Of a stretch of 64,000 nucleotides of DNA, positions 1 through 64,000 are shown one piece after another. Source of the DNA: Acidobacteriota bacterium. GTDB lineage: Bacteria; Acidobacteriota; Blastocatellia; UBA7656. Within the stretch, counting starts at the first letter, position 1. The number at the start of each line of letters is the position of its first letter. The notes below the pieces were generated by a model, which made no database searches, was not told where the DNA came from, and saw only the letters and a list, made by a program, of their open reading frames with translations. A program made the position numbers and the translations under genes. The stretch spans positions 62,001 to 126,000 of the forward strand of contig JBFMDH010000007.1 of assembly GCA_040754075.1 (NCBI GenBank), given 5' to 3'.

Positions 1-1
1 T

Positions 2-1102
2 GGCAGCGTCATCTGGTCGGGCAACAACTATGACCGCGCGTTGAACGATATACTCGCGGTTCAAGACGAAATCGCCTGTAGCGTGGTTGCCGGATTGCGC
101 GTCAAATTTTGCAAAGATGCCGAGCCGTCGAAACACTACACCAGCAATGTTGATGCTTATCAAGCCTATTTGAAAGGGCGTTTTTATTGGAACAAGCGAA
201 CCTCTGAAGGCATACGGCGAAGCGTCGACTATTACGAGCAGGCAATTGCCCTTGATCCGAATTATGCTTTGGCTTATGCGGGACTGGCGGATAGTTATAT
301 TCAAGGCATTTGGCACGTACCTTTTGATCCCACAGAGGTGCTGCCGAAAGCGAAAACGGCTGCCTTGCGGGCAATCGAGATAGATGACCAGTTGGCGGAA
401 ATTCATACGGCTCTCGCCAACGTTTATCAAATGGAATGGCAGTGGGCGGATGCGGAACGAGAGATAAACCGGGCGATTGCCCTCAATCCGGGACTTGCCA
501 GAGCCTACCACGTTCAAGCCTTCCAGATGGATATGACCGGGCGACATGAAGAAGCCGTAGCGTCAATCAAACAGGCGCAAATACTTGACCCGTTGAATCT
601 GGTTATCAATGCCGATATGTCGTTTATTCTTTGGAACGCAAGATATGCGGATGAAGCTTTGACGCAAGCCCTGAAAGTTGTAGAGATGGATCCGAACTTT
701 GCTTTCGGGCATGAAAGGCTCTACGAACTTTACCTGTTTCAAGGCAAAGAAGAAGCGGCTGCCGAAGAATATTTCAAAACCCTGATGCTTGGCGGCAGGA
801 GCGATGCGCAGGTCTTGGCTTACCGAAAAGCCTTTGAGAAAAGCGGCTGGAAGGGCATTGCTCAAAAGAGGTTGGATGAACGACTGCAAGATCAAAGGCA
901 GGGCAAGTATAGTTCGCTAATTTTCATCGCGGGGTCCTATGCCGAGCTTGGTCAGCCGGAACTTGCATTCAACTATTTGGAGAAGGCTTACAATCAACGC
1001 AGCGCCGAAATGGGCATCGTCAAAAACTCGCCGTATTTCGCTCCCCTGCATTCCGATCCGCGCTATCAATCCCTGTTGCGGCGCATCGGATTTTCTGAAT
1101 GA
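2..1102 (+). CDS. TPR-repeat protein, 3' part only (N-terminus outside window)
   Basis: The reading frame is open to the left window edge, so the TTG at 41 is not the true start. The first residues (GSVIWSGNNYDR, then ILAVQDEIA) match the junction found in bacterial proteins where a TolB-like or adenylate-cyclase-associated domain precedes TPR repeats. The rest holds several TPR-like helical pairs with A..Y..AI.LDP.. signatures. Such proteins usually carry an N-terminal winged-helix or Ser/Thr kinase domain; which one is present cannot be seen here. The C-terminus is complete and is followed by a strong bidirectional terminator. The family is confident, the exact role is unknown. Confidence 0.75.
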   Translation, partial: GSVIWSGNNYDRALNDILAVQDEIACSVVAGLRVKFCKDAEPSKHYTSNVDAYQAYLKGRFYWNKRTSEGIRRSVDYYEQAIALDPNYALAYAGLADSYIQGIWHVPFDPTEVLPKAKTAALRAIEIDDQLAEIHTALANVYQMEWQWADAEREINRAIALNPGLARAYHVQAFQMDMTGRHEEAVASIKQAQILDPLNLVINADMSFILWNARYADEALTQALKVVEMDPNFAFGHERLYELYLFQGKEEAAAEEYFKTLMLGGRSDAQVLAYRKAFEKSGWKGIAQKRLDERLQDQRQGKYSSLIFIAGSYAELGQPELAFNYLEKAYNQRSAEMGIVKNSPYFAPLHSDPRYQSLLRRIGFSE

Positions 1103-1158
1103 GACAGGCAGCGCAGGATTTTCAACGCATAAAAGAAAAGGAAGTAATAGGAATTTGC

Positions 1159-1213
1159 AAAAAAGAGAAGGTGAAGATTCTTTCAATACTGCAATCTTCA
1201 CCTTCTCTTTTTT
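1159..1213. terminator. Bidirectional rho-independent terminator
   Basis: Perfect 21-bp inverted repeat (1159-1179 and 1193-1213) with a 13-nt loop. The arms end in A6 and T6, so both strands read a stem followed by a U-run. It lies between the convergent TPR gene and the MacB-type permease gene and can serve both. Confidence 0.9.
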
Positions 1214-1224
1214 CAGCAGAACAG

Positions 1225-2478
<1,254 letters not shown>

Positions 2479-2489
2479 AACTTCCTTAT

Positions 2490-2633
2490 AAGGATTCAGG
2501 ATTCAGGATTCAGAGCAGAAGAAACGATGAAGGCGGAAGGCTGAACGGTGAACAGAATGCGTTATGTAGTTGTTCATCGTTCATCGTTCATACTTCATAC
2601 TTTCTTTCCCTGAATCCTGTATCCCGTATCCTC
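2490..2633. repeat. Intercistronic inverted heptamer-array element
   Basis: Three GGATTCA heptamers at 2492-2513 face degenerate complementary heptamers at 2609-2633. A second nested layer also has period 7: GTTCATC-type units at 2571-2600 facing (A)CGATGA/AGGCGGA/AGGCTGA/ACGGTGA units at about 2525-2550. On the minus strand the element begins 1 nt after the stop codon of the upstream permease and ends just before the AAGGAAG ribosome site of the downstream one. It would fold into a long imperfect hairpin in the mRNA. Confidence 0.8.
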
Positions 2634-2634
2634 A

Positions 2635-3861
2635 TCAATCTGCTCTCAACGCTTCAATGGGGTCGAGACGCGCGGCTTTCATTGCCGGATAAATACCGAA
2701 GAATAATCCGATGCTGGCAGATACGGTGAGCGCTATCATTGTCCAGAAAATCGGCAACGTAGTCGGGAAGGACAACGCATAGGTTACGATTTTAGAAACT
2801 CCGTAAGCCAGGGCAACACCTGCCGCGCCGCCAACCAATGAAAGCGTCGTAGACTCGGCTAAAAATTGTTTGAGGATGTCGCCGCGTTTGGCACCGAGGG
2901 ATTTACGTATACCGATTTCCCGGGTTCGTTCGGTTACGCTGACCAGCATCATATTCATAATGACGATGCCGCCGACTACCAAAGCAATCGAGGTCACGCC
3001 GACGGCGACAATGCCGATGGTTCCAAAAATTCTATCGCGAATGCCGTTCAAGGCTTCCGATGAGACGATGCCGAAATTGTCCGGGTCTTCGTATTTTAAA
3101 TGGCGTTTGGCGCGCAAGATCACCCGCACTTCATCCTGCGCCCGTTCAAGCGTCTCTTTGCTGGTCGAAGCCACACGCAAAGCGATGGTGCCGCGTGAAC
3201 CATAGATATTTTGATAAGTCGAAATCGGTATGATTAAGAAATTATCCTGGGGATTGCCGAATACCGAGCCTTTTTCCTGGGCTACGCCGATAATGCGAAA
3301 CGGACGACCATCGACTTTGATCTCTCTGCCGATGGGATCAACCGAAAGGAAATACTGTTTGACGATTTCATAACCGACAAAACAGACTTCATCGGCATGG
3401 TCTTCTTCGGTCTGGGTAAAAAATCTTCCCTGCTCGACTTTGGTGGAATCAATATCCAGCAGGTTCGAGGTCGCGCCTTGAATCAAAACATCCTGCAATA
3501 ATTTTGAATCATATTTAATGTTGCCACGACGACGGGTTTGTCCAGCAGCATCTTTAACCACTGCCGGGTTGGTCTTTTCTTTGATGGCTTTCAAATCATC
3601 GAGGCGGATATCTTTGTTTTTACGGCTCTTTTCCATCCATTCCTGCATACTGGTGATGATGCCCATCTTATCGACGATGAAGGCATTTGAGCCGAGGTCG
3701 GAGATTTTCTCTTCAAAATAATTATTAAACCCCTCGACCATCGAGACCACGACGATGACCACTGCAACGCCGAAAATAATGCCAAGCAGTGTCAGAAATG
3801 ACCGCAACTTGTGAGCCTTGATAGCTGAAAGCGCCAGACCGATTGCTTCGAGAAACTTCAT
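2635..3861 (-). CDS. MacB/FtsX-type ABC transporter permease
   Basis: A 408-residue paralogue of the adjacent permease. It has an N-terminal membrane helix after IKAHKLRSFLTLLG, a periplasmic MacB_PCD-type domain (about residues 45-260) and three C-terminal helices, with VSVTERTREIGIRKSLGAK in the conserved cytoplasmic loop. The C-terminus ALRAD is typical of the family. The two genes are separated by a 156-bp gap filled by a heptamer-array hairpin, so they are probably cotranscribed as a heteromeric or duplicated permease. The upstream gap (3862-4056) shows nothing recognisable. Family confident, substrate unknown, no ATPase nearby. Confidence 0.88.
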   Translation of the reverse strand: MKFLEAIGLALSAIKAHKLRSFLTLLGIIFGVAVVIVVVSMVEGFNNYFEEKISDLGSNAFIVDKMGIITSMQEWMEKSRKNKDIRLDDLKAIKEKTNPAVVKDAAGQTRRRGNIKYDSKLLQDVLIQGATSNLLDIDSTKVEQGRFFTQTEEDHADEVCFVGYEIVKQYFLSVDPIGREIKVDGRPFRIIGVAQEKGSVFGNPQDNFLIIPISTYQNIYGSRGTIALRVASTSKETLERAQDEVRVILRAKRHLKYEDPDNFGIVSSEALNGIRDRIFGTIGIVAVGVTSIALVVGGIVIMNMMLVSVTERTREIGIRKSLGAKRGDILKQFLAESTTLSLVGGAAGVALAYGVSKIVTYALSFPTTLPIFWTMIALTVSASIGLFFGIYPAMKAARLDPIEALRAD

Positions 3862-4056
3862 CTTAACGATAATTCCAATTCTATTCGCTATTATTTCAAC
3901 TTTTAATTGAGAAAGCTGAGTTCCGAATCTTAAAACGAACCGCTTTTTGGTTTAGTTCACACAAAATTTTTAGACGTTTAAATCGACACGCCGAGTGGCT
4001 TGATGGTTGGAAAAATGTTGAAAAAGATCAGCAGATTGAAAAAAGTTTTTCTCAAA

Positions 4057-4084
4057 TACAAAAGGGCGACCGTTAGGGTCGCCC
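4057..4084 (-). terminator. Rho-independent terminator of the coiled-coil gene
   Basis: An 8-bp GC-rich stem (4064-4071 with 4077-4084, GGGCGACC/GGTCGCCC) and a 5-nt loop, followed on the minus strand by TTTTGT. It lies about 30 bp beyond the stop of the gene at 4113. Confidence 0.8.
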
Positions 4085-4112
4085 GCATCAGACAATAAAC
4101 ATCATCACGAAT

Positions 4113-4901
4113 TTAATTGAGTTTTACCCCGACAGCACGCGCCTGTTCGCGAAGTTCTTCGAGTTTGCGATTGAGGTCGGCGGTTCGCAAACGGACATTT
4201 TCCAATTCATCGGTTGAAGCATATTTGTCATCGCGCAAACTGTTATTGTAAAACTCATCCCCGGTGCCCGAATTAATCAGGATGCGGCGCGAAATATCAT
4301 TGACCCTGAGTTGCAACACCGCTTCGCGAGCGCGTAAATCGGAAAGTTCCTGATTCAATTCGTTATATCTGTCCTGGTAATAATCGGTGTTCGGTCTGCC
4401 GGTGCGCGTAACCGGTGACAGTTTTAAAACCCGGAAGCCTCTTGCCGCACCTTCATCGAGAACGGCGTTCACCTGCGCTTCGGCGCGCACCGCTTCGGCG
4501 CGTAGCGCCCTTAAATCTACAGTCAGTTCGCTGATGCGATTGATGGTGGTTTTATGCTCGGAACTGGAACGCGGTTCGGCGCTATAGAGGAAATTTTTCA
4601 GATTGTTGATTTGCAGTTCCGCTTCATCGGCTCGACGATTCAACTCGCGCAAACGTTCCTGCGCCGCTTTCAATCGTTCATTCCAGTTGCGCTCTTCGGC
4701 ATTGGCATCCCGCTGAGTTGGCTGAGCGGGTGCAGCAGGGCTGCGTTCAGGCGCGCGCTCGATAACCAGTCTTTTGGATTTGGTCTCTTTTAAAATGTAA
4801 TCATCAGTGATGACTTTAGGCGGTTCCTGAGCGTAACCAATCAGGGGTATGCCGATAAGAAATGCGAAAAATAACAGACAAAATCGGGTTGAATGTTTCA
4901 T
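4113..4901 (-). CDS. Secreted coiled-coil protein of unknown function
   Basis: A 262-residue protein with a clear signal peptide (hydrophobic core LLFFAFLIGIPLIG, cleavage after YAQ), so it should be periplasmic. After a Pro/Arg-rich stretch come two charged heptad coiled-coil regions, about residues 70-150 and 175-260, rich in Glu, Arg, Ala and Leu. No catalytic motif is visible. It sits alone between the permease pair and the divergent LtrA gene and has its own terminator. It might be a structural or adaptor protein for the neighbouring MacB-like permeases, as periplasmic adaptors often contain coiled-coil hairpins, but lipoyl-type flanks are not evident, so this is only a suggestion. Confidence 0.7.
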   Translation of the reverse strand: MKHSTRFCLLFFAFLIGIPLIGYAQEPPKVITDDYILKETKSKRLVIERAPERSPAAPAQPTQRDANAEERNWNERLKAAQERLRELNRRADEAELQINNLKNFLYSAEPRSSSEHKTTINRISELTVDLRALRAEAVRAEAQVNAVLDEGAARGFRVLKLSPVTRTGRPNTDYYQDRYNELNQELSDLRAREAVLQLRVNDISRRILINSGTGDEFYNNSLRDDKYASTDELENVRLRTADLNRKLEELREQARAVGVKLN

Positions 4902-5183
4902 GGGTGTCCCTCCAAACTTTGAGAAACCGAAAGTATTTTTATTCTTGCCCCGTTTTCAAGCGATTCACCTTTGAATCACTTTCACACCTCCAATCATAAA
5001 TGAAACGGCACAATCGTTGAAGACAGAATTTGCATTCAAAGCGAGGTTTGTCATACTTAAACCATAATTTTATCGGTAGAGTGTTGATGGAAAACGCCAA
5101 TTATTAATTTCGGACATCAGGAATAAGCCGATGGGATTTGTTCATTTTGCTTTTGAATAACTTTTGAAAGAAGACAAAGCCGA

Positions 5184-6611
5184 ATGCAAGTCAGTAATTT
5201 GATCAAACGACCGAAACTCAGAAGCATTGAAAATACCCAGATCGAGCGCCATGCCAGTTGGCTCGAATTATTTTTCGATTTGATTTTCGTGCTGGCGGTC
5301 GCGCAGGTCGCCCAATCGCTCAATCAGGATTTTACGCTTACCGGTGTATTGCGTTATCTGGCGCTGTTTGCGCCGGTCTGGTGGGCATGGATTGGTTACA
5401 GTTTTTATGCAGACCGCTTTGAAAGTGATGAAGTCATTTTCAGAGTTTTGATGTTTGCCGGAATGATGGCAATGGCTGCGGTTGCCATCAATGTTCGCGG
5501 CGCATTTAACGGTCATGATGTTTCATTCGCAATTGCTTACGTTGTAGTTCGCCTGATTTTAATTGGTCTGTATGTCCGTGCCGCTTATCACGTCCCGCTG
5601 GCGCGTCAACTCTGTATTCGCTACATCATCGGCTTCGGCTTGGGAAATCTGCTTTGGATGATTTCAATTTTTGTTCCTTCACCGGCGCATTACTGGTTCT
5701 GGGGAATGGGCTTTGTCGCCGAAGTCGCCACCGCCTTTGTCAATCTGGCAGTCGCCAAACGCACCCCTTACGATGCTTCTCACATTCCCGAACGCTTCGG
5801 CTTGTTTAATCTGATTGTTATTGGTGAAGCGATTTTAACCGGCGTCACCGGAATTCATGGAACCGATTGGCATTTGCTGTCGGCGCTGATTGCCACAGGC
5901 AGCTTTGCCATCGCTGCGGCGGTCTGGTGGTTGTATTACGATTTTGTCGAAACCTATGGCATCAGAAAAGGCTGGGTACTCGCCGGACAAGTTTATATGT
6001 ATGCCCATTTCACAATTTCCGCAGGCATCGCGGCAATAGGGGTGAGCACCCAACACGCCATTAATGAAGCGCACCTGTCGTTTTTATCTACGGTCACCCG
6101 CTGGGTTTTATGTGGCAGCGTAGCCCTCTTTCTTCTCTCCATTACCGCCATCCGAATTTCGGTTCACAGTCATCACCTGCTCTGGGCGAGACTTTCAGCA
6201 ATCGTTATGGCTTTATCTCTGGCAGGCTTCGGTGAATGGCTTCCGCCGTTGCTGTTAATCGCCGTACTTTTAAGCACACTGATTGGCTTAATCGTTATTG
6301 AATCAGTTAAACAAGAAGCCGCTATGGAAGTTTGCGAACTCGAACACGGCTCCCCCGATGGCAAATGCTCACATATCGGGCTAGCGCAAAATCCGACGCC
6401 GAAATCCATCGGTTGTGAAGAGTGTATCGCGGGTCATTACCAATGGGTGCATTTGCGAATGTGCCTGATTTGCGGGCACGTCGGGTGTTGCGATTCTTCA
6501 AAATTCCGCCATGCGACCAAACATTTTGAAGAGACCGGACACCCCATCATGAAATCCATTGAACCGGATGAAAACTGGTCGTGGTGTTACATCGACGAAA
6601 CCTATATTTAA
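5184..6611 (+). CDS. LtrA-family membrane protein fused to a UBP-type zinc finger
   Basis: A 475-residue protein. Residues about 20-375 form a multi-helix LtrA (low temperature requirement A) domain, with the family signature HASWLELFFDLIFVLAVAQ near the N-terminus and the ERFGLFNLIVIGEAI motif mid-protein. Residues about 390-475 form a ZnF-UBP domain, with Cys/His ligands in C..H...GCEEC, CLICGHVGCCDSS, HFEETGHP and a WCYID end. LtrA proteins are poorly characterised integral membrane proteins; ZnF-UBP domains in eukaryotes bind the free C-terminal Gly-Gly of ubiquitin. The C-terminal finger is expected on one membrane face. ATG at 5184 was chosen because the motif begins shortly after it. 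Confidence 0.85.
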   Translation: MQVSNLIKRPKLRSIENTQIERHASWLELFFDLIFVLAVAQVAQSLNQDFTLTGVLRYLALFAPVWWAWIGYSFYADRFESDEVIFRVLMFAGMMAMAAVAINVRGAFNGHDVSFAIAYVVVRLILIGLYVRAAYHVPLARQLCIRYIIGFGLGNLLWMISIFVPSPAHYWFWGMGFVAEVATAFVNLAVAKRTPYDASHIPERFGLFNLIVIGEAILTGVTGIHGTDWHLLSALIATGSFAIAAAVWWLYYDFVETYGIRKGWVLAGQVYMYAHFTISAGIAAIGVSTQHAINEAHLSFLSTVTRWVLCGSVALFLLSITAIRISVHSHHLLWARLSAIVMALSLAGFGEWLPPLLLIAVLLSTLIGLIVIESVKQEAAMEVCELEHGSPDGKCSHIGLAQNPTPKSIGCEECIAGHYQWVHLRMCLICGHVGCCDSSKFRHATKHFEETGHPIMKSIEPDENWSWCYIDETYI

Positions 6612-6986
6612 TGGAAAAAACTCCGGCACAATCCTTCAACGCAATTTGCTATTCACCTTTCGCAATATTTTTCCGAAAAAAAAATAACCGGCAATCTATT
6701 CAATAACGCCGCTACAATCCGATAGCTCAAATTAGTAAAGGTCAAATGAATTTCTGAATCTCCAATCAATCAATTCAAAGGACTGGCAATCTACGCAGGA
6801 TTGATGACTATTCATCGCATCAATCGCATCATTCCCTTGTCACAGTTAAACCCCATCTTCACCTGCTGCGTGGCATTTTCGGAATTCTGAAAATGCCACG
6901 CTCAAGTAAATCAAAAATTTGTATAGTCCCACTCGTCACCAAGGATGAGACATAAAAGCAGTATAAATTTTGAAAGGGAGGCAGCA
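6612..6986. other. Intergenic region with a perfect 13-bp hairpin
   Basis: The gap between the LtrA gene and the secreted-protein locus. It holds a perfect 13-bp inverted repeat (6868-6880 and 6889-6901, GCGTGGCATTTTC) with an 8-nt loop containing GAATTC. No U-run follows, so it is not a standard terminator. The downstream start at 6987 has the strong Shine-Dalgarno GGGAGG. I could not place a convincing -35/-10 pair. Confidence 0.6.
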
Positions 6987-7406
6987 ATGAAACCAGTGTG
7001 GCGCAGTCGGACGATTCAATTATTCATTGCCTCTTTGGTACTGTTTATAATGACCACCACCCCTGCCGGTTCAATCACATTCGCACCTGGCATAGAAATC
7101 ATCGAGGTTAAAAATGCCGGGGTCTCGGCCTCCGATGATGCGAAATCCATCATTCAGGTGAACTGGCGGGCAGCAACCCAGCCCGGCATCACGATTAAAT
7201 CCTTCGAGGTAAATGTCGAAGTCACCTATGCCGACGGAGCAGTTGAAAAAACCAGAACTACGGTAAACGGTTCGGCGCGCAGCGCCCGCTTTGAAATCCC
7301 CACTGTTCATTTTGCAGCCGGAAAGCCGGCGGCAGAGTTGCGCGGATTTAAAGCCAGCATCGCCGCCAGTATTACAGAAACCGCCACCAAACAAGGGGTT
7401 TTCTAA
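6987..7406 (+). CDS. Small secreted Fn3/Ig-like domain protein
   Basis: A 139-residue protein. The start at 6987 is preferred over the upstream 6945 because of GGGAGG nine bases ahead and because a signal peptide then begins at once (hydrophobic FIASLVLFIMTT). The mature part is predicted all-beta, with alternating strand patterns such as IIQVNWRA, IKSFEVNVEV and RFEIP that resemble a single fibronectin-III/Ig-like sandwich. It lacks cysteines. It resembles the next gene in strand order and motifs and looks like a diverged duplicate. First gene of a five-gene same-strand run of secreted proteins. No function can be assigned. Confidence 0.72.
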   Translation: MKPVWRSRTIQLFIASLVLFIMTTTPAGSITFAPGIEIIEVKNAGVSASDDAKSIIQVNWRAATQPGITIKSFEVNVEVTYADGAVEKTRTTVNGSARSARFEIPTVHFAAGKPAAELRGFKASIAASITETATKQGVF

Positions 7407-7507
7407 ATCTATCATTTGCTCTGTTCCGATGAGCAGAGTGTAAATCTTATTCGGGAAGTTCAGAAATGACTTTCCCCTCAACCCAAATATTGAAAAGGAG
7501 AATCACG

Positions 7508-7942
7508 ATGAATCGTAAAATCATGTACGCAACTTTATTACTCGTTTTAACCGCAGCCATCGCTTTGGGCAGTCTTCACAAAACCGAAGTAAAAGCCAAC
7601 AGCGAAGTAACCGCCGCTGCGCCCGCTCCGGTCTTTGGCGCATGCGATTTCTCTTATGTCAAAAACGTCAAGGTCAGAGATTTGGGGAGAAGCGATTTTG
7701 AAGTCACCTGGGAATTCGCTTCACCGGAAACCTGCCTGCAACCGCAAGCTTTCGTCGTTGAAGTCCGCGCCAAACGCAATGTTGGCGGCAATCTGCTCGG
7801 CAAAGAAATCATCAATGTCGGCGGCGGCGTACGTCGCGCCATTGCCAAATTCCGCAGCCTTGCCGGATTCGATAAGGTCGAGGCGACCGTGACCGCAACC
7901 ATCTCGCTCAAACCCTTCGGTCAAGCTTTCGTTAATCTATAA
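7508..7942 (+). CDS. Small secreted Fn3/Ig-like domain protein, paralogue of preceding gene
   Basis: A 144-residue protein starting at the ATG preceded by AAAAGGAG; the longer frame from 7466 has no such site. Signal peptide: MNRKIMYATLLLVLTAAIAL. The mature region shows the same strand plan as the preceding gene (DFEVTWEF, then AFVVEVRAKR, then RRAIAKFR, then KVEATVTATISL). It has two cysteines (in GACDF and ETCLQ) that could form a disulfide in the periplasm or at the surface. The gap to the upstream gene is about 100 bp, so the two are probably cotranscribed. Not assignable to a named family. Confidence 0.72.
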   Translation: MNRKIMYATLLLVLTAAIALGSLHKTEVKANSEVTAAAPAPVFGACDFSYVKNVKVRDLGRSDFEVTWEFASPETCLQPQAFVVEVRAKRNVGGNLLGKEIINVGGGVRRAIAKFRSLAGFDKVEATVTATISLKPFGQAFVNL

Positions 7943-7964
7943 TCGAAACCTAAATCCACCACTC

Positions 7965-8052
7965 CAAACTCACAGGCATCGCGCTTAGATTCCGGGTAAG
8001 TAAGCTAGCGCATTATTGCGACAGTTATGCGATGCGTCTGCCTGTGAGTTTG
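7965..8052 (+). promoter_or_regulatory. Large stem-loop in leader of the 8113 gene
   Basis: Perfect 14-bp outer stem (7965-7978 CAAACTCACAGGCA with 8039-8052). The 60-nt interior has further self-complementary pieces around GCTAGCGC and TTGCGACAG. It starts 22 bp after the preceding stop and ends 60 bp before the next start. Either an intercistronic stability or processing element or a structured leader; no known riboswitch motif was recognised. Confidence 0.55.
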
Positions 8053-8112
8053 AGACAAATTTTGAATCTCAAACTGAATTCAGAAAAACCATAAAACTTT
8101 AAGGAATACACC

Positions 8113-8757
8113 ATGAGAACCAGCAAAACTAACGCTTCCAATTCAACGTCAATCGCTCTTGCAATCTGCCTGATGATGGCAATGTTCACGTTGATTTCAG
8201 CCAATGCGCTGTTTGCCAAACGCGAATTTCGCGGGCGCGCGGAAATTCAATTCTGTAAAAAAACCGCCAACGGGCAATGGGAAGTTGCCGACCGATTCAT
8301 CATTCCCAATTTGCAATTTACCTTGAGCGTCGCCGATGTTGCCTTCGGTAAAGAGTTCAAAACCGAAAGCATCTGGGAAGGCACTTCCGAAAAAGGGCGT
8401 CGCATTCGCGTCAGTCTCAATGGATTGGGTAAAGCCAAAGTCAATCGTTCGGGCAACACTGCCGATTTGGAAGTTGATGTGCCATTCAACGTTACCGTTG
8501 ACGGTCACACCTTTAATCAAACCTTCCATGCGACAACCGGTTCGGCACAAGGTCCATCCGGCATCCTTAACGGAAAACGCGCAGAGATTAATCCGTCCGC
8601 CAATAGCATTATTGCCATATTGATTGGCGTCAGAGAGGTGCAAGTCCCCGTTGAGTTAATTTCGGATGGCACTTCAAATACCAAAAAACCCGGCAAGCCC
8701 ACGGAAACGATACTGGTGGTCGGAACCCTGACGGCAAGATTAACCACCGTCAACTGA
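8113..8757 (+). CDS. Secreted protein of unknown function
   Basis: A 214-residue protein with an AAGGAA site before the ATG. The signal peptide covers about residues 14-36 (ALAICLMMAMFTLISANALFA). The mature part is rich in alternating beta-strand patterns, with Thr/Ser and polar turns (e.g. AEIQFCKK, LQFTLSVADV, TADLEVDVPF, LVVGTLTARL). It has a single cysteine, so no internal disulfide. Part of the same-strand secreted cluster, about 30 bp upstream of the barrel gene at 8791, hence probably in one operon with it. No catalytic motif or named domain was recognised. Confidence 0.68.
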   Translation: MRTSKTNASNSTSIALAICLMMAMFTLISANALFAKREFRGRAEIQFCKKTANGQWEVADRFIIPNLQFTLSVADVAFGKEFKTESIWEGTSEKGRRIRVSLNGLGKAKVNRSGNTADLEVDVPFNVTVDGHTFNQTFHATTGSAQGPSGILNGKRAEINPSANSIIAILIGVREVQVPVELISDGTSNTKKPGKPTETILVVGTLTARLTTVN

Positions 8758-8790
8758 GTTTTTCAAAACCACATTTATTGGTGAATAGCT

Positions 8791-11157
8791 ATGAGAAGGC
8801 GAACGCAGAAAACTATTCGTGTGCTCAGGCGACCGATTGCTTTGATTGCTCTCAGTCTTGCGGCACTGCTTACCTTTTTGCCATCAGCGGAGTTTCTTGC
8901 CGCATTCGCTGAAAGCCAGCAAACGAACACTGATGAATTGAACATCACCAGCAATTTAACCGACCAGCCGATCTTGCCCGATGACAAAATCGAATTGCGT
9001 TTGAGCCGTGAGCCGCAAGCAAGCGAAGGACGTCTGGCAGTTCTCATCAATCAAATCGATTTCACCAATCTGTTTACGGTTACCGAGAAAACCCGTACCT
9101 ATAATCGCAAAATTTTGCCCTTGCCTTTGGGCGAATCTCAGCTCACCATTTATCTGATTTCACCGGCAGATGAGTGGCGCGAGATTGCCCGTTTTACCTT
9201 GCAGGTCACCAATCAAAAAAAGGTTGAACCGAAATCTGCCGCATCTCAACCACTGACTTCAACCGAACCGGTTACAACCCCAATTGAAAACAAAGGCAGT
9301 GCGAGCGCCACCACCACTCAACCCGAAGCCAATTCATCGGCTAATGCAACTTCATCAACTCCCGAGGCAACCGGCGCATCCACAACCAACGACGCATCCA
9401 CACCGCAAACCGATGTGCCGGACAAAAAAAGCCGATTTGAAAAACTTGATTTTCTTCCGTCAATCACCATCGGCTTTAAATCGCAATCTGCCGAATCGCA
9501 TTTTCCAGACTCAACACGTCCTCAGCGTCCGACCTTTGCCGATTTAACCTTGCAGGGTTCATTTAAAACCGAAATGGCGCGCGGCATTTTTAACTCGCAA
9601 ACTCAATTCGATATTGCCGGTTCAAGTTTTAAACAAGAGGCATTAAGGTTTGGCACGCTGGGCAACGATGCGCCGAATATCGATTTGTCGAGTTACCTGA
9701 TGCAGTTTCAAATCAGCAAAGCCAAATTTTTTGTCGGGCATACGGGATACGGCAGCAATCGCCATCTGATTAATAATTTCTCAAGTCGCGGCATCACCTT
9801 AACGATTCCCTTCACCACGCGCTTTGATTTTTCCTTTGCGGCACTAAACGGCACCAGCATCGTCGGATTCGATAATTTCATCGGTCTCGATAAACGCAAA
9901 CATCAGATGGTCAGCGGCACATTGGGTACAGAGTTTTTAGCCAAACGACCGGGCGGCGCGCGTTTGGAAATCAGTTTACTGAGCGGTTATCTGTTGCCTG
10001 TCAACAATGTCAATCAGGGAAACGTTAATGATGCAGAGCGCAGTCAGGGGTTGGGTTTTCGCTTCGTTGGCAGCGATCCCAATCAACGATTCCGATTTGA
10101 TGCAGGGTTTACGCGGAGCCGGTTTTTCAATCCTGCGGATGCTCTGCTTAATCAAGGCAACGAGGTCGTGCAAACGCCTAATCTGACACGCAACGCCGAG
10201 TACCTCGAAACCGGAATTGATTTGCTCAAGGATGTCGCCATAACCAAAGATAAAAAGCTGACGTTGACTTTCAACTTCCGACACGAACGGGTTGACCCGC
10301 TCTTTCGTTCGCTCGCCGCTTCGACACAATCTGACAAAATTCAAAATCAATACGAAGCCATCGCCAACCTTGGCGACATCAATATCACGGTTTCCAATTT
10401 ATTGTTTAACGACAACCTGAATGACATCCCTTCGATATTGAAATCGCTGACGCGCGCCCAACGCTACGCCGTCGGAATGCCGCTGCTCTCTCTGTTTGGC
10501 GACCCGGCGAAACCCAACCCCTGGCTACCGCGCATCGCTTATTCATTTGACCGCCTGCATCAATTCGGCGATGCGATTCCTGTCAACGGCGGCTTTGAAA
10601 TCGCCGTCGATTCGATTCCCAATCAATTTGCCGATGTCCATTCGTTTACTGCGGATTGGCAGTTTCAAAAATTCCGCGCGGGCTATCGCTTCAATCGTTC
10701 ATTGCAAAACAACCAGCAAACGGGGCGCGAACTCGCGGATTTACTCAACACCACGAACGCTTTTTCAATCGGCGTGAGTCCCGCCACTGTGCTCGATTTA
10801 AATTTTGAATTCAGCCGCGACAGTGCCAATAACTTTGAACAAAAGCGCATTGATAATGTTTACCGACTGGCTTCAATTATCAACTGGCGCATCGGCGGGC
10901 GTGCGGCGCTTGCCACCAATTTTTCAACCACGCTCAACGGCGACGTAGCCGAAACCACGCGCAATCGCAACATTGATTTCGATATGCAGTTTTCTTATCA
11001 ACTGACGGCGGGCAAAGAGAAATTCAAAAAGTTTTCCAGCAATGCATTTATTCGCTACGTAAATCGCTATGCCCGTTCGCGTGATTTTATTTTTCAGGTC
11101 AACAATCTGACCAAAGCGCAAACCTTGAACATCGGTTTGAGTTTTACTTTCTTTTAG
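8791..11157 (+). CDS. Putative outer-membrane beta-barrel protein with N-terminal Ig-like domain
   Basis: A 788-residue protein. A basic N-terminus and hydrophobic segment (LIALSLAALLTFLPS) form a signal peptide. Residues about 50-145 look like a beta-sandwich (RLAVLINQIDF, QLTIYLIS, REIARFTLQV). Residues about 150-210 are a Ser/Thr/Pro/Ala/Asn-rich linker. From about 220 to the end there are many amphipathic strands with aromatic girdles, and the chain ends in LNIGLSFTFF; a terminal Phe on a final strand is typical of BAM-inserted barrels. A barrel of about 550 residues could have 20 or more strands, so it could be a pore or secretion channel. The stop codon TAG is the first part of a heptamer array. 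Not a TonB receptor: no plug signature seen. Confidence 0.72.
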   Translation: MRRRTQKTIRVLRRPIALIALSLAALLTFLPSAEFLAAFAESQQTNTDELNITSNLTDQPILPDDKIELRLSREPQASEGRLAVLINQIDFTNLFTVTEKTRTYNRKILPLPLGESQLTIYLISPADEWREIARFTLQVTNQKKVEPKSAASQPLTSTEPVTTPIENKGSASATTTQPEANSSANATSSTPEATGASTTNDASTPQTDVPDKKSRFEKLDFLPSITIGFKSQSAESHFPDSTRPQRPTFADLTLQGSFKTEMARGIFNSQTQFDIAGSSFKQEALRFGTLGNDAPNIDLSSYLMQFQISKAKFFVGHTGYGSNRHLINNFSSRGITLTIPFTTRFDFSFAALNGTSIVGFDNFIGLDKRKHQMVSGTLGTEFLAKRPGGARLEISLLSGYLLPVNNVNQGNVNDAERSQGLGFRFVGSDPNQRFRFDAGFTRSRFFNPADALLNQGNEVVQTPNLTRNAEYLETGIDLLKDVAITKDKKLTLTFNFRHERVDPLFRSLAASTQSDKIQNQYEAIANLGDINITVSNLLFNDNLNDIPSILKSLTRAQRYAVGMPLLSLFGDPAKPNPWLPRIAYSFDRLHQFGDAIPVNGGFEIAVDSIPNQFADVHSFTADWQFQKFRAGYRFNRSLQNNQQTGRELADLLNTTNAFSIGVSPATVLDLNFEFSRDSANNFEQKRIDNVYRLASIINWRIGGRAALATNFSTTLNGDVAETTRNRNIDFDMQFSYQLTAGKEKFKKFSSNAFIRYVNRYARSRDFIFQVNNLTKAQTLNIGLSFTFF

Positions 11158-11231
11158 GATTCAGGATTCAGTTAATCGGAAAAGCTCGTTCAGATTAACG
11201 ATAAAAATTCTGAATCCTCAATGCTGAATCC
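11157..11231. repeat. Intercistronic inverted heptamer-array element
   Basis: GGATTCA units at 11157-11171 face complementary TGAATCC units at 11210-11231. A nested 7-bp stem GTTAATC/GATTAAC (11171-11177 with 11193-11199) lies inside. The G of the upstream TAG stop is the first base of the array, and the ribosome binding site AGGAG of the next gene follows 10 bp later. Same unit and architecture as the elements at 2490 and 46205. Confidence 0.8.
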
Positions 11232-11248
11232 ACATTCAGGAGTTATTA

Positions 11249-12508
11249 ATGAAAAGCGTATTTTTACTTTTTATTTTTTTCGGTTGTCTGGTTATCTCCG
11301 CATCGGCTCAACAAATCCAGGTCAGCCCTTCAAATGTGAACGCTTATTCGCAAGGCGCGACTTCAGTATTTTTGACCTTCAGCAATGTTGGCAACAAACA
11401 ACCCGTCGAAGGTTGCTGGGCGGGCGAAGTGATTCCCGCAACTCCCGATTTGGGATTTAAAGCCAATCCTGCGACGCTATTTGGTTGTCTGCCCGCGCGC
11501 TACAATCAATCAACGCCAAGCGCCAATTCTTCTTATACGGATGTCATGTCGATTCCGCCATCGGTTGCCCGACGCGCTTATCTGGATGCCGCAAATGGCA
11601 CAGCGGCGACCTTCTTTTATGTGCGACGCTTCGTCAATCCTGCGGGCGGTCCCGATGAATATGTGCCTGTGACCATTCGTTTGTCGGGTAATGGCGCGGC
11701 AGTGCCTTTTTCATTGACCAATGTCAAACTTTCGTTTGCGGTTGATAAACCGGTGTTATTTTTGAAAGCCGGTGAAAAAATCCCGAAAATAAAGGCGGAA
11801 ATTATTTACACGGGAACCGGGCGTTTGCAAGGTCGTTGGGAAATCGTCAAACCCGGTGAAGCGTTACCAACTGAGCGCGATTTATTAGCCGAAGCCACCT
11901 TGCCAATTCAGGAGCGCCACACGCAGAGGCGATTCACCGAACTCAGTCGCTTTAATGTCTATTTGCCGCCAACCGGAAAATTTATTTTGCCGGGACCGGA
12001 AAGTTGGAAAATGCAAAACCCCGCCGAAGGCATGTATTTAATTCTGCTGCGCATTGAAGCGAGCGACGACAAAACCGGGGATTCCGATTTGAGCGCGATT
12101 GGCGCAGGCTCGGGCATCGTGCATAGCGGCGCGGTCGCAGGTTTTCCGCTGCCGGTTTTGCGTTATTACATCGGCAGCGGCGGCGATGCCGATAAAGTGC
12201 AGGCGCAACAAAGTGGACTTGCATTGATTGCGCCGGTTGAGAACGCGGTTTTGAAAAATGCCAAAGATGCGCTATTCAGTTGGACAGAGACGAACGGCGC
12301 GGCTTTTTATCGCCTCGAAATCGAAAATGAAAAAGGTGAAAACGTTTGGTCGGCATTGTTGTTGCCGGGCGTTGGCGCTTATCGCGCGCCGTCATTTTTG
12401 CAAGAGAAAACTCAAAGCGAACTCTTGCGTTGGCGAGTGGTGGCTTTAGATCAAAGTGGCAATGTGATAATCGAAACGGCGAAGCGCGTTGTAAAAATCA
12501 GCAATTAA
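11249..12508 (+). CDS. Large secreted beta-rich surface protein with C-terminal Fn3-like domain
   Basis: A 419-residue protein, ATG preceded by AGGAG. Signal peptide: MKSVFLLFIFFGCLVISASA, cleaved before QQIQV. Residues about 20-160 form a beta-rich domain with Cys at GCWAG and GCLPA. Residues about 160-320 form a second beta-rich region (VKLSFAVDKPVLFLKAGEKI...). Residues about 325-419 look like an Fn3-type domain (ALIAPVENAVL, ALFSWTETNGAAFYRLEIE, LLRWRVVALDQSG). The pattern 'W..VPGA..Y.L.I' is common in carbohydrate- or adhesion-related Fn3 modules. Last gene of the secreted run and probably the exported or surface partner of the barrel at 8791. Function inferred only from context. Confidence 0.7.
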   Translation: MKSVFLLFIFFGCLVISASAQQIQVSPSNVNAYSQGATSVFLTFSNVGNKQPVEGCWAGEVIPATPDLGFKANPATLFGCLPARYNQSTPSANSSYTDVMSIPPSVARRAYLDAANGTAATFFYVRRFVNPAGGPDEYVPVTIRLSGNGAAVPFSLTNVKLSFAVDKPVLFLKAGEKIPKIKAEIIYTGTGRLQGRWEIVKPGEALPTERDLLAEATLPIQERHTQRRFTELSRFNVYLPPTGKFILPGPESWKMQNPAEGMYLILLRIEASDDKTGDSDLSAIGAGSGIVHSGAVAGFPLPVLRYYIGSGGDADKVQAQQSGLALIAPVENAVLKNAKDALFSWTETNGAAFYRLEIENEKGENVWSALLLPGVGAYRAPSFLQEKTQSELLRWRVVALDQSGNVIIETAKRVVKISN

Positions 12509-12721
12509 CCGCTCCGTTTGCCTTTGCGGATGGTCGCTTGTTTGAGAGCCATACATTGCGTATCAATTTTTCTTTCAAGCTTTCTTCCTGATGCCATTCC
12601 AAGCTTTAAATGGCTTAAAACACTCAACCTTTATCAAGGCATGTCAATTGCTCCTCTTTTAACTTTTGAAGAATTTTTGTATTGCTTCAATTCAAAATCT
12701 TTAAACAACGAGGGGCAAACA

Positions 12722-14587
12722 ATGAACTGGGAAAAGGGATATTTTGATAGGCTCTGGGAATTGCTCAAACTCTCAATCGCTATCATTTTTTTTAGTGTTC
12801 TCGTATTTTCATATTCAACTACACGCGCCGATTCAAACTTGGAATCGCAAGACACCAAGTCGACAAACCTAAAAAATGTGGCGCTCGGTTTAAATCATTT
12901 CGATGCGCATTGCGCCAGTTGTCACGGCAAAGATGGCAAAGCGCAAACCGAAAAAGGCAGGTCGGTGAAGGCTGCCGATTTAACTTCACATCATGTTCAA
13001 TCCGAATCCGATGCTGAGTTATTCCGCGTGATTCATGATGGTGTAAAGGGCACGGCGATGCCGGCTTTCGGAAAAACCCATAGTGCCACGGAAATCAACC
13101 ATATCATTCTGTTCTTGAGAAAACTGCCAACCCTGACGAGTGAGGAGCGCAAGCAATTGGAGGCTGCTATTCCACCAGATGCCCGCCATCATCACCCGCC
13201 AGCTTCTGACCACGATACGCAGACGCAAACTCAGAAAAATCACCGTGACCATCAATCAACACCAGCGCCGGGTCAGGACACCCGGAATTCCGACAACCAT
13301 TCTGCCGACCACAATGAAATGAACCACGATATGAATGCGATGATGACAACGCCGACAGGTGGGCCATTCAAATCGATGACGGCAATCGGTTCGGGCACGA
13401 GTTTATTACCGGCAAGCGCACCGGGATACATGTGGCATTGGATGGCAGGTGATTGGATGTTGATGGCGCATGGCGATTTGAAGATTGGGTTCAATCATCA
13501 AGGCGGGCGACGCGGGGTCAACAAAGCCGAATCGCAAAATTGGTTTATGTTGATGGCGGAACGTCAGGCAGGCAAAGGGCAGTTGATGTTGCGAGGGATG
13601 TTTTCCGCTGAAACCTGGACTGCGCCGCGTCGCGGTTTCCCGGAACTTTTTCAAACCGGTGAAACTTTCGACGGCAGACCGCTCATTGATGCACAACACC
13701 CGCACGACCTGTTTATGGAGCTTGCAGCGCAATACACTTTGCCATTGACCGAAAAGGTTTCTCTCAACATTTATGGCGGGCCAGTTGGTGAACCGGCGCT
13801 TGGGCCGGTTGCCTTTATGCACAGGGGTTCAGCTTCGGAAATGCCGAGCGCGCCGCTTGGTCATCACTGGCAAGATTCGACACATATCACGCATGGTGTG
13901 GTAACGCTTGGACTGACGCTCTGGCGTTTCAAAGTCGAAGGATCAGTGTTTCGCGGCAAAGAGCCTGATGAAAACCGCAAAGATATTGAATTGGGCAAAC
14001 TCGATTCGTGGAGCGGACGAGTGTGGTTTACACCTACGCAAAACTGGACGATGCAGTTTTCACATGGACGATTGCACAATCCTGAAGCATTAGAGCCGGG
14101 CGATCTCAAACGCACCACGGCATCCATCAGTTATAATCGCCCCTGGTCAGACGGACATTGGGCATCGAGTTTGATCTGGGGTAGAAATGCCGAAGTGCAT
14201 GGCGACTCGAATACTTACTTGGTTGAATCAACCGTCAATTTTCTTGATAAGAATTATCTCTTTACCCGGTTGGAACTCGCGGACAAAAACGGATTATTGC
14301 AGGACAACATTTTCGGGCGACCGGGATTGGTTTCAGCAAAAAACCTTGATGATATTGAACAAGGTCACTTGGATCCGCTGGATGAATTGCGCGAGCGATG
14401 GTTTCGCGTTGGCGCATTTACTTTCGGCGGCGTGCGCGATGTTTTCGCTTCATCGAAACTGCGCGTTGGTATTGGCGCAAACCTGACGCTGTATCATGTG
14501 CCGGACGGCTTGAAACCGATTTATGGTTCAAGCCCGAAAAGCTATCAGATATTTGTGCGCTTCCGACCCGGTAAGATGAGTCATTAA
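12722..14587 (+). CDS. Cytochrome c / His-Met-rich linker / outer-membrane barrel fusion protein
   Basis: A 621-residue protein, starting at 12722 after GAGGGG; the upstream extension to 12518 has no ribosome site and no signal peptide. The signal sequence covers about residues 14-36. Residues about 50-140 are a class I cytochrome c, with heme motif CASCH (Cys64, Cys67, His68) and the likely axial Met in GTAMPAFG. Residues about 150-215 are very rich in His, Asp, Asn and Met (HHHPP, HNEMNHDMNAMM), a probable metal-binding linker. From about 215 to the end, alternating amphipathic strands with many aromatic residues suggest an outer-membrane barrel. Possible role: electron transfer to or from extracellular metal, or copper handling. 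This is inference. Confidence 0.72.
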   Translation: MNWEKGYFDRLWELLKLSIAIIFFSVLVFSYSTTRADSNLESQDTKSTNLKNVALGLNHFDAHCASCHGKDGKAQTEKGRSVKAADLTSHHVQSESDAELFRVIHDGVKGTAMPAFGKTHSATEINHIILFLRKLPTLTSEERKQLEAAIPPDARHHHPPASDHDTQTQTQKNHRDHQSTPAPGQDTRNSDNHSADHNEMNHDMNAMMTTPTGGPFKSMTAIGSGTSLLPASAPGYMWHWMAGDWMLMAHGDLKIGFNHQGGRRGVNKAESQNWFMLMAERQAGKGQLMLRGMFSAETWTAPRRGFPELFQTGETFDGRPLIDAQHPHDLFMELAAQYTLPLTEKVSLNIYGGPVGEPALGPVAFMHRGSASEMPSAPLGHHWQDSTHITHGVVTLGLTLWRFKVEGSVFRGKEPDENRKDIELGKLDSWSGRVWFTPTQNWTMQFSHGRLHNPEALEPGDLKRTTASISYNRPWSDGHWASSLIWGRNAEVHGDSNTYLVESTVNFLDKNYLFTRLELADKNGLLQDNIFGRPGLVSAKNLDDIEQGHLDPLDELRERWFRVGAFTFGGVRDVFASSKLRVGIGANLTLYHVPDGLKPIYGSSPKSYQIFVRFRPGKMSH

Positions 14588-14700
14588 GATTTGGTTGGTG
14601 CAATGCTTGAGGGTTGAATTAATTTTTTCCTCTGGAGCCGTTTGCAATTGAGGGTATTCGGTCGCAGTTGAGAGAGCGTTTGACCGCGATTATTCAACGA

Positions 14701-14725
14701 AGCAGTCAAAGACTGCTTGTTCAAC
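14701..14725. repeat. Dispersed palindrome, GCGGTC-N2-AGACCGC-TTGTTCAAC family (copy 1)
   Basis: Reads AGCAGTCAAAGACTGCTT then GTTCAAC: an inverted core followed by a conserved tail. A degenerate partial copy (GACCGCGATTATTCAAC) lies just upstream at 14684-14700. Other copies are at 15861, 15939 and, inverted, 59355. The surrounding gap 14588-14784 holds nothing else recognisable. Confidence 0.65.
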
Positions 14726-14784
14726 TTGAGTAAATTGTTTTGCAGATTGCTTTAAACATTGGGCTGCCGATTCTTAATCTGTAA

Positions 14785-14818
14785 AATTAAAAGCCGCGCG
14801 AAATATAATTCGCGCGGC
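14785..14818 (-). terminator. Terminator of the respiratory cluster
   Basis: A 10-bp GC-rich stem (14793-14802 GCCGCGCGAA with 14809-14818) and a 6-nt loop, followed on the minus strand by TTTTAATTTT. It lies 40 bp past the stop of ctaF, the last gene of the act-cta cluster. Confidence 0.85.
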
Positions 14819-14857
14819 ACTCACATAACCAACTACTCAAATTTTACCCAACGGTTT

Positions 14858-15142
14858 TCATCGCATCTCGCGTGTACTGTAATCGAAAAGCGTCAGGGCA
14901 ATCATAATCACTATCCAGAACAAACCGCTGGCGACCACAAGTTGCGTCAGTCGTTTACTGTATTTGATGTGCATAAACCAGAGCGCCACAAGCAAGGCTT
15001 TGGTAAAGGCGATGATGAGCGCCACGATGGTGTTGTATTTACCGAGGTCAAGGCTTGCGGCATAAACGGTAAGCCCGGTAAAGACCAGCAATAATCCGAA
15101 GATGGTAAAATAGACTCGTCTTGGAACGATTTTTTCAGACAT
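14858..15142 (-). CDS. ctaF: Cytochrome c oxidase subunit IV, prokaryotic type
   Basis: A 94-residue membrane protein with three hydrophobic segments (about residues 10-30, 38-58, 67-87) and the family motif ALLVALWFMHIKYS. Small accessory subunit of heme-copper oxidases in the inner membrane; it supports assembly or stability and has no redox centre. Its ATG overlaps the stop of ctaE by one base (TGATG), so translation is probably coupled. Last gene of the cluster; a terminator follows. Assignment relies on the motif and the position directly after subunit III. Confidence 0.88.
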   Translation of the reverse strand: MSEKIVPRRVYFTIFGLLLVFTGLTVYAASLDLGKYNTIVALIIAFTKALLVALWFMHIKYSKRLTQLVVASGLFWIVIMIALTLFDYSTREMR

Positions 15143-15834
15143 CAGTGAGCACCTCCGTGCAGATGAAAGCCCAGCAAATAAAGCAATGGAAAAAGGAAAA
15201 TCCAGACAATGTCAACAAAGTGCCAGTAGAGTCCAAACAACTCGACGGGCGCGTGCCATTCGGGTGAAAAGCGTTTCTTTGCCGCCATCCGAATAATCAC
15301 CAGTAAAATTACAATACCAATAATCATGTGCAGCGCGTGCAGTCCGGTCAGCGCAAAATAGATGGTAAAAAATATCTGGGTTTTACTCTCTAAGACTCCG
15401 GCAGCGGGAAAACTATAGGTCTTGCCCGGTATATGATGATGGGTGAACTTATCGGCATACTCGAAACCTTTAATCACTAAAAAGGTCAAACCGAGGATAA
15501 CCGTCAAAATCATAAAGGTGATTTGCAGGCGTTTGGAATCGGTTTCGGTTTGCGCATAGTAAACCGCCAGCGCCATCGTCAAGCTGCTGCAAATCAGCAC
15601 CGCCGTATTGATTAAACCAAGCCACACATCCAGCGTATTACTTGCCAGAACAAACGCTTCGGATACTTCGGGCGTGTTGCGATACACGATGTATGCCGTG
15701 AACGCGCCGCCGAAGAACATGATTTCCGTGAGCAGGAATATCCACATTCCGAGCGAACCCGCTTCACGCTGTTGCTCCATGTTGTCGAAATGATGCGCCA
15801 GGGCGCTATGTGTTGCTACGTGACTATCAGCCAA
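15142..15834 (-). CDS. ctaE: Cytochrome c oxidase subunit III
   Basis: A 230-residue, multi-helix inner-membrane protein. It shows the subunit III signatures GMWIFLLTEIMFFGGAF near the N-terminus and FALTGLHALHMIIG and YWHFVDIVWIFLFPLLYL in the C-terminal half. The start is TTG at 15834 with GAGGAAA upstream; no ATG lies near. The N-terminus is His-rich. It follows ctaD after a 144-bp gap that carries two copies of a dispersed palindrome. Part of the caa3-type oxidase; it contributes to proton uptake stability in known enzymes. Confidence 0.95.
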   Translation of the reverse strand: MADSHVATHSALAHHFDNMEQQREAGSLGMWIFLLTEIMFFGGAFTAYIVYRNTPEVSEAFVLASNTLDVWLGLINTAVLICSSLTMALAVYYAQTETDSKRLQITFMILTVILGLTFLVIKGFEYADKFTHHHIPGKTYSFPAAGVLESKTQIFFTIYFALTGLHALHMIIGIVILLVIIRMAAKKRFSPEWHAPVELFGLYWHFVDIVWIFLFPLLYLLGFHLHGGAH

Positions 15835-15860
15835 TTTCTTTTCCTCTATTTTTTATTCAA

Positions 15861-15885
15861 ACGGTCGGAGACCATTGTCTCAACG
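15861..15885. repeat. Dispersed palindrome family, copy 2
   Basis: ACGGTCGGAGACCATTGTCTCAACG: degenerate copy of the GCGGTC-N2-AGACCGC-TTGTTCAAC palindrome, in the ctaD-ctaE gap. Confidence 0.55.
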
Positions 15886-15938
15886 GAATTCAAAATCGTA
15901 TTCTTTAAATAACTTGATAGACTTTTTCAGTCACCATC

Positions 15939-15964
15939 GCGGTCAGAGACCGCTGCTCAACGAA
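15939..15964. repeat. Dispersed palindrome family, copy 3
   Basis: GCGGTCAGAGACCGC is a perfect 6/7-bp inverted core, followed by TGCTCAACGAA. Same orientation as copy 2, 78 bp away, ending 15 bp before the ctaD stop. Confidence 0.65.
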
Positions 15965-15978
15965 TATAATTTATTTGC

Positions 15979-17631
15979 TCAACTTCCCTGTTTGACCACA
16001 TCGTAACGGCGCGAATTGTCTTTGGTAAATTCGTAGGCGTCCCAGGTGACGGTCGGGGTTTCTTCAAAATTTTCGGTTGGCGGCGGCGAACTGGTCTGCC
16101 ATTCAAGACCGCTGCCGGGCCACGGATTGGCTTTGGCAATCGGGCCATATCGCATAGACCAGATGAAATAAATCATCGGCAACACATAGCCGACGCCGAG
16201 AATCGAAGCGCCTGCGGTTGACATGACATTGAGCACTTGAAAATGGTCGGCATATTCGTGATAACGTCGCGGCATTCCCTGATAACCCAACAGAAATTGC
16301 GGAAAGAAAGTCAGGTTGAAACCGATAAAGACCAGCAAGGCGCTCAATTTCGCCCAGCCTTCCGGGTACATTCTGCCGGTAATTTTCGGCCACCAGTAAT
16401 GCATCCCACCAAGATATGCCATGACTGCGCCGCCAACCATGATGTAGTGGAAATGCGCCACTACAAAATAGGTGTCGTGGACATGAACATCCAGCCCAAG
16501 CGCCGCCAGATATAAGCCGGTCATTCCTCCGATAATAAATAAGCCGATAAACCCGAAGGCATAGAGCATCGGCGTATCCCATGAAATCGACCCTTTAAAA
16601 AGTGTCGCCGTCCAGTTAAACACTTTGACGGCTGAAGGAATGGCTACGAAATAGCTGAGGAATGAAAAGACCATCCCCGCAAAAACCGATTGGCTGGAAA
16701 CGAACATATGATGTCCCCAGACCAGAAAACCATAAACCGCAATCGCCAAACTGGAAAAGGCGACAAATGAGTAGCCAAAAATTTTCTTCCTTGAAAAGGC
16801 GGCAATAAGTTCGCTGATGACGCCCATCGCCGGCAAAATCATGATGTAAACCGCCGGGTGTGAGTAAAACCAGAACAGATGTTGAAAGAGCACAGGGTCG
16901 CCGCCAAGCGAAGCATTAAAAATTCCGACGCCGAATATTCTTTCAATTCCCAGCAACACGATGGTCACGGCAAGCACAGGGGTTCCGAGAATCTGAATCA
17001 AGCTCGTCGCATAATGCGCCCACACAAAAAGCGGCAAGCGAAACCAGGTGAGTCCCGGCGCGCGCATCGTGTGAATGGTGACGATAAAATTCAACCCCGT
17101 CAGGATGGATGAAAATCCGTTGATGAAAATCCCAACCGCCATCGGCGTCACCTGACTGGTTGAATTCACACTGAGCGGTGTGTAAAACGTCCAGCCGGTA
17201 TCCACCCCACCGGCAATGATGGCGTAAAGCGTAAAGATTGCGCCGAGATTATAGACGTACCAACTCAAGAGATTGATTTTCGGAAACGCCAAATCTTTAG
17301 CGCCGAGCATCAAGGGCAGTAAAAAGTTCCCCAGCACCGCCGGAATTGCCGGAATCAGGAAGAAGAAAATCATCACGATACCGTGCATGGTGAACATCTT
17401 GTTATAGGCATCCGGCGTCATGATGTCGCCTTTGGGCGTCAATAGTTCCAGACGAATCATCAAGGCAAAAGCCCCGCCCAGGAAGAAAAAGACGGTGATT
17501 GATGCCAGATACAGCAAAGCGATGCGCTTGTGATCGATGGTCAATAACCAGGATTTGATACCGTAATTCGCATTCAAATAATGGGTGCGGGGTTCAACCT
17601 GTTTCAGTTTGGCTTCTGTTGCTTCTATCAT
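15979..17631 (-). CDS. ctaD: Cytochrome c oxidase subunit I, A2-type heme-copper oxidase
   Basis: A 550-residue catalytic subunit with twelve expected helices. The start at 17631 is chosen over 17670 because GAGGGA lies just upstream of it. Heme and CuB ligands are visible: WGHHMFV, the CuB/active-site motif [13 protein letters not shown], and [16 protein letters not shown] carrying the heme a and a3 histidines. YSHPAVY in place of GHPEVY marks the A2 subclass, where the D-channel glutamate is replaced by the Tyr-Ser pair, as in Rhodothermus and Thermus caa3 enzymes. It reduces oxygen at the inner membrane and pumps protons. Confidence 0.97.
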
Positions 17632-17738
17632 TGCTTTCGTTCCCTCAACCTTTAAAGGGCAGTTCCACATCCTGCGGATTGCCGGATGTTGTAAATAACT
17701 TTACTTCGCGTGAATGAATAACCAATAAAAATACTCAT

Positions 17739-18809
17739 CTACTTTTTGTTCGGGACTGCCGGAGTCGGTGTACTCGGCTTTGGCTGCTCCGGTGCAGGTT
17801 TCGCGGCGCTCGGTTGTGCGGTGGTTGGCGTCGCTGTACCGCCCGGCAGTTCGCCGGGTTTCTTATCGCCAAGTGATTTGATATAAGCGATGAGTTGCAA
17901 TAATTGTTCTTCGCTCACCAAACCTTGAAAAGTCGGCATCACCGGGTCATATCCCGCGACGATTTTAGCGCGTGGATTGACAATCGATTCGCGAACATAA
18001 TTTTCATCAATCGTCACCGTGCCACCGGCTTGTAAGGCTTCCGATTTTCCGAATCGCCCTTCAAGCGCCGGGCCGCGTCCCGATTGATCGGTTTTATGGC
18101 AGGAATTGCAAGCCAGTTGCGAAAATAATTTTTCACCATTTGAAGCAAGCGACCCGCCACCTGCGCCACCGCTGAGCCAGGCTTGATATTCAGCCGGTTC
18201 CTGGACAATCACATAACCGATCATTCCGGAATGTTTGGTGCCGCAATATTCGGCGCAATAGAGTTCATACTTTCCGGTTTTAATCGGCTCCCACCAGATG
18301 CTGGTCAATTTTCCGGGAACCACGTCGGCTTTAACGCGAAACGCCGGAACGAAGAGGCTGTGAATCACATCTTCGGTGCCCATCGTCAATTTAATGCGGC
18401 GACCGAGCGGCACGTGAAGTTCATTGATTTCGCGCTGCCCGTCCGGGTGCTGAAATTTCCACATCCATTGTTTGCCGACGACATAAATATCGAGCGGGTC
18501 TGTCGGTTGACGAAACACCGTGAAATAGACGCTTGCGCCCCACCAGAAAATCACCATCACGATGGCGAACGGAATGCCTATCCACAGAGCTTCGAGTTTA
18601 TGCGAACCTTCGATTGAATCCGGGTATTCGTCATCCGAACGCCGACGATAGCGCATCGCAAAATAGAAGATGGTTAAACTGATGGCAACGCCGAAAAAAA
18701 TTGTCAGCGAAACCAAAAAGACATATAACCAATCCACCGTTTCGGCTACCGAAGAGCCTTGCTCCGGCGCGAAGGGAATCCAATTTTCCAGCAATAAAAA
18801 TAAAAACAT
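17739..18809 (-). CDS. ctaC: Cytochrome c oxidase subunit II with fused cytochrome c (caa3 type)
   Basis: A 356-residue protein. Two N-terminal membrane helices (about residues 26-50 and 73-93) precede the CuA domain with GKQWMWKFQHPDGQREINEL and the copper motif CAEYCGTKHSGM. A cytochrome c domain (about residues 215-310) carries the heme site CNSCH and probable axial Met in DPVMPTFQG. The last 45 residues are a Pro/Thr/Ala-rich tail. The fused heme makes this a caa3 oxidase that can take electrons directly from the upstream alternative complex III. Located between sco and ctaD, in transcription order. Confidence 0.95.
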   Translation of the reverse strand: MFLFLLLENWIPFAPEQGSSVAETVDWLYVFLVSLTIFFGVAISLTIFYFAMRYRRRSDDEYPDSIEGSHKLEALWIGIPFAIVMVIFWWGASVYFTVFRQPTDPLDIYVVGKQWMWKFQHPDGQREINELHVPLGRRIKLTMGTEDVIHSLFVPAFRVKADVVPGKLTSIWWEPIKTGKYELYCAEYCGTKHSGMIGYVIVQEPAEYQAWLSGGAGGGSLASNGEKLFSQLACNSCHKTDQSGRGPALEGRFGKSEALQAGGTVTIDENYVRESIVNPRAKIVAGYDPVMPTFQGLVSEEQLLQLIAYIKSLGDKKPGELPGGTATPTTAQPSAAKPAPEQPKPSTPTPAVPNKK

Positions 18810-18905
18810 AGTCTTGAGCGTTACTGCATACCTTTGAGGTTTACCTATACTCTGTGATTACCCGCAGCAGCAATTCACCCGAAATTCGCCAGCGGATAAA
18901 ATCAT

Positions 18906-19754
18906 TTAAACGATTGCCAGGTGCCTGCGACGTCGCATAAAGAAAATCAAAACGGCAACGCCGACGAAGGTCACTCCGCCAAGCAGCCTGATGATATTCA
19001 TAATCACCACGCCATATTTGCCGGTTGCCGGGTCATAGTGAAAACAGAATAGATAAAATTGATCGACCGCCGTACCGATTTTTCCTTCTGAGGCTTCGAC
19101 GAGTCCCAATTTCAAATCTCTCGGTGAATATTCAATGCCGTAAAAATATTTCGACAACTTGCCCTGCGGCGTCAGCACCATAATGGCGCTCGCATGGATG
19201 TATTGTTGCGACGCTTCGTCCCAGCGATAGTTGAAACCGACGGTATCTGCCAGGGCTTTCACCGACGCTTCTTCACCGGTCAAAAAATGCCAGCCATTTT
19301 CCGTGCCTTTACGGTTATAACGTTCCAGATACGCCTGTTTTTTGGCATTGGCGGTTTCCGGTAAATCTCTGGGGTCAAAGCTCACGGCGACGACCTCGAA
19401 TTCTTTCCCGGCATCAAACGACAGAGTTTTCAAACTTCCGGCAACGCCATTGAGTATCTGATTGCAAAGCATCGGACAGGTGTAATAGACCAGCGCCAGC
19501 ACCACCGGACGCTTGCCGAAATAATCGCCAAGACGCACGGCTTTACCCTGTTCATCACGCAACGGCAAATCGAGCGGCACCTGGGTATCCAGCCGCTGCT
19601 CGATAGTGATGTCCTGCAACTGACCGGGCACCTGCCCATCGCGCATCGGTTGGGTTTCCGGCGGCGAAAATGGCGACCGTTGGGCAAAAGACCAAACCGG
19701 AAAGGCAAAAAGCAAAAAGCAAAAGGCAAAAGGCAAAAGGGATTTATGAATCAT
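18906..19754 (-). CDS. SCO1/SenC-family copper chaperone with C-terminal membrane anchor
   Basis: A 282-residue protein from the ATG at 19754 (AAGGGGG upstream); longer frames to 19829 lack a signal peptide. The signal peptide core is PFAFCFLLFAF, encoded by TTTTGCC-type heptamers. The thioredoxin-like domain (about residues 65-235) has the copper ligands CPMLC and a conserved distal His in QYIHASAIMVL. A final hydrophobic helix (about residues 250-272) ends in RRRRH. SCO proteins load the CuA site of subunit II, encoded next. The C-terminal anchor differs from mitochondrial SCO, which is anchored N-terminally. Confidence 0.92.
   Translation of the reverse strand: MIHKSLLPFAFCFLLFAFPVWSFAQRSPFSPPETQPMRDGQVPGQLQDITIEQRLDTQVPLDLPLRDEQGKAVRLGDYFGKRPVVLALVYYTCPMLCNQILNGVAGSLKTLSFDAGKEFEVVAVSFDPRDLPETANAKKQAYLERYNRKGTENGWHFLTGEEASVKALADTVGFNYRWDEASQQYIHASAIMVLTPQGKLSKYFYGIEYSPRDLKLGLVEASEGKIGTAVDQFYLFCFHYDPATGKYGVVIMNIIRLLGGVTFVGVAVLIFFMRRRRHLAIV
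19701..19741. repeat. (GGCAAAA)n heptamer array inside the Sco signal peptide
   Basis: Five to six units GGCAAAA/AGCAAAA in tandem. Because 7 and 3 are coprime, three units encode a 7-residue period (PFAFCLL type), which here forms the hydrophobic core of the Sco signal peptide. A matching array lies in the actE signal peptide. Confidence 0.85.
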
Positions 19755-19850
19755 TTTTCCCCCTTTTGAACTGCTTAATTTGCTTGTGCCGATGAAATGC
19801 TCCTGTCTACTTCTCATATCAAATAACAACCTTCAAATAATTGTGCCCGT

Positions 19851-20297
19851 CTACTTTTTACCTTCTTCCCGGTGCGGGATACCTTTTTCGAGCAGCTTTT
19901 TCTGAGCTTCTTCAATGGGAATGCTCACAATGCCCTGCTCTTTGTTGACCCAATTGTAGCCTTCGAGTCTTTGGCTTTCTTTTTCACGGAAGTCCGTTAA
20001 ATCAGGAACCGGGGTGGTCTGAAGTCGCGGTTCGGGAAACATCTGTTCCGGCTTCGTCTTTTCGGCGCGACCGCGATCAAGCAGCGTTGAAGGCAACTCG
20101 CGTCGTTCAATGCGCACTTCACGCCCGGTGAAATATTTAAACATGCCAAAGACGATGGCAGCCGATATGATCACCAGGGCAATCAGGTGCAGAACAAATT
20201 TCCCAATCCCCGACAAACTCAAATCCGACTCTTCGTGTGAGACCCCGACATTATGAATATAAGAAACGTCCGGGGTTTCATCGTGTTCGTGTGTCAT
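19851..20297 (-). CDS. Single-helix membrane protein of the ACIII/caa3 cluster
   Basis: A 148-residue protein starting at ATG 20297 after AAGGAGG; one base overlaps the actF stop (TGATG). A His/Asp/Glu-rich N-terminus leads to one membrane helix at about residues 33-55 (FVLHLIALVIISAAIVFGMF). The soluble part ends with YNWVNKEQGIVSIPIEEA. This ending, a Tyr-x-Trp followed by IVSIPI and a helix, recurs in small proteins next to cytochrome oxidase genes in several phyla. Likely an oxidase or complex III assembly or linker factor. Not a characterised subunit; role inferred from position. Confidence 0.75.
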   Translation of the reverse strand: MTHEHDETPDVSYIHNVGVSHEESDLSLSGIGKFVLHLIALVIISAAIVFGMFKYFTGREVRIERRELPSTLLDRGRAEKTKPEQMFPEPRLQTTPVPDLTDFREKESQRLEGYNWVNKEQGIVSIPIEEAQKKLLEKGIPHREEGKK

Positions 20298-21505
20298 CAA
20301 TGACCTCCTTCCCCTTCACCAATCGCGCCATCAAGTTCCGGGTCATTAATCGGAAGCAACGGGCGCTTTTTCAATTCATTAATAAAATACCAGAGCCAGA
20401 TGCCACCGACGCCTATGGGTAAAACGATATCCATCCAACTGAAACTGAAACTCGCGTTATGCCCGCCTTCGCCGTGGGTGACGTGCGGCCCAATGAGCCA
20501 GTACAAATCAACATAGCGCATCACAACCACCAGCAAGGCGACCGAAACCAGTATGCGCGGATTGCGATTGGCTTTTCTCGGCAGCAACAGAAAAAACGGC
20601 AGAGCGAAATGAAAGAGAATGATGGCACCCGCCAACATTTTCCAGAGACCATGCAGACGATTGATATACCAGGGGATTTCTTCGGGTAAATTGCCCGACC
20701 AGATAATCAGAAACTGAGAGAATGAAAAGTACGCCCACAACAAAACGAAGGCAAGCATCAATTTGCCGAGGTCGTTTAAATGTCTTCCGGCAATCACTTC
20801 ATTCATCGGTTTGAAATTCGCCAGGAAAACAATCATGGTGATGATGAACGCCATCGCCGAAAGCGCCTGCCCGCCCATAAACAGAATACCGAAGATGGTT
20901 GAAACCCAGTGCGGGTCTAGCGACATCAACCAATCAATCGACGCGAAGGTCATGGTTGCGCCAAGCAACACCAGGCTTGGACCACTGAGGTCTTGCATCT
21001 TGCTCTTTTCGGCTTTCGGGTCGGTGGATTCGTCCTGCTGTTTCGACCATTTATTCAACAGGTACGAAATTACAAACCACACCAAAAAGTAGATGGCGGC
21101 GCGAGCTAAGAAAAACGGAATATTCAGGTAGCCTTTTTTAGCTGATAATACCGCATCGGCATTGACCACCTCGGTATGTGTCCAGGTAAACAATGAATGC
21201 AATCCGAAAATTATCGGGATGAATAAAATCAAGGTGAGCGGGAAAGTCCGGGTTGCCGATTCCAGAATGCGGCGAATGACGATGCCCCACGCGCCGCCCG
21301 ATAAATGTTGAATCATTAAAATGGCGAAACAACCAAGCGAGATTCCCAGCCAGTATATGTATCCTAAAAGATAGGAGCGAAAGAACTGATCTTTATTGAT
21401 AAAAAAACCGACAGCAGCCAAAGCCAGTCCGATGACGCCAACGATGAGGGCGCGTTGTTTTAAACGGTCGAGTTCAGGCGGCGCTGTATAGGCAGCATCC
21501 ATCAT
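20297..21505 (-). CDS. actF: Alternative complex III subunit ActF (NrfD-like quinol-binding subunit)
   Basis: A 402-residue integral membrane protein with about ten helices, related to ActC and NrfD (motifs ASIDWLMSLDPHWVSTIFGI and WAYFSFSQFLIIWSGNLPEE). In the Rhodothermus and Flavobacterium complex, ActF is the second large membrane subunit and carries a proposed proton path. AAGGAG precedes the ATG, which overlaps the actE stop. It is followed directly by the one-helix gene. Membership in the complex is secure from order and motif. Confidence 0.93.
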   Translation of the reverse strand: MMDAAYTAPPELDRLKQRALIVGVIGLALAAVGFFINKDQFFRSYLLGYIYWLGISLGCFAILMIQHLSGGAWGIVIRRILESATRTFPLTLILFIPIIFGLHSLFTWTHTEVVNADAVLSAKKGYLNIPFFLARAAIYFLVWFVISYLLNKWSKQQDESTDPKAEKSKMQDLSGPSLVLLGATMTFASIDWLMSLDPHWVSTIFGILFMGGQALSAMAFIITMIVFLANFKPMNEVIAGRHLNDLGKLMLAFVLLWAYFSFSQFLIIWSGNLPEEIPWYINRLHGLWKMLAGAIILFHFALPFFLLLPRKANRNPRILVSVALLVVVMRYVDLYWLIGPHVTHGEGGHNASFSFSWMDIVLPIGVGGIWLWYFINELKKRPLLPINDPELDGAIGEGEGGH

Positions 21506-22188
21506 TGATGAGAATCTCCTTTTCCTTCTTTTTGTCCGGCGGCTTCATTGCTTGGCAATTTGGTTTTCTGCTCTCCGGTGAGTTCATCCTGTTTGGTATT
21601 CTGGCTGAGTTGCAAAGCGCGAATGTAAGCCACAATCAGCCAGCGGTCACGTGGTTGAACCTGTGCCGCATAATCGGGCATCGCGCCAAACCCTTTGGTA
21701 ATCACGTCGAAGATGTAACCGGCAGGCGCATTGCGCAATCGGTCGGAATGAAAAGTCGGCGGTTGTTTATAACCGCGTTTGACGACCATCCCCTGCCCTG
21801 AGCCGGTGCGGTCGTGACATACCGAACAATAAATATTGAATCGTTCTTCGCCGCGTTTTAAATCCTCTGCCTTGACCTCGAAAGGAAAGGTGTTGGAAAA
21901 CCCTGTAAATTCGGCTGCGCCCTGAGGCGGGCTGGGGTTGCCGGGTTCATCGGATTTGCCTGTATAAAAAAGCCTGTCATCTTTCAAATGACCGCGCGCG
22001 ACGGTGTTTGCCGGAATCGGTCGCGATGCCGACTGGTCGAATTTGAACCCGTCGAGATTGCTCTTCTCATAAATCTCGTATTTCGGCTGGTCGTGCATAT
22101 CCTGCCGACAAGCCGCTGAGAAAAAGGCAAGAGGCAAAAGGCAAAAGGCAAAAGGCAAAAATCTTTTTTTAGTTAATAATATTTTCAT
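21502..22188 (-). CDS. actE: Alternative complex III subunit ActE (monoheme cytochrome c lipoprotein)
   Basis: About 228 residues from the ATG at 22188; the start is uncertain because only a weak AAGG precedes it. The signal sequence ends in a lipobox, LAFFSAAC, so the mature protein should be lipid-anchored. Its hydrophobic core PFAFCLLPLAF is encoded by TTTTGCC heptamers. One heme site, CSVCHDRTGSGQGM, with probable axial Met in GAMPDYA. ActE probably passes electrons from ActA to the cytochrome c domain of the oxidase. Overlaps the start of actF by four bases. Confidence 0.92.
   Translation of the reverse strand: MKILLTKKRFLPFAFCLLPLAFFSAACRQDMHDQPKYEIYEKSNLDGFKFDQSASRPIPANTVARGHLKDDRLFYTGKSDEPGNPSPPQGAAEFTGFSNTFPFEVKAEDLKRGEERFNIYCSVCHDRTGSGQGMVVKRGYKQPPTFHSDRLRNAPAGYIFDVITKGFGAMPDYAAQVQPRDRWLIVAYIRALQLSQNTKQDELTGEQKTKLPSNEAAGQKEGKGDSHQ
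22121..22161. repeat. (GGCAAAA)n heptamer array inside the ActE signal peptide
   Basis: About five units of GGCAAAA with one GGCAAGA variant. Same unit and reading phase as the array in sco about 2.4 kb away, again forming the hydrophobic core of a signal peptide. Confidence 0.85.
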
Positions 22189-22241
22189 CACCTTAATTCG
22201 TTTGTTGCGAAGCCCCGCAACCGACTGCCGGTTATTGATGC

Positions 22242-22793
22242 CTACCAATCGACAACCGAAACTTCCAGAGCCTTGAAACCATTTAGAAATTTCAACACTT
22301 CGTCTTTATTAAATTTCTGGTCGTAACATTCGACCAACAGAAAGAAATGATTGCGGCTGGCGCGTTCAAACCCCGGCGCATTAAAAATCGGATGATGCGG
22401 GCGCGGCAGTCCGTTTAAACCGAGCATACCGAAAACCGCCGCCAGCGAGGCTCCGAGAATCGTTGTTTCAAAAGTCACCGGCACAAACGAAGGCCAACTG
22501 TGAAAAGGACGCCCGCCAATGTTCAGCGAATAATCAATCACCTGGGTGTAGTATTGCAGCGCATAACCCGCAAGCCCGCCGATGATGCCGCCAAGCAGGA
22601 CGATGAGCGGCAAGCGTCCGCGATGCGGGCTGACCGCTTCGCTGACTTCTTCAATCGGATAAGGCGTATAGGCTTCGATGCGGCGATACCCCGCTTCATA
22701 AGTGGCTTTGGTTGCCGCTAACAAATCCTGCGGATTATCGAACTCGGCAATTACCCCGTAAACTTCGGGCTTTTTTCTAGCAAAGAGCGCCAT
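22242..22793 (-). CDS. actD: Alternative complex III subunit ActD (DUF3341)
   Basis: A 183-residue protein with two central membrane helices (about residues 60-80 and 100-125) and a soluble N-terminal part containing GVIAEFDNPQDLL and ATYEAGYRRIEAYTPYPIEE. These are the hallmarks of DUF3341. The C-terminus ends in KALEVSVVDW. ActD has no cofactor and packs against ActC in solved structures. Its ATG overlaps the actC stop (TAATG), with AAGGAGGAG just upstream, so coupling is likely. Confidence 0.93.
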   Translation of the reverse strand: MALFARKKPEVYGVIAEFDNPQDLLAATKATYEAGYRRIEAYTPYPIEEVSEAVSPHRGRLPLIVLLGGIIGGLAGYALQYYTQVIDYSLNIGGRPFHSWPSFVPVTFETTILGASLAAVFGMLGLNGLPRPHHPIFNAPGFERASRNHFFLLVECYDQKFNKDEVLKFLNGFKALEVSVVDW

Positions 22794-24181
22794 TAAGCGT
22801 GCTCCTCCTTAACCTTGGATTCCGGCAACAGGGTTCGCATTTCAAAAATGGAAATCACCGGCACAAATCGCACAAACAGGAACATCAAGGCAGCAAACAG
22901 ACCGATTGTTCCGATGAACATTGAAAAATCGACATGCGTCGGTTTATAAATCGCCCACGAAGACGGCAGAAAATCTCTGTGCAAACTGGTTACGATGATG
23001 ACAAAACGTTCGAGCCACATACCGGCACTGACGACCAGCGAAACCACAAACAAGATCGGCACGCTGTGACGCGCCTTGCGGAACCATAGCACCTGCGGCA
23101 CCAGCGCATTGCATAAAATCAACAACCAGTATGACCAGCCATAGGGTCCCGTCATGCGATTTAAAATCATAAACCGCTCATATTCGTTGCCGCTGTAATA
23201 AGCCATAAAGGCTTCCATCATGTAGCCGTAACAAACAATCAATCCCGTAGCCAGCATGATTTTCGCCATGTTTCTCAAGTGACGCATGGTGATGAAATCT
23301 TCGAGTCCGTAATATTTTCTGAGCGGAATCGAAATCGTCAGCACCATCGCAAAGCCTGCGTAAATTGCTCCCGCAACGAAATAGGGTGGAAACACCGTCG
23401 CGTGCCAACCGGGTATGATGCCAACCGCGAAGTCGAAACTGACGATAGTGTGAACCGAAAGCACCAATGGCGTCGAAAGTCCCGCAAGCAACAGATAAGC
23501 GGTTTCATAACGATGCCAGTGACGCGCGCTGCCGCGCCATCCCATCGCCAGCGTTCCGTAAATCACCCTTGCGGTTTTGCTTTTCGCGCGATCCCGCAGA
23601 GTTGCCAGGTCAGGAATCAACCCGACAAACCAGAACAACGCAGACACCGTCGCATAAGTGGAAACCGCGAACACGTCCCAGAGCAAGGGGCTGCGGAAGT
23701 TGGGCCACATCCCCATAGTGTTCGGATAAGGAAAAAGCCAATAATCCAACCACGGGCGACCGGTGTGCAGCGCCGGATAAAGACCTGCACAGGCTACTGC
23801 AAACAGCGTCATCGCTTCCGCAAAACGGTTAATCGAAGTGCGCCACTTCTGGCGAAACAGCAGAAGGATTGCGGAAATCAACGTGCCGGCGTGACCGATA
23901 CCAATCCACCAGACAAAGTTGATAATGTCGAATGCCCAACCCACAGGGTTATTGTTTCCCCAGACGCCTGTGCCTTTTAAGAAAAGTACCGCCAGCGCAT
24001 AAAGCAACAACATCACCAGCGCAAAAGAAATGCCAAAACCGATGAACCAACCGATTGGCGTTTTGCGGGTCAAAGCAAGATGACTGATTTTGTCGGTGAT
24101 TGACCCGAAGGTATATCCCGGTTGCAACACCGGATTCTGGGTTAGCTCTTGCGGCTTCTCTTGTTCAATGTTTGTACTCAT
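22793..24181 (-). CDS. actC: Alternative complex III subunit ActC (NrfD-like quinol oxidation subunit)
   Basis: A 462-residue integral membrane protein with about ten helices; ATG at 24181 is preferred over the TTG at 24184. Contains the NrfD/PsrC signature region NFVWWIGIGHAGTLISAILLL and HTIVSFDFAVGIIPGWH. In known complexes ActC carries the main quinol site, next to the Fe-S subunit ActB, which is encoded just upstream. It feeds electrons to the iron-sulfur chain and may contribute to proton translocation. Confidence 0.95.
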   Translation of the reverse strand: MSTNIEQEKPQELTQNPVLQPGYTFGSITDKISHLALTRKTPIGWFIGFGISFALVMLLLYALAVLFLKGTGVWGNNNPVGWAFDIINFVWWIGIGHAGTLISAILLLFRQKWRTSINRFAEAMTLFAVACAGLYPALHTGRPWLDYWLFPYPNTMGMWPNFRSPLLWDVFAVSTYATVSALFWFVGLIPDLATLRDRAKSKTARVIYGTLAMGWRGSARHWHRYETAYLLLAGLSTPLVLSVHTIVSFDFAVGIIPGWHATVFPPYFVAGAIYAGFAMVLTISIPLRKYYGLEDFITMRHLRNMAKIMLATGLIVCYGYMMEAFMAYYSGNEYERFMILNRMTGPYGWSYWLLILCNALVPQVLWFRKARHSVPILFVVSLVVSAGMWLERFVIIVTSLHRDFLPSSWAIYKPTHVDFSMFIGTIGLFAALMFLFVRFVPVISIFEMRTLLPESKVKEEHA

Positions 24182-24208
24182 CAACTATTCAACCTTCAAT
24201 CTATGTGT

Positions 24209-27200
24209 TTAACCGTGTTGCTCCGTGCCCGACCCGGCTTTCTTCAATTCAGGATTCGGGTTTCGCACTTCCGCTAAGTAAGTGGTGCGCGGTCTTGTAT
24301 TCAATTCGCCAAGCAGTGAAAAGTTTCTCGGTTCGGCTTGCAATTTTGCGACGCGACTCGCCGGGTCGTTCAAATCGCCAAAGATAATCGCGTCCGCCGG
24401 GCAGGTCTGCTGACAAGCGGTTTTGATTTCTCCATCAACAATCGGACGGTCGCCTTTTCCGGCTTCAATTTTCACTTCCTGAATGCGCTGAACACAGTAG
24501 CTGCATTTTTCCATCACCCCGCGCGAGCGCACGCTGACATTAGGGTTGCGTTGCATCTTTAAACTCTCGGTGACGAAATCCTGATAGAGAAAGAAATTGA
24601 AGCGCCGCACTTTGTATGGGCAGTTGTTGGCGCAATAGCGGGTTCCGACGCAGCGGTTATAAACCATGTCGTTGAGACCTTCGGCACTGTGCGTTGTCGC
24701 AGCAACCGGACAAACGACTTCACAAGGCGCTGTTTCGCAATGCTGACACGGCAATGGTTGGAAATAAAATTCCGGGTCGTTGACAAAATCTCTATCGCTT
24801 TCCTGATGCCCTTTGAAATAGCGGTCAACCCTGAGCCAGTGCATTTCGCGACCAACCAAGACCTGCTCTTTACCAACCACCGGAATATTATTTTCCGACT
24901 GACAGGCGACCACACAGGCATTGCAACCGACACAATTATTCAGGTCAATCGCCATGCCCCATTTGTGCCCGGGGTATTCGTAATTCGGATAAAGCGTCAT
25001 ATCCGCCGGAGGATTTTCGACGCGCTCTTTGGCATATTCGGGATGTTTGAGGTATTCATCAAGCGTCGCATCGCGCACCAACTCGCGACCTTCCATCGCC
25101 CAGTGGTCTTGGGTGGTCGCCATTTTTTCGCTGCGTCCGGTCACCTGGTATTCGACCCCGACGGCGAACCACTGCGCGTTGCTTGAACGAATTATATATG
25201 CATTGAAGCCGACGCCTTCGCCTACTTTACCAATGCGCGTGCGTCCATAACCGAGATGCACGGTGATGGAATTGTGCGCGTGCCCCGGCATAATCCACAC
25301 CGGCGCATCAACCGTTCGCCCATCCAATTTCAAGGTGATGATTTCGCCGTTTGCCAAGCCTCGATTCTTAGCGGTTTCAGGACTGAGGTGCGCGGCATTG
25401 CCCCAGGTCAATTTGGTTAAAGGTTTGGGAAGTTCCTGCAACCAGCCGTTGTTTGCGAAACGCCCGTCATAAACGCTGGCATCCGGGCGGAAGACAATTT
25501 CCAAAGCGTCTTTCGGCGGCAGCGGTTGCGGATTGAGCGACACCCATCCGGTTTTTGCGGTAACGGTCTTTGCGGTTGCCGCGCTACCGGCAATGAAGCC
25601 ATCGTGCAACGCTTTGCGCCAGGCTTGTTCGGCGGCTTGCGAAGGGGTAGCGTCGGCGGTTGTCGAAGGCTGACCGACAGTTGAACCGGTCGCCGGTTGC
25701 GCAGCGGTTGCCGGTTGAGGCGCAGGTGGCGGCGGCGGCGTTTGAGAGGTATTCGCCGTAGCAGGTTTAGTTGATGCTGCCGCTGCCACTGCGGTTTTTT
25801 GAGTGGTCTGCGCGGCAGCGGATTTCGCTGTTGCAGTTTGCCCAGCGACGGGCGCGGCTTGTCCCTTGCTTAAACCTGCGATGCGCGAAAGCCAGTATTC
25901 ACGGACGATTTCATAACTCGACCGTTCCGGTCTATCGGTGAATGCGGCGAGCATTTCATGAAATGATTTGCTTTTATAAAGCGGTTCAATCAACGGCTGA
26001 ACGATGCTCGCCGTTCCATCAACGGTGCGCGCATCGCTCCACGCTTCCAGATAATGCGATTCGGAAATATGCCAGCGCGAATAGCCCGAGGTTTCGTTGT
26101 CATCAAGGTTGATATGGGCGGTGAAATTTACTTTTTTGAGCAACTCAACGAAATTCAAATCCGCCGGCGCATCATAAGCGGGATTGCCGCCAAGCATAAT
26201 GAGCGCATCAACTTTTCCGCCATTCACATCATTAGCAAGGTCTCTGATGGATTCAATGTGATCAAGGGTATTGAATTCGATGGGTTCAACAAATGTCAGA
26301 GTCGTCCCGATATTGCCAAGCAAGTTATTGATGGCGTAAGCCAGGGCGTGAACCATCGGCGGCTGTTCTTTTCCGGCAATCACCAGACTCTTGCCGTGCC
26401 GCTCTTTCAAATCCTTGACCATCGCGTTGATGAATTCACCGTGTCCGCTATCGCTTCCCCCTGTCACCCCTTCAACACCCAGTTTAGTTGCGACTTCGCG
26501 TGTGAAGGCTTCCATTTCGCAGGCTCTTACCGCCAAACGATGATCGGCTTTTGCGCCGGTATTGGTCGGACAGGTTTCAACCGCATAAAATCGGCTCATC
26601 GCTTTTTTGCCGTTTTGCAAGCGGCGGGTGTTGATGTAATCGCGAATGGATTTGAGGTTTGCCGGATGGCTAAAGAGAAAATCAGCGTCAAGCGATACCA
26701 CCACTTCGGCTTTATCGAAATGGTAAACCGGATCGACGGCTTCGCCGAAAACCATTTTCGCTCCGTTAATCGCATTGCTGTTATTGACCGGTTCCCAGGT
26801 ATGAACCTTCATTTTCGGGAAAGCGATTTGCAAATCTTTCAATTGCTGGGCAAGCGTTGGCGAGGCAATCTGTCCGGTGAGGATTCTCAGTCCTTCGCCC
26901 TGTTTGGCTTTTTGCGCTTCAACGATGGGTCTTAACGCGCCAAGGTAAGCCGACCAGGTTAAAATTTCTCCGACATTGGAAACAATCTGTGAGCGATCCG
27001 GGTCATAGAGATTTAAGACCGATGCCTGTTCAAAAATGCCCGCTGAACCCATATTGTGCGGGTGAATATCGTTGCCTTCGATTTTGGTCGGACGACCTTC
27101 GTGAGATTCGACGAGCAGACCACTGCCAACGCCTGAAAGCGACATGGCGGTGGCAAAGAATAGCGGTTTACCGGGAATCAAATCTTCCGGCAGGCTGATA

Positions 27201-27559
27201 TAAGGAACAATTTTTTCCGTCGGTTGAACCGTACAGGCGGCAGATAGCCCTGCAAGAGCGAGCGATGCGCCCATCAATTTCATAAATTTTCGCCGACCGA
27301 CGGGGTCGTGCCATTCGGAAGCATTCTCAGGAAATTCGCGATGGAGATATTGTTGGAATTCGGGAGTTTCGGCGAGTTCTTCCAGACTGCGCCAGTATTC
27401 TTTTCCTGTTTTTAAAGCTTGTGCGTTGCGAACTGAGGTGATTGCAGTGACACCTTCACCGCTGCGGTTCGTCAGTTTGATTTCATTTTCCGGTGAAGAG
27501 TTTTCGGGGTTCGGGTTAGTTGTAATGTTCAGAACTTTCAGCTCTCGCTTCATGGTCAT
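24209..27559 (-). CDS. actB: Alternative complex III subunit ActB (molybdopterin-like plus Fe-S protein)
   Basis: A 1116-residue periplasmic subunit. A Tat-type motif (GRRKFMKLMG) lies unusually far in, at about residue 88, followed by a Cys at about 109. Residues about 120-830 form the molybdopterin oxidoreductase-like part, which in this family lacks the cofactor. A Pro/Ala/Thr-rich insertion spans about 560-650. The C-terminal ferredoxin-like part has CVGCNACVVACQ, CQHCETAPCEVVCP, RYCANNCPYK, CSYC and CQQTCPADA, enough for three [4Fe-4S] and one [3Fe-4S] or similar. It relays electrons from quinol to ActA/ActE. ATG at 27559 or 27553; both have plausible sites. Confidence 0.95.
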   Translation of the reverse strand: MTMKRELKVLNITTNPNPENSSPENEIKLTNRSGEGVTAITSVRNAQALKTGKEYWRSLEELAETPEFQQYLHREFPENASEWHDPVGRRKFMKLMGASLALAGLSAACTVQPTEKIVPYISLPEDLIPGKPLFFATAMSLSGVGSGLLVESHEGRPTKIEGNDIHPHNMGSAGIFEQASVLNLYDPDRSQIVSNVGEILTWSAYLGALRPIVEAQKAKQGEGLRILTGQIASPTLAQQLKDLQIAFPKMKVHTWEPVNNSNAINGAKMVFGEAVDPVYHFDKAEVVVSLDADFLFSHPANLKSIRDYINTRRLQNGKKAMSRFYAVETCPTNTGAKADHRLAVRACEMEAFTREVATKLGVEGVTGGSDSGHGEFINAMVKDLKERHGKSLVIAGKEQPPMVHALAYAINNLLGNIGTTLTFVEPIEFNTLDHIESIRDLANDVNGGKVDALIMLGGNPAYDAPADLNFVELLKKVNFTAHINLDDNETSGYSRWHISESHYLEAWSDARTVDGTASIVQPLIEPLYKSKSFHEMLAAFTDRPERSSYEIVREYWLSRIAGLSKGQAAPVAGQTATAKSAAAQTTQKTAVAAAASTKPATANTSQTPPPPPAPQPATAAQPATGSTVGQPSTTADATPSQAAEQAWRKALHDGFIAGSAATAKTVTAKTGWVSLNPQPLPPKDALEIVFRPDASVYDGRFANNGWLQELPKPLTKLTWGNAAHLSPETAKNRGLANGEIITLKLDGRTVDAPVWIMPGHAHNSITVHLGYGRTRIGKVGEGVGFNAYIIRSSNAQWFAVGVEYQVTGRSEKMATTQDHWAMEGRELVRDATLDEYLKHPEYAKERVENPPADMTLYPNYEYPGHKWGMAIDLNNCVGCNACVVACQSENNIPVVGKEQVLVGREMHWLRVDRYFKGHQESDRDFVNDPEFYFQPLPCQHCETAPCEVVCPVAATTHSAEGLNDMVYNRCVGTRYCANNCPYKVRRFNFFLYQDFVTESLKMQRNPNVSVRSRGVMEKCSYCVQRIQEVKIEAGKGDRPIVDGEIKTACQQTCPADAIIFGDLNDPASRVAKLQAEPRNFSLLGELNTRPRTTYLAEVRNPNPELKKAGSGTEQHG

Positions 27560-27608
27560 TCCTAAAATAGCTCCTTAACTTTTACCTCAACTCTCAAATC
27601 TTGTTGAA

Positions 27609-28358
27609 TTATCTATGGCAGGTCGAACAACTGGTAAGCGTTCGGGAATCGAGAATTTTATATTCCTGAACCAGCCGTTTGCCATCCTTATCCTGTTGCC
27701 AACCATCGCCATCTATATCCCAATCCTTTTTGGGCTTCGCTTCGTTTGCGGCAGGTGCGGCACCGGTTTCATTATGCGATTTGGGCGCTTCCAGCGGCGG
27801 CCATTCCATCGTGTAAATTTCGCTCTTAGGTCGAATGAATTTTTCAGGATTGCGATGACATTCCAAACACCACTCCATTTGCAAAGAAGCGGCCTGGTAC
27901 ATCAACGGCATCTGGTCAACCCGACCGTGACAGGTCGAACAACCGACGCCTTTGTTGACGTGTATGCTGTGATTGAAGTAGGCAAAATCGGGGAGATCAT
28001 GAATGCGCGTCCATTGAAAAGGCTTTTGGGTTCGCCAACTCTCACGCACCGGCTCAAGGTATGGGCTACCCAGCCAGATTTGCGAATGGCAATTCATGCA
28101 GGTTTTAACCGGGGGAATGCCTGCGGTTGCCGAAGTTTCAACGGAAGTGTGGCAATAGCGACAATCGATGCCGATACCGCCGACGTGATGTTGATGAGAG
28201 AACTGCACGGGCTGTTCTTTGGCATTGAAGGCTTGTGTGACATAGGGGGAACGTTGAATACCCGCCATCACAAAAAGCAATCCGACAACGGCAAACGCCC
28301 CACCAAAAATACTCAATTTAGCAAATGTATTCGTGCTCGGATGAAAAATTTGCGCCAT
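27609..28358 (-). CDS. actA: Alternative complex III subunit ActA (pentaheme cytochrome c)
   Basis: A 249-residue protein with one N-terminal membrane anchor (about residues 16-33) and five CxxCH heme motifs: CRYCH, CMNCH, CSTCH, CLECH and CSTCH at the very end (CSTCHR). Five hemes match ActA of Rhodothermus marinus. Residues about 200-230 form an acidic, Asp/Lys-rich insert (KPKKDWDIDGDGWQQDKDGK). First gene of the cluster on the minus strand; ATG preceded by GAGGAAACA. The cluster promoter must lie in 28359-29100. Confidence 0.95.
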   Translation of the reverse strand: MAQIFHPSTNTFAKLSIFGGAFAVVGLLFVMAGIQRSPYVTQAFNAKEQPVQFSHQHHVGGIGIDCRYCHTSVETSATAGIPPVKTCMNCHSQIWLGSPYLEPVRESWRTQKPFQWTRIHDLPDFAYFNHSIHVNKGVGCSTCHGRVDQMPLMYQAASLQMEWCLECHRNPEKFIRPKSEIYTMEWPPLEAPKSHNETGAAPAANEAKPKKDWDIDGDGWQQDKDGKRLVQEYKILDSRTLTSCSTCHR

Positions 28359-29100
28359 TGTTTCCTCAAATAAATTTGCGCTTCTTTTGTGAAAACGCCC
28401 CGACGATTTAAATGCACAACCGGACGATTAAATTTGGGATATACAAATCCCTGGCATTTATCGTTGAGTTTCCTATGATTACTGCGAATATGATTGCAAG
28501 CTTTTATAGACTTTGCAGGAACAAGGTGTCTTTTAAATATTAAGCTAGCCTTTTTCTCAACTTATGTTTTAACCGCTGACGTAGGGTCATGCAAATTTTC
28601 AACTTCAATACCCGCATTGAAGAGTGAACCTATAATTACCATCCCAACTCAAAAAGGGCAACGTGAAATTGACATTCTTGAGGCTGAAAAAACTTTTTTT
28701 ATGAGGAGTGGCGATAATGAATCAAACCATTGATTAGGAAATTTCCAGGAAACTTGCTCATTATCCAGGCAATATGCTATAAGCCTTGCTTTGCTGTGAA
28801 TTTGTATTAGCTCTCAGTGTCAGCACCAACAAGAATTAATTGCTGACCCCACCACAGCTAAAATACCCAAAGGGCAATCATAGATTTTACGGGTGAATGC
28901 AAAATTCAATGAATGCTTGTGTGTGGGATACAGCTAACACAATGGCGAATGAACAAGAAAATAATAATGAGGCTTGGCTGAAAGACGGCGCTTTCAAATA
29001 CAGTGGTTAAACAATAATTGAAAGTCGCTGATCAAGCGTCTGATTCACGGACACCGATTGCCAGGCTTTTGAATATCAAGGAGCAATAAACAAAACCGCT
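28359..29100. other. Divergent 742-bp intergenic region between actA and hppA
   Basis: No supported gene. It must hold the promoters of the act-cta cluster (minus) and hppA (plus). A direct repeat pair lies near the actA side (28400-28434). Further in, AGGAG before a 6-codon frame (about 28703-28736) is not convincing as a gene. AT-rich stretches are present, but I could not identify clear -35/-10 pairs. Confidence 0.6.
28400..28434. promoter_or_regulatory. Candidate operator: 14-bp imperfect direct repeat, 21-bp spacing
   Basis: CCGACGATTTAAAT (28400-28413) and CGGACGATTAAATT (28421-28434) are near-identical and start 21 bp apart, two helical turns. They lie 42-76 bp upstream of the actA start, a typical activator or repressor position. 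The binding protein is unknown. Confidence 0.45.
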
Positions 29101-31599
29101 ATGAGAGATTGTCATCAAAAATATTATTTAGAGAAAGCCCGACGCTTTCTTTCAACCATTTTCTCACTCATTGCTTTGCTCGCCTTCGGTTCAACCGCTG
29201 TATTGGCGCAAGCCCACCCGGACAGCGCCCCTCACCAACCGGGCGGTGAAGCAAATTTAAAATTACCTGACCTCTCGCAAGTCAAATTTTTCGGCGGACT
29301 CGACGGTCATACGCTGTTGCTTATCGGCATCGTGGTTTCCGTCCTCGGTCTCTTATTCGGCTTGGCGATTTATGCCAATCTGAAAAAGATGCCGGTTCAT
29401 CAGGTGATGCGCGAGGTTTCCGAGTTGATTTACGAAACCTGCAAAACCTATCTCATCACCCAAGGCAAGTTTATTTTAATTCTCGAAATCTTCATCGCCG
29501 TCATCATCATTTTGTATTTCGGCGTCTTGCTGAAATTTGAATTCGCGCGGGTTGCCATCATTCTGTTATTCAGCTTAGTCGGTATTGCCGGAAGCTATGG
29601 GGTCGCGTGGTTCGGCATCCGCGTCAACACCTTCGCCAATTCCCGCACCGCTTTCGCCTCGCTCGAAGGTCGCCCCTATCCGATTTATGCGATTCCGCTG
29701 AAAGCCGGTATGAGCATCGGCATGATGCTCATCTCGGTTGAGCTTTTAATCATGCTCTGCATTCTGCTCTTTATTCCCGGCTCCTACGCCGGACCCTGTT
29801 TCATCGGCTTTGCCATCGGCGAATCGCTGGGCGCGGCGGCGCTGAGAATCGCCGGGGGTATCTTCACCAAAATCGCCGACATCGGTTCCGACCTCATGAA
29901 AATCGTCTTCAAGATTAAAGAGGACGATGCGCGAAACCCCGGCGTGATTGCCGATTGTACGGGTGATAACGCGGGCGATTCGGTTGGCCCATCAGCAGAC
30001 GGTTTTGAAACTTACGGGGTAACCGGTGTGGCGCTCATTTCATTTATTCTGCTGGCGGTCAATGGCAAAACCGCTGGGGCAAATTTTGAAACCATTCAGG
30101 TGCAATTACTGGTCTGGATTTTCGTCATGCGCGTGATGATGGTTATTGCCTCGGCAGGTTCTTACTTCATCAACGAAGCGATTACCAAAAGTAAATATAG
30201 CAACGCTGAGAAGATGAATTTTGAAAGACCGCTTACCAACCTGGTCATCATCACTTCGGTGGTTTCAATCGTTTTAACTTTTGGGGTTTCGTATTTGATG
30301 ATTCCGACGCTCGGCAGTGATAGTTCCCTGTGGTGGAAACTCTCCATCATCATTTCGTGCGGCACGGCAGCGGGCGCAATTATTCCCGAACTGGTCAAAG
30401 TCTTCACCTCAACCGAATCTTCGCACGTTAAAGAGGTTGTCGCCTCATCAGAAGAAGGTGGCGCATCACTCAACATCTTATCGGGTTTAGTTGCCGGAAA
30501 CTTTTCGGGCTACTGGCTCGGCATGAGCATCGTTGCGTTGATGGCAATCGCTTATGCTGTCAGCTTATCCGGTCTTGGCGCGTTGATGGCGGCTCCGGCA
30601 GTTTTCGCCTTTGGTCTTGTGGCTTTCGGATTTTTGGGAATGGGTCCGGTGACCATCGCGGTTGACTCATATGGGCCAGTGACGGATAACGCGCAATCGG
30701 TTTATGAACTCTCGCTCATCGAACAGGTGCCCAATGTCGAAGCCCTGGTTAAGAAAGATTACAACCTGACGGTCAATTTCGATAAAGCCAAACACCTGCT
30801 TGAAGAAAATGACGGCGCGGGCAACACCTTTAAAGCGACGGCAAAACCCGTGCTCATCGGCACTGCTGTCGTCGGCGCGACCACCATGATTTTCTCTATC
30901 ATTATGGCACTCACCAACGGACTCACGGCAAACACCGATAAGCTTTCGTTGTTGCATGCGCCGTTCGTATTGGGATTGATTACCGGCGGCGCAGTGATTT
31001 ACTGGTTCACCGGCGCATCAATACAGGCAGTTACTACCGGCGCTTATCGCGCAGTCGAATTCATCAAAGCCAATATCAAACTTGAAGGCGTCGAAAAAGC
31101 CTCGGTCGAAGACAGCAAGAAAGTCGTTGCTATCTGCACACAGTACGCGCAAAAAGGCATGTTCAATATTTTCCTGACGGTCTTTTTCTCGTCGCTCGCC
31201 TTTGCCTTCGTTGAACCCTTTTTCTTCATCGGTTATTTGATTTCAATTGCGGTGTTCGGATTGTATCAAGCCATCTTTATGGCAAATGCCGGGGGCGCGT
31301 GGGACAACGCCAAGAAGGTTGTCGAAGTTGAACTCAAAGCCAAAGGCACCCCGCTTCATGATGCCACAGTGGTCGGCGATACCGTGGGCGACCCGTTCAA
31401 AGATACCTCGTCGGTGGCGATGAACCCGGTGATTAAATTCACCACGTTGTTTGGATTGCTGGCGGTCGAACTGGCGGTGAGTTTATCTGTGCAATACGGC
31501 TCGAATGTCAGTCACATTCTTGCGGCGGTATTCTTTCTGATTTCGCTGGTATTCGTCTGGCGGTCGTTTTACGGCATGCGAATCAAGAGCGGGAACTAA
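29101..31599 (+). CDS. hppA: Membrane-bound pyrophosphatase (ion-pumping), probably potassium-independent
   Basis: An 832-residue integral membrane enzyme that hydrolyses pyrophosphate and pumps protons (or sodium). Substrate motifs: KIADIGSDLMKIV, RNPGVIADCTGDNAGDSVG, YGPVTDNAQSVYEL, and VGDTVGDPFKDTSSVAMN near the C-terminus. The coupling-type motif reads GNTFKAT; Lys578 sits where potassium-independent enzymes have Lys and potassium-dependent ones have Ala. Longer than the usual 650-770 residues: it has an extra N-terminal hydrophobic segment that may be a signal peptide (FSLIALLAFGSTAVLAQA). AAGGAG lies 16 nt before the ATG, longer than normal spacing. Confidence 0.95.
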   Translation: MRDCHQKYYLEKARRFLSTIFSLIALLAFGSTAVLAQAHPDSAPHQPGGEANLKLPDLSQVKFFGGLDGHTLLLIGIVVSVLGLLFGLAIYANLKKMPVHQVMREVSELIYETCKTYLITQGKFILILEIFIAVIIILYFGVLLKFEFARVAIILLFSLVGIAGSYGVAWFGIRVNTFANSRTAFASLEGRPYPIYAIPLKAGMSIGMMLISVELLIMLCILLFIPGSYAGPCFIGFAIGESLGAAALRIAGGIFTKIADIGSDLMKIVFKIKEDDARNPGVIADCTGDNAGDSVGPSADGFETYGVTGVALISFILLAVNGKTAGANFETIQVQLLVWIFVMRVMMVIASAGSYFINEAITKSKYSNAEKMNFERPLTNLVIITSVVSIVLTFGVSYLMIPTLGSDSSLWWKLSIIISCGTAAGAIIPELVKVFTSTESSHVKEVVASSEEGGASLNILSGLVAGNFSGYWLGMSIVALMAIAYAVSLSGLGALMAAPAVFAFGLVAFGFLGMGPVTIAVDSYGPVTDNAQSVYELSLIEQVPNVEALVKKDYNLTVNFDKAKHLLEENDGAGNTFKATAKPVLIGTAVVGATTMIFSIIMALTNGLTANTDKLSLLHAPFVLGLITGGAVIYWFTGASIQAVTTGAYRAVEFIKANIKLEGVEKASVEDSKKVVAICTQYAQKGMFNIFLTVFFSSLAFAFVEPFFFIGYLISIAVFGLYQAIFMANAGGAWDNAKKVVEVELKAKGTPLHDATVVGDTVGDPFKDTSSVAMNPVIKFTTLFGLLAVELAVSLSVQYGSNVSHILAAVFFLISLVFVWRSFYGMRIKSGN

Positions 31600-31640
31600 A
31601 ACCCGGTCGATGGATATTCGACCTTTGCATCACGATAATT

Positions 31641-31680
31641 TCCAGGCACCAAGTTGATTGAAATCAAACTGGTGCCTGGA
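31641..31680 (+). terminator. Strong stem-loop after hppA
   Basis: 19-bp arms with two mismatches (31641-31659 TCCAGGCACCA... with 31662-31680) and a tiny loop, 41 bp after the hppA stop. The following TTGCTTTGG is only a weak U-run, so it may be a terminator or an mRNA-stabilising hairpin. It ends 18 bp before the next ATG. Confidence 0.65.
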
Positions 31681-31698
31681 TTGCTTTGGAGAATAATC

Positions 31699-32649
31699 AT
31701 GGAAATCCAAGCGATAATAGACGCTTTAGCGCATACTGACAGCGAGTTTCCTCGACAAGCATTACAAGCGGCAATTGCGCAGCAACCGGAAATCACCCCA
31801 CATCTGCTTGAGATGCTGGAACGGGCGATCACCAATCCTGAGGCTGCCATTGCCAGCGGCTCATGGGATTACGGATATGCAATATTTTTGCTGGCACAGT
31901 TTCGCGAAACTCGCGCCTGTCCATTGATTGTCAAGCTGGCATCGTTTCCAAGTGATACCTTAAATAGAATGCTTGGAGATTCGATTACCGAAGATTTACA
32001 TAACATTCTGGCTTCGGTCAGTGGTGGCGATACCCGTTTGATTAAATCGCTAATTGAAAATCCAAACGCCGATGAATTTGCCCGAAGTGCAGCCATTGAA
32101 TCACTGCTTGCTCTGGTTGTCGAAAAGCTCATCTCGCGTGATGAAGTTATTGACTATTTCAGAACCCTTTTTAATGGCGGATTAGAAAAAAAGGAGTCGT
32201 TCGTCTGGGACGGACTGATTGCTTCGGCAACCGATTTATACCCGGAAGAACTCTATGAAGACATCAAAAAAGCCTTGCTGAAAGGCTTCGCTAATGAGCG
32301 CATTCAAGACCTCGACTACGTTGACCAAAAAATACGCGAAGGAAAAGAGGCGGTTCTTGCCCAGTTGCCTGAGCGGTTCCACTTTATCGAAAACTTCATT
32401 GAAGATATGGAAAGCTGGGCATGGTATCAGGATGAAGACATCTATCAACCTGTGACCGAGGATTCGATGGCTTCTGCCTGGGGTGCAACGCTCCTCAATT
32501 TAAAAGAAGCGGTTCCCGATTTGTTTAATCGAAGAAGAGAAGGTAGCAAAGCGGATATGCCTTATATCGCGCCGAAAAAAGTCGGACGCAATGAACCTTG
32601 CCCTTGCGGGAGCGGTAAGAAATACAAAAAATGTTGTGGCGCAGCTTGA
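31699..32649 (+). CDS. DUF1186 protein with C-terminal SEC-C zinc motif
   Basis: A 316-residue cytoplasmic protein. The ATG at 31699 follows TTTGGAGA and gives an N-terminus typical of DUF1186 ([20 protein letters not shown]). The helical repeat-like body runs to about residue 285. The C-terminus is a SEC-C motif, [20 protein letters not shown], the small zinc-binding module also found at the end of SecA and in many proteins of unknown role. The cognate function of DUF1186 is not established. It lies 50 bp beyond the hppA hairpin and may be expressed separately. Confidence 0.85.
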
Positions 32650-32774
32650 GCCGCGATTACTTACTCCCTTATTGAAGGAACCTTCAACGCCTGAACATTT
32701 TATTATCAGAAAATCATTCAATAACATCGCTAACTCAAACCGCAGAAGCAGGTGCCAGCGTTTCTGCGGTTATT

Positions 32775-33647
32775 TCAAGTTGCGCTTTCTGCAACATAAA
32801 CCGGATGGGTTTTGGTTGCCCGCGTGAAAACCGCGTTTTGATACATTCCGGCAAGTAACCAGCAACCCGCGAAAATCCATAACAGATATTGCTCAAGGAA
32901 ACTGGCAGCCGGTTTCGACCAGGTAGAAATCAACGCCAACACCAGAAAGGAACCATCGCGCGCCACCCCTGCAATAACCACCATATTCCAAACTTTGGCA
33001 ACTGCTCCACCACCCATTTGCAAAGCATAACGGCGAATCATAATGCAAACCGTGGCAATAACTGCGCCGACCGATACGGCAATTAATCTGTAGGTCGCAA
33101 GGTAACCGTCATTGCCGATTACTCCCGAATGAATCAGATTGGCGCGGAAGGCATAAGTGATGACCGGTAATGTCCAAACCGCCAGCATATAGAAATAATC
33201 TTTCACTAAAAGATTAAACGGCAATCCGGTGCTCTTGTATGAACGAATGGTGGTAAACAGCGCGGCGATGAACAACAGGTCGCTTATCGTATAAAGATAA
33301 CGTAAAACGATAATGTAAAAATAAAGCGCCGCCGATGCGCCCTCCTGATAGTTGGGCACCAGATTTACCGTAAGAGTTAAAAGCCGCGCTTCGGCAATCA
33401 GGCGAATGATCATAAACCCGGTAATCAGCGTCCAGGTCAAATAGCCGGGGTCGTTTTTAGAAAACGATTTTCGCGCCCGAACAAATTGCATCAACGCCCA
33501 TACTTCGACAGAGATGGTAGCTAAAAATAACATCAAGGTCAGGGTATCGGTTGAAAAACTCGAATTCATCCCCCGCATCACCGCATAAATAATTGGAAGA
33601 ATGATTACCGAACCGATAAATGGTTTAACGAAACGGTGCGCGTTCAT
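32775..33647 (-). CDS. Integral membrane protein of unknown function
   Basis: A 290-residue protein with about seven to eight hydrophobic segments, beginning SVIILPIIYAVMRG and ending YLLWIFAGCWLLAGMYQNAVF. Charged loops are short, and no transporter signature was recognised. Its start overlaps the stop of the small gene at 33644 by four bases, so the two are cotranscribed. The same order of a small soluble gene followed by a membrane protein suggests a two-component unit, but the role is unknown. Confidence 0.72.
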   Translation of the reverse strand: MNAHRFVKPFIGSVIILPIIYAVMRGMNSSFSTDTLTLMLFLATISVEVWALMQFVRARKSFSKNDPGYLTWTLITGFMIIRLIAEARLLTLTVNLVPNYQEGASAALYFYIIVLRYLYTISDLLFIAALFTTIRSYKSTGLPFNLLVKDYFYMLAVWTLPVITYAFRANLIHSGVIGNDGYLATYRLIAVSVGAVIATVCIMIRRYALQMGGGAVAKVWNMVVIAGVARDGSFLVLALISTWSKPAASFLEQYLLWIFAGCWLLAGMYQNAVFTRATKTHPVYVAESAT

Positions 33648-33889
33648 CTTATGATTGCTCCTTTACCTAACTTGATAATTTCCTGCGAAGCCCGCAAGGC
33701 TCCCTCAGACCCCAACCAGACTGCCATCATCGGACGCATGGCATCGGCAATCTCCGGCAAGATATTTGCCGAAATATCCTCGGTAGAGATTTTCATTTTG
33801 ATGCAGTAATGCTTCAGCAGATTTTTCGAGGTTGCCTCACCCAAAAGCGGCGATAGGTAACTGACAATTTGTTCATACATGCTATTCAT
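33644..33889 (-). CDS. Small soluble protein of unknown function, coupled to membrane protein
   Basis: An 81-residue protein. The ATG at 33889 is preferred to the TTG at 33892; a GGAGG lies 16 nt upstream. Predicted mostly helical (YEQIVSYLSPLLGEATSKNLL, then EIADAMRPMMAVWLGSEGAL). Overlaps the membrane protein gene by four bases. No known family recognised. The helical pattern resembles small regulator or roadblock-associated proteins, but this is weak. Confidence 0.6.
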   Translation of the reverse strand: MNSMYEQIVSYLSPLLGEATSKNLLKHYCIKMKISTEDISANILPEIADAMRPMMAVWLGSEGALRASQEIIKLGKGAIIR

Positions 33890-33892
33890 CAA

Positions 33893-34300
33893 TTTTTATC
33901 CGCGCCTCCATTGTGCCTGTAAAAATTCAAGAAGCATTTCTCAGGTTCAAACTTTGCTGCAATGATAAAAGGATTTCGATTGAGGCTTTTTAATAGGAAC
34001 GGAATAAACAGAAACACCCTAAAATTTTCGGTTGCAGGAGCAAGGCTGATAATTCAGTGGGCATTATAAATTTGCCTGCGTATCAGTCAACACTTTTCCT
34101 AATCGTTTAATGAAGCGTGCAATGGCTATCAACAAAGGTAGTGGGTCAAGGTGGAGAGATCAGCAGTAGCCCAAGCGTGAGCGCGGGCTTGTCTGACAAC
34201 CCTCCCTAACGGTCGGGCTACGGTTCATCTCCCTAGATTGCCCCACTACCTCAACAAAATCTCTACACAGTCTGCAAAATCAATTTCACATAATGGATGA
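33893..34300. other. Intergenic region with nested palindromic repeat
   Basis: No supported gene in this 408-bp gap. Its right half is the 116-bp nested palindrome at 34136-34251. The left half is AT-rich and shows nothing recognisable beyond the probable promoter of the 33889 gene. Confidence 0.6.
34136..34251. repeat. Nested palindromic intergenic repeat (REP-like)
   Basis: Outer arms AGGTAGTGGG (34136-34145) and CCCACTACCT (34242-34251), with extended imperfect pairing (..CAA..GAGAT). Inner arms GTAGCCC (34166-34172) and GGGCTAC (34215-34221). The interior has AGCCC/GGGCT and a CCCTCCCTAACGG motif. The whole would fold as a cruciform. It resembles intergenic palindromes common in Acidobacteria and Planctomycetes genomes. 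Confidence 0.7.
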
Positions 34301-35086
34301 TTAAGCTTTTTTCGGCGGCAGGGGAAAAAATGAACTGGTGCGCGCGACGTACTCAAGATAACCCGGTTTGCTTTTCTTCAAAGATTTTTCCAGTAACGCG
34401 ACGCCCGAAACTTTCATCAGGAAAAAAGTCATCAACAGTGGGCTAAAGAAAGTTAAATATCCCATCGGCACTGCGCAGGCGATTAAAAAATATCCCCACC
34501 ACAAGGTCGCATCACCGAAATAATTCGGATGGCGCGTGTAACGCCAGAGTCCCACATCCATCACCTTGCCTTTATTCGCGGGGTTGCCTTTGAATTGCCG
34601 CAATTGAAAATCGCCCACCGCTTCAAAGAAAAAGCCGATGAGCCAAACCCCAATTCCCAGATAATCGAACAGGATAAAATTGGCGGGCGTAGCGGAGGTC
34701 TGCGCGATTTGCACAGGCATCGAGATAAACCACATCAATAACCCCTGCAATCCAAAAACCGTAATCAAGCTGACCAGCGGAAATTTATCGCCCCACTGTT
34801 TGCGCATGGCTCGGTAACGATAATCTTCGCCTTTGCCATGATTGCGACTGAAAATATGCAAACCGAGTCTCAGTCCCCAGATGGTCACCAGCGAAGTGAT
34901 TAAAAATTTTCGCGGGGCTGCGCCATCGGTTAAAAAGAAACTCACCCAACCAATCGCCGCAAAACCCACCCCCCAGAAACTATCAACAATACTGGCATCT
35001 TTGACCATCAGGCTCACCAGCCATAAAACCAGCATCATTCCCAGTACCAACGCCAAGGTTACGCCAAGCAAGGTGATAAAGGTCAT
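34301..35086 (-). CDS. DUF1295 / steroid 5-alpha-reductase-like membrane protein
   Basis: A 261-residue protein with six to seven helices. The C-terminal region carries the family signature GLWRYTRHPNYFGDATLWWG, in which Arg-His-Pro-Asn-Tyr probably binds NAD(P)H or SAM-like cofactors, as in ICMT and 5-alpha-reductases. The middle has RNHGKGEDYRYRAMRKQWG. DUF1295 members are thought to act on lipids or sterol-like substrates; no specific substrate can be given. Close upstream is a PlsC-like acyltransferase (12-bp gap), consistent with a lipid-related operon. Confidence 0.85.
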   Translation of the reverse strand: MTFITLLGVTLALVLGMMLVLWLVSLMVKDASIVDSFWGVGFAAIGWVSFFLTDGAAPRKFLITSLVTIWGLRLGLHIFSRNHGKGEDYRYRAMRKQWGDKFPLVSLITVFGLQGLLMWFISMPVQIAQTSATPANFILFDYLGIGVWLIGFFFEAVGDFQLRQFKGNPANKGKVMDVGLWRYTRHPNYFGDATLWWGYFLIACAVPMGYLTFFSPLLMTFFLMKVSGVALLEKSLKKSKPGYLEYVARTSSFFPLPPKKA

Positions 35087-35098
35087 TTGTGATTCTCC

Positions 35099-36142
35099 CT
35101 ATCTTTGAACCCGGACAACAGATTTTTCTTTCATCAATTGTTGCCCAATCCATTCATCAATGGCTTTCCAGTTATTCATCAGCCAGTTAATTTGCGCCTC
35201 GCGGGTTGTGGGAATTTCGGCAAACGGCACGCGATAAAATTTAATCTTTACGGTGCGACTAATGAGCGAACCGTTTAGAAAATCGCGCAAATCGACGACT
35301 CCATCAAAGCCCGCATGGGCGCAAAAAATCACATCAGCGTTTTCATTCATCGCCAGTAAATTCAATGCGCCGCCCAGTCGCGGCGGCAGTGTGTGTTTGA
35401 GTTGCGAAGCCTGTTCATAAAGCCGCCATTCCCCTTTCGCTTTGATTTTTTCGAGAATGATTTGTTGTTTGATTCGGCTAAAACGGGTGCCTTCGGGATA
35501 AATCATTACTCCGTCGCGAGGGGTTAAATCATGCATCAGGCGATTGACGACATAAGCTTCACCGGCATCGCGTCTCACGAAAACATTGGGCAGCCGGTTG
35601 CCGACAATATCGAGACACGGGTCCCAGAGCAGTTGCTTTTTGAGAACATAACGCAAGCGAACGCCATTGGGGTTGGCGATAAAAAAAGCCGGAAGCAGAG
35701 CATCGGCAACGCTCACATGGCGCGCAAAAACAATCACTGGCCCGCGTGTGAGTTCGTCGGTTCCTTCGACATCAACCTGAAAGTTGAACAATTTTTTCGC
35801 CCCTTGCGCCAGGGCATTCACCCACCAGCGTTGCAAGGCAAAATTCCAGTCAAGAAATTTCTCAGCGTCTCTTATGAAGAGATAGGCTATCCACAAAACC
35901 AGACCAACAATGATGCCGAGAACTTCACAGGCAAAATAGTAAGGAAAGAAAATTACTGCGCGGGTCAATATCCACGATTTTTTGCGAATCAGGTCGGTGA
36001 TAACCGCTAAGGGGAAAAGCCCGGGAAAGAGGACAAGCAATAAACCAAAACAGCAGACATAAAGCGAGATACTGAGCGCGCGCCGCACCCAGACTTTTAT
36101 GAACTCAATCAATCGATTGGGGGAATCTTTGAGGTCATTCAC
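35099..36142 (-). CDS. PlsC-like 1-acyl-glycerol-3-phosphate acyltransferase family protein
   Basis: A 347-residue protein. Two to three hydrophobic segments come first (about residues 18-45 and 62-92). The acyltransferase domain carries the catalytic HX4D motif ARHVSVAD and the phosphate-binding motif YPEGTRFSR. Longer than minimal PlsC because of the N-terminal membrane part. It probably transfers an acyl chain to lysophosphatidate or a related lysolipid at the inner membrane. The downstream DUF1295 gene starts 12 bp after the stop, so the two are probably in one operon. Confidence 0.85.
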   Translation of the reverse strand: MNDLKDSPNRLIEFIKVWVRRALSISLYVCCFGLLLVLFPGLFPLAVITDLIRKKSWILTRAVIFFPYYFACEVLGIIVGLVLWIAYLFIRDAEKFLDWNFALQRWWVNALAQGAKKLFNFQVDVEGTDELTRGPVIVFARHVSVADALLPAFFIANPNGVRLRYVLKKQLLWDPCLDIVGNRLPNVFVRRDAGEAYVVNRLMHDLTPRDGVMIYPEGTRFSRIKQQIILEKIKAKGEWRLYEQASQLKHTLPPRLGGALNLLAMNENADVIFCAHAGFDGVVDLRDFLNGSLISRTVKIKFYRVPFAEIPTTREAQINWLMNNWKAIDEWIGQQLMKEKSVVRVQR

Positions 36143-36262
36143 GGGCGAAGCTTATCAACCGCAACCGTCAAAATGCAAAAGCGAATCACTCTTACAAATC
36201 AGGAGGTTTTAATCAATCACCGTTGATTTAAATGAATAAAGCCAAGCCCGCCGGGATAGTTC

Positions 36263-37012
36263 TCACTTCCCAAAAATCAATTTGAAACCCGCGATGACCA
36301 GCACGATGGCGAGCAATTGCCGGAGTCTTACGTTTGGTAAACGCTTGCTGCCGAATTCCGCGCCGATGTAACCGCCGATGGCAACGGCAATCAACCATAA
36401 AAAAATAGATGACGGCAGGGATTCGATGCTTGAAATATTTTTCGTCAGATTGCCTATCAACCCTGCAATCGAATTGATGAGAATAAACCCGGCAGACATG
36501 CCCGACGCATCTTTTACTTCAGCCCATCCGAGTAACAATAAGAGTGGCGATAAGAAGATTCCCCCTCCGGTTCCCGTGAGTCCCGCCAGGAAACCAATGC
36601 CTGCGCCGCACAACAAAGCCGCCCAGATGGGTGTTGCCTGAGTGGGAACCGGTTCAACGGGCTTCAATGAGGTTTGCACCATGCGGATTGCCGAAAAGAT
36701 TAAAATTACTCCGACGATCTGTTTATAAAGCGTGCCCGGTAAATTGATCGCCCCACCGAAAAAAGAAAACGGCGCAGAGGTTATCACAAAGGGCAACAAC
36801 CGCGACCATTGCAAATGACCGGCGCGATAAAATTTCACCGACCCGATTGACGCAACCAGAATATTTAAAACCAGGGCACTCGGTTTCATCACTTCAGGCG
36901 CGACGCCAAAAAGCGCCATCATTGCTAAATATCCCGAGGCGCCCGCATGACCGACGGATGAATATAGAAGTGCTGCTAGAAAAATCAGTAGTATCAGCAG
37001 AAGGGTTTTCAT
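36263..37012 (-). CDS. TauE/SafE family sulfite or anion exporter
   Basis: A 249-residue membrane protein with seven to eight helices. The duplicated family motif is visible: VGHAGASGYLAMMALFGV in the first half and GAGIGFLAGLTGTGGGIFLSP in the second. TauE/SafE permeases move sulfite, sulfonates or other small anions across the inner membrane. ATG at 37012 is chosen because the hydrophobic first helix follows directly; ATG at 37033 is also possible and neither has a clear ribosome site. Stands alone, divergent from the cyclophilin gene. Confidence 0.85.
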   Translation of the reverse strand: MKTLLLILLIFLAALLYSSVGHAGASGYLAMMALFGVAPEVMKPSALVLNILVASIGSVKFYRAGHLQWSRLLPFVITSAPFSFFGGAINLPGTLYKQIVGVILIFSAIRMVQTSLKPVEPVPTQATPIWAALLCGAGIGFLAGLTGTGGGIFLSPLLLLLGWAEVKDASGMSAGFILINSIAGLIGNLTKNISSIESLPSSIFLWLIAVAIGGYIGAEFGSKRLPNVRLRQLLAIVLVIAGFKLIFGK

Positions 37013-37130
37013 AGATAAAATTTGCCGAAGCATTCTACACGTTGGCTCAAAGGAAAGGAAAACGGGTTGGCTGTTTAAATGACTGTTGGTAATCTAACTG
37101 CTCGCAAAATCTCTTCAGGAGACTAAAAAA

Positions 37131-38306
37131 ATGAGACGCGAGACTTCGTTGACCAAATCATCGTCACGCATTCCATCCGTTCGTGTGATGGCAATTATTT
37201 TTTTAACTTTCATCATCTCGCAAACGGCTTTCACGCAGCAGAAAAAACGCGACACCCCGGCAGCCAAAGCTGAAGCCGAAAATATCACTGCCGAAGAAGC
37301 GGCAAAACTTGAAGCCGTCGTGACTACCGAACAGGGCACCTTTCGTTTTGAGTTTTATCCCGACAAAGCGCCAAAACATGTGTTGAATTTTATCAAGCTC
37401 GCCAGACAAGGCTATTACGACGGTTCGGCATTTCACCGGGTCATCGAACGCGCTTTCATACAAGGCGGCGACCCGTTACTCAAAAATCCTGCGACCCCGA
37501 AAGACCGCTGGGGCACCGGCGGATTGAACTTATTACCCGATGAATTTTCCGACCTCAAACATGTTCGCGGCACTGTTTCAGCGGCGCGCATTCCGGGAAA
37601 ACCCAACAGTGGCGGCGCGCAATTTTTCATTACCCTTTACCCCATCGACCAATTCAACGGGCAGTACACGGCTTTCGGTTTGGTCAATGAAGGCATCGAG
37701 GTAGTTGAAAAAATTTCCCTCGCTGAATCCAACAAACAAACCAATGTGGTCAATACGCCGATAAAAATTCTCAGCATCAAAATCGAAGCGAAAAAGACCG
37801 AGCCATTCAAAGATGCCACAGTTGATCAACTCCGTCGCGAAGTCTTGCTGAGAACTTCGCTCGGCGACATCACTTTGGAGATGGACCCGACGACTGCCCC
37901 CGAACACGTCCGCAATTTTTTAAAGTTGGTGCAAACCGGCTGGTATAACGGAACCGAATTTCATCGGGTGATTCCGGGCTTTGTCATTCAAGGCGGCTCC
38001 GGTTACACGCGCGCCGGCAGTAAAACCCACGCGGCTGACCGTTGGGTACATAATCTGAAACCCGAATTCAGCAAACTCCCGCACATTCGCGGGGTGCTGT
38101 CGATGGCGCGTGGCGATGCCGAAGATTCCGCTTCAACCTCTTTTTTCATCGTGCTCGGAACCGCTTCGCATCTCGACAATCGTTACACGATATTCGGCAA
38201 AGTGGTCAGCGGCTTTGATACGATTGAAAAAATCGAAACCGCTCCACGCACCGGCGAAAAACCGAATGAACGAATCGAATTAATCGAAGCGGTCATCAAG
38301 CCGTAA
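37131..38306 (+). CDS. Secreted tandem cyclophilin-type peptidyl-prolyl isomerase
   Basis: A 391-residue protein with a signal peptide (residues about 20-38, IIFLTFIISQTAF) and two cyclophilin domains. Domain 1 at about 60-215 has FHRVIERAFIQGGD and NSGGAQFFITL; domain 2 at about 235-391 has FHRVIPGFVIQGG and SASTSFFIVLG. Each has the catalytic Arg of FHRV and the Gln-Gly-Gly loop, so both may be active. AGGAGA precedes the ATG. It assists folding of periplasmic or exported proteins. A fused pair is less common than single-domain PpiA. Confidence 0.92.
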   Translation: MRRETSLTKSSSRIPSVRVMAIIFLTFIISQTAFTQQKKRDTPAAKAEAENITAEEAAKLEAVVTTEQGTFRFEFYPDKAPKHVLNFIKLARQGYYDGSAFHRVIERAFIQGGDPLLKNPATPKDRWGTGGLNLLPDEFSDLKHVRGTVSAARIPGKPNSGGAQFFITLYPIDQFNGQYTAFGLVNEGIEVVEKISLAESNKQTNVVNTPIKILSIKIEAKKTEPFKDATVDQLRREVLLRTSLGDITLEMDPTTAPEHVRNFLKLVQTGWYNGTEFHRVIPGFVIQGGSGYTRAGSKTHAADRWVHNLKPEFSKLPHIRGVLSMARGDAEDSASTSFFIVLGTASHLDNRYTIFGKVVSGFDTIEKIETAPRTGEKPNERIELIEAVIKP

Positions 38307-38323
38307 TCGAACCGAGGGAAGGG

Positions 38324-38452
38324 ATGAAATTTTTAAGGACACTCACGATCTGCGCTCTCAGCCTTTTTATCTTAATGCCCCAGCAACTTTCGGTTATTCA
38401 CGCTGCCGATGAAAACCTCGATGGCACCTTCGGCAAAGGATTAAATGGATAA
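38324..38452 (+). pseudogene. 5' remnant of a secreted delta-60-repeat protein
   Basis: A 42-residue frame with a strong GAGGGAAGGG site, a signal peptide (LRTLTICALSLFILM...VIHAAD) and then [13 protein letters not shown] before TAA. LD.TFG.G.G is the start of a delta-60 repeat, normally followed by hundreds of residues. The frame stops inside the first repeat and overlaps the rnhA start by 8 bp, so the rest appears deleted. It may now act as a translation lead-in for rnhA. Confidence 0.65.
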
Positions 38453-38912
38453 AGTAACAATTTATACGGACGGCGGTTGTATAGGAAATCCCGGTCCCGG
38501 CGGTTATGGTGTGGTGTTGCTGTTTAACGGCTCACGCAAAGAATTATCCGGCGGTTTTCGTTTGACGACCAATAATCGCATGGAATTGATGGCGGCAATT
38601 GTCGCTCTCGAAGCCTTAAAACGCCCCTGTCAAATCAGGCTGCATTCGGATTCCAAATATCTCGTAGATGCAATGGAACTCGGATGGGCAAAGCGCTGGC
38701 GGGCGAACAACTGGAAACGCAATAAAAAAGAGAAAGCTTTGAATCCCGATTTATGGGAGCGGTTATTGGTTTTATGTGAAAACCATGAGGTCGAATTTGT
38801 CTGGGTGAAAGCGCATGCCGGAAATCGTGAAAACGAAAGATGCGACTATTTGGCGAAACAAGCGGCTTATGGTAATGATTTGCCGGAAGACGATAATTAC
38901 TTGCCCGAATAA
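38445..38912 (+). CDS. rnhA: Ribonuclease HI
   Basis: A 155-residue enzyme that degrades the RNA strand of RNA-DNA hybrids. The four catalytic acids are in place: Asp in YTDGGC, Glu in NNRMELMA, Asp in LHSDSKYL, Asp in ENERCDYLA; the handle region [10 protein letters not shown] is present. Length is normal. The start ATG overlaps the preceding remnant frame, and its own ribosome site would lie within that frame (AAAGGA). A clear terminator follows. Confidence 0.96.
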
Positions 38913-38934
38913 TTTTTGGAAGACCAGGGGGTGC

Positions 38935-38976
38935 CGGATAATCACATCCCACTTGTGATTATCCGCCGTCTCTTTT
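38935..38976 (+). terminator. Terminator of rnhA
   Basis: Perfect 12-bp stem (38935-38946 CGGATAATCACA with 38954-38965) and a 7-nt loop, followed by CCGTCTCTTTT on the plus strand. It lies between convergent rnhA and the subtilase. Confidence 0.8.
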
Positions 38977-38984
38977 GGGGCAGA

Positions 38985-41078
38985 TTATTGCGGTAACATA
39001 CAGATCGTGTTATCGCCTAAAACCATTGCGCTAACACGTATCGTCCCATCGCTAAGCAAGGTGCCGTCACAAAGCATTGTCCCATCGGCAATCAATGTCC
39101 CGTCGGCAATCAATGTCCCGTCGGCAATCAATGTTCCGTCAGCTAACATCGTGCCCTGGGTAACCAGCGACCCGCTCGCAAGTTGTGAAACGCTGTTGTG
39201 CGCTAAAACACCTGCGCTTTTGCTGACGGTGCCATAGACATAAAAGGTATCGAGGTAGATAAAACTGCCGGATGCATAGGTGCCATAAAAAAGCGGCGTC
39301 CAGGTATCATATATCCAGTGATACTTTTTCATTAAATCGTCGCCATAGAGGAACACATAATTGGTGATGACCCCTTTACCCCAGTAACAGGTTTGCCCGT
39401 AAATCGTGCTGGTTTGCGTAGGCATCGCAGCAGTCAACATGTTGTCACCGAGATTGGCGATGTTTATCGTATTGGTGTTTATCAGTTTGGCAATTTTAAC
39501 TGCCCCGTCGATATTGATTCTTCCGGCTCCCTGTTCAAGGGTATTGACTCCCGAAAGCGGTTGCGCGGTGTACATTAAAAGGGCTTTAACCAGGCTGACG
39601 GAAAGACCGGGTTTGGCTTGAAAAAGCAAAGCGGCAGCGCCTGTGGCGACAGGCGCTGCCATCGAAGAGCCACTCATATACATCACCTTATCAGCAACAT
39701 TGATATGTGACCCGATTGCTAATGAGGTTGCGGTTTTCAGAATTTTATTGCTGCCCCCGGTATCGTTATTGGATCGCGCGGCGATGATTTTATTCCCCGG
39801 CGCGACCAAATCGGGTTTTATAAAGTTGTCATAATATTTAACGCCCCACGATTCGTAATAACCACGGGTTGGGCCCTTGGAACTATAACTGGCAACGGCA
39901 TCATCGGAACGCGCATCGGTTCCGAACGTATTGAGCGCGCCAACGGTCAAGGCAAACGGTGAAATGCCCGGCGAATTAATCGTGCCATATACTTTTCTTC
40001 CGCTGGTGTCTTTACCGGCATTGCCCGCAGAAGTCACCACCATAATACCGGCATAAAAAGCATTTTCGACGGCATAACAAATCGGGTCATCCCAGTAACT
40101 GTCTTTGGCGACGGTTCCGATGCTCATATTAATCACGCGAAGGTTATAGGTCGCCTGATTTGCTATGCACCAGTCAATTGCCGCAATCACATTGCTGGCG
40201 TTTCCACGACCGGTCGAGTCAATGACTTTCAGATTGATTAGTTTGGCTCCCGGCGCGACGCCGCGATAAGCGCCGTTAGAAACCAGGTTGCTTCCGGCAA
40301 TAATCGAAGCCACATGCGTGCCATGCCCATAAGCGTCCAGCACACTTCCTTCACCGGTGAAATCCTGTGAGTAGACGATGCCGGGATGACCGGTCGAAGC
40401 TTTCAGAAGGTTATGATTGACATCCATGCCGCTATCGAGAACGGCGACGCCTATGCCTGTGCCATCAAGCGTCATTCCGGTTACCGCTGTTCGCACCTGC
40501 GCGGCAGCCGTTGTCGTTTCGACATGCCCGGTGGTTTCGATTTCACGGTCGGGGGAGACGTAAGCGATTTCCGGGTCATTTGCGAGTTGTTCGATTTTTG
40601 AAAAAGGAACCTCGGCGACCAGCACCCCAACCGCGTTGAACGATTTATGCAGTTTACCGCCAAGTCCCGCAAGGTCACTGGCAACCGCGTTGGCGCGCAT
40701 CGAATTCAGGGATTTAAGGTTATTTAAATTCTTTTGGGGAGATAAACTGGAAATCTTTTTACTATCTCTTTGGGAAGCTTCTTGGATTGGATTATTTTGA
40801 AGGTTTTGTAATTTGATGATTACTTTTTCAGGTTTAGCTTCTGTCGATGCGGCTTTTGCGAGACCCGTCAATCGCTCTTTGAATTCAGGAGCAATTTTTC
40901 TTTCAACCTCATCGCCGGATTGGTTTCGGGTTATCCCTCTTCCTTGAACTGTTGGTTGAAAGGCTTTGGTTCCCCCCCCAGGTAAAAAGATCGATGGTAA
41001 ACATAAGCAAGCGATTAAAATTAAAATTATGGCTTCAATCTTCAGTCGCTGCTTACGATTTGTCATTATTCTGCCCAT
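38985..41078 (-). CDS. Secreted subtilisin-like serine protease (S8) with C-terminal hexapeptide repeats
   Basis: A 697-residue protein from ATG 41078, with AGGAG ten bases upstream. Signal segment AIILILIACLCLPSIFL. A propeptide-like domain (about residues 80-190) precedes the catalytic domain with Asp (VAVLDSGMD, about 216), His (YGHGTHVAS, about 253), Asn (SAGNAG) and Ser (MSGSSMAAP, about 473). Asp/His/Ser spacing matches S8A. From about residue 635 there is a run of DGTLIA-type hexapeptides that could form a parallel beta-helix. Exported protease, perhaps surface-retained by the repeat tail. Its stop lies just past the rnhA terminator. Confidence 0.93.
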   Translation of the reverse strand: MGRIMTNRKQRLKIEAIILILIACLCLPSIFLPGGGTKAFQPTVQGRGITRNQSGDEVERKIAPEFKERLTGLAKAASTEAKPEKVIIKLQNLQNNPIQEASQRDSKKISSLSPQKNLNNLKSLNSMRANAVASDLAGLGGKLHKSFNAVGVLVAEVPFSKIEQLANDPEIAYVSPDREIETTGHVETTTAAAQVRTAVTGMTLDGTGIGVAVLDSGMDVNHNLLKASTGHPGIVYSQDFTGEGSVLDAYGHGTHVASIIAGSNLVSNGAYRGVAPGAKLINLKVIDSTGRGNASNVIAAIDWCIANQATYNLRVINMSIGTVAKDSYWDDPICYAVENAFYAGIMVVTSAGNAGKDTSGRKVYGTINSPGISPFALTVGALNTFGTDARSDDAVASYSSKGPTRGYYESWGVKYYDNFIKPDLVAPGNKIIAARSNNDTGGSNKILKTATSLAIGSHINVADKVMYMSGSSMAAPVATGAAALLFQAKPGLSVSLVKALLMYTAQPLSGVNTLEQGAGRINIDGAVKIAKLINTNTINIANLGDNMLTAAMPTQTSTIYGQTCYWGKGVITNYVFLYGDDLMKKYHWIYDTWTPLFYGTYASGSFIYLDTFYVYGTVSKSAGVLAHNSVSQLASGSLVTQGTMLADGTLIADGTLIADGTLIADGTMLCDGTLLSDGTIRVSAMVLGDNTICMLPQ
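39055..39144. repeat. 18-bp tandem repeats encoding DGTLIA hexapeptides
   Basis: Five units of 18 bp within the subtilase gene, two of them identical (39091-39108 and 39109-39126, ATCAATGTCCCGTCGGCA on the plus strand), the others diverged. Each unit encodes one hexapeptide of the protease tail. Copy number can change without a frameshift. Confidence 0.85.
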
Positions 41079-41411
41079 CAAAATCTGCTCCTATTTTGAT
41101 TAAACCTGCTTTGGTGGATTAAACCTTCTTTGCAACAAACCTTTGGGAGGTGAATGTCATTAATCAATCGCTATGCCAGAGACCAAAACCGAGAGAACGC
41201 CAATGGTTATGACCAGAACAGGGAGTAAGAAGATGTTTCCACCGGTTTGATTCGCGCACTTTGACTGAATGAGTAAAGGCAATTTGCTCGTTAATCTATG
41301 CCGGATGGATGAATGAATGAGCGCGACGGATTCGGTTTTTAGCGATACACCAATAAAAAACGCGCGGCAATTGAACCGCGCGTTGATCAGCTTTCACGAG
41401 TTGACTTTCAG
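41079..41411. other. Intergenic region between subtilase and amidohydrolase
   Basis: 333 bp without a supported gene. It must hold the subtilase promoter. The only clear structure is the amidohydrolase terminator at 41353-41384. Confidence 0.6.
41353..41384 (-). terminator. Terminator of the amidohydrolase gene
   Basis: A 9-bp stem (41359-41367 AACGCGCGG with 41376-41384 CCGCGCGTT) and an 8-nt loop, followed on the minus strand by TTTTTTATTG. It lies 28 bp beyond the amidohydrolase stop. Confidence 0.85.
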
Positions 41412-42812
41412 TTATTGAGCGAGGCTACGGCGAATTTTATCCCGGTAAAAATTCGCTTTTAATTTCACCCTTGGTTCATCAATGGTCAGCACTCGTCGGT
41501 TGGTCATCACCGGTTTGCCGTTAATCATTACGGTTTCAACATCACTCGCTTTGGTCGCATAAACCAGATTTGAATAGATGTTGTACATCGGCGTCTGGTG
41601 GTCGCTGTTTATATCAACGATGATGAGGTCGGCGCGTTTGCCGGCTTCAAGTGAACCAATCTCTTTTTCGAGATGAATCGCCCGCGCGCCGCGAATGGTA
41701 GCCATTTCCAAAGCTTCTTTGGCATTCACCACTGTCGGGTCGTTCCAGTGAAGTTTATGGAGTTTTGCTGCCGAGTCCATCTCTTCCCATATACTCACAT
41801 CATTATTCGATGCTGCTCCGTCGGAACCTAAGCCCACATTGACTCCGGCTTTCAACATTTCGGGAACACGCGCCACCCCTGAAGCCAGTTTCATATTCGA
41901 TTGCGGGCAATGACCGACGCCGACTTCGCGCGCGGCAAAGGTTTTAATGTCTTCATCGCTGAGCCACACGGAATGCGCCGCGATGGTGCGATTCGATAGC
42001 AAGCCGATGCTTTCCAGATAGGCGGCAGGCGTGGCATTGTAGCGTTTTTTAATGTCTTCGGTTTCCGTAGGCGCTTCGGCAACATGAATGACCAGCGGCA
42101 CACCATATTTTTCCGAAAGCGCATTGGTTTGTTTGAGGTGTTCGGTCGAAACCGTGTACGGCGCGTGCGGGGCAATTGCCGGAGTGATGAGCGTATGCCC
42201 TTTCCATTTTTTAATGAACCGTTCAGTGTAACGCATCGCCGCGTCCCAGGTTTTGTTATCGGGAACCGGAAAATCAATCACCGTTTCACCCAGAACACCG
42301 CGCATTCCGGCTTTCACGGTCTCATCGGCAATCGCATCTTCAAAGTAATACATATCGACATAAGTGGTGGTGCCGCCTTTAATCATTTCGAGACAACCGA
42401 GCCGCGTCCCCCAACGGACAAATTCTTCATCGACATTTTTGGCTTCGGCAGGAAAGATAAATTTAGTGAGCCACTCCGATAAAATCAGGTCATCGGCGAT
42501 GCCGCGAAACAGTCCCATCGGCACATGAGTATGCGTGTTGATGAGTCCGGGCATAACGGCTTTGCCACTGGCGTTGATAATTCTCGCTGCGGTGAATTGT
42601 CTGGCAATTTCCGCGCTTGTGCCCACCGCAACGATGCGTTCCCCACGAATTGCCACCGCGCCGTTTTCAATCACCCGCGAATTGCCGTCCATTGTGACAA
42701 CTGTGCCGCCGCGAATGATGAAATCAACACGTTCAATAGCGAGGGCGTTTAAAGGGGAAAATAAAATGACCAATGAGGAACTTAATAGATACAGAGCAAT
42801 AATTTTTCTCAA
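41412..42812 (-). CDS. Exported amidohydrolase, MtaD/SAH-deaminase-like
   Basis: A 466-residue metal-dependent hydrolase. The start is TTG at 42812: GAAGGAG lies seven bases upstream and a signal peptide follows (IIALYLLSSSLVILFSPLNALA); the longer frame to 42863 lacks both. Metal and catalytic residues: INTHTHVP, HAPYTVS, IHVAEAPTETEDI, IAAHSVWL, and GSDGAASNN. These fit the 5'-methylthioadenosine/S-adenosylhomocysteine deaminase group, which also includes other nucleoside or base deaminases. Its place at the end of a nucleoside cluster supports a nucleoside-type substrate, but an exported form is unusual and the substrate is not certain. Confidence 0.85.
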   Translation of the reverse strand: MRKIIALYLLSSSLVILFSPLNALAIERVDFIIRGGTVVTMDGNSRVIENGAVAIRGERIVAVGTSAEIARQFTAARIINASGKAVMPGLINTHTHVPMGLFRGIADDLILSEWLTKFIFPAEAKNVDEEFVRWGTRLGCLEMIKGGTTTYVDMYYFEDAIADETVKAGMRGVLGETVIDFPVPDNKTWDAAMRYTERFIKKWKGHTLITPAIAPHAPYTVSTEHLKQTNALSEKYGVPLVIHVAEAPTETEDIKKRYNATPAAYLESIGLLSNRTIAAHSVWLSDEDIKTFAAREVGVGHCPQSNMKLASGVARVPEMLKAGVNVGLGSDGAASNNDVSIWEEMDSAAKLHKLHWNDPTVVNAKEALEMATIRGARAIHLEKEIGSLEAGKRADLIIVDINSDHQTPMYNIYSNLVYATKASDVETVMINGKPVMTNRRVLTIDEPRVKLKANFYRDKIRRSLAQ

Positions 42813-42831
42813 GATTTTTCTCCTTCTCGAT

Positions 42832-43077
42832 TCATCGACGTATATGAATCCTATGCGCTTCAACTAAAAAGAGTTTCCCTTTGTAATAAGCCATATCAGG
42901 GTTTGCAGACCAAAATAATTTTAGCCGCTCGATCATAACCGGAATGACTTCCGGGTGATTTTTTATTTGGAGCGCAATAATCCCTTTAAATTTAGCCGGT
43001 GGGTAATTGACAATGTCAGAAAAATCCCCATTAAAAGACAATAAAATCGCATCCAACTGCTGAGCCTTTTGAATCAC
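42832..43077 (-). pseudogene. C-terminal remnant of a DUF5615 PIN-like toxin
   Basis: An 81-codon frame matching the C-terminal half of DUF5615 proteins (AQQLDAILLSFNGDFSDI, then KFKGIIALQIKNHPEVIP, then KLFLVEAHRIHI). The N-terminal part carrying the first PIN acidic residue (FLLDQNLP-type start) is missing. In the same frame the sequence continues upstream only to THLDSPDTD and then meets the DUF433 remnant in another frame. GTG at 43077 is unlikely to be a real start. Remnant of a toxin-antitoxin pair. Confidence 0.72.
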
Positions 43078-43094
43078 ATCGGTATCAGGTGAAT

Positions 43095-43172
43095 CTAGAT
43101 GCGTGTGCCTTTAATTCTCGGTTTGCCACGAAGCACATCAGGCGTGCTGACAATATAATCTCGCCAATCCAA
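43095..43172 (-). pseudogene. N-terminal remnant of a DUF433 antitoxin
   Basis: A 25-residue frame with GGAGGGG before TTG: DWRDYIVSTPDVLRGKPRIK then GTRI and stop. This is the classic DUF433 N-terminus; intact members continue for about 50 residues with a helix-turn-helix. It ends where the DUF5615 fragment begins in another frame, so one internal deletion removed the end of the antitoxin and the start of the toxin. It lies 11 bp after the cdd stop. Confidence 0.72.
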
Positions 43173-43183
43173 TTTTCCCCTCC

Positions 43184-43591
43184 TTACCCAACACCTTCGA
43201 GGAAACTCGCGTCAAAGGCTTTCGGCAATAAATCTTTGATTTCGCATTTTTCAACATCGCCGTCGAGATTGGCGAGAATCACCGTAGTGACATCGGCGGC
43301 AAACTCCCAGATGATTTGTCGGCAAGCGCCACAAGGCGGCGTGAGATTCCCGGTATCGGCAACCACGGCGATTTTGGCAATCTCTTTTGAGCCTTCGCTC
43401 ACGGCTTTGAAAATCGCCACACGTTCGGCGCAGGTGGTCAATCCATAGGTCGAATTTTCGATATTGCAACCCGTATAGACTTTCCCATCGGTAGTCACGA
43501 GCGCCGCCCCCACTTCAAATTTTGAATAAGGCGCGTGCGCGTGTTCCCTTGCCTGTTTCGCCAACTCAATCAACTCTTGATCGCTAATCAT
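43184..43591 (-). CDS. cdd: Cytidine deaminase
   Basis: A 135-residue enzyme, start at ATG 43591 (upstream extension to 43648 lacks homology). Zinc and catalytic residues: TCAERVAIF (Cys and the proton-shuttle Glu) and PPCGACRQ (two Cys), as in the tetrameric Cdd type. The nucleoside-binding region has GCNIENSTYGLT. Converts cytidine and deoxycytidine to uridine forms in the cytoplasm. Follows udk by 86 bp on the same strand, within the nucleoside salvage cluster. Confident. Confidence 0.95.
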   Translation of the reverse strand: MISDQELIELAKQAREHAHAPYSKFEVGAALVTTDGKVYTGCNIENSTYGLTTCAERVAIFKAVSEGSKEIAKIAVVADTGNLTPPCGACRQIIWEFAADVTTVILANLDGDVEKCEIKDLLPKAFDASFLEGVG

Positions 43592-43677
43592 AAAACCTGC
43601 TCTATACGTTTCATTCAACCGGCAGTCTGTGACGATAAATTTTCGCAAGATTGAATGAACCGTTTCCCGCCAATTGG

Positions 43678-44292
43678 TTATCGCTGATAGTTGAGAATCG
43701 CTTTGACCTTTTCGGTTATCAAATCAATGCCGACATAATTATCGCCGCCTTCGGGAATGATTATATCAGCATAGCGTTTGGATGGCTCAACGAATTGCAG
43801 ATGCATGGGGCGCACGGTGGTTTGATACTGATCGATTACCGAAATCGTCGTGCGTCCGCGTTGTTCAATGTCGCGTTGCAAACGGCGTATGAACCGAATG
43901 TCGGCATCCGCATCAACGAAGACTTTCATATCCATGAGGCTGCGAAGTTCGGGGCTGACGAAAACCAGTATGCCTTCGATGATGATGACCGGACGCGGGT
44001 CGATGTGGCGTTTTTCTGCGGTGCGTGAGTGAATCGCATAATCATAAATCGGTTGGTCAATCGCTTCACCGGCTTTCAAGGCGCGCAGGTGATTGAGCAA
44101 CAAATCATTATCAAAAGCGTCGGGGTGATCAAAATTGATGTGATGTTTGACTTCAAGCGGCATATCGCCGAGGTCGCGATAATAAGCGTCCTGTTGCAGA
44201 AAAACCACGTTTTCCGCGCCGACCGCTTCAACGATTTTATGTGCGACGGTGGTTTTACCCGAACCGGTTCCGCCGCTGATGCCAATTACCAT
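43678..44292 (-). CDS. udk: Uridine kinase
   Basis: A 204-residue kinase with P-loop GGTGSGKTT at residues 7-15, the PRK/UK motif HHINFDHPDAFD, and IIIEGILVF followed by RFIRRLQRDIEQRGRT (lid). Length matches bacterial Udk. Phosphorylates uridine and cytidine using ATP or GTP. AAAAAGGAAGCT precedes the ATG. Between this gene and the upstream phosphorylase lies an inverted octamer-array element. Works with Cdd and PunA in nucleoside salvage. Confidence 0.96.
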   Translation of the reverse strand: MVIGISGGTGSGKTTVAHKIVEAVGAENVVFLQQDAYYRDLGDMPLEVKHHINFDHPDAFDNDLLLNHLRALKAGEAIDQPIYDYAIHSRTAEKRHIDPRPVIIIEGILVFVSPELRSLMDMKVFVDADADIRFIRRLQRDIEQRGRTTISVIDQYQTTVRPMHLQFVEPSKRYADIIIPEGGDNYVGIDLITEKVKAILNYQR

Positions 44293-44305
44293 AGCTTCCT
44301 TTTTT

Positions 44306-44381
44306 CTGAGAAAAGATGAGAGGTGGAGAATAAATCGGAGAAGCCAATATCGCCTCTCTCCCCTTCTCCTTGTCTCCCCTG
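44306..44381. repeat. Intercistronic inverted octamer-array element
   Basis: On the minus strand GGGGAGAC/AAGGAGAA/GGGGAGAG units (44381-44350) begin one base after the punA stop. Pyrimidine octamers (CTTCTCCG, TCCACCTC and similar, 44345-44306) follow and end just before the udk ribosome site. The two arms can pair into an imperfect hairpin. Confidence 0.7.
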
Positions 44382-44382
44382 C

Positions 44383-45210
44383 TTACGCAGCAATGCGCGG
44401 AATAATGCGCATCACCAGTTCCGCCAGTTGCTTCCCTGCTCGTTCACCGACATCCATCACTTCCAGGTGATTAATTTCTTCGCCGCTCATACCGGCAGCG
44501 TAATTGGTGATACAGGAGATGGCAAGAATTTTCATTCCGGCATGACGCGCCACAATCGCTTCGGGAACCGTTGACATACCCAAAGCATCGCCGCCGAGAC
44601 TGCGCATCATTCGCACTTCGGCAGGCGTTTCATACGTCGGCCCGCGAAGCCCAAGGTAAACTCCTTCGGCTAAATCAATGTCGAGTTCTCGGGCAACGGC
44701 TTTGGCAATTTCGCGATAAGCAGGCGTATAGATTTCCGTCATATCGGGAAAGCGCAAACCGAATTGATCTTCATTGTGCCCGCGCAATGGATTATCGCCC
44801 ATTAAATTGATGTGGTCGTTGATTAACATCAATTTGCCGGGTCCCAAATGCTCGGCGGTTCCACCCGCCGCATTCGTCAACACCAATGAATGCACGCCAA
44901 GCAAGGAAAACACCCGCACCGGCAAAGTGATTTCCTGCATGTTGTAGCCTTCATAAAAATGAAAGCGACCTTTCATCAATAACACATCAACGCCGCCAAG
45001 CGACCCGATAATCAATTTGCCCGCATGTCCTTCGACAGTTGAAACCGGAAAGTTGGGAATGTCGCCGTAATGAATTTCAACCGCATCAATAACCGCATCG
45101 GCAACACCACCAAGTCCCGAACCGAGAACCACAGCAACGCGCGGCTCGCGATGGTTCAATTTCGCACGGATGAATTCAGCAGCCTCTTTTGCTTTTTCAT
45201 ATATGGTCAT
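44383..45210 (-). CDS. punA: Purine nucleoside phosphorylase (trimeric, PNP-II type)
   Basis: A 275-residue enzyme with VVLGSGLGG (phosphate loop), VEGHAGKL, MKGRFHFYEGY, TNAAGG and GPTYETPAEVRMMRSLGGDALGMSTVPE, all typical of the inosine/guanosine phosphorylase group. It cleaves purine nucleosides with phosphate to base plus ribose-1-phosphate. The next gene upstream is a permease of the nucleoside ABC transporter (42-bp gap), so uptake and cleavage are coupled. Substrate range within purines is not resolved from sequence. Confidence 0.95.
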   Translation of the reverse strand: MTIYEKAKEAAEFIRAKLNHREPRVAVVLGSGLGGVADAVIDAVEIHYGDIPNFPVSTVEGHAGKLIIGSLGGVDVLLMKGRFHFYEGYNMQEITLPVRVFSLLGVHSLVLTNAAGGTAEHLGPGKLMLINDHINLMGDNPLRGHNEDQFGLRFPDMTEIYTPAYREIAKAVARELDIDLAEGVYLGLRGPTYETPAEVRMMRSLGGDALGMSTVPEAIVARHAGMKILAISCITNYAAGMSGEEINHLEVMDVGERAGKQLAELVMRIIPRIAA

Positions 45211-45252
45211 GGTTTTAATTTCTGCTCCAAAAATTTAGCAACCTGGATAACG

Positions 45253-46194
45253 CTATTTCTCTTTCGCATAGGGAATGCCTAAAGCCCGCGGCGGCGTTGC
45301 GCGACCAATGAACCCGGCAAGCACAATCAAAGTTAAAACATAGGGAATGATTTGAATGAACTGCACGGGAATTTGCACAACCCCCTGCATACGAATTGAA
45401 ACCGCTTCGGCAACCCCGAACAACAGACACGCGAGGAATGCGCCGACCGGCTGCCATTTGCCGAAAATCAATGCCGCAAGCGCAATGAACCCGCGCCCCG
45501 CCGTCATATTGCGTGTAAACAATGAATTCTGCCCGATGGATAAATACGCGCCACCGATTGCCGCCAGCAACCCGCTTAGCATCACTCCTGCGTAACGAAT
45601 TTTCGGAACGCTTACGCCCGCCGTATCCGCGGCTTCGGGATTTTCACCAACCGCGCGAAGCCTTAATCCAAACCGCGTTTTAAATAAAACGTAATAAGTG
45701 ACCGGCACCATCAAAAAGGCAAAATAAACAATCGGTTTATGCCCCGATAAAACTTCGTTGACTTTGGGAATCAAATCAATCAGCGGAATATGCCAATCCG
45801 GCAGCGTTTGCTCGCGCGGCAATTGCGGCGTCGCGCCGGTTGAATCGAACATCGCGCCGGACAATAGCGCCGGTATTCCTAAAAACAAAATATTGATTGC
45901 AGTTCCGACGACCACCTGATCGGCTTTGTATTTGATGCAAGCCACCGCATGAATCAATGACACGATCAGTCCGGCAAGGCAGGCACAAAGCAATCCCATC
46001 CAGGGGCTTTGCGTTTTCGCGGTGATGGCTGCGGCAGTGAACGCGCCGGATAGCATCATGCCCTCAAGCGCAATATTAATCACCCCGCTTCGTTCGGAAA
46101 ACAATCCACCCAGCGCCGCCAGGATCAATGGCGTCGAAAGCCGAATCATCGAAGCCAGCAGCGAGATATTGATGATTTGTTGAATTTCTTCCAT
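45253..46194 (-). CDS. Nucleoside/simple-sugar ABC transporter permease (second permease)
   Basis: A 313-residue integral membrane protein of the BPD_transp_2 (RbsC-like) family with about nine helices. It shows APLILAALGGLFSERSGVINIALEGMM at the N-terminus and the EAA-like loop FGLRLRAVGENPEAADTAGV. This pattern is that of the nucleoside importers RnsD/NupQ. It should pair with the permease at 50259 and the ATPase at 52500; the ~4-kb block between the two permeases is an apparent insertion. Located just upstream of punA. Confidence 0.92.
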   Translation of the reverse strand: MEEIQQIINISLLASMIRLSTPLILAALGGLFSERSGVINIALEGMMLSGAFTAAAITAKTQSPWMGLLCACLAGLIVSLIHAVACIKYKADQVVVGTAINILFLGIPALLSGAMFDSTGATPQLPREQTLPDWHIPLIDLIPKVNEVLSGHKPIVYFAFLMVPVTYYVLFKTRFGLRLRAVGENPEAADTAGVSVPKIRYAGVMLSGLLAAIGGAYLSIGQNSLFTRNMTAGRGFIALAALIFGKWQPVGAFLACLLFGVAEAVSIRMQGVVQIPVQFIQIIPYVLTLIVLAGFIGRATPPRALGIPYAKEK

Positions 46195-46204
46195 AGATTT
46201 AAAT

Positions 46205-46358
46205 AAGGATACAGGATTAGGGATTCAGGATTCAGGGTTGGGATAAAACAACTTTGAAATCCAGAGCTGCGGACTTGTCGAGAAATTTTTATCTCACCCC
46301 TCAACACTATTACTCGTTCCTTTATGCTCTGAATCCTGAATCCCGAATCCTGTATCCT
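46205..46358. repeat. Intercistronic inverted heptamer-array element
   Basis: Arms of about 31-33 bp: GGATACA/GGATTAG/GGATTCA units (46205-46237) face their complements (46328-46358). On the minus strand the array starts inside the TAG stop of the serine hydrolase (TAGGATACAGG). It ends 10 bp before the permease ATG. Same unit family as the elements at 2490 and 11157; the 90-bp interior differs. Confidence 0.85.
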
Positions 46359-47469
46359 ACTGCAAAATTACATCAGCAATTTGTCTGGCGAGTTCCACGC
46401 GACTGCCGACGCCTTCGAGGTTCATCATTAAAACCACAGCCATGCCGCGTTCGGGAATCATGTACAAATAGGTCGTCACCCGCGCTTGATTGCCGCCGTG
46501 CGAAACCTCTTGCAGTCCGTTGCGTTCAGCGAGTTGCCAACCTAAGCCATAGTTTGATTCTTTGCCATCTTTCAATTTCTGTTTCGCCCACGCCTGATTG
46601 AGGGTGTCGGTTTTTAACAGTTTGTTTGATTGAATGGCGATGGCAAATCGCGCTAAATCTTCGACGGTTGAAATGAACCCGCCGCCGGGAATTTTATAAC
46701 TGGTATCGGCAAGGTCGGAGTTCTGCAACTGACCGCTGCGGGTTTTCTGATAGCCTTGCGCGCGATTCGCGACAATTGCGAATACATTGTCTTCGCGGAT
46801 GCGTTCCATCGCTGCGGGTTTAAAAACATTCTCGCGCACATAATCGAGATAGGTCATCCCCGATGCGCCTTCGATGACACAACCAAGCAAATTGTATCCA
46901 TAACTCGAATACAAATATTTGCTGCCGGGTTCGTGAAGCAGCGGGTCATCTTTGAAAAACACCAGACTGTCATTGATGGAGTTGTAATGTTTGGTATTTT
47001 CCCCTGCCCCTTGAAAAAACTTGCCGTCTTGAGGTCCATAATGGCGAACGCCGCCGAGATGCGCAAGAACCTGGCGAGTGGTCACTGTCCATTGTTTTTG
47101 CGGATAGGCAGAACAATATTTTTGCACCGGAGCATCCAAATCGAGTTTGCCGCGTTCCGCGAGTTGCAACACCGCCGTTGAAGTGATGGTCTTGGAAATC
47201 GAAGCCAGCCGATACATCGTCGAAGCTTTTGCCGGAATATAATTTTCCAAATCAGCAAGCCCATACCCATTCATCCACGCGAGTTTTTTATCAACGACAA
47301 CGGCTACAGACATTCCCGGAATATTCTCTTTCGCCATCGTCGAAGAAATTGCCGCTTCGATTTTTTTGATTTTTTCGCCGGGAAGATTTGAAATATTTTG
47401 CGCGGCTACCGAAATAGAAACGCTTAGCAAAAGCGATAAAATAACAGCAAAGCCAAGAGGTTTACGCAT
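46357..47469 (-). CDS. Exported serine hydrolase, beta-lactamase class C-like
   Basis: A 370-residue protein with signal peptide (LGFAVILSLLLSVSISVAAQ). Active-site motifs: SISK (SxxK, after MYRLA), the YGYN motif (YxN) in YSSYGYNLLG, and SHGGNQ (HxG replacing KTG). This is the serine beta-lactamase-like / penicillin-binding / esterase family; most members outside AmpC are peptidases or esterases and do not act on antibiotics. ATG overlaps the hicB end by 8 bp. The stop codon is part of the following heptamer array. Confidence 0.88.
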   Translation of the reverse strand: MRKPLGFAVILSLLLSVSISVAAQNISNLPGEKIKKIEAAISSTMAKENIPGMSVAVVVDKKLAWMNGYGLADLENYIPAKASTMYRLASISKTITSTAVLQLAERGKLDLDAPVQKYCSAYPQKQWTVTTRQVLAHLGGVRHYGPQDGKFFQGAGENTKHYNSINDSLVFFKDDPLLHEPGSKYLYSSYGYNLLGCVIEGASGMTYLDYVRENVFKPAAMERIREDNVFAIVANRAQGYQKTRSGQLQNSDLADTSYKIPGGGFISTVEDLARFAIAIQSNKLLKTDTLNQAWAKQKLKDGKESNYGLGWQLAERNGLQEVSHGGNQARVTTYLYMIPERGMAVVLMMNLEGVGSRVELARQIADVILQ

Positions 47470-47680
47470 ACATTAATCTGCCTTTAGGAATTGGAATTGC
47501 TCTGCCTAGTTCTTTTGCTGTTGCAATCCATTCATCAATGATGACTTCAACATTAGCGACAGCCTCTGCATAAGTAGCGCCATCAGCAGCGCACCCAGGT
47601 AATTCGGGAACTTCTGCGATAAAGGATTTATCTTCTGCACTCCAATAAATGACTAACTCATATTTGTACTTCTTGCTCAT
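47462..47680 (-). CDS. hicB: HicB-family antitoxin
   Basis: A 72-residue protein starting at ATG 47680 with TTGGAG inside the hicA end. The partial RNase H-like fold of HicB is visible: YELVIYWSAEDKSFIAEVPE, LPGCAADGATYAEAVANVEV, IDEWIATAKELG. No DNA-binding domain follows, as in the short HicB form. Neutralises HicA, whose gene ends four bases upstream. Downstream overlap with the serine hydrolase puts it in one transcript. Confidence 0.88.
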   Translation of the reverse strand: MSKKYKYELVIYWSAEDKSFIAEVPELPGCAADGATYAEAVANVEVIIDEWIATAKELGRAIPIPKGRLMYA

Positions 47681-47684
47681 TGAT

Positions 47685-47933
47685 TCAATCTCCAAGTTTA
47701 TATCGCACAATCACCTTGCGAACTTGTTGCACTTGATAGGGTTTGGCTTTCGCGCCGATTGCTTGTAAATTCAAAATTTCTTCAACCCCATCTTTAGTAA
47801 AGATATGATGACCGCCGCGAATGCGCTCATCAAAACCTAAACATGTCAGTAACTGACAAAGTTCTGTAAACTGAATATTCGCATCCGACTTCCCAAGCAG
47901 AACTTTAGCCAGTAACTTATCGTGTTTCCCCAT
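47685..47933 (-). CDS. hicA: HicA-family mRNA interferase toxin
   Basis: An 82-residue protein of the dsRBD-like HicA fold. The catalytic His sits in RGGHHIFTKDG, and the family tail KPYQVQQVRKVIVRY is complete. HicA cleaves mRNA independently of the ribosome. Order is toxin first, antitoxin second. It begins 18 bp after the stop of the DUF262-HNH gene, so it is probably cotranscribed with it. Appears intact. Confidence 0.88.
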   Translation of the reverse strand: MGKHDKLLAKVLLGKSDANIQFTELCQLLTCLGFDERIRGGHHIFTKDGVEEILNLQAIGAKAKPYQVQQVRKVIVRYKLGD

Positions 47934-47951
47934 CGCAAAACCTAAGGCTTT

Positions 47952-49232
47952 TTACTTGGCACCTTTGCTAGAATTACAACTACGGCACATCACCGTAGCG
48001 TTTGATAGAATTGTGCGACCGCCTTTTGAGTGTGCTTTAAGGTGGTCGATAGTGAAATTATTCCAATCCAATTGCTCATTACAATTTGAACATTTTTTCT
48101 TTTCATCCGAATGCCAAATAAGGCGACGTTGTTCGATTGTAAATTTTCGCTGGCTATCTTTCTTGTCGAACAATCCACCCAAAATACCCCGCAAGATATC
48201 TGCTCGCCTTTTTCGAGTAGCTTGGCTGTCCGTATCACCTTGCACAGTTAATAAATAATCAGCGAACAAGCGTTGTTCAGGTTTTGCCCCTTCGGTTTTG
48301 CGAACTTGTTGTCGAACTTCATCAACTCCGTTAGATAACCATACAAGTAATTTTTGGGATTGTCTGTTACGTTTAACATCGGTTAAGACGCATTGGTTTT
48401 TATCCAACTCCCAAACAAGAAGGAAAACAGAGTAAAAATCAACCGCATTGGCAAAACGGGTTGCGCGTATTTCAGGAAACATTTTTTTAATAATATTGAT
48501 AACCCGTATAAAATCATTTCTGCATTTTTGCAAAACGCTTCCTTTTATAGATTGTCCGCCAATTATATTGTCTAACTCTTTCTTTTTATTGATAGGTCCG
48601 CGAGTGTTGATTGAAGCTAATAACTCTGAAGTTAATTCGACGTGCTTCATCCGGCTGATTTGTCCTCGGGATAATATTTTATTTTGAATAAAAAAGCTCT
48701 CGTATTGCTTCGCAAGTTTACCAGCTTGTTTCAAAAATTCACTTCGATAATATTTCGCGTGCCTTTTCTCTGCGCCCGTGAGTTTTTTCCCGGTAGAATT
48801 GATACGAACGAAAAGGTCTATAATGTCGGATAGCTCACCTGCTATTTCAACCGTTTGAATTTTGTAACTCATAAATTGATGCTCAAGTCCTCTAACTTTT
48901 ATCCGTCGCCAATCCCACTCTTCCTTATTTTCGAGTAACTTGACTGAAAAACGATTCCCACGAATTAACCCTTGAAACATCAACATAGATTCAATTCGTT
49001 GTTTACCATCGATTACATCATAAACTAATTTTCCATTGTCATTTCTTTTATACAAAAAGACAGAGGGAATAGGGTAATTTTGTAGAATTGTCTTTATTAG
49101 ACTCTTTCTATCGCTATCCGTCCATACAGAATCTCGCTGAAATCCAGGCTCAAGTTTTAGTTGACCATTCTTGAAAAGCAGGACTAATTCTTGAATCGTT
49201 TTATCTCCATACTCATATCTAAGCACATCCAT
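47952..49232 (-). CDS. DUF262 / HNH nuclease, GmrSD-like single-chain defence candidate
   Basis: A 426-residue protein. The start ATG 49232 has GGAGG nine bases upstream; the frame to 49349 passes through an inverted repeat and is not used. The N-terminal DUF262 (ParB/Srx-like NTPase fold) has LKLEPGFQRDSVWTD and the VIDGKQRIESM motif. The C-terminal HNH domain has CSNCNEQLDWNNFTIDHLKA and MCRSCNSSKG, with the zinc Cys pairs and catalytic HNH residues. DUF262 plus HNH/DUF1524 is the arrangement of type IV restriction enzymes such as GmrSD, which cut modified phage DNA. Target here unknown. Confidence 0.85.
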   Translation of the reverse strand: MDVLRYEYGDKTIQELVLLFKNGQLKLEPGFQRDSVWTDSDRKSLIKTILQNYPIPSVFLYKRNDNGKLVYDVIDGKQRIESMLMFQGLIRGNRFSVKLLENKEEWDWRRIKVRGLEHQFMSYKIQTVEIAGELSDIIDLFVRINSTGKKLTGAEKRHAKYYRSEFLKQAGKLAKQYESFFIQNKILSRGQISRMKHVELTSELLASINTRGPINKKKELDNIIGGQSIKGSVLQKCRNDFIRVINIIKKMFPEIRATRFANAVDFYSVFLLVWELDKNQCVLTDVKRNRQSQKLLVWLSNGVDEVRQQVRKTEGAKPEQRLFADYLLTVQGDTDSQATRKRRADILRGILGGLFDKKDSQRKFTIEQRRLIWHSDEKKKCSNCNEQLDWNNFTIDHLKAHSKGGRTILSNATVMCRSCNSSKGAK

Positions 49233-49245
49233 AAAATCAATCCTC

Positions 49246-49388
49246 CAGCAATTCTCAGTTTGGAAAATGGCGCTGCCGGTCAGCCCATTGATTGGACTGC
49301 AATTGTTGAAAATAGGCTCAAGAAGCGAGGGCGCTTGCGCCAAACTCACTCTGATTCTGATGCGATCAGGTCAAACTGAGAATTGCTG
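49246..49388. repeat. 143-bp segment bounded by perfect 17-bp inverted repeats
   Basis: CAGCAATTCTCAGTTTG at 49246-49262 and its exact complement at 49372-49388. The ribosome site GGAGG of the DUF262-HNH gene begins just outside the left arm. Outside the right arm the minus strand reads GGAGGATTGA, which also occurs at the downstream side of the left arm. The interior also has the palindrome GGCGCTTGCGCC at 49330-49341. Confidence 0.8.
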
Positions 49389-49545
49389 TCAATCCTCCGA
49401 ATTCTGATTTATATTGTTGAAGCGAATAAAGCTTAGCCACTGGTTCAATGTTACAATCTCCAATGTTGAGACTTTTTATTCAAGATTTTGCGGACAACTG
49501 CATTGAATATCATTCAAAATGCTGGTATCGAGTAAATACAATAGC

Positions 49546-49809
49546 CTATGACCTCAGTCGTTTTTCAACTTCTTCACGTATTGTCCGCGCCTGTTTTTGA
49601 CTATCAGTGATGTCAGAGCGCGTTCCAATCAATCCTTCTAACCGCCAATAATTAACCAATGCCGCATCGGTCTTCACACTAGGCTTTGCGATGCGCCTCG
49701 CCTGTAGTTTTTGAACAATAAATTCGGATAATGACAAGCCAATTTTTGCCACTTCCTCTGCCATTTCCTTTTCAATATCTGCGGGTAAATTTATCGTGAT
49801 ACTGTTCAC
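49546..49809 (-). CDS. Ribbon-helix-helix-like small protein (possible antitoxin)
   Basis: An 87-residue protein starting at GTG 49809 (AAGAAG upstream). The first half matches RHH antitoxins: SITINLPADIEKEMAEEV then GLSLSEFIVQKLQARRI. The second half is helical and charged. No toxin gene is adjacent; the downstream gap leads to the DUF262-HNH promoter region. Could regulate its own transcription. The frame to 49854 has no better start. Confidence 0.65.
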   Translation of the reverse strand: MNSITINLPADIEKEMAEEVAKIGLSLSEFIVQKLQARRIAKPSVKTDAALVNYWRLEGLIGTRSDITDSQKQARTIREEVEKRLRS

Positions 49810-49889
49810 TGGTTGACTTCTTACCGCGAATATACATTGCGTCCAAAACATCACACATTGCTTCTATGATTGAGTTGATGGGTCAAGAA

Positions 49890-50213
49890 TTACCACCCTC
49901 CGAAGGGTATCTCATTAGGGGCTTCGATTCTTACAACCAATGGCAAATGAATGCCCGAAGCCTCAGCCGCTGCGAATACCTCTTTAGCGTTTGTACTGTG
50001 ACTGATTAACTGGTCGCCATCTAAGGCTACCCACTGCCCCGCATACTCGATTCGGTGTTGTTTTATCCACTGCATTTCGCGTTCAAACCGATCATCATTC
50101 CTGGCAGTTACCAAAGTTCCCTCTTCAAGAATCTTTTCAAGTACCTGACGCTGCTCTTCAAGCGGCAACGCGCGGTAGGCTTTTAATACTTCATCAGGTG
50201 TTAGGTTTTCCAT
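49890..50213 (-). CDS. DUF5678 family small protein
   Basis: A 107-residue protein. The second half matches DUF5678: WIKQHRIEYAGQWVALDGDQLISH then AKEVFAAAEASG. The first half is a helical extension (LTPDEVLKAYRALPLEEQRQVLEKIL). DUF5678 proteins often neighbour a retropepsin-like protein of unknown role; none is seen here. It shares direction with the flanking genes and lies 45 bp from the permease stop. Confidence 0.8.
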   Translation of the reverse strand: MENLTPDEVLKAYRALPLEEQRQVLEKILEEGTLVTARNDDRFEREMQWIKQHRIEYAGQWVALDGDQLISHSTNAKEVFAAAEASGIHLPLVVRIEAPNEIPFGGW

Positions 50214-50258
50214 AAGACGGCTCCTGTTTGAGAAGGATAAAATTTAAATGCTTCGCCC

Positions 50259-51371
50259 TCAAGCATTGCTGCGGGCAAAGCGTTTAAAACTGCCTCTGAA
50301 GAACGCTTCACAGGCGACGAATAGAATAATAATCGCCTGCAAAATCACCACCCAATCTTTCGATACTTTATCGGTGAAAATGTCTATGAACAGACTGGAA
50401 CGAATCAACGCGCCAAACAGCAAGGCTGAAAACAACACACCTACGGGGTGATTGCGTCCGAGCAAAGCAACGGCGATGCCTGTAAACCCATAGTTTGCGG
50501 AAAACCCGTCATAATAACGATAGCGGTATCCGAGTACATCATTGATGCCGACCATCCCGGCAAGCGCCCCGGATATCGCCATCGCCAGAATGATATTTCG
50601 CGAAATCGAAATGCCGCCGTATTCCGCAGCCGTCGGACTGGTTCCCACAGCGCGAAGTTCGTATCCCCATTTGGTTTTCCACAAAAAAATGTAAACCAAT
50701 ACGCACGCCGCGAGCGCAAAAAAGAAAGCAATGTTGAGCGGCAGACGTTCAGGGATAAATGAAAACAACGCGCCCATTCGCGCGATGTGCGGGCCGACCA
50801 GCGCGCCATCTTGCAATTCGGCAATCGGCAGCGTCTCAAGAATCGGGTCGCCCTGCTTCTTGTAATGATACTGCGTGAAATAGGTCACAATGCCGACGGC
50901 AATGAAATTCATCATGATAGTGGTGATGACTTCGTGTGCGCCGAATTTCGCTTTTAAAACGCCGGGAACCCCTGCCCATACGCCCCCAACCACCACCGCC
51001 GCAATCATCGCCAGTAACGTCACCACTAACCAATTCGTGTTCGGCAGTATCAAGCCAACCCAGGCGGTGGCAAATGCCGCAATCGTCAACTGCCCTTCCG
51101 CGCCAATGTTCAACAGTCCGCATTTGAAGGCTACCGCCACCGCAAGCCCGGTAAAGATGAGCGGCGTCGCATAGAATAACGTGTAGCCGATGCCATCAAT
51201 CGAACCGAAAACACTGGTAAAAAAGAGTTCATAAACCAACAACGGGTTATCGCCAACCATCCAGACGATAACCCCGCCAACCAGAAACGCCGCGACAACA
51301 GCGATGATGGGAAATAACAATGAAGAGGTGAAGAGGTGAAGAGGTGAAGAGGTGAAGGATGTATCTTTCAT
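50259..51371 (-). CDS. Nucleoside/simple-sugar ABC transporter permease (first permease)
   Basis: A 370-residue membrane protein of the BPD_transp_2 family with about ten helices, RnsC/NupP-like (TPLIFTGLAVAVAFKCGLLNIGAEGQL; loop WGYELRAVGTSPTAAEYGGIS). The annotated N-terminus FTSSPLHLFTSS is encoded by octamer repeats, so the ancestral start may lie further in, near FPIIAVVAAFLV. The ATG overlaps the four-helix gene stop (ATGA). Partner permease is 4 kb away at 45253, ATPase at 52500. Confidence 0.92.
   Translation of the reverse strand: MKDTSFTSSPLHLFTSSLLFPIIAVVAAFLVGGVIVWMVGDNPLLVYELFFTSVFGSIDGIGYTLFYATPLIFTGLAVAVAFKCGLLNIGAEGQLTIAAFATAWVGLILPNTNWLVVTLLAMIAAVVVGGVWAGVPGVLKAKFGAHEVITTIMMNFIAVGIVTYFTQYHYKKQGDPILETLPIAELQDGALVGPHIARMGALFSFIPERLPLNIAFFFALAACVLVYIFLWKTKWGYELRAVGTSPTAAEYGGISISRNIILAMAISGALAGMVGINDVLGYRYRYYDGFSANYGFTGIAVALLGRNHPVGVLFSALLFGALIRSSLFIDIFTDKVSKDWVVILQAIIILFVACEAFFRGSFKRFARSNA
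51321..51358. repeat. TGAAGAGG octamer array (left arm of four-helix cassette)
   Basis: Four exact units of TGAAGAGG (51321-51352) plus a partial. The array lies within the N-terminal codons of the permease at 50259. Its inverted counterpart is at 51841-51869, on the other side of the four-helix-bundle gene. Confidence 0.9.
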
Positions 51372-51772
51372 TTATTATTCCCTTTCTGTCCGGTAGGCAA
51401 AACCCAGGTTGATGAATGGCTGATCATTCCCACAAAGGTTGAAATAACTTCATCATAGGTTTGAAATAGCGCCTTGCCTGTTTCTCTTTCCAGATATTGA
51501 CAGCGTACAGCAAATTCAAGCCAGGTTTGAGTTTCTGCTGCTTCTGCTTCGGCATCATTCAATTTACTAATAAAAGCCGCTTCATAGCGACGCTTTCGCC
51601 AGGCTTCGGCGAGGTTTGCGCAAATAGAACGCGACGATCTGCGGATTTGGTCAGTGAATGAATAGATTTCCTCTTTGGGAAAAAGCTTACTCAAATCGAA
51701 AATCAGCATAGATGCTTCACATGCTTTTTTATAAACCTCCAAATCCTGATGCCGGATAATTTTTTTACTCAT
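51368..51772 (-). CDS. Four-helix bundle protein (S23/IVP, Avd-like family)
   Basis: A 134-residue protein, ATG 51772. Typical family sequence: HQDLEVYKKACEASMLIFDL, then IYSFTDQIRRSSRSICANLAEA and the ETQTWLEFAVRCQYL region. The family was first seen in 23S rRNA intervening sequences and is structurally related to Avd of diversity-generating retroelements; free-standing copies have no known function. Here it sits in an operon between dinB and the permease and is enclosed by inverted octamer arrays, which suggests it arrived as a cassette. Confidence 0.9.
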   Translation of the reverse strand: MSKKIIRHQDLEVYKKACEASMLIFDLSKLFPKEEIYSFTDQIRRSSRSICANLAEAWRKRRYEAAFISKLNDAEAEAAETQTWLEFAVRCQYLERETGKALFQTYDEVISTFVGMISHSSTWVLPTGQKGNNK

Positions 51773-51840
51773 CGCTCGAACCCCATCAATCAAGAAACTT
51801 CTTTGCTATCGCACAAATCAACGTAAGCTATTCTGGCAAT

Positions 51841-51869
51841 ATCACCACTTCACCTCTTCCCCCTTCATC
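51841..51869. repeat. Inverted octamer array (right arm of four-helix cassette)
   Basis: Reads TCACCACT, TCACCTCT, TCCCCCT, TCATC on the plus strand: complement of the array at 51321. On the minus strand it begins one base after the dinB stop. Confidence 0.8.
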
Positions 51870-51870
51870 T

Positions 51871-52377
51871 TTAAAACGGCGACTCATCAGCCGATGGCCC
51901 GTAAATCGAAGGCACCGGAATATCATTCATTCTTAAATAGACGCTCAATTGTCCGCGATGGTGTATGCAGTGGTTCATCACAAAGCTGCGTAACACTGCG
52001 ACTTTCGGGATTGAAAGAAGCGTCTGCCCGTTTTGTTTAAGCGACCAGCTTTTCATCAACTGTTCATCGCTGGCGCTTTCGATTGCCGCGCGCGCCGCCG
52101 CGATATTTTTATCAAGGGTTTCCAGCAACTCGGCATTACTTTTTGCCGCTTCGTTTTTCATTGGCACACCTCCGGGCGCAAGGTCGAATTCATCCGCAGA
52201 AATCGTCACATTCACCCAGCCAATCATATTGGCGATATGTGATGACAAATCGCCCATCGTCATTGATCTATCATGCGGTTTCCAGCCAAATTTATCATCA
52301 GTCACACGCTCAAGCGTCTTGCGCATGGTTGCCATCTCCGTATCAAATTCCGTTAATAATGCTGCACTAATTGCCAT
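51871..52377 (-). CDS. DinB-family putative metal-dependent hydrolase/thiol transferase
   Basis: A 168-residue protein starting at ATG 52377, with AAGGAGG upstream. The four-helix DinB fold is suggested by LSSHIANMIGWVNVTI and the metal site MNHCIHHRGQLSVYLR; the three metal His (one in SHIANM, two in HCIHHRG) are in place. Members include bacillithiol and other thiol transferases, but the thiol or substrate is unknown. It sits between the ABC ATPase and the four-helix gene, with no clear link to nucleosides. Confidence 0.88.
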   Translation of the reverse strand: MAISAALLTEFDTEMATMRKTLERVTDDKFGWKPHDRSMTMGDLSSHIANMIGWVNVTISADEFDLAPGGVPMKNEAAKSNAELLETLDKNIAAARAAIESASDEQLMKSWSLKQNGQTLLSIPKVAVLRSFVMNHCIHHRGQLSVYLRMNDIPVPSIYGPSADESPF

Positions 52378-52393
52378 AATTTCCTCCTTAAAA

Positions 52394-52421
52394 TTGTCTG
52401 TAGTCTGTTGTCCGATGTCCG
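52394..52421. repeat. Heptamer array (TTGTCTG / ATGTCCG type) before dinB
   Basis: Four tandem 7-mers TTGTCTG, TAGTCTG, TTGTCCG, ATGTCCG just upstream of the dinB ribosome site. No complementary arm was found nearby. The unit differs from the other arrays. Confidence 0.6.
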
Positions 52422-52499
52422 GTGTTAATGCCACAATTAGCTTTTAAAGCTAAATTCTGAATGCCTGAATTAAGGTATGCAACGAAGAGAAAGACTTCT

Positions 52500-54062
52500 T
52501 CAGATTGTCTCCCCTTCTCCCGTTCTCCCCGTCTCCCCTTCTTTCTTCCTCCCGCCCGTCATCATCAAGCCAATCTCTTCCTCGCTGACGGTTTTGGGAT
52601 TGACTTCGCCGACGAGGTGACCGTCGTACATCACGATGACCCGGTCACTCAGGCTCAATACTTCTTCGAGTTCGGCAGAGACCAGCAACACGGCTGCGCC
52701 ACCATCGCGATACTCGATAATTTTTTTGTGAATGAATTCGATTGCCCCGATATCAACGCCGCGCGTCGGTTGGGAAATCAAAATCAATTTCGGATTGATG
52801 TCGAGTTCTCTGGCGACGATGAGTTTTTGTTGATTGCCGCCCGAAAGCGATTTAGCCGAAAGCCCAATGTTGGGCGGACGCACATCGTATTCCTTGACCA
52901 GCCGCTCGGCGCGGTCATCAATGTAATCTTGATTGAGTAAGACCGTACCGCAAACCGGGGCTGCCGCGTGAATGCCTAAAATCGAATTGCTCGCCAGATC
53001 AAACGGCAATAATAATCCGCGACGATGGCGGTCTTCGGGAATGTGCGCGATGCCGCGTTTTTTACGGGTTTTGGTACTGAGTTTATTGAGGTCTTGTCCC
53101 TGAAATAAAATTTCTCCCGATGTCGGATTCTTCAAACCGGAAATCACTTCGATCAATTCGGTCTGCCCGTTGCCTTCGACACCGGCAATGCCAAGTATTT
53201 CGCCGCTACGCACCGAAAACGTCAACTTATCCAAAGCCGGGGTTCCGTCTTTATTGACCAGTGAAAGATTTTTCGCATCCAGCACAATTCCGTTTGGTCT
53301 GGCATCCGCTTTTTCAACGCGCAGCAAAACATCGCGCCCGACCATTAGACTTGCGAGTTTTTCTGCCGTCGCATCTTTAGTAGGTAATTCGCCAACCACC
53401 TTGCCTTGACGCATGACGGTGACGTTATCGGAAAGCGCCAGAACTTCGGCGAGTTTGTGGGTAATGATGATGATAGTTTTGCCTTGCGCTTTCAGTCCGC
53501 GCAAAATGGCAAACATTTCATTGACTTCCTGTGGCGTCAAGACAGCGGTCGGTTCATCAAGAATTAAAATCTGTGCTCCGCGATACAAAGTCTTTAATAT
53601 TTCGACGCGCTGTTGCTGCCCGACACTCAACTCTTCGATGCGCGCATCGGGATTGATTTTCAAACCGTATTGTTCGGAAATTTCGCGAACCCGCTCGCAA
53701 GCTCGCTTGTAATCGATGGCGATGCCGGATGTCGGTTCCGCGCCGAGAATAATATTTTCCGTCACCGTCAACGGGTCAACCAGCATGAAGTGCTGATGCA
53801 CCATTCCGAGTCCGAGGGCGATGGCATCATGCGGATGGCGGATTTTCTGTGGCGTTCCATCGACCAGAATTTCCCCTTCGTCTGCGGTATAAAATCCGTA
53901 AAGAATATTCATGATGGTCGATTTTCCCGCGCCGTTTTCGCCGATGATGGCGTGAATCGACTCAGCAGGAATTTTCAGACTCACATCGTTATTCGCAACC
54001 ACGGTAGCAAAACGTTTGCTGATGCCACGCATTTCGACTGCGTACTTTGTAGATTCGTTCAT
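52500..54062 (-). CDS. Nucleoside/simple-sugar ABC transporter ATPase (two ABC domains)
   Basis: A 520-residue ATPase with two nucleotide-binding domains, like RnsB/NupO and RbsA. Domain 1: GENGAGKST (Walker A, about residue 42), [23 protein letters not shown]. Domain 2: [12 protein letters not shown] (degenerate Walker A), [25 protein letters not shown]. The degenerate second site is normal for this family. The last 15 residues ([13 protein letters not shown]) come from GGGGAGAC-type repeats and are unlike homologues. It drives import through the permeases at 50259 and 45253. Confidence 0.95.
52503..52545. repeat. Purine-rich octamer array in the 3' end of the ABC ATPase gene
   Basis: On the coding strand GGGGAGAC/GGGGAGAA/CGGGAGAA-type units fill the last codons up to the stop at 52500. 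Same unit type as the array after punA. Confidence 0.7.
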
Positions 54063-54156
54063 AGCGTGCTTTGTAAAAAGAGATTGAGCCGCAAGGCTCT
54101 AAAAAAGCGGCGTAATGATAATGGATTGATGGTGAGATGTGAAGTTGGCGATAGAC

Positions 54157-54198
54157 AAAAAGACCGGACGACTGAACCAATACTGTCGTCCGGTCTTT
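54157..54198 (-). terminator. Terminator of the TlpA-like gene
   Basis: Perfect 14-bp stem (54159-54172 AAAGACCGGACGAC with 54185-54198) and a 12-nt loop containing GAACCAA, followed on the minus strand by TTTTTGTC. It lies 10 bp past the stop of the 54208 gene. Confidence 0.88.
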
Positions 54199-54207
54199 GA
54201 CGCCGTA

Positions 54208-55449
54208 TTACTGAGCGATCTTTTGCTGGGTGGGCAGCAGTTTTTCTAACGTTTCAAGTAATTCTTTACCGCGCAAAGGCAATTGATTTTTTCTGCCCAG
54301 GCTGACAATTTTCCCTTGTGGGTCAAGCAGAATGGTGGTCGGGAAAGCGGTGATACGAAATCGCTTGGCTGTCAAATCCTTGATGCTGGGGGTTGTGGCG
54401 TTCGTCCAGGTAATCTCTTTTTCGGTTAAAAACTTTTTCACCTTCTCAACGCTTTCGTCTTCGTCCATCCCCAGTATTTCAAAACCGCGCGCTTTATACT
54501 TCGCATATGCCTCTTTGAAATTTGGGATTTCACCGACACATGGCCCACACCAGGTTCCCCAGAATTCGAGCAACAGATATTTGCCGCGAAACTCCGACAA
54601 TCGGCGTTCGTTGCCGTCAAAATCGGTGAACTGAAAGTCATTGAGTTCGCTGCCGATCTCCAGTTCTATGCGCTGATAATCGGCAACCGGATGCGATTTT
54701 AAGACAATTTTCCCGCTCGCGCCATCAACCGATTTCGTCGAGACATACGCCGATCCGGCGCGAAAGACCACGGTTTCATCTTTGGCATAAGCTAATTCGT
54801 AAGACACGAAATTGTTATCTATCCTGGCATCGCCATTGGTATCTACGCCAATGTACCCTTTGGTTGCGTTCAGTTCCCCGCTCGGATAGTTGACCTGATA
54901 TTGAACCAGGGTTTTGCGACCTTGAATATCGACCACCCCCTGCGCATAGCCGAGAAAGGTATGATTCACGTATCGCGTATCGTCTTTTTCCGGCTTCTTT
55001 TTCGGATGAAAGAATCTGACCGGAAAAAATTTAAAATCGCCCTTTTTAAGCGGAAGCTTTACCAACACCTGCCCGTCTTCATCCTGCGGATTTTCGATAG
55101 GTGAAAACGCGAAACGCTCAGAATCCGTCAGTTTCCCGTTTTCATCCAAGTCAACAAAGAGCACCGGCAACGTGTTGGGTCTTTCAATCAGGAATACGCT
55201 CAACCCGGCAATCTCTTTTCTCGGATTATTGAATAATCGCCCTCCAAATACCTGCTCACTTTTCGCGACCGGTACAGGCAAGGTAGCTATCTGATCAGGC
55301 AGTGCCTTTTTCAACTCGATTGAAGTGACCGGGCGTTCTGCGACCAATTCAGAGTTGAGTTTGCCGAGATATTCGACATTCTGTGTGAAGCTCAAGGTAT
55401 TCGCATTCAGTCCTCCGAAAATCATCAGCGATAAAATAAACCTCTTCAT
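54208..55449 (-). CDS. TlpA/ResA-like thioredoxin-fold protein with large N-terminal domain
   Basis: A 413-residue exported protein, ATG 55449 after GAGGAGG. Signal peptide: FILSLMIFGGLNANTLSFTQ. Residues about 25-265 are beta-rich and not recognised (it contains VDTNGDARIDNNF, an acidic calcium-binding-like loop). The last 140 residues are a thioredoxin-like domain with FQFTDFDGNERRLSEFRGKY, the redox site FWGTWCGPCVGE and the cis-Pro in ITAFPTTILLD. It probably reduces disulfides in the periplasm, for example of heme proteins. The two hairpins flanking the gene share a loop sequence. Confidence 0.9.
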   Translation of the reverse strand: MKRFILSLMIFGGLNANTLSFTQNVEYLGKLNSELVAERPVTSIELKKALPDQIATLPVPVAKSEQVFGGRLFNNPRKEIAGLSVFLIERPNTLPVLFVDLDENGKLTDSERFAFSPIENPQDEDGQVLVKLPLKKGDFKFFPVRFFHPKKKPEKDDTRYVNHTFLGYAQGVVDIQGRKTLVQYQVNYPSGELNATKGYIGVDTNGDARIDNNFVSYELAYAKDETVVFRAGSAYVSTKSVDGASGKIVLKSHPVADYQRIELEIGSELNDFQFTDFDGNERRLSEFRGKYLLLEFWGTWCGPCVGEIPNFKEAYAKYKARGFEILGMDEDESVEKVKKFLTEKEITWTNATTPSIKDLTAKRFRITAFPTTILLDPQGKIVSLGRKNQLPLRGKELLETLEKLLPTQQKIAQ

Positions 55450-55481
55450 CATCTCCTCCTCATTGTGCCAGCAATGCAAGA

Positions 55482-55511
55482 AGACCGGAGGAACCAAATT
55501 CTATCCGGTCT
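55482..55511 (-). terminator. Hairpin after the secretin-like gene, related to the 54157 hairpin
   Basis: 8-bp stem (55482-55489 AGACCGGA with 55504-55511) with loop GGAACCAAATTCTA. Same stem core and AACCAA loop as the terminator at 54157. The U-run is weak (CTTCTT), so terminator activity is less certain. Confidence 0.55.
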
Positions 55512-55542
55512 CTTTACGGACATTTGTGATTCAATTTAAGAA

Positions 55543-56628
55543 CTATTTTTTAACCTTGGCGGAAAGGACGACAATCAAACCTTTGTCGCCCATCGTGGTG
55601 GTTCCGACAACTACTTTTTCGCCTTCGCGCAAACTTACAGGAGAGCGGAATCCAACGTTTTGATATTGAACTTTGGCATCGCTGCCGCCAATTACCAGAG
55701 GGATGCGCAGGTTGAATTGAAACATACCGATTTGCACAGTGGCTCCTGCCGTCGTGGATGAATCCAAGGTGATTTGCGAAATTGAATAATCAGAAAAAAT
55801 CTGATTGCCCTGTGGAACCGCAACATTGAACAATTTCGGCTCTACGACACCATTATTGGAAATGCCTGACCCTCCTTCTTTAGTCGTGTGTATAGCCGAA
55901 AACATCAACGCATAGTTGGTGTATTTAAGCGTTGACATCAATTGGTCAAGCACCCCTTTGAGGTCTGAGGGAAATGCCGAGATGCCATCACCTTGCAAAG
56001 TGGTGTTTGAAGCAATCAACACTTGAATGGTGAAATTAATGTCCGGGCGCGGCGCTTGCGGGGTATCCAGTCGCTTTAAGGCTTCTTCTATTGCTGCAAT
56101 ATTTTCAGGAAAATCCCGAACCGTAATGGTTTTGAACTCTTCGCTAGTGGAAATGGTTGCGCCTTTGAACCCGCTTCCTAATGGAGATAATGCACGAAGC
56201 AACGACCATAATTCACGATACTTTACTTCAAGCACCTTGCCTTTGAAGCCTTTTTCCGAAACATAATCCGGCTCTTTCGCAGCAGGCGCTTGTGTCGTCG
56301 CGACGGTCGGTTTCGGGGTGGGTTGCGATTGAGGTGATGGCTGCGCAGGCTGTACGGTCACTGCGATTGGCGCAATCGCCGGTCTGGCATTTACGGTTGC
56401 GGTCAATGCCGGTGCGGGTGTTGCCGCCACCGTCGGCTGCGGTGTTTGTACGGGCGCAATCGTCACCGCAGCCGGTTGCGTGGTTGTGACCGGTGCGACT
56501 TTCGGCTGAACCACTTTTGCCGGTTTGGCAGGTTGCGGTTGCGGGGTTGCCTGTTGTCCAAAGCTGGTGAACGTCAGGCTGAAAATTAACAGTAGCGTGG
56601 TGATGGTTTCAATCATTAATGAAAACAT
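55543..56628 (-). CDS. Exported secretin-N-domain-like protein with Pro/Thr/Ala-rich linker
   Basis: A 361-residue protein, ATG 56628 with AGGAG. Signal-like segment MIETITTLLLIFSLTFTSFG. Residues about 25-130 are a low-complexity Pro/Ala/Thr/Val linker. Then VLEVKYRELWSLLRAL, IRDFPENIAAIEEALKRLDTP resembles the N1/NolW-type domain of secretins, and the C-terminal part (TIQVLIASN..., MFQFNLRIPLVIGGSD, GLIVVLSAKVKK) is beta-rich. No full secretin pore is present. Follows the anti-sigma gene closely and so is probably controlled by it. Role unknown. Confidence 0.7.
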   Translation of the reverse strand: MFSLMIETITTLLLIFSLTFTSFGQQATPQPQPAKPAKVVQPKVAPVTTTQPAAVTIAPVQTPQPTVAATPAPALTATVNARPAIAPIAVTVQPAQPSPQSQPTPKPTVATTQAPAAKEPDYVSEKGFKGKVLEVKYRELWSLLRALSPLGSGFKGATISTSEEFKTITVRDFPENIAAIEEALKRLDTPQAPRPDINFTIQVLIASNTTLQGDGISAFPSDLKGVLDQLMSTLKYTNYALMFSAIHTTKEGGSGISNNGVVEPKLFNVAVPQGNQIFSDYSISQITLDSSTTAGATVQIGMFQFNLRIPLVIGGSDAKVQYQNVGFRSPVSLREGEKVVVGTTTMGDKGLIVVLSAKVKK

Positions 56629-56638
56629 AGCGTTTCTC

Positions 56639-57397
56639 CTAATCGGTAATCGTTTTGGGTGACTCGGTCGGTTTCGGCGCAAACCAGATGATGCGAACAT
56701 TCGGGTCGCCGGTCTGGATTTCAATGCGCGTCGTCTCTATCGGTTTAAAATCGGTTTCAAACCAATGGGGTTCCTCAGAAAAAATATCGTCCGGGTTTTG
56801 CAGGCTGATTTCTGTAGTCACAATCGGTTCAAGAATATTTTGCGGCTCCCAGACATCAGGTAACTTGATGCGCTCCTGGGGCTTCACGCGCGGTTTGCGA
56901 ACGCCAGCGATTCCAGTACCACGCGGTTTATCGTTAGGGTTGTCATTCGGCATCACGAGTGGCTCAGGCGGTTTATCAGGCGGAGTTTGTTGCGGTGTTT
57001 CGTCGTCTTTCCCCCTATTCACTATTTCAGGATTTTCTTTAACCACCGATTTGCCCGAAAAAACATAAAACGTAAATGCGCCAAATAGAATCAACAACAA
57101 AAATGCCAGGGCGTAAACAGGTTTCCAACGCCATCCAAGCGCCTGTAAAAATGTCTGACGCGCGGCGCTCGCCTGAATCTCCTGCATAACCGACTGTTGC
57201 AAATCTCTGAAAAACGCTTCATTGAACTCCGGCGGCGTAAGCGTCTGCATCCAGGCTTGGCTGGCATTGAATTGATTTGCCAGCCGCGCGCAAGCGTGAC
57301 ATTCACTAACGTGGATGGCGACTTGTTTCATTTCCCGCTCATCAAGGTCGCCTTCGATATAAAGCGGAATCAATTTTTCAAAATGGTGGCAATTCAT
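56639..57397 (-). CDS. Zinc-finger anti-sigma factor
   Basis: A 252-residue protein, ATG 57397 with AGGAG. The N-terminal zf-HC2 anti-sigma domain has HHFEKLIPLYIEGDLDERE and HVSECHACARL (His-x3-Cys-x2-Cys). One membrane helix is at about residues 104-124 (VYALAFLLLILFGAFTFYVF). The periplasmic part is Pro-rich and charged. It should hold the sigma factor encoded upstream at the membrane and release it on an envelope signal. Gap to the sigma gene is 45 bp. Confidence 0.9.
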   Translation of the reverse strand: MNCHHFEKLIPLYIEGDLDEREMKQVAIHVSECHACARLANQFNASQAWMQTLTPPEFNEAFFRDLQQSVMQEIQASAARQTFLQALGWRWKPVYALAFLLLILFGAFTFYVFSGKSVVKENPEIVNRGKDDETPQQTPPDKPPEPLVMPNDNPNDKPRGTGIAGVRKPRVKPQERIKLPDVWEPQNILEPIVTTEISLQNPDDIFSEEPHWFETDFKPIETTRIEIQTGDPNVRIIWFAPKPTESPKTITD

Positions 57398-57442
57398 CTT
57401 GCGGCTCCTATGGAGAGAAGAAATTTCTTGAGGCAAATCGTT

Positions 57443-58120
57443 TCAGAATTCTCCCTTGCTCCCTTTCTCTCCTGCTCCCTTTCTTAGACTCACGAGCATA
57501 CGGCTATGAAACTCACGAATCTTGGCGCGTGCCGAACTGATTTGTGAACGCACGGTGGTTTGTGTCGAACCTAAAATCTTTGCGACTTCATTGGTCGAAT
57601 ACCCTTCCAAATCCCTGAGCACAATGGCGGCGCGCTCTTTTTCACTGAGCGATTTCAAGGCGCGATTAATCAAGGCGCGTTCCTGTGTTTTGATGGCTTG
57701 GGCTTCGAGATTATCGCGACCCACGAGGTCAGAAAAATTTCCGGCTGCGTGTTCGGCTTCAAATGAAGTGAATTGACCGACGCTGCCGCGTCTTCGCGCG
57801 ATGTCATTGCACGAATTTACAGCGATGCGATAAAGCCAGCCGGAAAAATCCTGTCGCGTGTCATAACTTTTCAAATATTTAAATGCCTTTAAAAAAGTGT
57901 CCTGAGCGGCATCGCGCGCATCTTCCTGATTGCCAAGCATGCGCCAGGCAACCAACACGATTTTGCGTTGATAACAATGAATGATTTGTTCAAAGGCAGT
58001 GTTATCGCCGGCTTTCACACGTTCAATGACCAGCGCCATCGCGCGCTCGCGCGCGGCGCTCTCTTCAAGTTCAAAGCTGTTGGTCATCAATGCGATTTCG
58101 CAGCCCTCAACAATCATCAT
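57443..58120 (-). CDS. ECF-type RNA polymerase sigma factor
   Basis: A 225-residue sigma-70 family protein with region 2 (FEQIIHCYQRKIVLVAWRML, DARDAAQDTFLKAFKYL, GWLYRIAVNSCNDIARRR) and region 4 (LSEKERAAIVLRDLEGYS, NEVAKILGSTQTTVRSQ). Similar to RpoE. ATG at 58120, AAAGG upstream. The last residues (KGAGEKGSKGEF) derive from AAGGGAGC-type repeats rather than conserved sequence. First gene of sigma, anti-sigma, secretin-like and TlpA set; autoregulation is likely but no promoter was identified. Confidence 0.94.
   Translation of the reverse strand: MMIVEGCEIALMTNSFELEESAARERAMALVIERVKAGDNTAFEQIIHCYQRKIVLVAWRMLGNQEDARDAAQDTFLKAFKYLKSYDTRQDFSGWLYRIAVNSCNDIARRRGSVGQFTSFEAEHAAGNFSDLVGRDNLEAQAIKTQERALINRALKSLSEKERAAIVLRDLEGYSTNEVAKILGSTQTTVRSQISSARAKIREFHSRMLVSLRKGAGEKGSKGEF
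57448..57485. repeat. Purine-rich octamer array in the 3' end of the sigma-factor gene
   Basis: On the coding strand AAGGGAGC-type units in tandem fill the last codons and stop at the termination codon. A short complementary pyrimidine stretch (TTTCTTCTCTCC) follows at 57412-57423 before the anti-sigma ribosome site. Confidence 0.6.
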
Positions 58121-58514
58121 TCAGCCTTTCTCGTGTTTTCATAAACTACTACTTGGCAAACCGGAAAAGCGTTGAGAAATTTTTTACAAAAAATTGTGAG
58201 AAGGCAATGTGAGGATGAAGAGGTGTGGAGGTGTGGAAGTGAAGAGGTGAAGAGGTGAGGGCACGAAAGCCCTATTTTGATTTCAAATTTTGTTGCTTCA
58301 TAAATTCACCTAAAGTCTCTTGTCTACCTTGCCTTTAGACCGCTAGTTCAACCGAGCGGCAATTCATTTTTAACCGCCTATCCCAAGAGCGTGACCATTC
58401 TTGAAGTAAGTTGCCTGAAGCGTTTTCAATGAATGACTTCCAACTCTGGCTGGAGGACGGGATAAATGGGACAAATGAAATGTCACCGCTTCACCGCTTC
58501 ACCGCTTCACCGCT
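58121..58514. repeat. Intergenic inverted octamer arrays between rpiB and the sigma factor
   Basis: Right arm 58483-58514: four exact TCACCGCT units; on the minus strand these read AGCGGTGA and start inside the rpiB stop. Left arm 58211-58260: GAAGAGGT-type units in inverse orientation. The 220-bp interior has no supported gene. Arms match except A/C at one position of the unit. Confidence 0.8.
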
Positions 58515-59144
58515 TCATCTGCAATACTCTTCGCCGATGGCATCGATTTTCGCGACGCGGCGGCGGTGACGGTCTTCCGTGAGGTCAGTCGAAAGCCAGG
58601 CGGTGACGATTTTTTTCATCTGTTCGTTGGAAATCATCTTGCCGCCCAGCGTCAACACATTTGCGCCGTTATGTTCGCGGCTATTTTTAGCGGTCGCTTC
58701 GTCGTAACACATCGCCGCGCGCACCCCCGGCACTTTATTGGCAGCCATGCAGGAACCGATGCCTGCGCCATCAATCATTATTCCAAGTTGGCAAACCTGA
58801 TTGGCAACCGCGCGGGCGACGGCGTGCGCGAAGTCCGGGTAATCGACCGCTTGGGTCGAATAACAACCGAGGTCTTGAAATTCGTGCCCAAGTTCGGTGA
58901 GCACCCGTTTGAGTTCTTCTTTCATTGCATAGCCGCCGTGGTCTGCGCCAAGCGCGATGCGACGACGACTGGCGGCAATGCGGCGACGGGCGCGTTCGAT
59001 TGTAATTTCGCGTTCGCGCACTAAATCCTCGGCAAGCGGCGTGAGTTTCGCGTTTTCGTCAATCCTCAGCGTATCGCCCGCTTTCAGGTTGCGTATATCG
59101 ACTTCCGTAATGACCGCTTTGCCTCTTTCATCAATCAAACTCAT
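58515..59144 (-). CDS. rpiB: Ribose-5-phosphate isomerase B with N-terminal extension
   Basis: A 209-residue protein; RpiB alone is about 145-150. Residues about 62-209 are RpiB/LacAB: ALGADHGGYAMKEEL (substrate-binding Asp-His), DYPDFAHAVA, DGAGIGSCMAANKVPGVRAAM, YDEATAKNSREHNGANVL (catalytic His region). The first 55 residues (ITEVDIRNLKAGDTLRID...LVREREITIERARR) form an extra small domain with Thr-Pro-Leu-Ala-Glu-Asp. Interconverts ribose-5-P and ribulose-5-P, linking nucleoside breakdown to the pentose pathway. The last codon and stop come from the octamer array. Confidence 0.9.
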   Translation of the reverse strand: MSLIDERGKAVITEVDIRNLKAGDTLRIDENAKLTPLAEDLVREREITIERARRRIAASRRRIALGADHGGYAMKEELKRVLTELGHEFQDLGCYSTQAVDYPDFAHAVARAVANQVCQLGIMIDGAGIGSCMAANKVPGVRAAMCYDEATAKNSREHNGANVLTLGGKMISNEQMKKIVTAWLSTDLTEDRHRRRVAKIDAIGEEYCR

Positions 59145-59354
59145 AGCGTCAGGATTGTAGATTTTGAATGGTTGAATGTCTAACTTAAAAACGCCCGTAT
59201 GTTGACAATTCGCAACTCGGTTTCTTATATTGCCCGCTCATTCAGAGAGTAAAACGAAAAAAGGAAAAGTTGCGTGAGGGGTTTCATACCACAGAGCTTT
59301 GGTTCAGTCAGTCGGTTTCGACAGCAACCATCCATACAGGTCGCAAAATTTGAT

Positions 59355-59382
59355 GTTGAACAAGCGGTCTTCGACCGCGATT
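59355..59382. repeat. Dispersed palindrome family, copy 4 (inverted)
   Basis: GTTGAACAAGCGGTCTTCGA then CCGCGATT. The complement is the clearest copy of the family: core GCGGTCGAAGACCGC plus tail TTGTTCAAC. It lies in the leader of hpt, 37 bp before the start. Confidence 0.7.
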
Positions 59383-59418
59383 CCCCTCGTGCTACATTTT
59401 AATTTTCAGGAGACTGTG

Positions 59419-59991
59419 ATGACAGCCAATCAACCCGCGAATTTTATCAATCACCCCAACTTAAAAGTGTTGCTCAGCCAAGCGCAGATTCAAAACCGGG
59501 TGCGCGAACTCGGCGCGCAAATCACCCGCGATTATGCCGATAAAAATCTCGAACTCATCGGCGTACTCAAAGGCGCTTGTGTGTTCCTGTCGGATTTGAT
59601 TCGTCACATCGATTTGCCACTGTCGATTGATTTCATTGGCATTTCAAGTTACGGCGCTTCGACCAAGTCTTCGGGCGAAGTGAAAATCACCAAAGATTTG
59701 GATAAGAGTCTCGCGGGCAAAGATGTAATTCTGGTTGAAGACATCATTGATACGGGTTTGACCTTGAATTATATGATGCACAATTTCCAATCGCGCGAAG
59801 TCGCCTCCATAGAAATCGCCGCGCTTTTGGATAAACCGGAACGCCACCAAATCGAAATCCCCGCGAAATACGTGGGCTTCACCATCCCCAATCATTTCGT
59901 CGTCGGTTATGGGTTGGATTTTTCCGAGAAATATCGCAACCTGCCTTACATCGGCGTCCCCGAAAATCCTGACGAATTGTTTAAGGAGTAA
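59419..59991 (+). CDS. hpt: Hypoxanthine phosphoribosyltransferase
   Basis: A 190-residue enzyme, ATG 59419 with AGGAG; the longer frame to 59299 runs through the palindrome and is not used. PRPP loop VILVEDIIDTGLTL, flexible-loop region ISSYGASTKSSGEV, and the C-terminal FVVGYGLDFSEKYRNLPYIG all match Hpt. Converts hypoxanthine (and guanine) to nucleotides with PRPP, completing purine salvage begun by PunA. Convergent with the TPR gene, only two bases between stops, and no terminator seen. Confidence 0.96.
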   Translation: MTANQPANFINHPNLKVLLSQAQIQNRVRELGAQITRDYADKNLELIGVLKGACVFLSDLIRHIDLPLSIDFIGISSYGASTKSSGEVKITKDLDKSLAGKDVILVEDIIDTGLTLNYMMHNFQSREVASIEIAALLDKPERHQIEIPAKYVGFTIPNHFVVGYGLDFSEKYRNLPYIGVPENPDELFKE

Positions 59992-59993
59992 GT

Positions 59994-62969
59994 TTATTTA
60001 TAAGCTCCTAAGAGTTGAATCAATAAAATGCCGAGAAGCAAGTGGGTCGCGGCGCTCAATGCAAGAAGGGATTTTCCGCGCTCATATTGTTTCAGTTGTT
60101 TGATTTTGTAATAAATATCCTGGGCATAAACCTTCCATTCATCGCGTAAATCTTTATTGAGATACGCATCCAGTCGCGATAATAACGGTTCGATTTCCCC
60201 TTTTTTTGTGAGATTGGTTGAAAGCAAAATGGCGTCGCCAGCGGTTTCCTTTTCCTCGGCTGTTTTGCGAGGACGCGATTCGCAACGCGCCAGTTCATCA
60301 CGCAATAACCAGCGCGCTTCGCTTGCCCATTTGTACAACAAACAGGTAAAGACAAACGCACAGCCGAACCACAGGCATTTATAGACGCCATAAGTAAATG
60401 CCCAAAGCATTTTTAACGAAGTTAGTAGCAGATTCACTCCGAACCAAAAGGTTTTGCGAATTTTCTTTCGCGCGAGTTTGGCTGTGGCTTTGGCATAACG
60501 CAAAGCCCTTTCTTTGAGAGTCGGTTTCGGCTTAGGTTTTGGTAAGTCCGCCCATCCGGGTCCGCCATTTACAGTGCGCGTCGCCGGTTCCCAGCCCAAG
60601 GTTCCAAGTGGAAAACGATAATCGGGATAGCTGCGTTTTACCTCTTTATAAGTCACCATCCGCTCACCTGCATGACCGCCTTCGGCATAAATCTCGCGCC
60701 AGTAATTGTTATATTCGCGCAATCGTTCGTGACAAACCGCCGCCGTGTAAAGCGCATCCCGCGCCGCCCGCGTGTTGGGATATTTCTTTACGACTTCCAA
60801 GTAGATTTCCAACGCCCGCGCCGCCATATCATGCTTTTGCATATAATCAAACAACAGTTGTGATTCATTCGCTTGACGAAAAGCGCCATATTCAAAAAAT
60901 TCATAAAGCATATAGTGGCGATTATTTCTCCAGACCGGGTTATAAAACAGCAAGCTGCTTTGATAGATAAAGCTGGCAAATTGATAGAGCGCTTCAGCCC
61001 TGCTCTCATCATCGGTTGCCAGCCGATAATTATTATCAAGTCGCTGTAATTCGTCGGTAGTTCGTAAATCCTGTTCCAGCCATTGCGGTCGAATTCCTCT
61101 GATGTGAGGATCAAAAAGTCTGAGTTTTACTTCGCTCTCCTGCTCACCATAGTTGTAATAATTCGTGTCGTTTAAATAACTCCCATCAACGCTTCTGCCG
61201 GTCGGACGAATGCCTGAGAAAATTTTCCTGGCATCCTCCCAGCGAAAATCCCGCAGGTAACGCAAACCCAAAACATAAAGCAATTCGTCACGGTTTTTCA
61301 GATTCTGGCGGCTATCAATAAATTTAGCCAACTGCTCTGTCTTCATCAAAACTTCACAGAAGTAAGCGGCGTCATGGCGATAATCGAGCGCGAGGTATTG
61401 CTCAAGTGCGGCTTCAAGATTGCCCGCATCCTCTTCGAGCATCGCCAGATTTCGGCGCGCCCCTTCAGTGTAGCGGTTGTTCGGATTTTCTTTAATGAGC
61501 GTAGCCAAGGCAACACGAGCGGTCGGGTATTGCTTTAAATGATATTCAGCCACTCCAGCTACCCATAAGGCTTCTGCACGAAGCTCTTTATTGATGCCTA
61601 AACGCAAAGCCTGCCGCGCATATTGTGCCGCTTCCGAGAATTTTTCCAACTCAAAATTCCCTTCCGCAAGCCTCACCATGAAGGCACCGCCGGTTGAATT
61701 TTTGGGATGGCGATTTACCATTCGATTGGCGAATTCAACGATGCGCCGATACTCGCGAGATATTTTGATTTTTCTTTGCTCTTCGTCATCTTCCCAATCA
61801 ATGGCGCGAAACGGCGCATAGTTGTAGAGATTGTGATAAGCATACGCCAACGCAGCTTTCGGCTCATCTTCTATTTCAGACTCTACCTGTCGCAACTCGT
61901 CATCGTTCGCATGATTGCGAACAAAATTCAATGAGAACAAGGCTTCAACTTTGGCTGATTCATTTTGACTGCCTAACATTCGATAATAATTGGCAAGCGC
62001 ACGAACCTTGTTCCCGGTTTTGAAGGAAAGATACGCCAACCAACCCAGCGCATCCCCCCAGTAGCGACCCTGTGGAAATTCGCTTAAAAACCGTTGAAAT
62101 GCGCTTTGGGCTTTGAGCAGATAATCATCAGGGCAATCCTGACAAAGACTTTCCCGTTTATCTCCTGTAAACACCTTGCTGCGTTTCATCGTCACCACCG
62201 CATACATAAAAAGAGCCGCTTCACGTTTTTCACTCTTGAAAAAATTTACTGCGATTTTGGCGAAGGCATCAGCGGCTTTCTCATCCTGAAGCCGGTAAAG
62301 CGTCGCGGCTTCAAGATACGCGACGTTGTCTTTTAAGTTCTTATCCGTTCTCAATTCACTTAAAGATTCCAGGATGCCTACAGAGGGAATCTGTGTATCG
62401 TAAAGCGAACGCGCATTCAGATATTTTTGTATTAATGAAGCGGGAGAACCTTGTTCAAGTGCGGTGAGCGCATCCAGTTTGTCGAACGCAGCATTTCGCC
62501 TCCACTGCAAATCAGTAAGCGAAATTTGGCGGGATAAATTTTCCGCAGAGGTGAGGGTTAAAAATTCGCTCAACGTCTGGCGCAATGAAAACAGGTTGCC
62601 TGATTGTTCTTCCTGCTCTGCTTCCCTCCATAAATTATTGATAGTTTCTACAATATTTTTCTCTTCTCGCTCCCTAAGTTCCCATTCAAATTCGGTCAAC
62701 TCTCCCCAACTGGAAAACACTTTTGCATCATTCGCGCTCTCGTTTTTTGCGCGCCAATACTTTTCCATATGCGGTAATCTGCCGAAGTCGCTTGGAGTTC
62801 GGTAAGGGTTGAATCTCACGGAGTGTTCCGTACCCGCAGCCCAACTACAAGCCATCAGGGTTGCAGTGGTCACAATTGCAATTATGATTACACCCACTAA
62901 AAAACCAATGGGTCGGGGTTGTCTAAAGACTTGATTGAAGCGGGCTTTGAAGGTGTTAAGGGTTATCAT
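59994..62969 (-). CDS. Large TPR membrane protein of unknown function
   Basis: A 991-residue protein. An N-terminal membrane segment (about residues 21-43, IGFLVGVIIIAIVTTATLMA) ends near a Cys and could be a signal anchor. Residues about 90-770 contain many TPR-like helical pairs (SAFQRFLSEFPQGRYWGDAL, AARQALRLGINKELRAEAL, VALATLIKENPNNRYTEGA, ARALEIYLEVVKKYPNTRAARDAL). Two to three hydrophobic segments lie at about 855-895, and a last one at about 972-990. Starts 8 bp after the DUF3142 gene stop, so the two form an operon. Probably a scaffold at the inner membrane; partner unknown. Confidence 0.75.
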   Translation of the reverse strand: MITLNTFKARFNQVFRQPRPIGFLVGVIIIAIVTTATLMACSWAAGTEHSVRFNPYRTPSDFGRLPHMEKYWRAKNESANDAKVFSSWGELTEFEWELREREEKNIVETINNLWREAEQEEQSGNLFSLRQTLSEFLTLTSAENLSRQISLTDLQWRRNAAFDKLDALTALEQGSPASLIQKYLNARSLYDTQIPSVGILESLSELRTDKNLKDNVAYLEAATLYRLQDEKAADAFAKIAVNFFKSEKREAALFMYAVVTMKRSKVFTGDKRESLCQDCPDDYLLKAQSAFQRFLSEFPQGRYWGDALGWLAYLSFKTGNKVRALANYYRMLGSQNESAKVEALFSLNFVRNHANDDELRQVESEIEDEPKAALAYAYHNLYNYAPFRAIDWEDDEEQRKIKISREYRRIVEFANRMVNRHPKNSTGGAFMVRLAEGNFELEKFSEAAQYARQALRLGINKELRAEALWVAGVAEYHLKQYPTARVALATLIKENPNNRYTEGARRNLAMLEEDAGNLEAALEQYLALDYRHDAAYFCEVLMKTEQLAKFIDSRQNLKNRDELLYVLGLRYLRDFRWEDARKIFSGIRPTGRSVDGSYLNDTNYYNYGEQESEVKLRLFDPHIRGIRPQWLEQDLRTTDELQRLDNNYRLATDDESRAEALYQFASFIYQSSLLFYNPVWRNNRHYMLYEFFEYGAFRQANESQLLFDYMQKHDMAARALEIYLEVVKKYPNTRAARDALYTAAVCHERLREYNNYWREIYAEGGHAGERMVTYKEVKRSYPDYRFPLGTLGWEPATRTVNGGPGWADLPKPKPKPTLKERALRYAKATAKLARKKIRKTFWFGVNLLLTSLKMLWAFTYGVYKCLWFGCAFVFTCLLYKWASEARWLLRDELARCESRPRKTAEEKETAGDAILLSTNLTKKGEIEPLLSRLDAYLNKDLRDEWKVYAQDIYYKIKQLKQYERGKSLLALSAATHLLLGILLIQLLGAYK

Positions 62970-62977
62970 GCATTCAC

Positions 62978-64000
62978 CTATTTGACGGTTATGAGTTGCT
63001 TATTCCGGCGCATCTGGTCTTCACTGATTCGCAAGGAAACTGAAGCTTGAAAAGTTTCGGGCGCTTCGCCTTCAATTTTTATGACTGCTCGCGTTTGCCT
63101 GCCGACCGGTAAATAGCGCGATTTCAAGCGCAGCCGGTTAGCTCGGTATTGGCTGCACACTTGATTGTTAAATAACGTTTCATAAGCCAGCGTGTCATCA
63201 GTGATTACATCAATCAGGCACGGTTTCGGAATGAATAACTCAACCGTTAAAAAGTCTTCGCCCGGTGGCGGGGTCAAGGTGCCACGATTGATGATCGTTA
63301 TCATCAACTGTGCCTGCTCATCCGAGACTGGGTTCTGCCTTTCCATTTCGATAGCAATCTGCGGGGAAGGCGTTTCATCCCTGAATGCACAGGCAATCTC
63401 TTTTAAGCTTAAATTGGTTTGATCCTGATCAGACGGCAGCCGAAACACACAAACGCCAAGGAGAAATCGCCCGCCTTCTTCGCGAACGCTTCTTACGGAC
63501 TGACGAAGCGATTCAACGCTGGGTATATCCAGCATCACATATTCACCTGCGCGCAATGCCAATCCATCAATTAACGCATCGCCACGCGCTTGATAGACCA
63601 CGCGCCATTCGCCTGCGTCTTTTCGGTCATTAAACCGGTGACCTTCGACCACTGCCATTTGTGAATGGCTGGCAATCAACGCCGGGTCTAAATCGCCACG
63701 CACTTCAATCAATTGTCCGCCGCGCGAGTAATGAATGGCATAACCATAAGCCGAAATTCCCGCATAAAACGGGCGTTTAAGCTCTGCGGCTCTTGCAACC
63801 CAACCGGCTACGCTTTCAGGTGAAGAAATTGGCGCGATCACATCTAACCGTTGCGGGATCATCGCCCCATAACATTGAGGAATCCAAAAAGAGACCTGCT
63901 CAAGCGCATCGGATAAATCAGCCGAACCCATCCACGTCGGCAGCCCTGTAAGGCTAACCTGCGCATTGGATTTCAGGCGTTTTCTCAGCTTATGAATGAG
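62978..64000 (-). CDS. DUF3142 family protein, N-terminus outside window
   Basis: The frame stays open to the right edge; residues before the ATG at 63931 (NAQVSLTGLPTWMGSADL) continue the family pattern, so this ATG is internal. DUF3142 features: LTGLPTWMGSADLSDALEQVSFWIPQ and the region YAGISAYGYAIHYSRGG, suggesting a TIM-barrel-like hydrolase-related fold. The C-terminal third (from about 200) is beta-rich. Function of the family is unknown. Downstream TPR gene is 8 bp away. At least 340 residues seen. Confidence 0.75.
   Translation of the reverse strand, partial: LIHKLRKRLKSNAQVSLTGLPTWMGSADLSDALEQVSFWIPQCYGAMIPQRLDVIAPISSPESVAGWVARAAELKRPFYAGISAYGYAIHYSRGGQLIEVRGDLDPALIASHSQMAVVEGHRFNDRKDAGEWRVVYQARGDALIDGLALRAGEYVMLDIPSVESLRQSVRSVREEGGRFLLGVCVFRLPSDQDQTNLSLKEIACAFRDETPSPQIAIEMERQNPVSDEQAQLMITIINRGTLTPPPGEDFLTVELFIPKPCLIDVITDDTLAYETLFNNQVCSQYRANRLRLKSRYLPVGRQTRAVIKIEGEAPETFQASVSLRISEDQMRRNKQLITVK

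Follow-up and report, generated by a model that had tools for sequence, protein, structure and literature searches.

What produces a pair of inverted tandem heptamer arrays that fills the junction between two cistrons, and why does the same architecture recur at other junctions with other repeat units? This question is raised by positions 46205-46358 of a 64,000-nucleotide stretch (the window) of an Acidobacteriota genome, where the arrays lie between a serine hydrolase gene and an ABC permease gene (Table 1). A first-pass annotation, made from the sequence alone, had attributed such sites to a common generating process rather than to the copying of one element. We think it likely that the focal locus belongs, as a copy without an ORF, to a class of hairpin elements that resemble the IVSs of 23S rRNA and are sited in operon junctions.

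Paired heptamer arms in the window and the genome

The focal arms are inverted arrays, each 30 nt long and made of GGATTCA-type heptamers. Read on the minus strand, the 5' array begins inside the TAG stop of the serine hydrolase gene (TAGGATACAGGATTCGGG...) and runs GGATACA-GGATTCG-GGATTCA-GGATTCA. Both the inverted 7-mer arms and their start in the stop codon are therefore as first described, and the array does end near the next ATG, with a measured gap of 11 nt where 10 bp had been given. The predicted long hairpin between two cistrons was borne out by computed folding: the RNA has a folding energy of -69.4 kcal/mol (z = -6.7), which 0 of 200 shuffles equalled.

Table 1. Coordinates of the focal locus and of further features in the window
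Feature	Position	Strand	Remark
Focal 5' arm (coding direction)	46329..46358	-	GGATACA/GGATTCG/GGATTCA heptamers; starts in serine hydrolase TAG stop
Focal hairpin interior	46236..46328	-	93 nt; no ORF found
Focal 3' arm	46206..46235	-	inverted heptamers; end 11 nt before permease ATG
Upstream gene	46357..47469	-	serine hydrolase, beta-lactamase family PF00144
Downstream gene	45253..46194	-	ABC permease PF02653
Nested hairpin	2490..2634	.	outer GGATTCA arms, inner GATGAAC arms; dispersed-family copy
GGATTCA hairpin	11155..11231	+	starts in TAG stop
One-sided array	19683..19740	-	GGCAAAA type, in junction
One-sided array	22122..22160	-	GGCAAAA, in junction; paired GGCAAAA hairpin at the orthologous place in relative G003
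8-mer hairpin	44306..44381	-	GGGGAGAA; after TAA stop; weak ungapped pairing
S23p element, 3' arm	51321..51357	-	TTCACCTC in coding direction
S23p/four-helix-bundle gene	51371..51793	-	23S rRNA-intervening sequence protein, PF05635, inside hairpin; Pfam 1.8e-30, TIGR02436, PDB relatives 2rld and 2gsc
S23p element, 5' arm	51842..51867	-	8-mer GAAGAGGT type (coding direction)
8-mer hairpin	58211..58517	-	GAGGTGAA / TCACCGCT arms; interior >200 nt without gene call

The other sites at which the architecture had been said to recur are all real, with qualifications: the array at 44306 consists of 8-mers that pair only weakly without gaps, and those at 51321-51869 and 58211-58514 are also 8-mers, the former enclosing a protein gene. 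The units do differ between sites as claimed, but the interiors are not all unrelated, as that of 51321-51869 is an S23p gene. The stretch 2479-2634 belongs to a dispersed family with ~75-86% identity. Because all window copies lie between protein genes and none in a 23S rRNA helix, we call them IVS-like and not IVSs. Rfam gave no match in the window. Elsewhere in the window, C-rich 8-mer arrays (TCTCCCCT, CTCCCTTG) at 52507-52553 and 57449-57484 overlap the 3' ends of called minus-strand genes, an 18-nt tandem repeat of a different kind (TGTCCCGTCGGCAATCAA) lies within a coding region at 39043-39141, and 14588-14857, together with 12 other C1/C2 gaps, holds a dispersed non-tandem hairpin family of the GGTTGAG(C/G)AAGCGGTCTTTGACC type, mostly in convergent gaps.

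Statistics for this genome (G000, 7.58 Mb) were drawn from 864 kb with a hexamer-based gene caller of our own, which gives approximate gene starts. Intergenic tandem arrays numbered 41 per 100 kb at period 7, 7.5 at period 8 and at most 0.8 at any other period from 5 to 13; with period 7 dominating, these intergenic units are heptamer simple-sequence repeats (STRR/LSSR). In the relative G004, period 7 accounted for 63 arrays per 100 kb and no other period for more than 3; the period-7 figure for a Gallionella genome (G058) was 38. Stems scoring at least 28 were found in 87 of 465 gaps in G000 compared to none in dinucleotide shuffles, and their arms autocorrelate chiefly at lags 7, 14 and 21. 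A reverse-complement partner was present in the array's own gap for 22 of 49 arrays, compared to 7.6% of other array-bearing gaps and 0.4% of array-free gaps, so the arms are paired beyond chance, as the first-pass annotation had supposed. Over the whole genome the exact 15-mer GGATTCAGGATTCAG has 118 occurrences and its reversed control has none; this control and the shuffles rule out chance or low complexity as the source.

A single genome carries more than 10 different units, and GGATTCA, GGCAAAA, GTAGTCC and GATGAAC have at most two consecutive G, short of the runs of at least three G in the G-quadruplex repeats of Rehm et al. Arms pair somewhat better with their own partner than with unit-family arms at other loci (39.8 vs 31.8), a weak difference obtained on loci preselected for good stems, and no clear outer-to-inner age gradient of units was seen. 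GGATTCA is found in many phyla, while the other units overlap little between genera; we therefore dropped the idea of a unit vocabulary fixed across phyla and claim no universal set. Long stems with CACAGAGA-type 8-mer arms (ACCACAGAGACACCGAGACACAGAGA) at G000 C2:27549-27699, C2:128263-128433 and C2:87821-88174 are probably a further unit family of the same hairpin class. Dispersed stems with 9-nt-like units around AGCGGATGCGGCGGAT were also observed (G000 C1:200923-201408, C1:252963-253299, C2:287778-288214 and others).

Placement, handedness and orthologous junctions

Periodic stems occupied 32 of 349 codirectional, 5 of 68 convergent and 2 of 60 divergent gaps, at median distances of 1 nt from the stop and 15.5 nt from the start. 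We compared this with random placement that keeps 15 nt before the start free. Stop-hugging stems numbered 23 with 20.5 expected (p = 0.06), in roomy gaps 5 of 11 with 1.8 expected (p = 0.017), and the relative G004 showed no stop-codon excess under this test. The stop-specific placement read into the focal site is thus mostly reproduced by random placement; since most stop-hugging follows from elements filling tight operon junctions, a stop-specific process is not needed, and we set stop-codon targeting aside.

One rule of handedness holds across unrelated units, with G exceeding C on the stop side in 27 cases against 3 and C exceeding G on the start side in 23 against 0. An inverted pair is identical on both strands, so this handedness amounts to a G-rich 5' arm. 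The same is true in convergent gaps (23:6), which weakens avoidance of ribosome-binding-like sequence as the cause. Rehm et al. saw a matching handedness for GGGAATC (PMC4692102). The G-rich 5' arm and the strict 7-9-nt unit length are left without explanation by the IVS-like reading. Two loci in another genome (G019:C109:21665-21759 and C131:48785-48879) have the reversed handedness, with the C-rich GGATTCA arm first, unlike G000.

We next compared orthologous junctions between genera, rather than between strains of one species. The permease is 77-88% identical in six relatives, and the junction upstream of it has GGATTCA arms in G000, GGTGATG arms in G003, GGTTTCT heptamers and another hairpin in G004, a 9-mer stem in G006 and a different, weaker inverted repeat in G001; it is 10 nt long in G005, and short and array-free in G002. 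The junction 3' of a MacB-like permease varies likewise: its arms are GTAGTCC in G001 and ATTGAAA in G004, G006 has a long, almost perfect repeat directly after the TGA, G005 has direct heptamer arrays, and G002 and G003 have nothing. A common unit was found at one junction, after the gene at 22242-22793, where G000 and G003 share GGCAAAA. Altogether, four of five orthologous junctions have hairpins in related genera, nearly always with other units, or none, which upholds the earlier statement that different units occupy the same kind of site. Stems scoring at least 26 were present in relatives at 11 of 26 array sides compared to 2 of 26 control sides (p = 0.009). In G005, one hairpin of several hundred bp starts at a stop codon whose aligned counterpart is the stop codon of the array-free G002 junction. 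No transposition event was seen in these comparisons between genera, and the copies read by eye showed no obvious target-site duplication of the kind that marks MITEs. In G005, some GGATTCA arrays extend over hundreds of bp and have higher-order units of 14 nt (L343, L347, L348); several lie at contig ends, and they probably break the assembly; at L345:1707-1990 of the same relative, a GGATTCA-type array with a longer-period superstructure lies within a long ORF (885 aa).

S23p genes between the arms

The gene enclosed at 51371-51793 matches S23p, with a weak Avd match besides TIGR02436; of its relatives with known structures, 2gsc is the product of the Xanthomonas S23p gene XCC0516. Scanning 15,576 ORFs with an HMM yielded ten S23p genes, and all ten had flanking repeat arrays or repeat-like arms, six of them coming from loci preselected by GGATTCA. 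We also ran an unbiased test, in which loci were fetched by PF05635 alone (33 S23p ORFs) and compared to 600 random windows: inverted 7-9-mer arms flank 27 of the 33 compared to 8 of the 600, and arms or arrays flank all 33 compared to 48 of the 600. Among 14 further S23p ORFs, two of which repeat earlier loci, 10 had flanking inverted arms and four, one of them in this genome, lacked clear arms. In G000 as a whole, paired arms flank 12 of 13 S23p genes, and the unit differs from gene to gene in nearly all cases. Among contigs of plasmids and viruses picked solely for S23p, most of them cyanobacterial, 16 of 17 genes had flanking arms; the hosts include Nostoc, Anabaena, Calothrix, Trichormus, Pseudanabaena, Picosynechococcus, Gemmatirosa, Azospirillum and others. 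At three loci of cyanobacterial plasmids (L397, L403, L405) the S23p elements lie inside CRISPR operons, twice as cas6-S23p-cas4 and once as cmr2-S23p-cmr3. A phage origin was considered and rejected, S23p having no match in phage records.

ORF-less hairpins are tied to these elements by their units. Arms of S23p elements match ORF-less hairpins within their own genome in 10 of 12 cases, compared to 2 of 12 in the other genome, and the ORF-less units GGCAAAA, GATGAAC, GTAGGCA, GTAGCCG, GATGAGT, GAAGAGGT and GGGGAGAA recur as S23p-element arms in G000. S23p is flanked by GGATTCA arms in G005 and at loci from other phyla; in G000 itself we found no S23p element whose arms were purely GGATTCA. 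At 51.4 kb the S23p insertion has an ortholog in G001 (70% identical), with the unit GAAGAGGT in G000 and GAAGGGGA in G001; the change affects both arms, and the units therefore evolve in concert. The relative G002 has no S23p, and its 400-kb sample has no 7-mer arrays and periodic stems in 0 of 163 gaps, compared to 37 of 477 and 31 of 229, a co-absence that represents a single lineage. In a 253-kb sample of the Gallionella genome, S23p was not found although arrays are present, so S23p may not be needed everywhere.

Origin of the hairpins and relation to known systems

The proposal of a common generating process stands in so far as the process is more general than the copying of one element; it needs amending in that some copies are related, as in the 2479-2634 family, and not all interiors are filler. 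Because S23p genes lie within such arms here and in other phyla, an IVS-like element class is the best reading of this process, ahead of slippage by itself. Slippage would have heptamers arise in place wherever junction DNA tolerates them, with foldback template switching making the second arm and S23p a passenger. In its favor, a partner was detected for only about half of the arrays, and among longer repeat units heptamers predominate in many bacteria, with polymerase slippage proposed as the cause (cited in PMC4679880 and PMC4692102). Yet slippage predicts neither S23p ORFs between two arms, nor units shared by S23p arms and ORF-less arms within a genome, nor the joint absence of S23p and arrays in G002, and we judge it unlikely. 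We give slightly less credence to intercistronic RNA hairpins selected for tuning the expression of both genes, with structure kept and sequence free. Arms that stay complementary, recurrence at the same junctions with other sequences and avoidance of divergent gaps would all suit such selection, but orthologous junctions often lack any hairpin (G002, G005, G003), one relative (G002) has almost none in its whole sample, and recurrence may only mark where insertion is tolerated. Nor are the hairpins intrinsic terminators, because no U-tract follows directly on a compact stem, the next start lies ~15 nt past it, and interiors span 9-170 nt.

REPIN/RAYT elements are short, dispersed, inverted and dependent on a protein acting in trans, a likeness to the hairpins here, but they have no tandem-repeat arms. 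Mobilisation of this type by Y1 (REP-associated) transposases is in keeping with the dispersal of the hairpins through intergenic DNA and with Y1 genes in all seven genomes of the family. However, G002 has four Y1 matches yet no arrays, and one genome carries more than ten different units. Among the five Y1 genes of G000, which were checked for a link to the hairpins without one being found, a single gene has a recognised unit (GGCAAAA) in its vicinity, and a second has a T-rich run of 7-mers nearby. We rejected Y1/RAYT transposases as movers, since flanks and distribution do not fit, and hold this explanation to be very improbable.

We thus favor, with reasonable confidence, a class of IVS-like hairpin elements, with or without an S23p ORF, that would have settled in operon junctions and be tolerated there. 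A full element consists of a 5' arm of tandem 7-9-mers, an S23p/four-helix-bundle gene and an inverted 3' arm, the focal copy being its ORF-less form. Such copies lie where a transcribed hairpin would harm little, namely the untranslated junction between two operon genes, which parallels the siting of classical IVSs in dispensable helices of 23S rRNA. The transcript would fold into a long stem and, judging from the Coxiella IVS, would probably be cut by RNase III. The arms may grow and be homogenised by slippage or conversion while complementarity is kept, which would account for the turnover of units between genera. S23p is related to Avd, an accessory protein of DGRs, and probably promotes the spread or persistence of copies; the ORF-less hairpins would depend on it in trans. 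Both this mobility and the help in trans are suggested by the Coxiella IVS and the Avd relationship.

No accepted origin exists for the intergenic heptamers reported from cyanobacteria and Xanthomonas, and the S23p/four-helix-bundle genes annotated in many genomes have no assigned function; with S23p genes inside inverted heptamer arms, both puzzles become testable as one system. The element class puts hairpins between cistrons, CRISPR operons included, and many regulatory-looking intergenic hairpins may be element copies or remnants. It is conceivable, though we are doubtful, that the intergenic heptamers of many phyla, cyanobacterial intron heptamer stems and rRNA IVSs form one trans-phylum selfish RNA-hairpin class spread by S23p, perhaps via hairpin reverse transcription, with re-copying of a short template making the 7-9-nt units and their turnover. 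Heptamer arrays and rRNA IVSs were each known already, and what we add is their joining; our literature search, which left most subscription papers outside, found no link between intergenic heptamers and S23p, and we do not regard priority as established.

Among known systems, the Coxiella burnetii 23S rRNA IVS measures 428 nt, with a 28-bp terminal stem and an S23p ORF, and contains tandem heptamers (GACAGAT) in strain-variable number, RNase III cleaving at the first repeat (PMC4990558). The elements here share the long terminal inverted stem (30-bp arms at the focal copy) and, at 51321-51869 and in 12 of the 13 S23p genes of this genome, the S23p gene in the loop with tandem heptamers adjoining it. 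They have arrays in both arms, and unlike IVSs in 23S rRNA helices they lie in protein-coding operon junctions and are mostly ORF-less; RNase III cutting, shown for Coxiella (PMC4990558), is here a presumed step. The GGGAATC and GGGGA(C/T)T heptamers of Xanthomonas and Nostoc (Rehm et al. 2015, PMC4692102) are similarly intergenic, often in inverted pairs between codirectional genes, with the G-rich strand after stops, the C-rich strand before starts and few copies between divergent genes. That paper, which does not mention S23p, describes one G-quadruplex-forming unit type per organism, whereas here there are many units, most without G-tracts of three. In the Nostoc trnL intron, the P6b stem is built of 7-nt repeats whose unit class has switched repeatedly (PMC4476775). 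As in our elements, these cyanobacterial STRR heptamers pair in a stem and their unit class is replaced in place among related lineages; unlike our elements they sit in an intron stem, and the text consulted describes no S23p link. The Beggiatoaceae TAACTGA repeats (PMC4679880) also form intergenic heptamer arrays in distant phyla, some overlapping stop codons, but they are direct repeats before start codons, with only one inverted case and no S23p.
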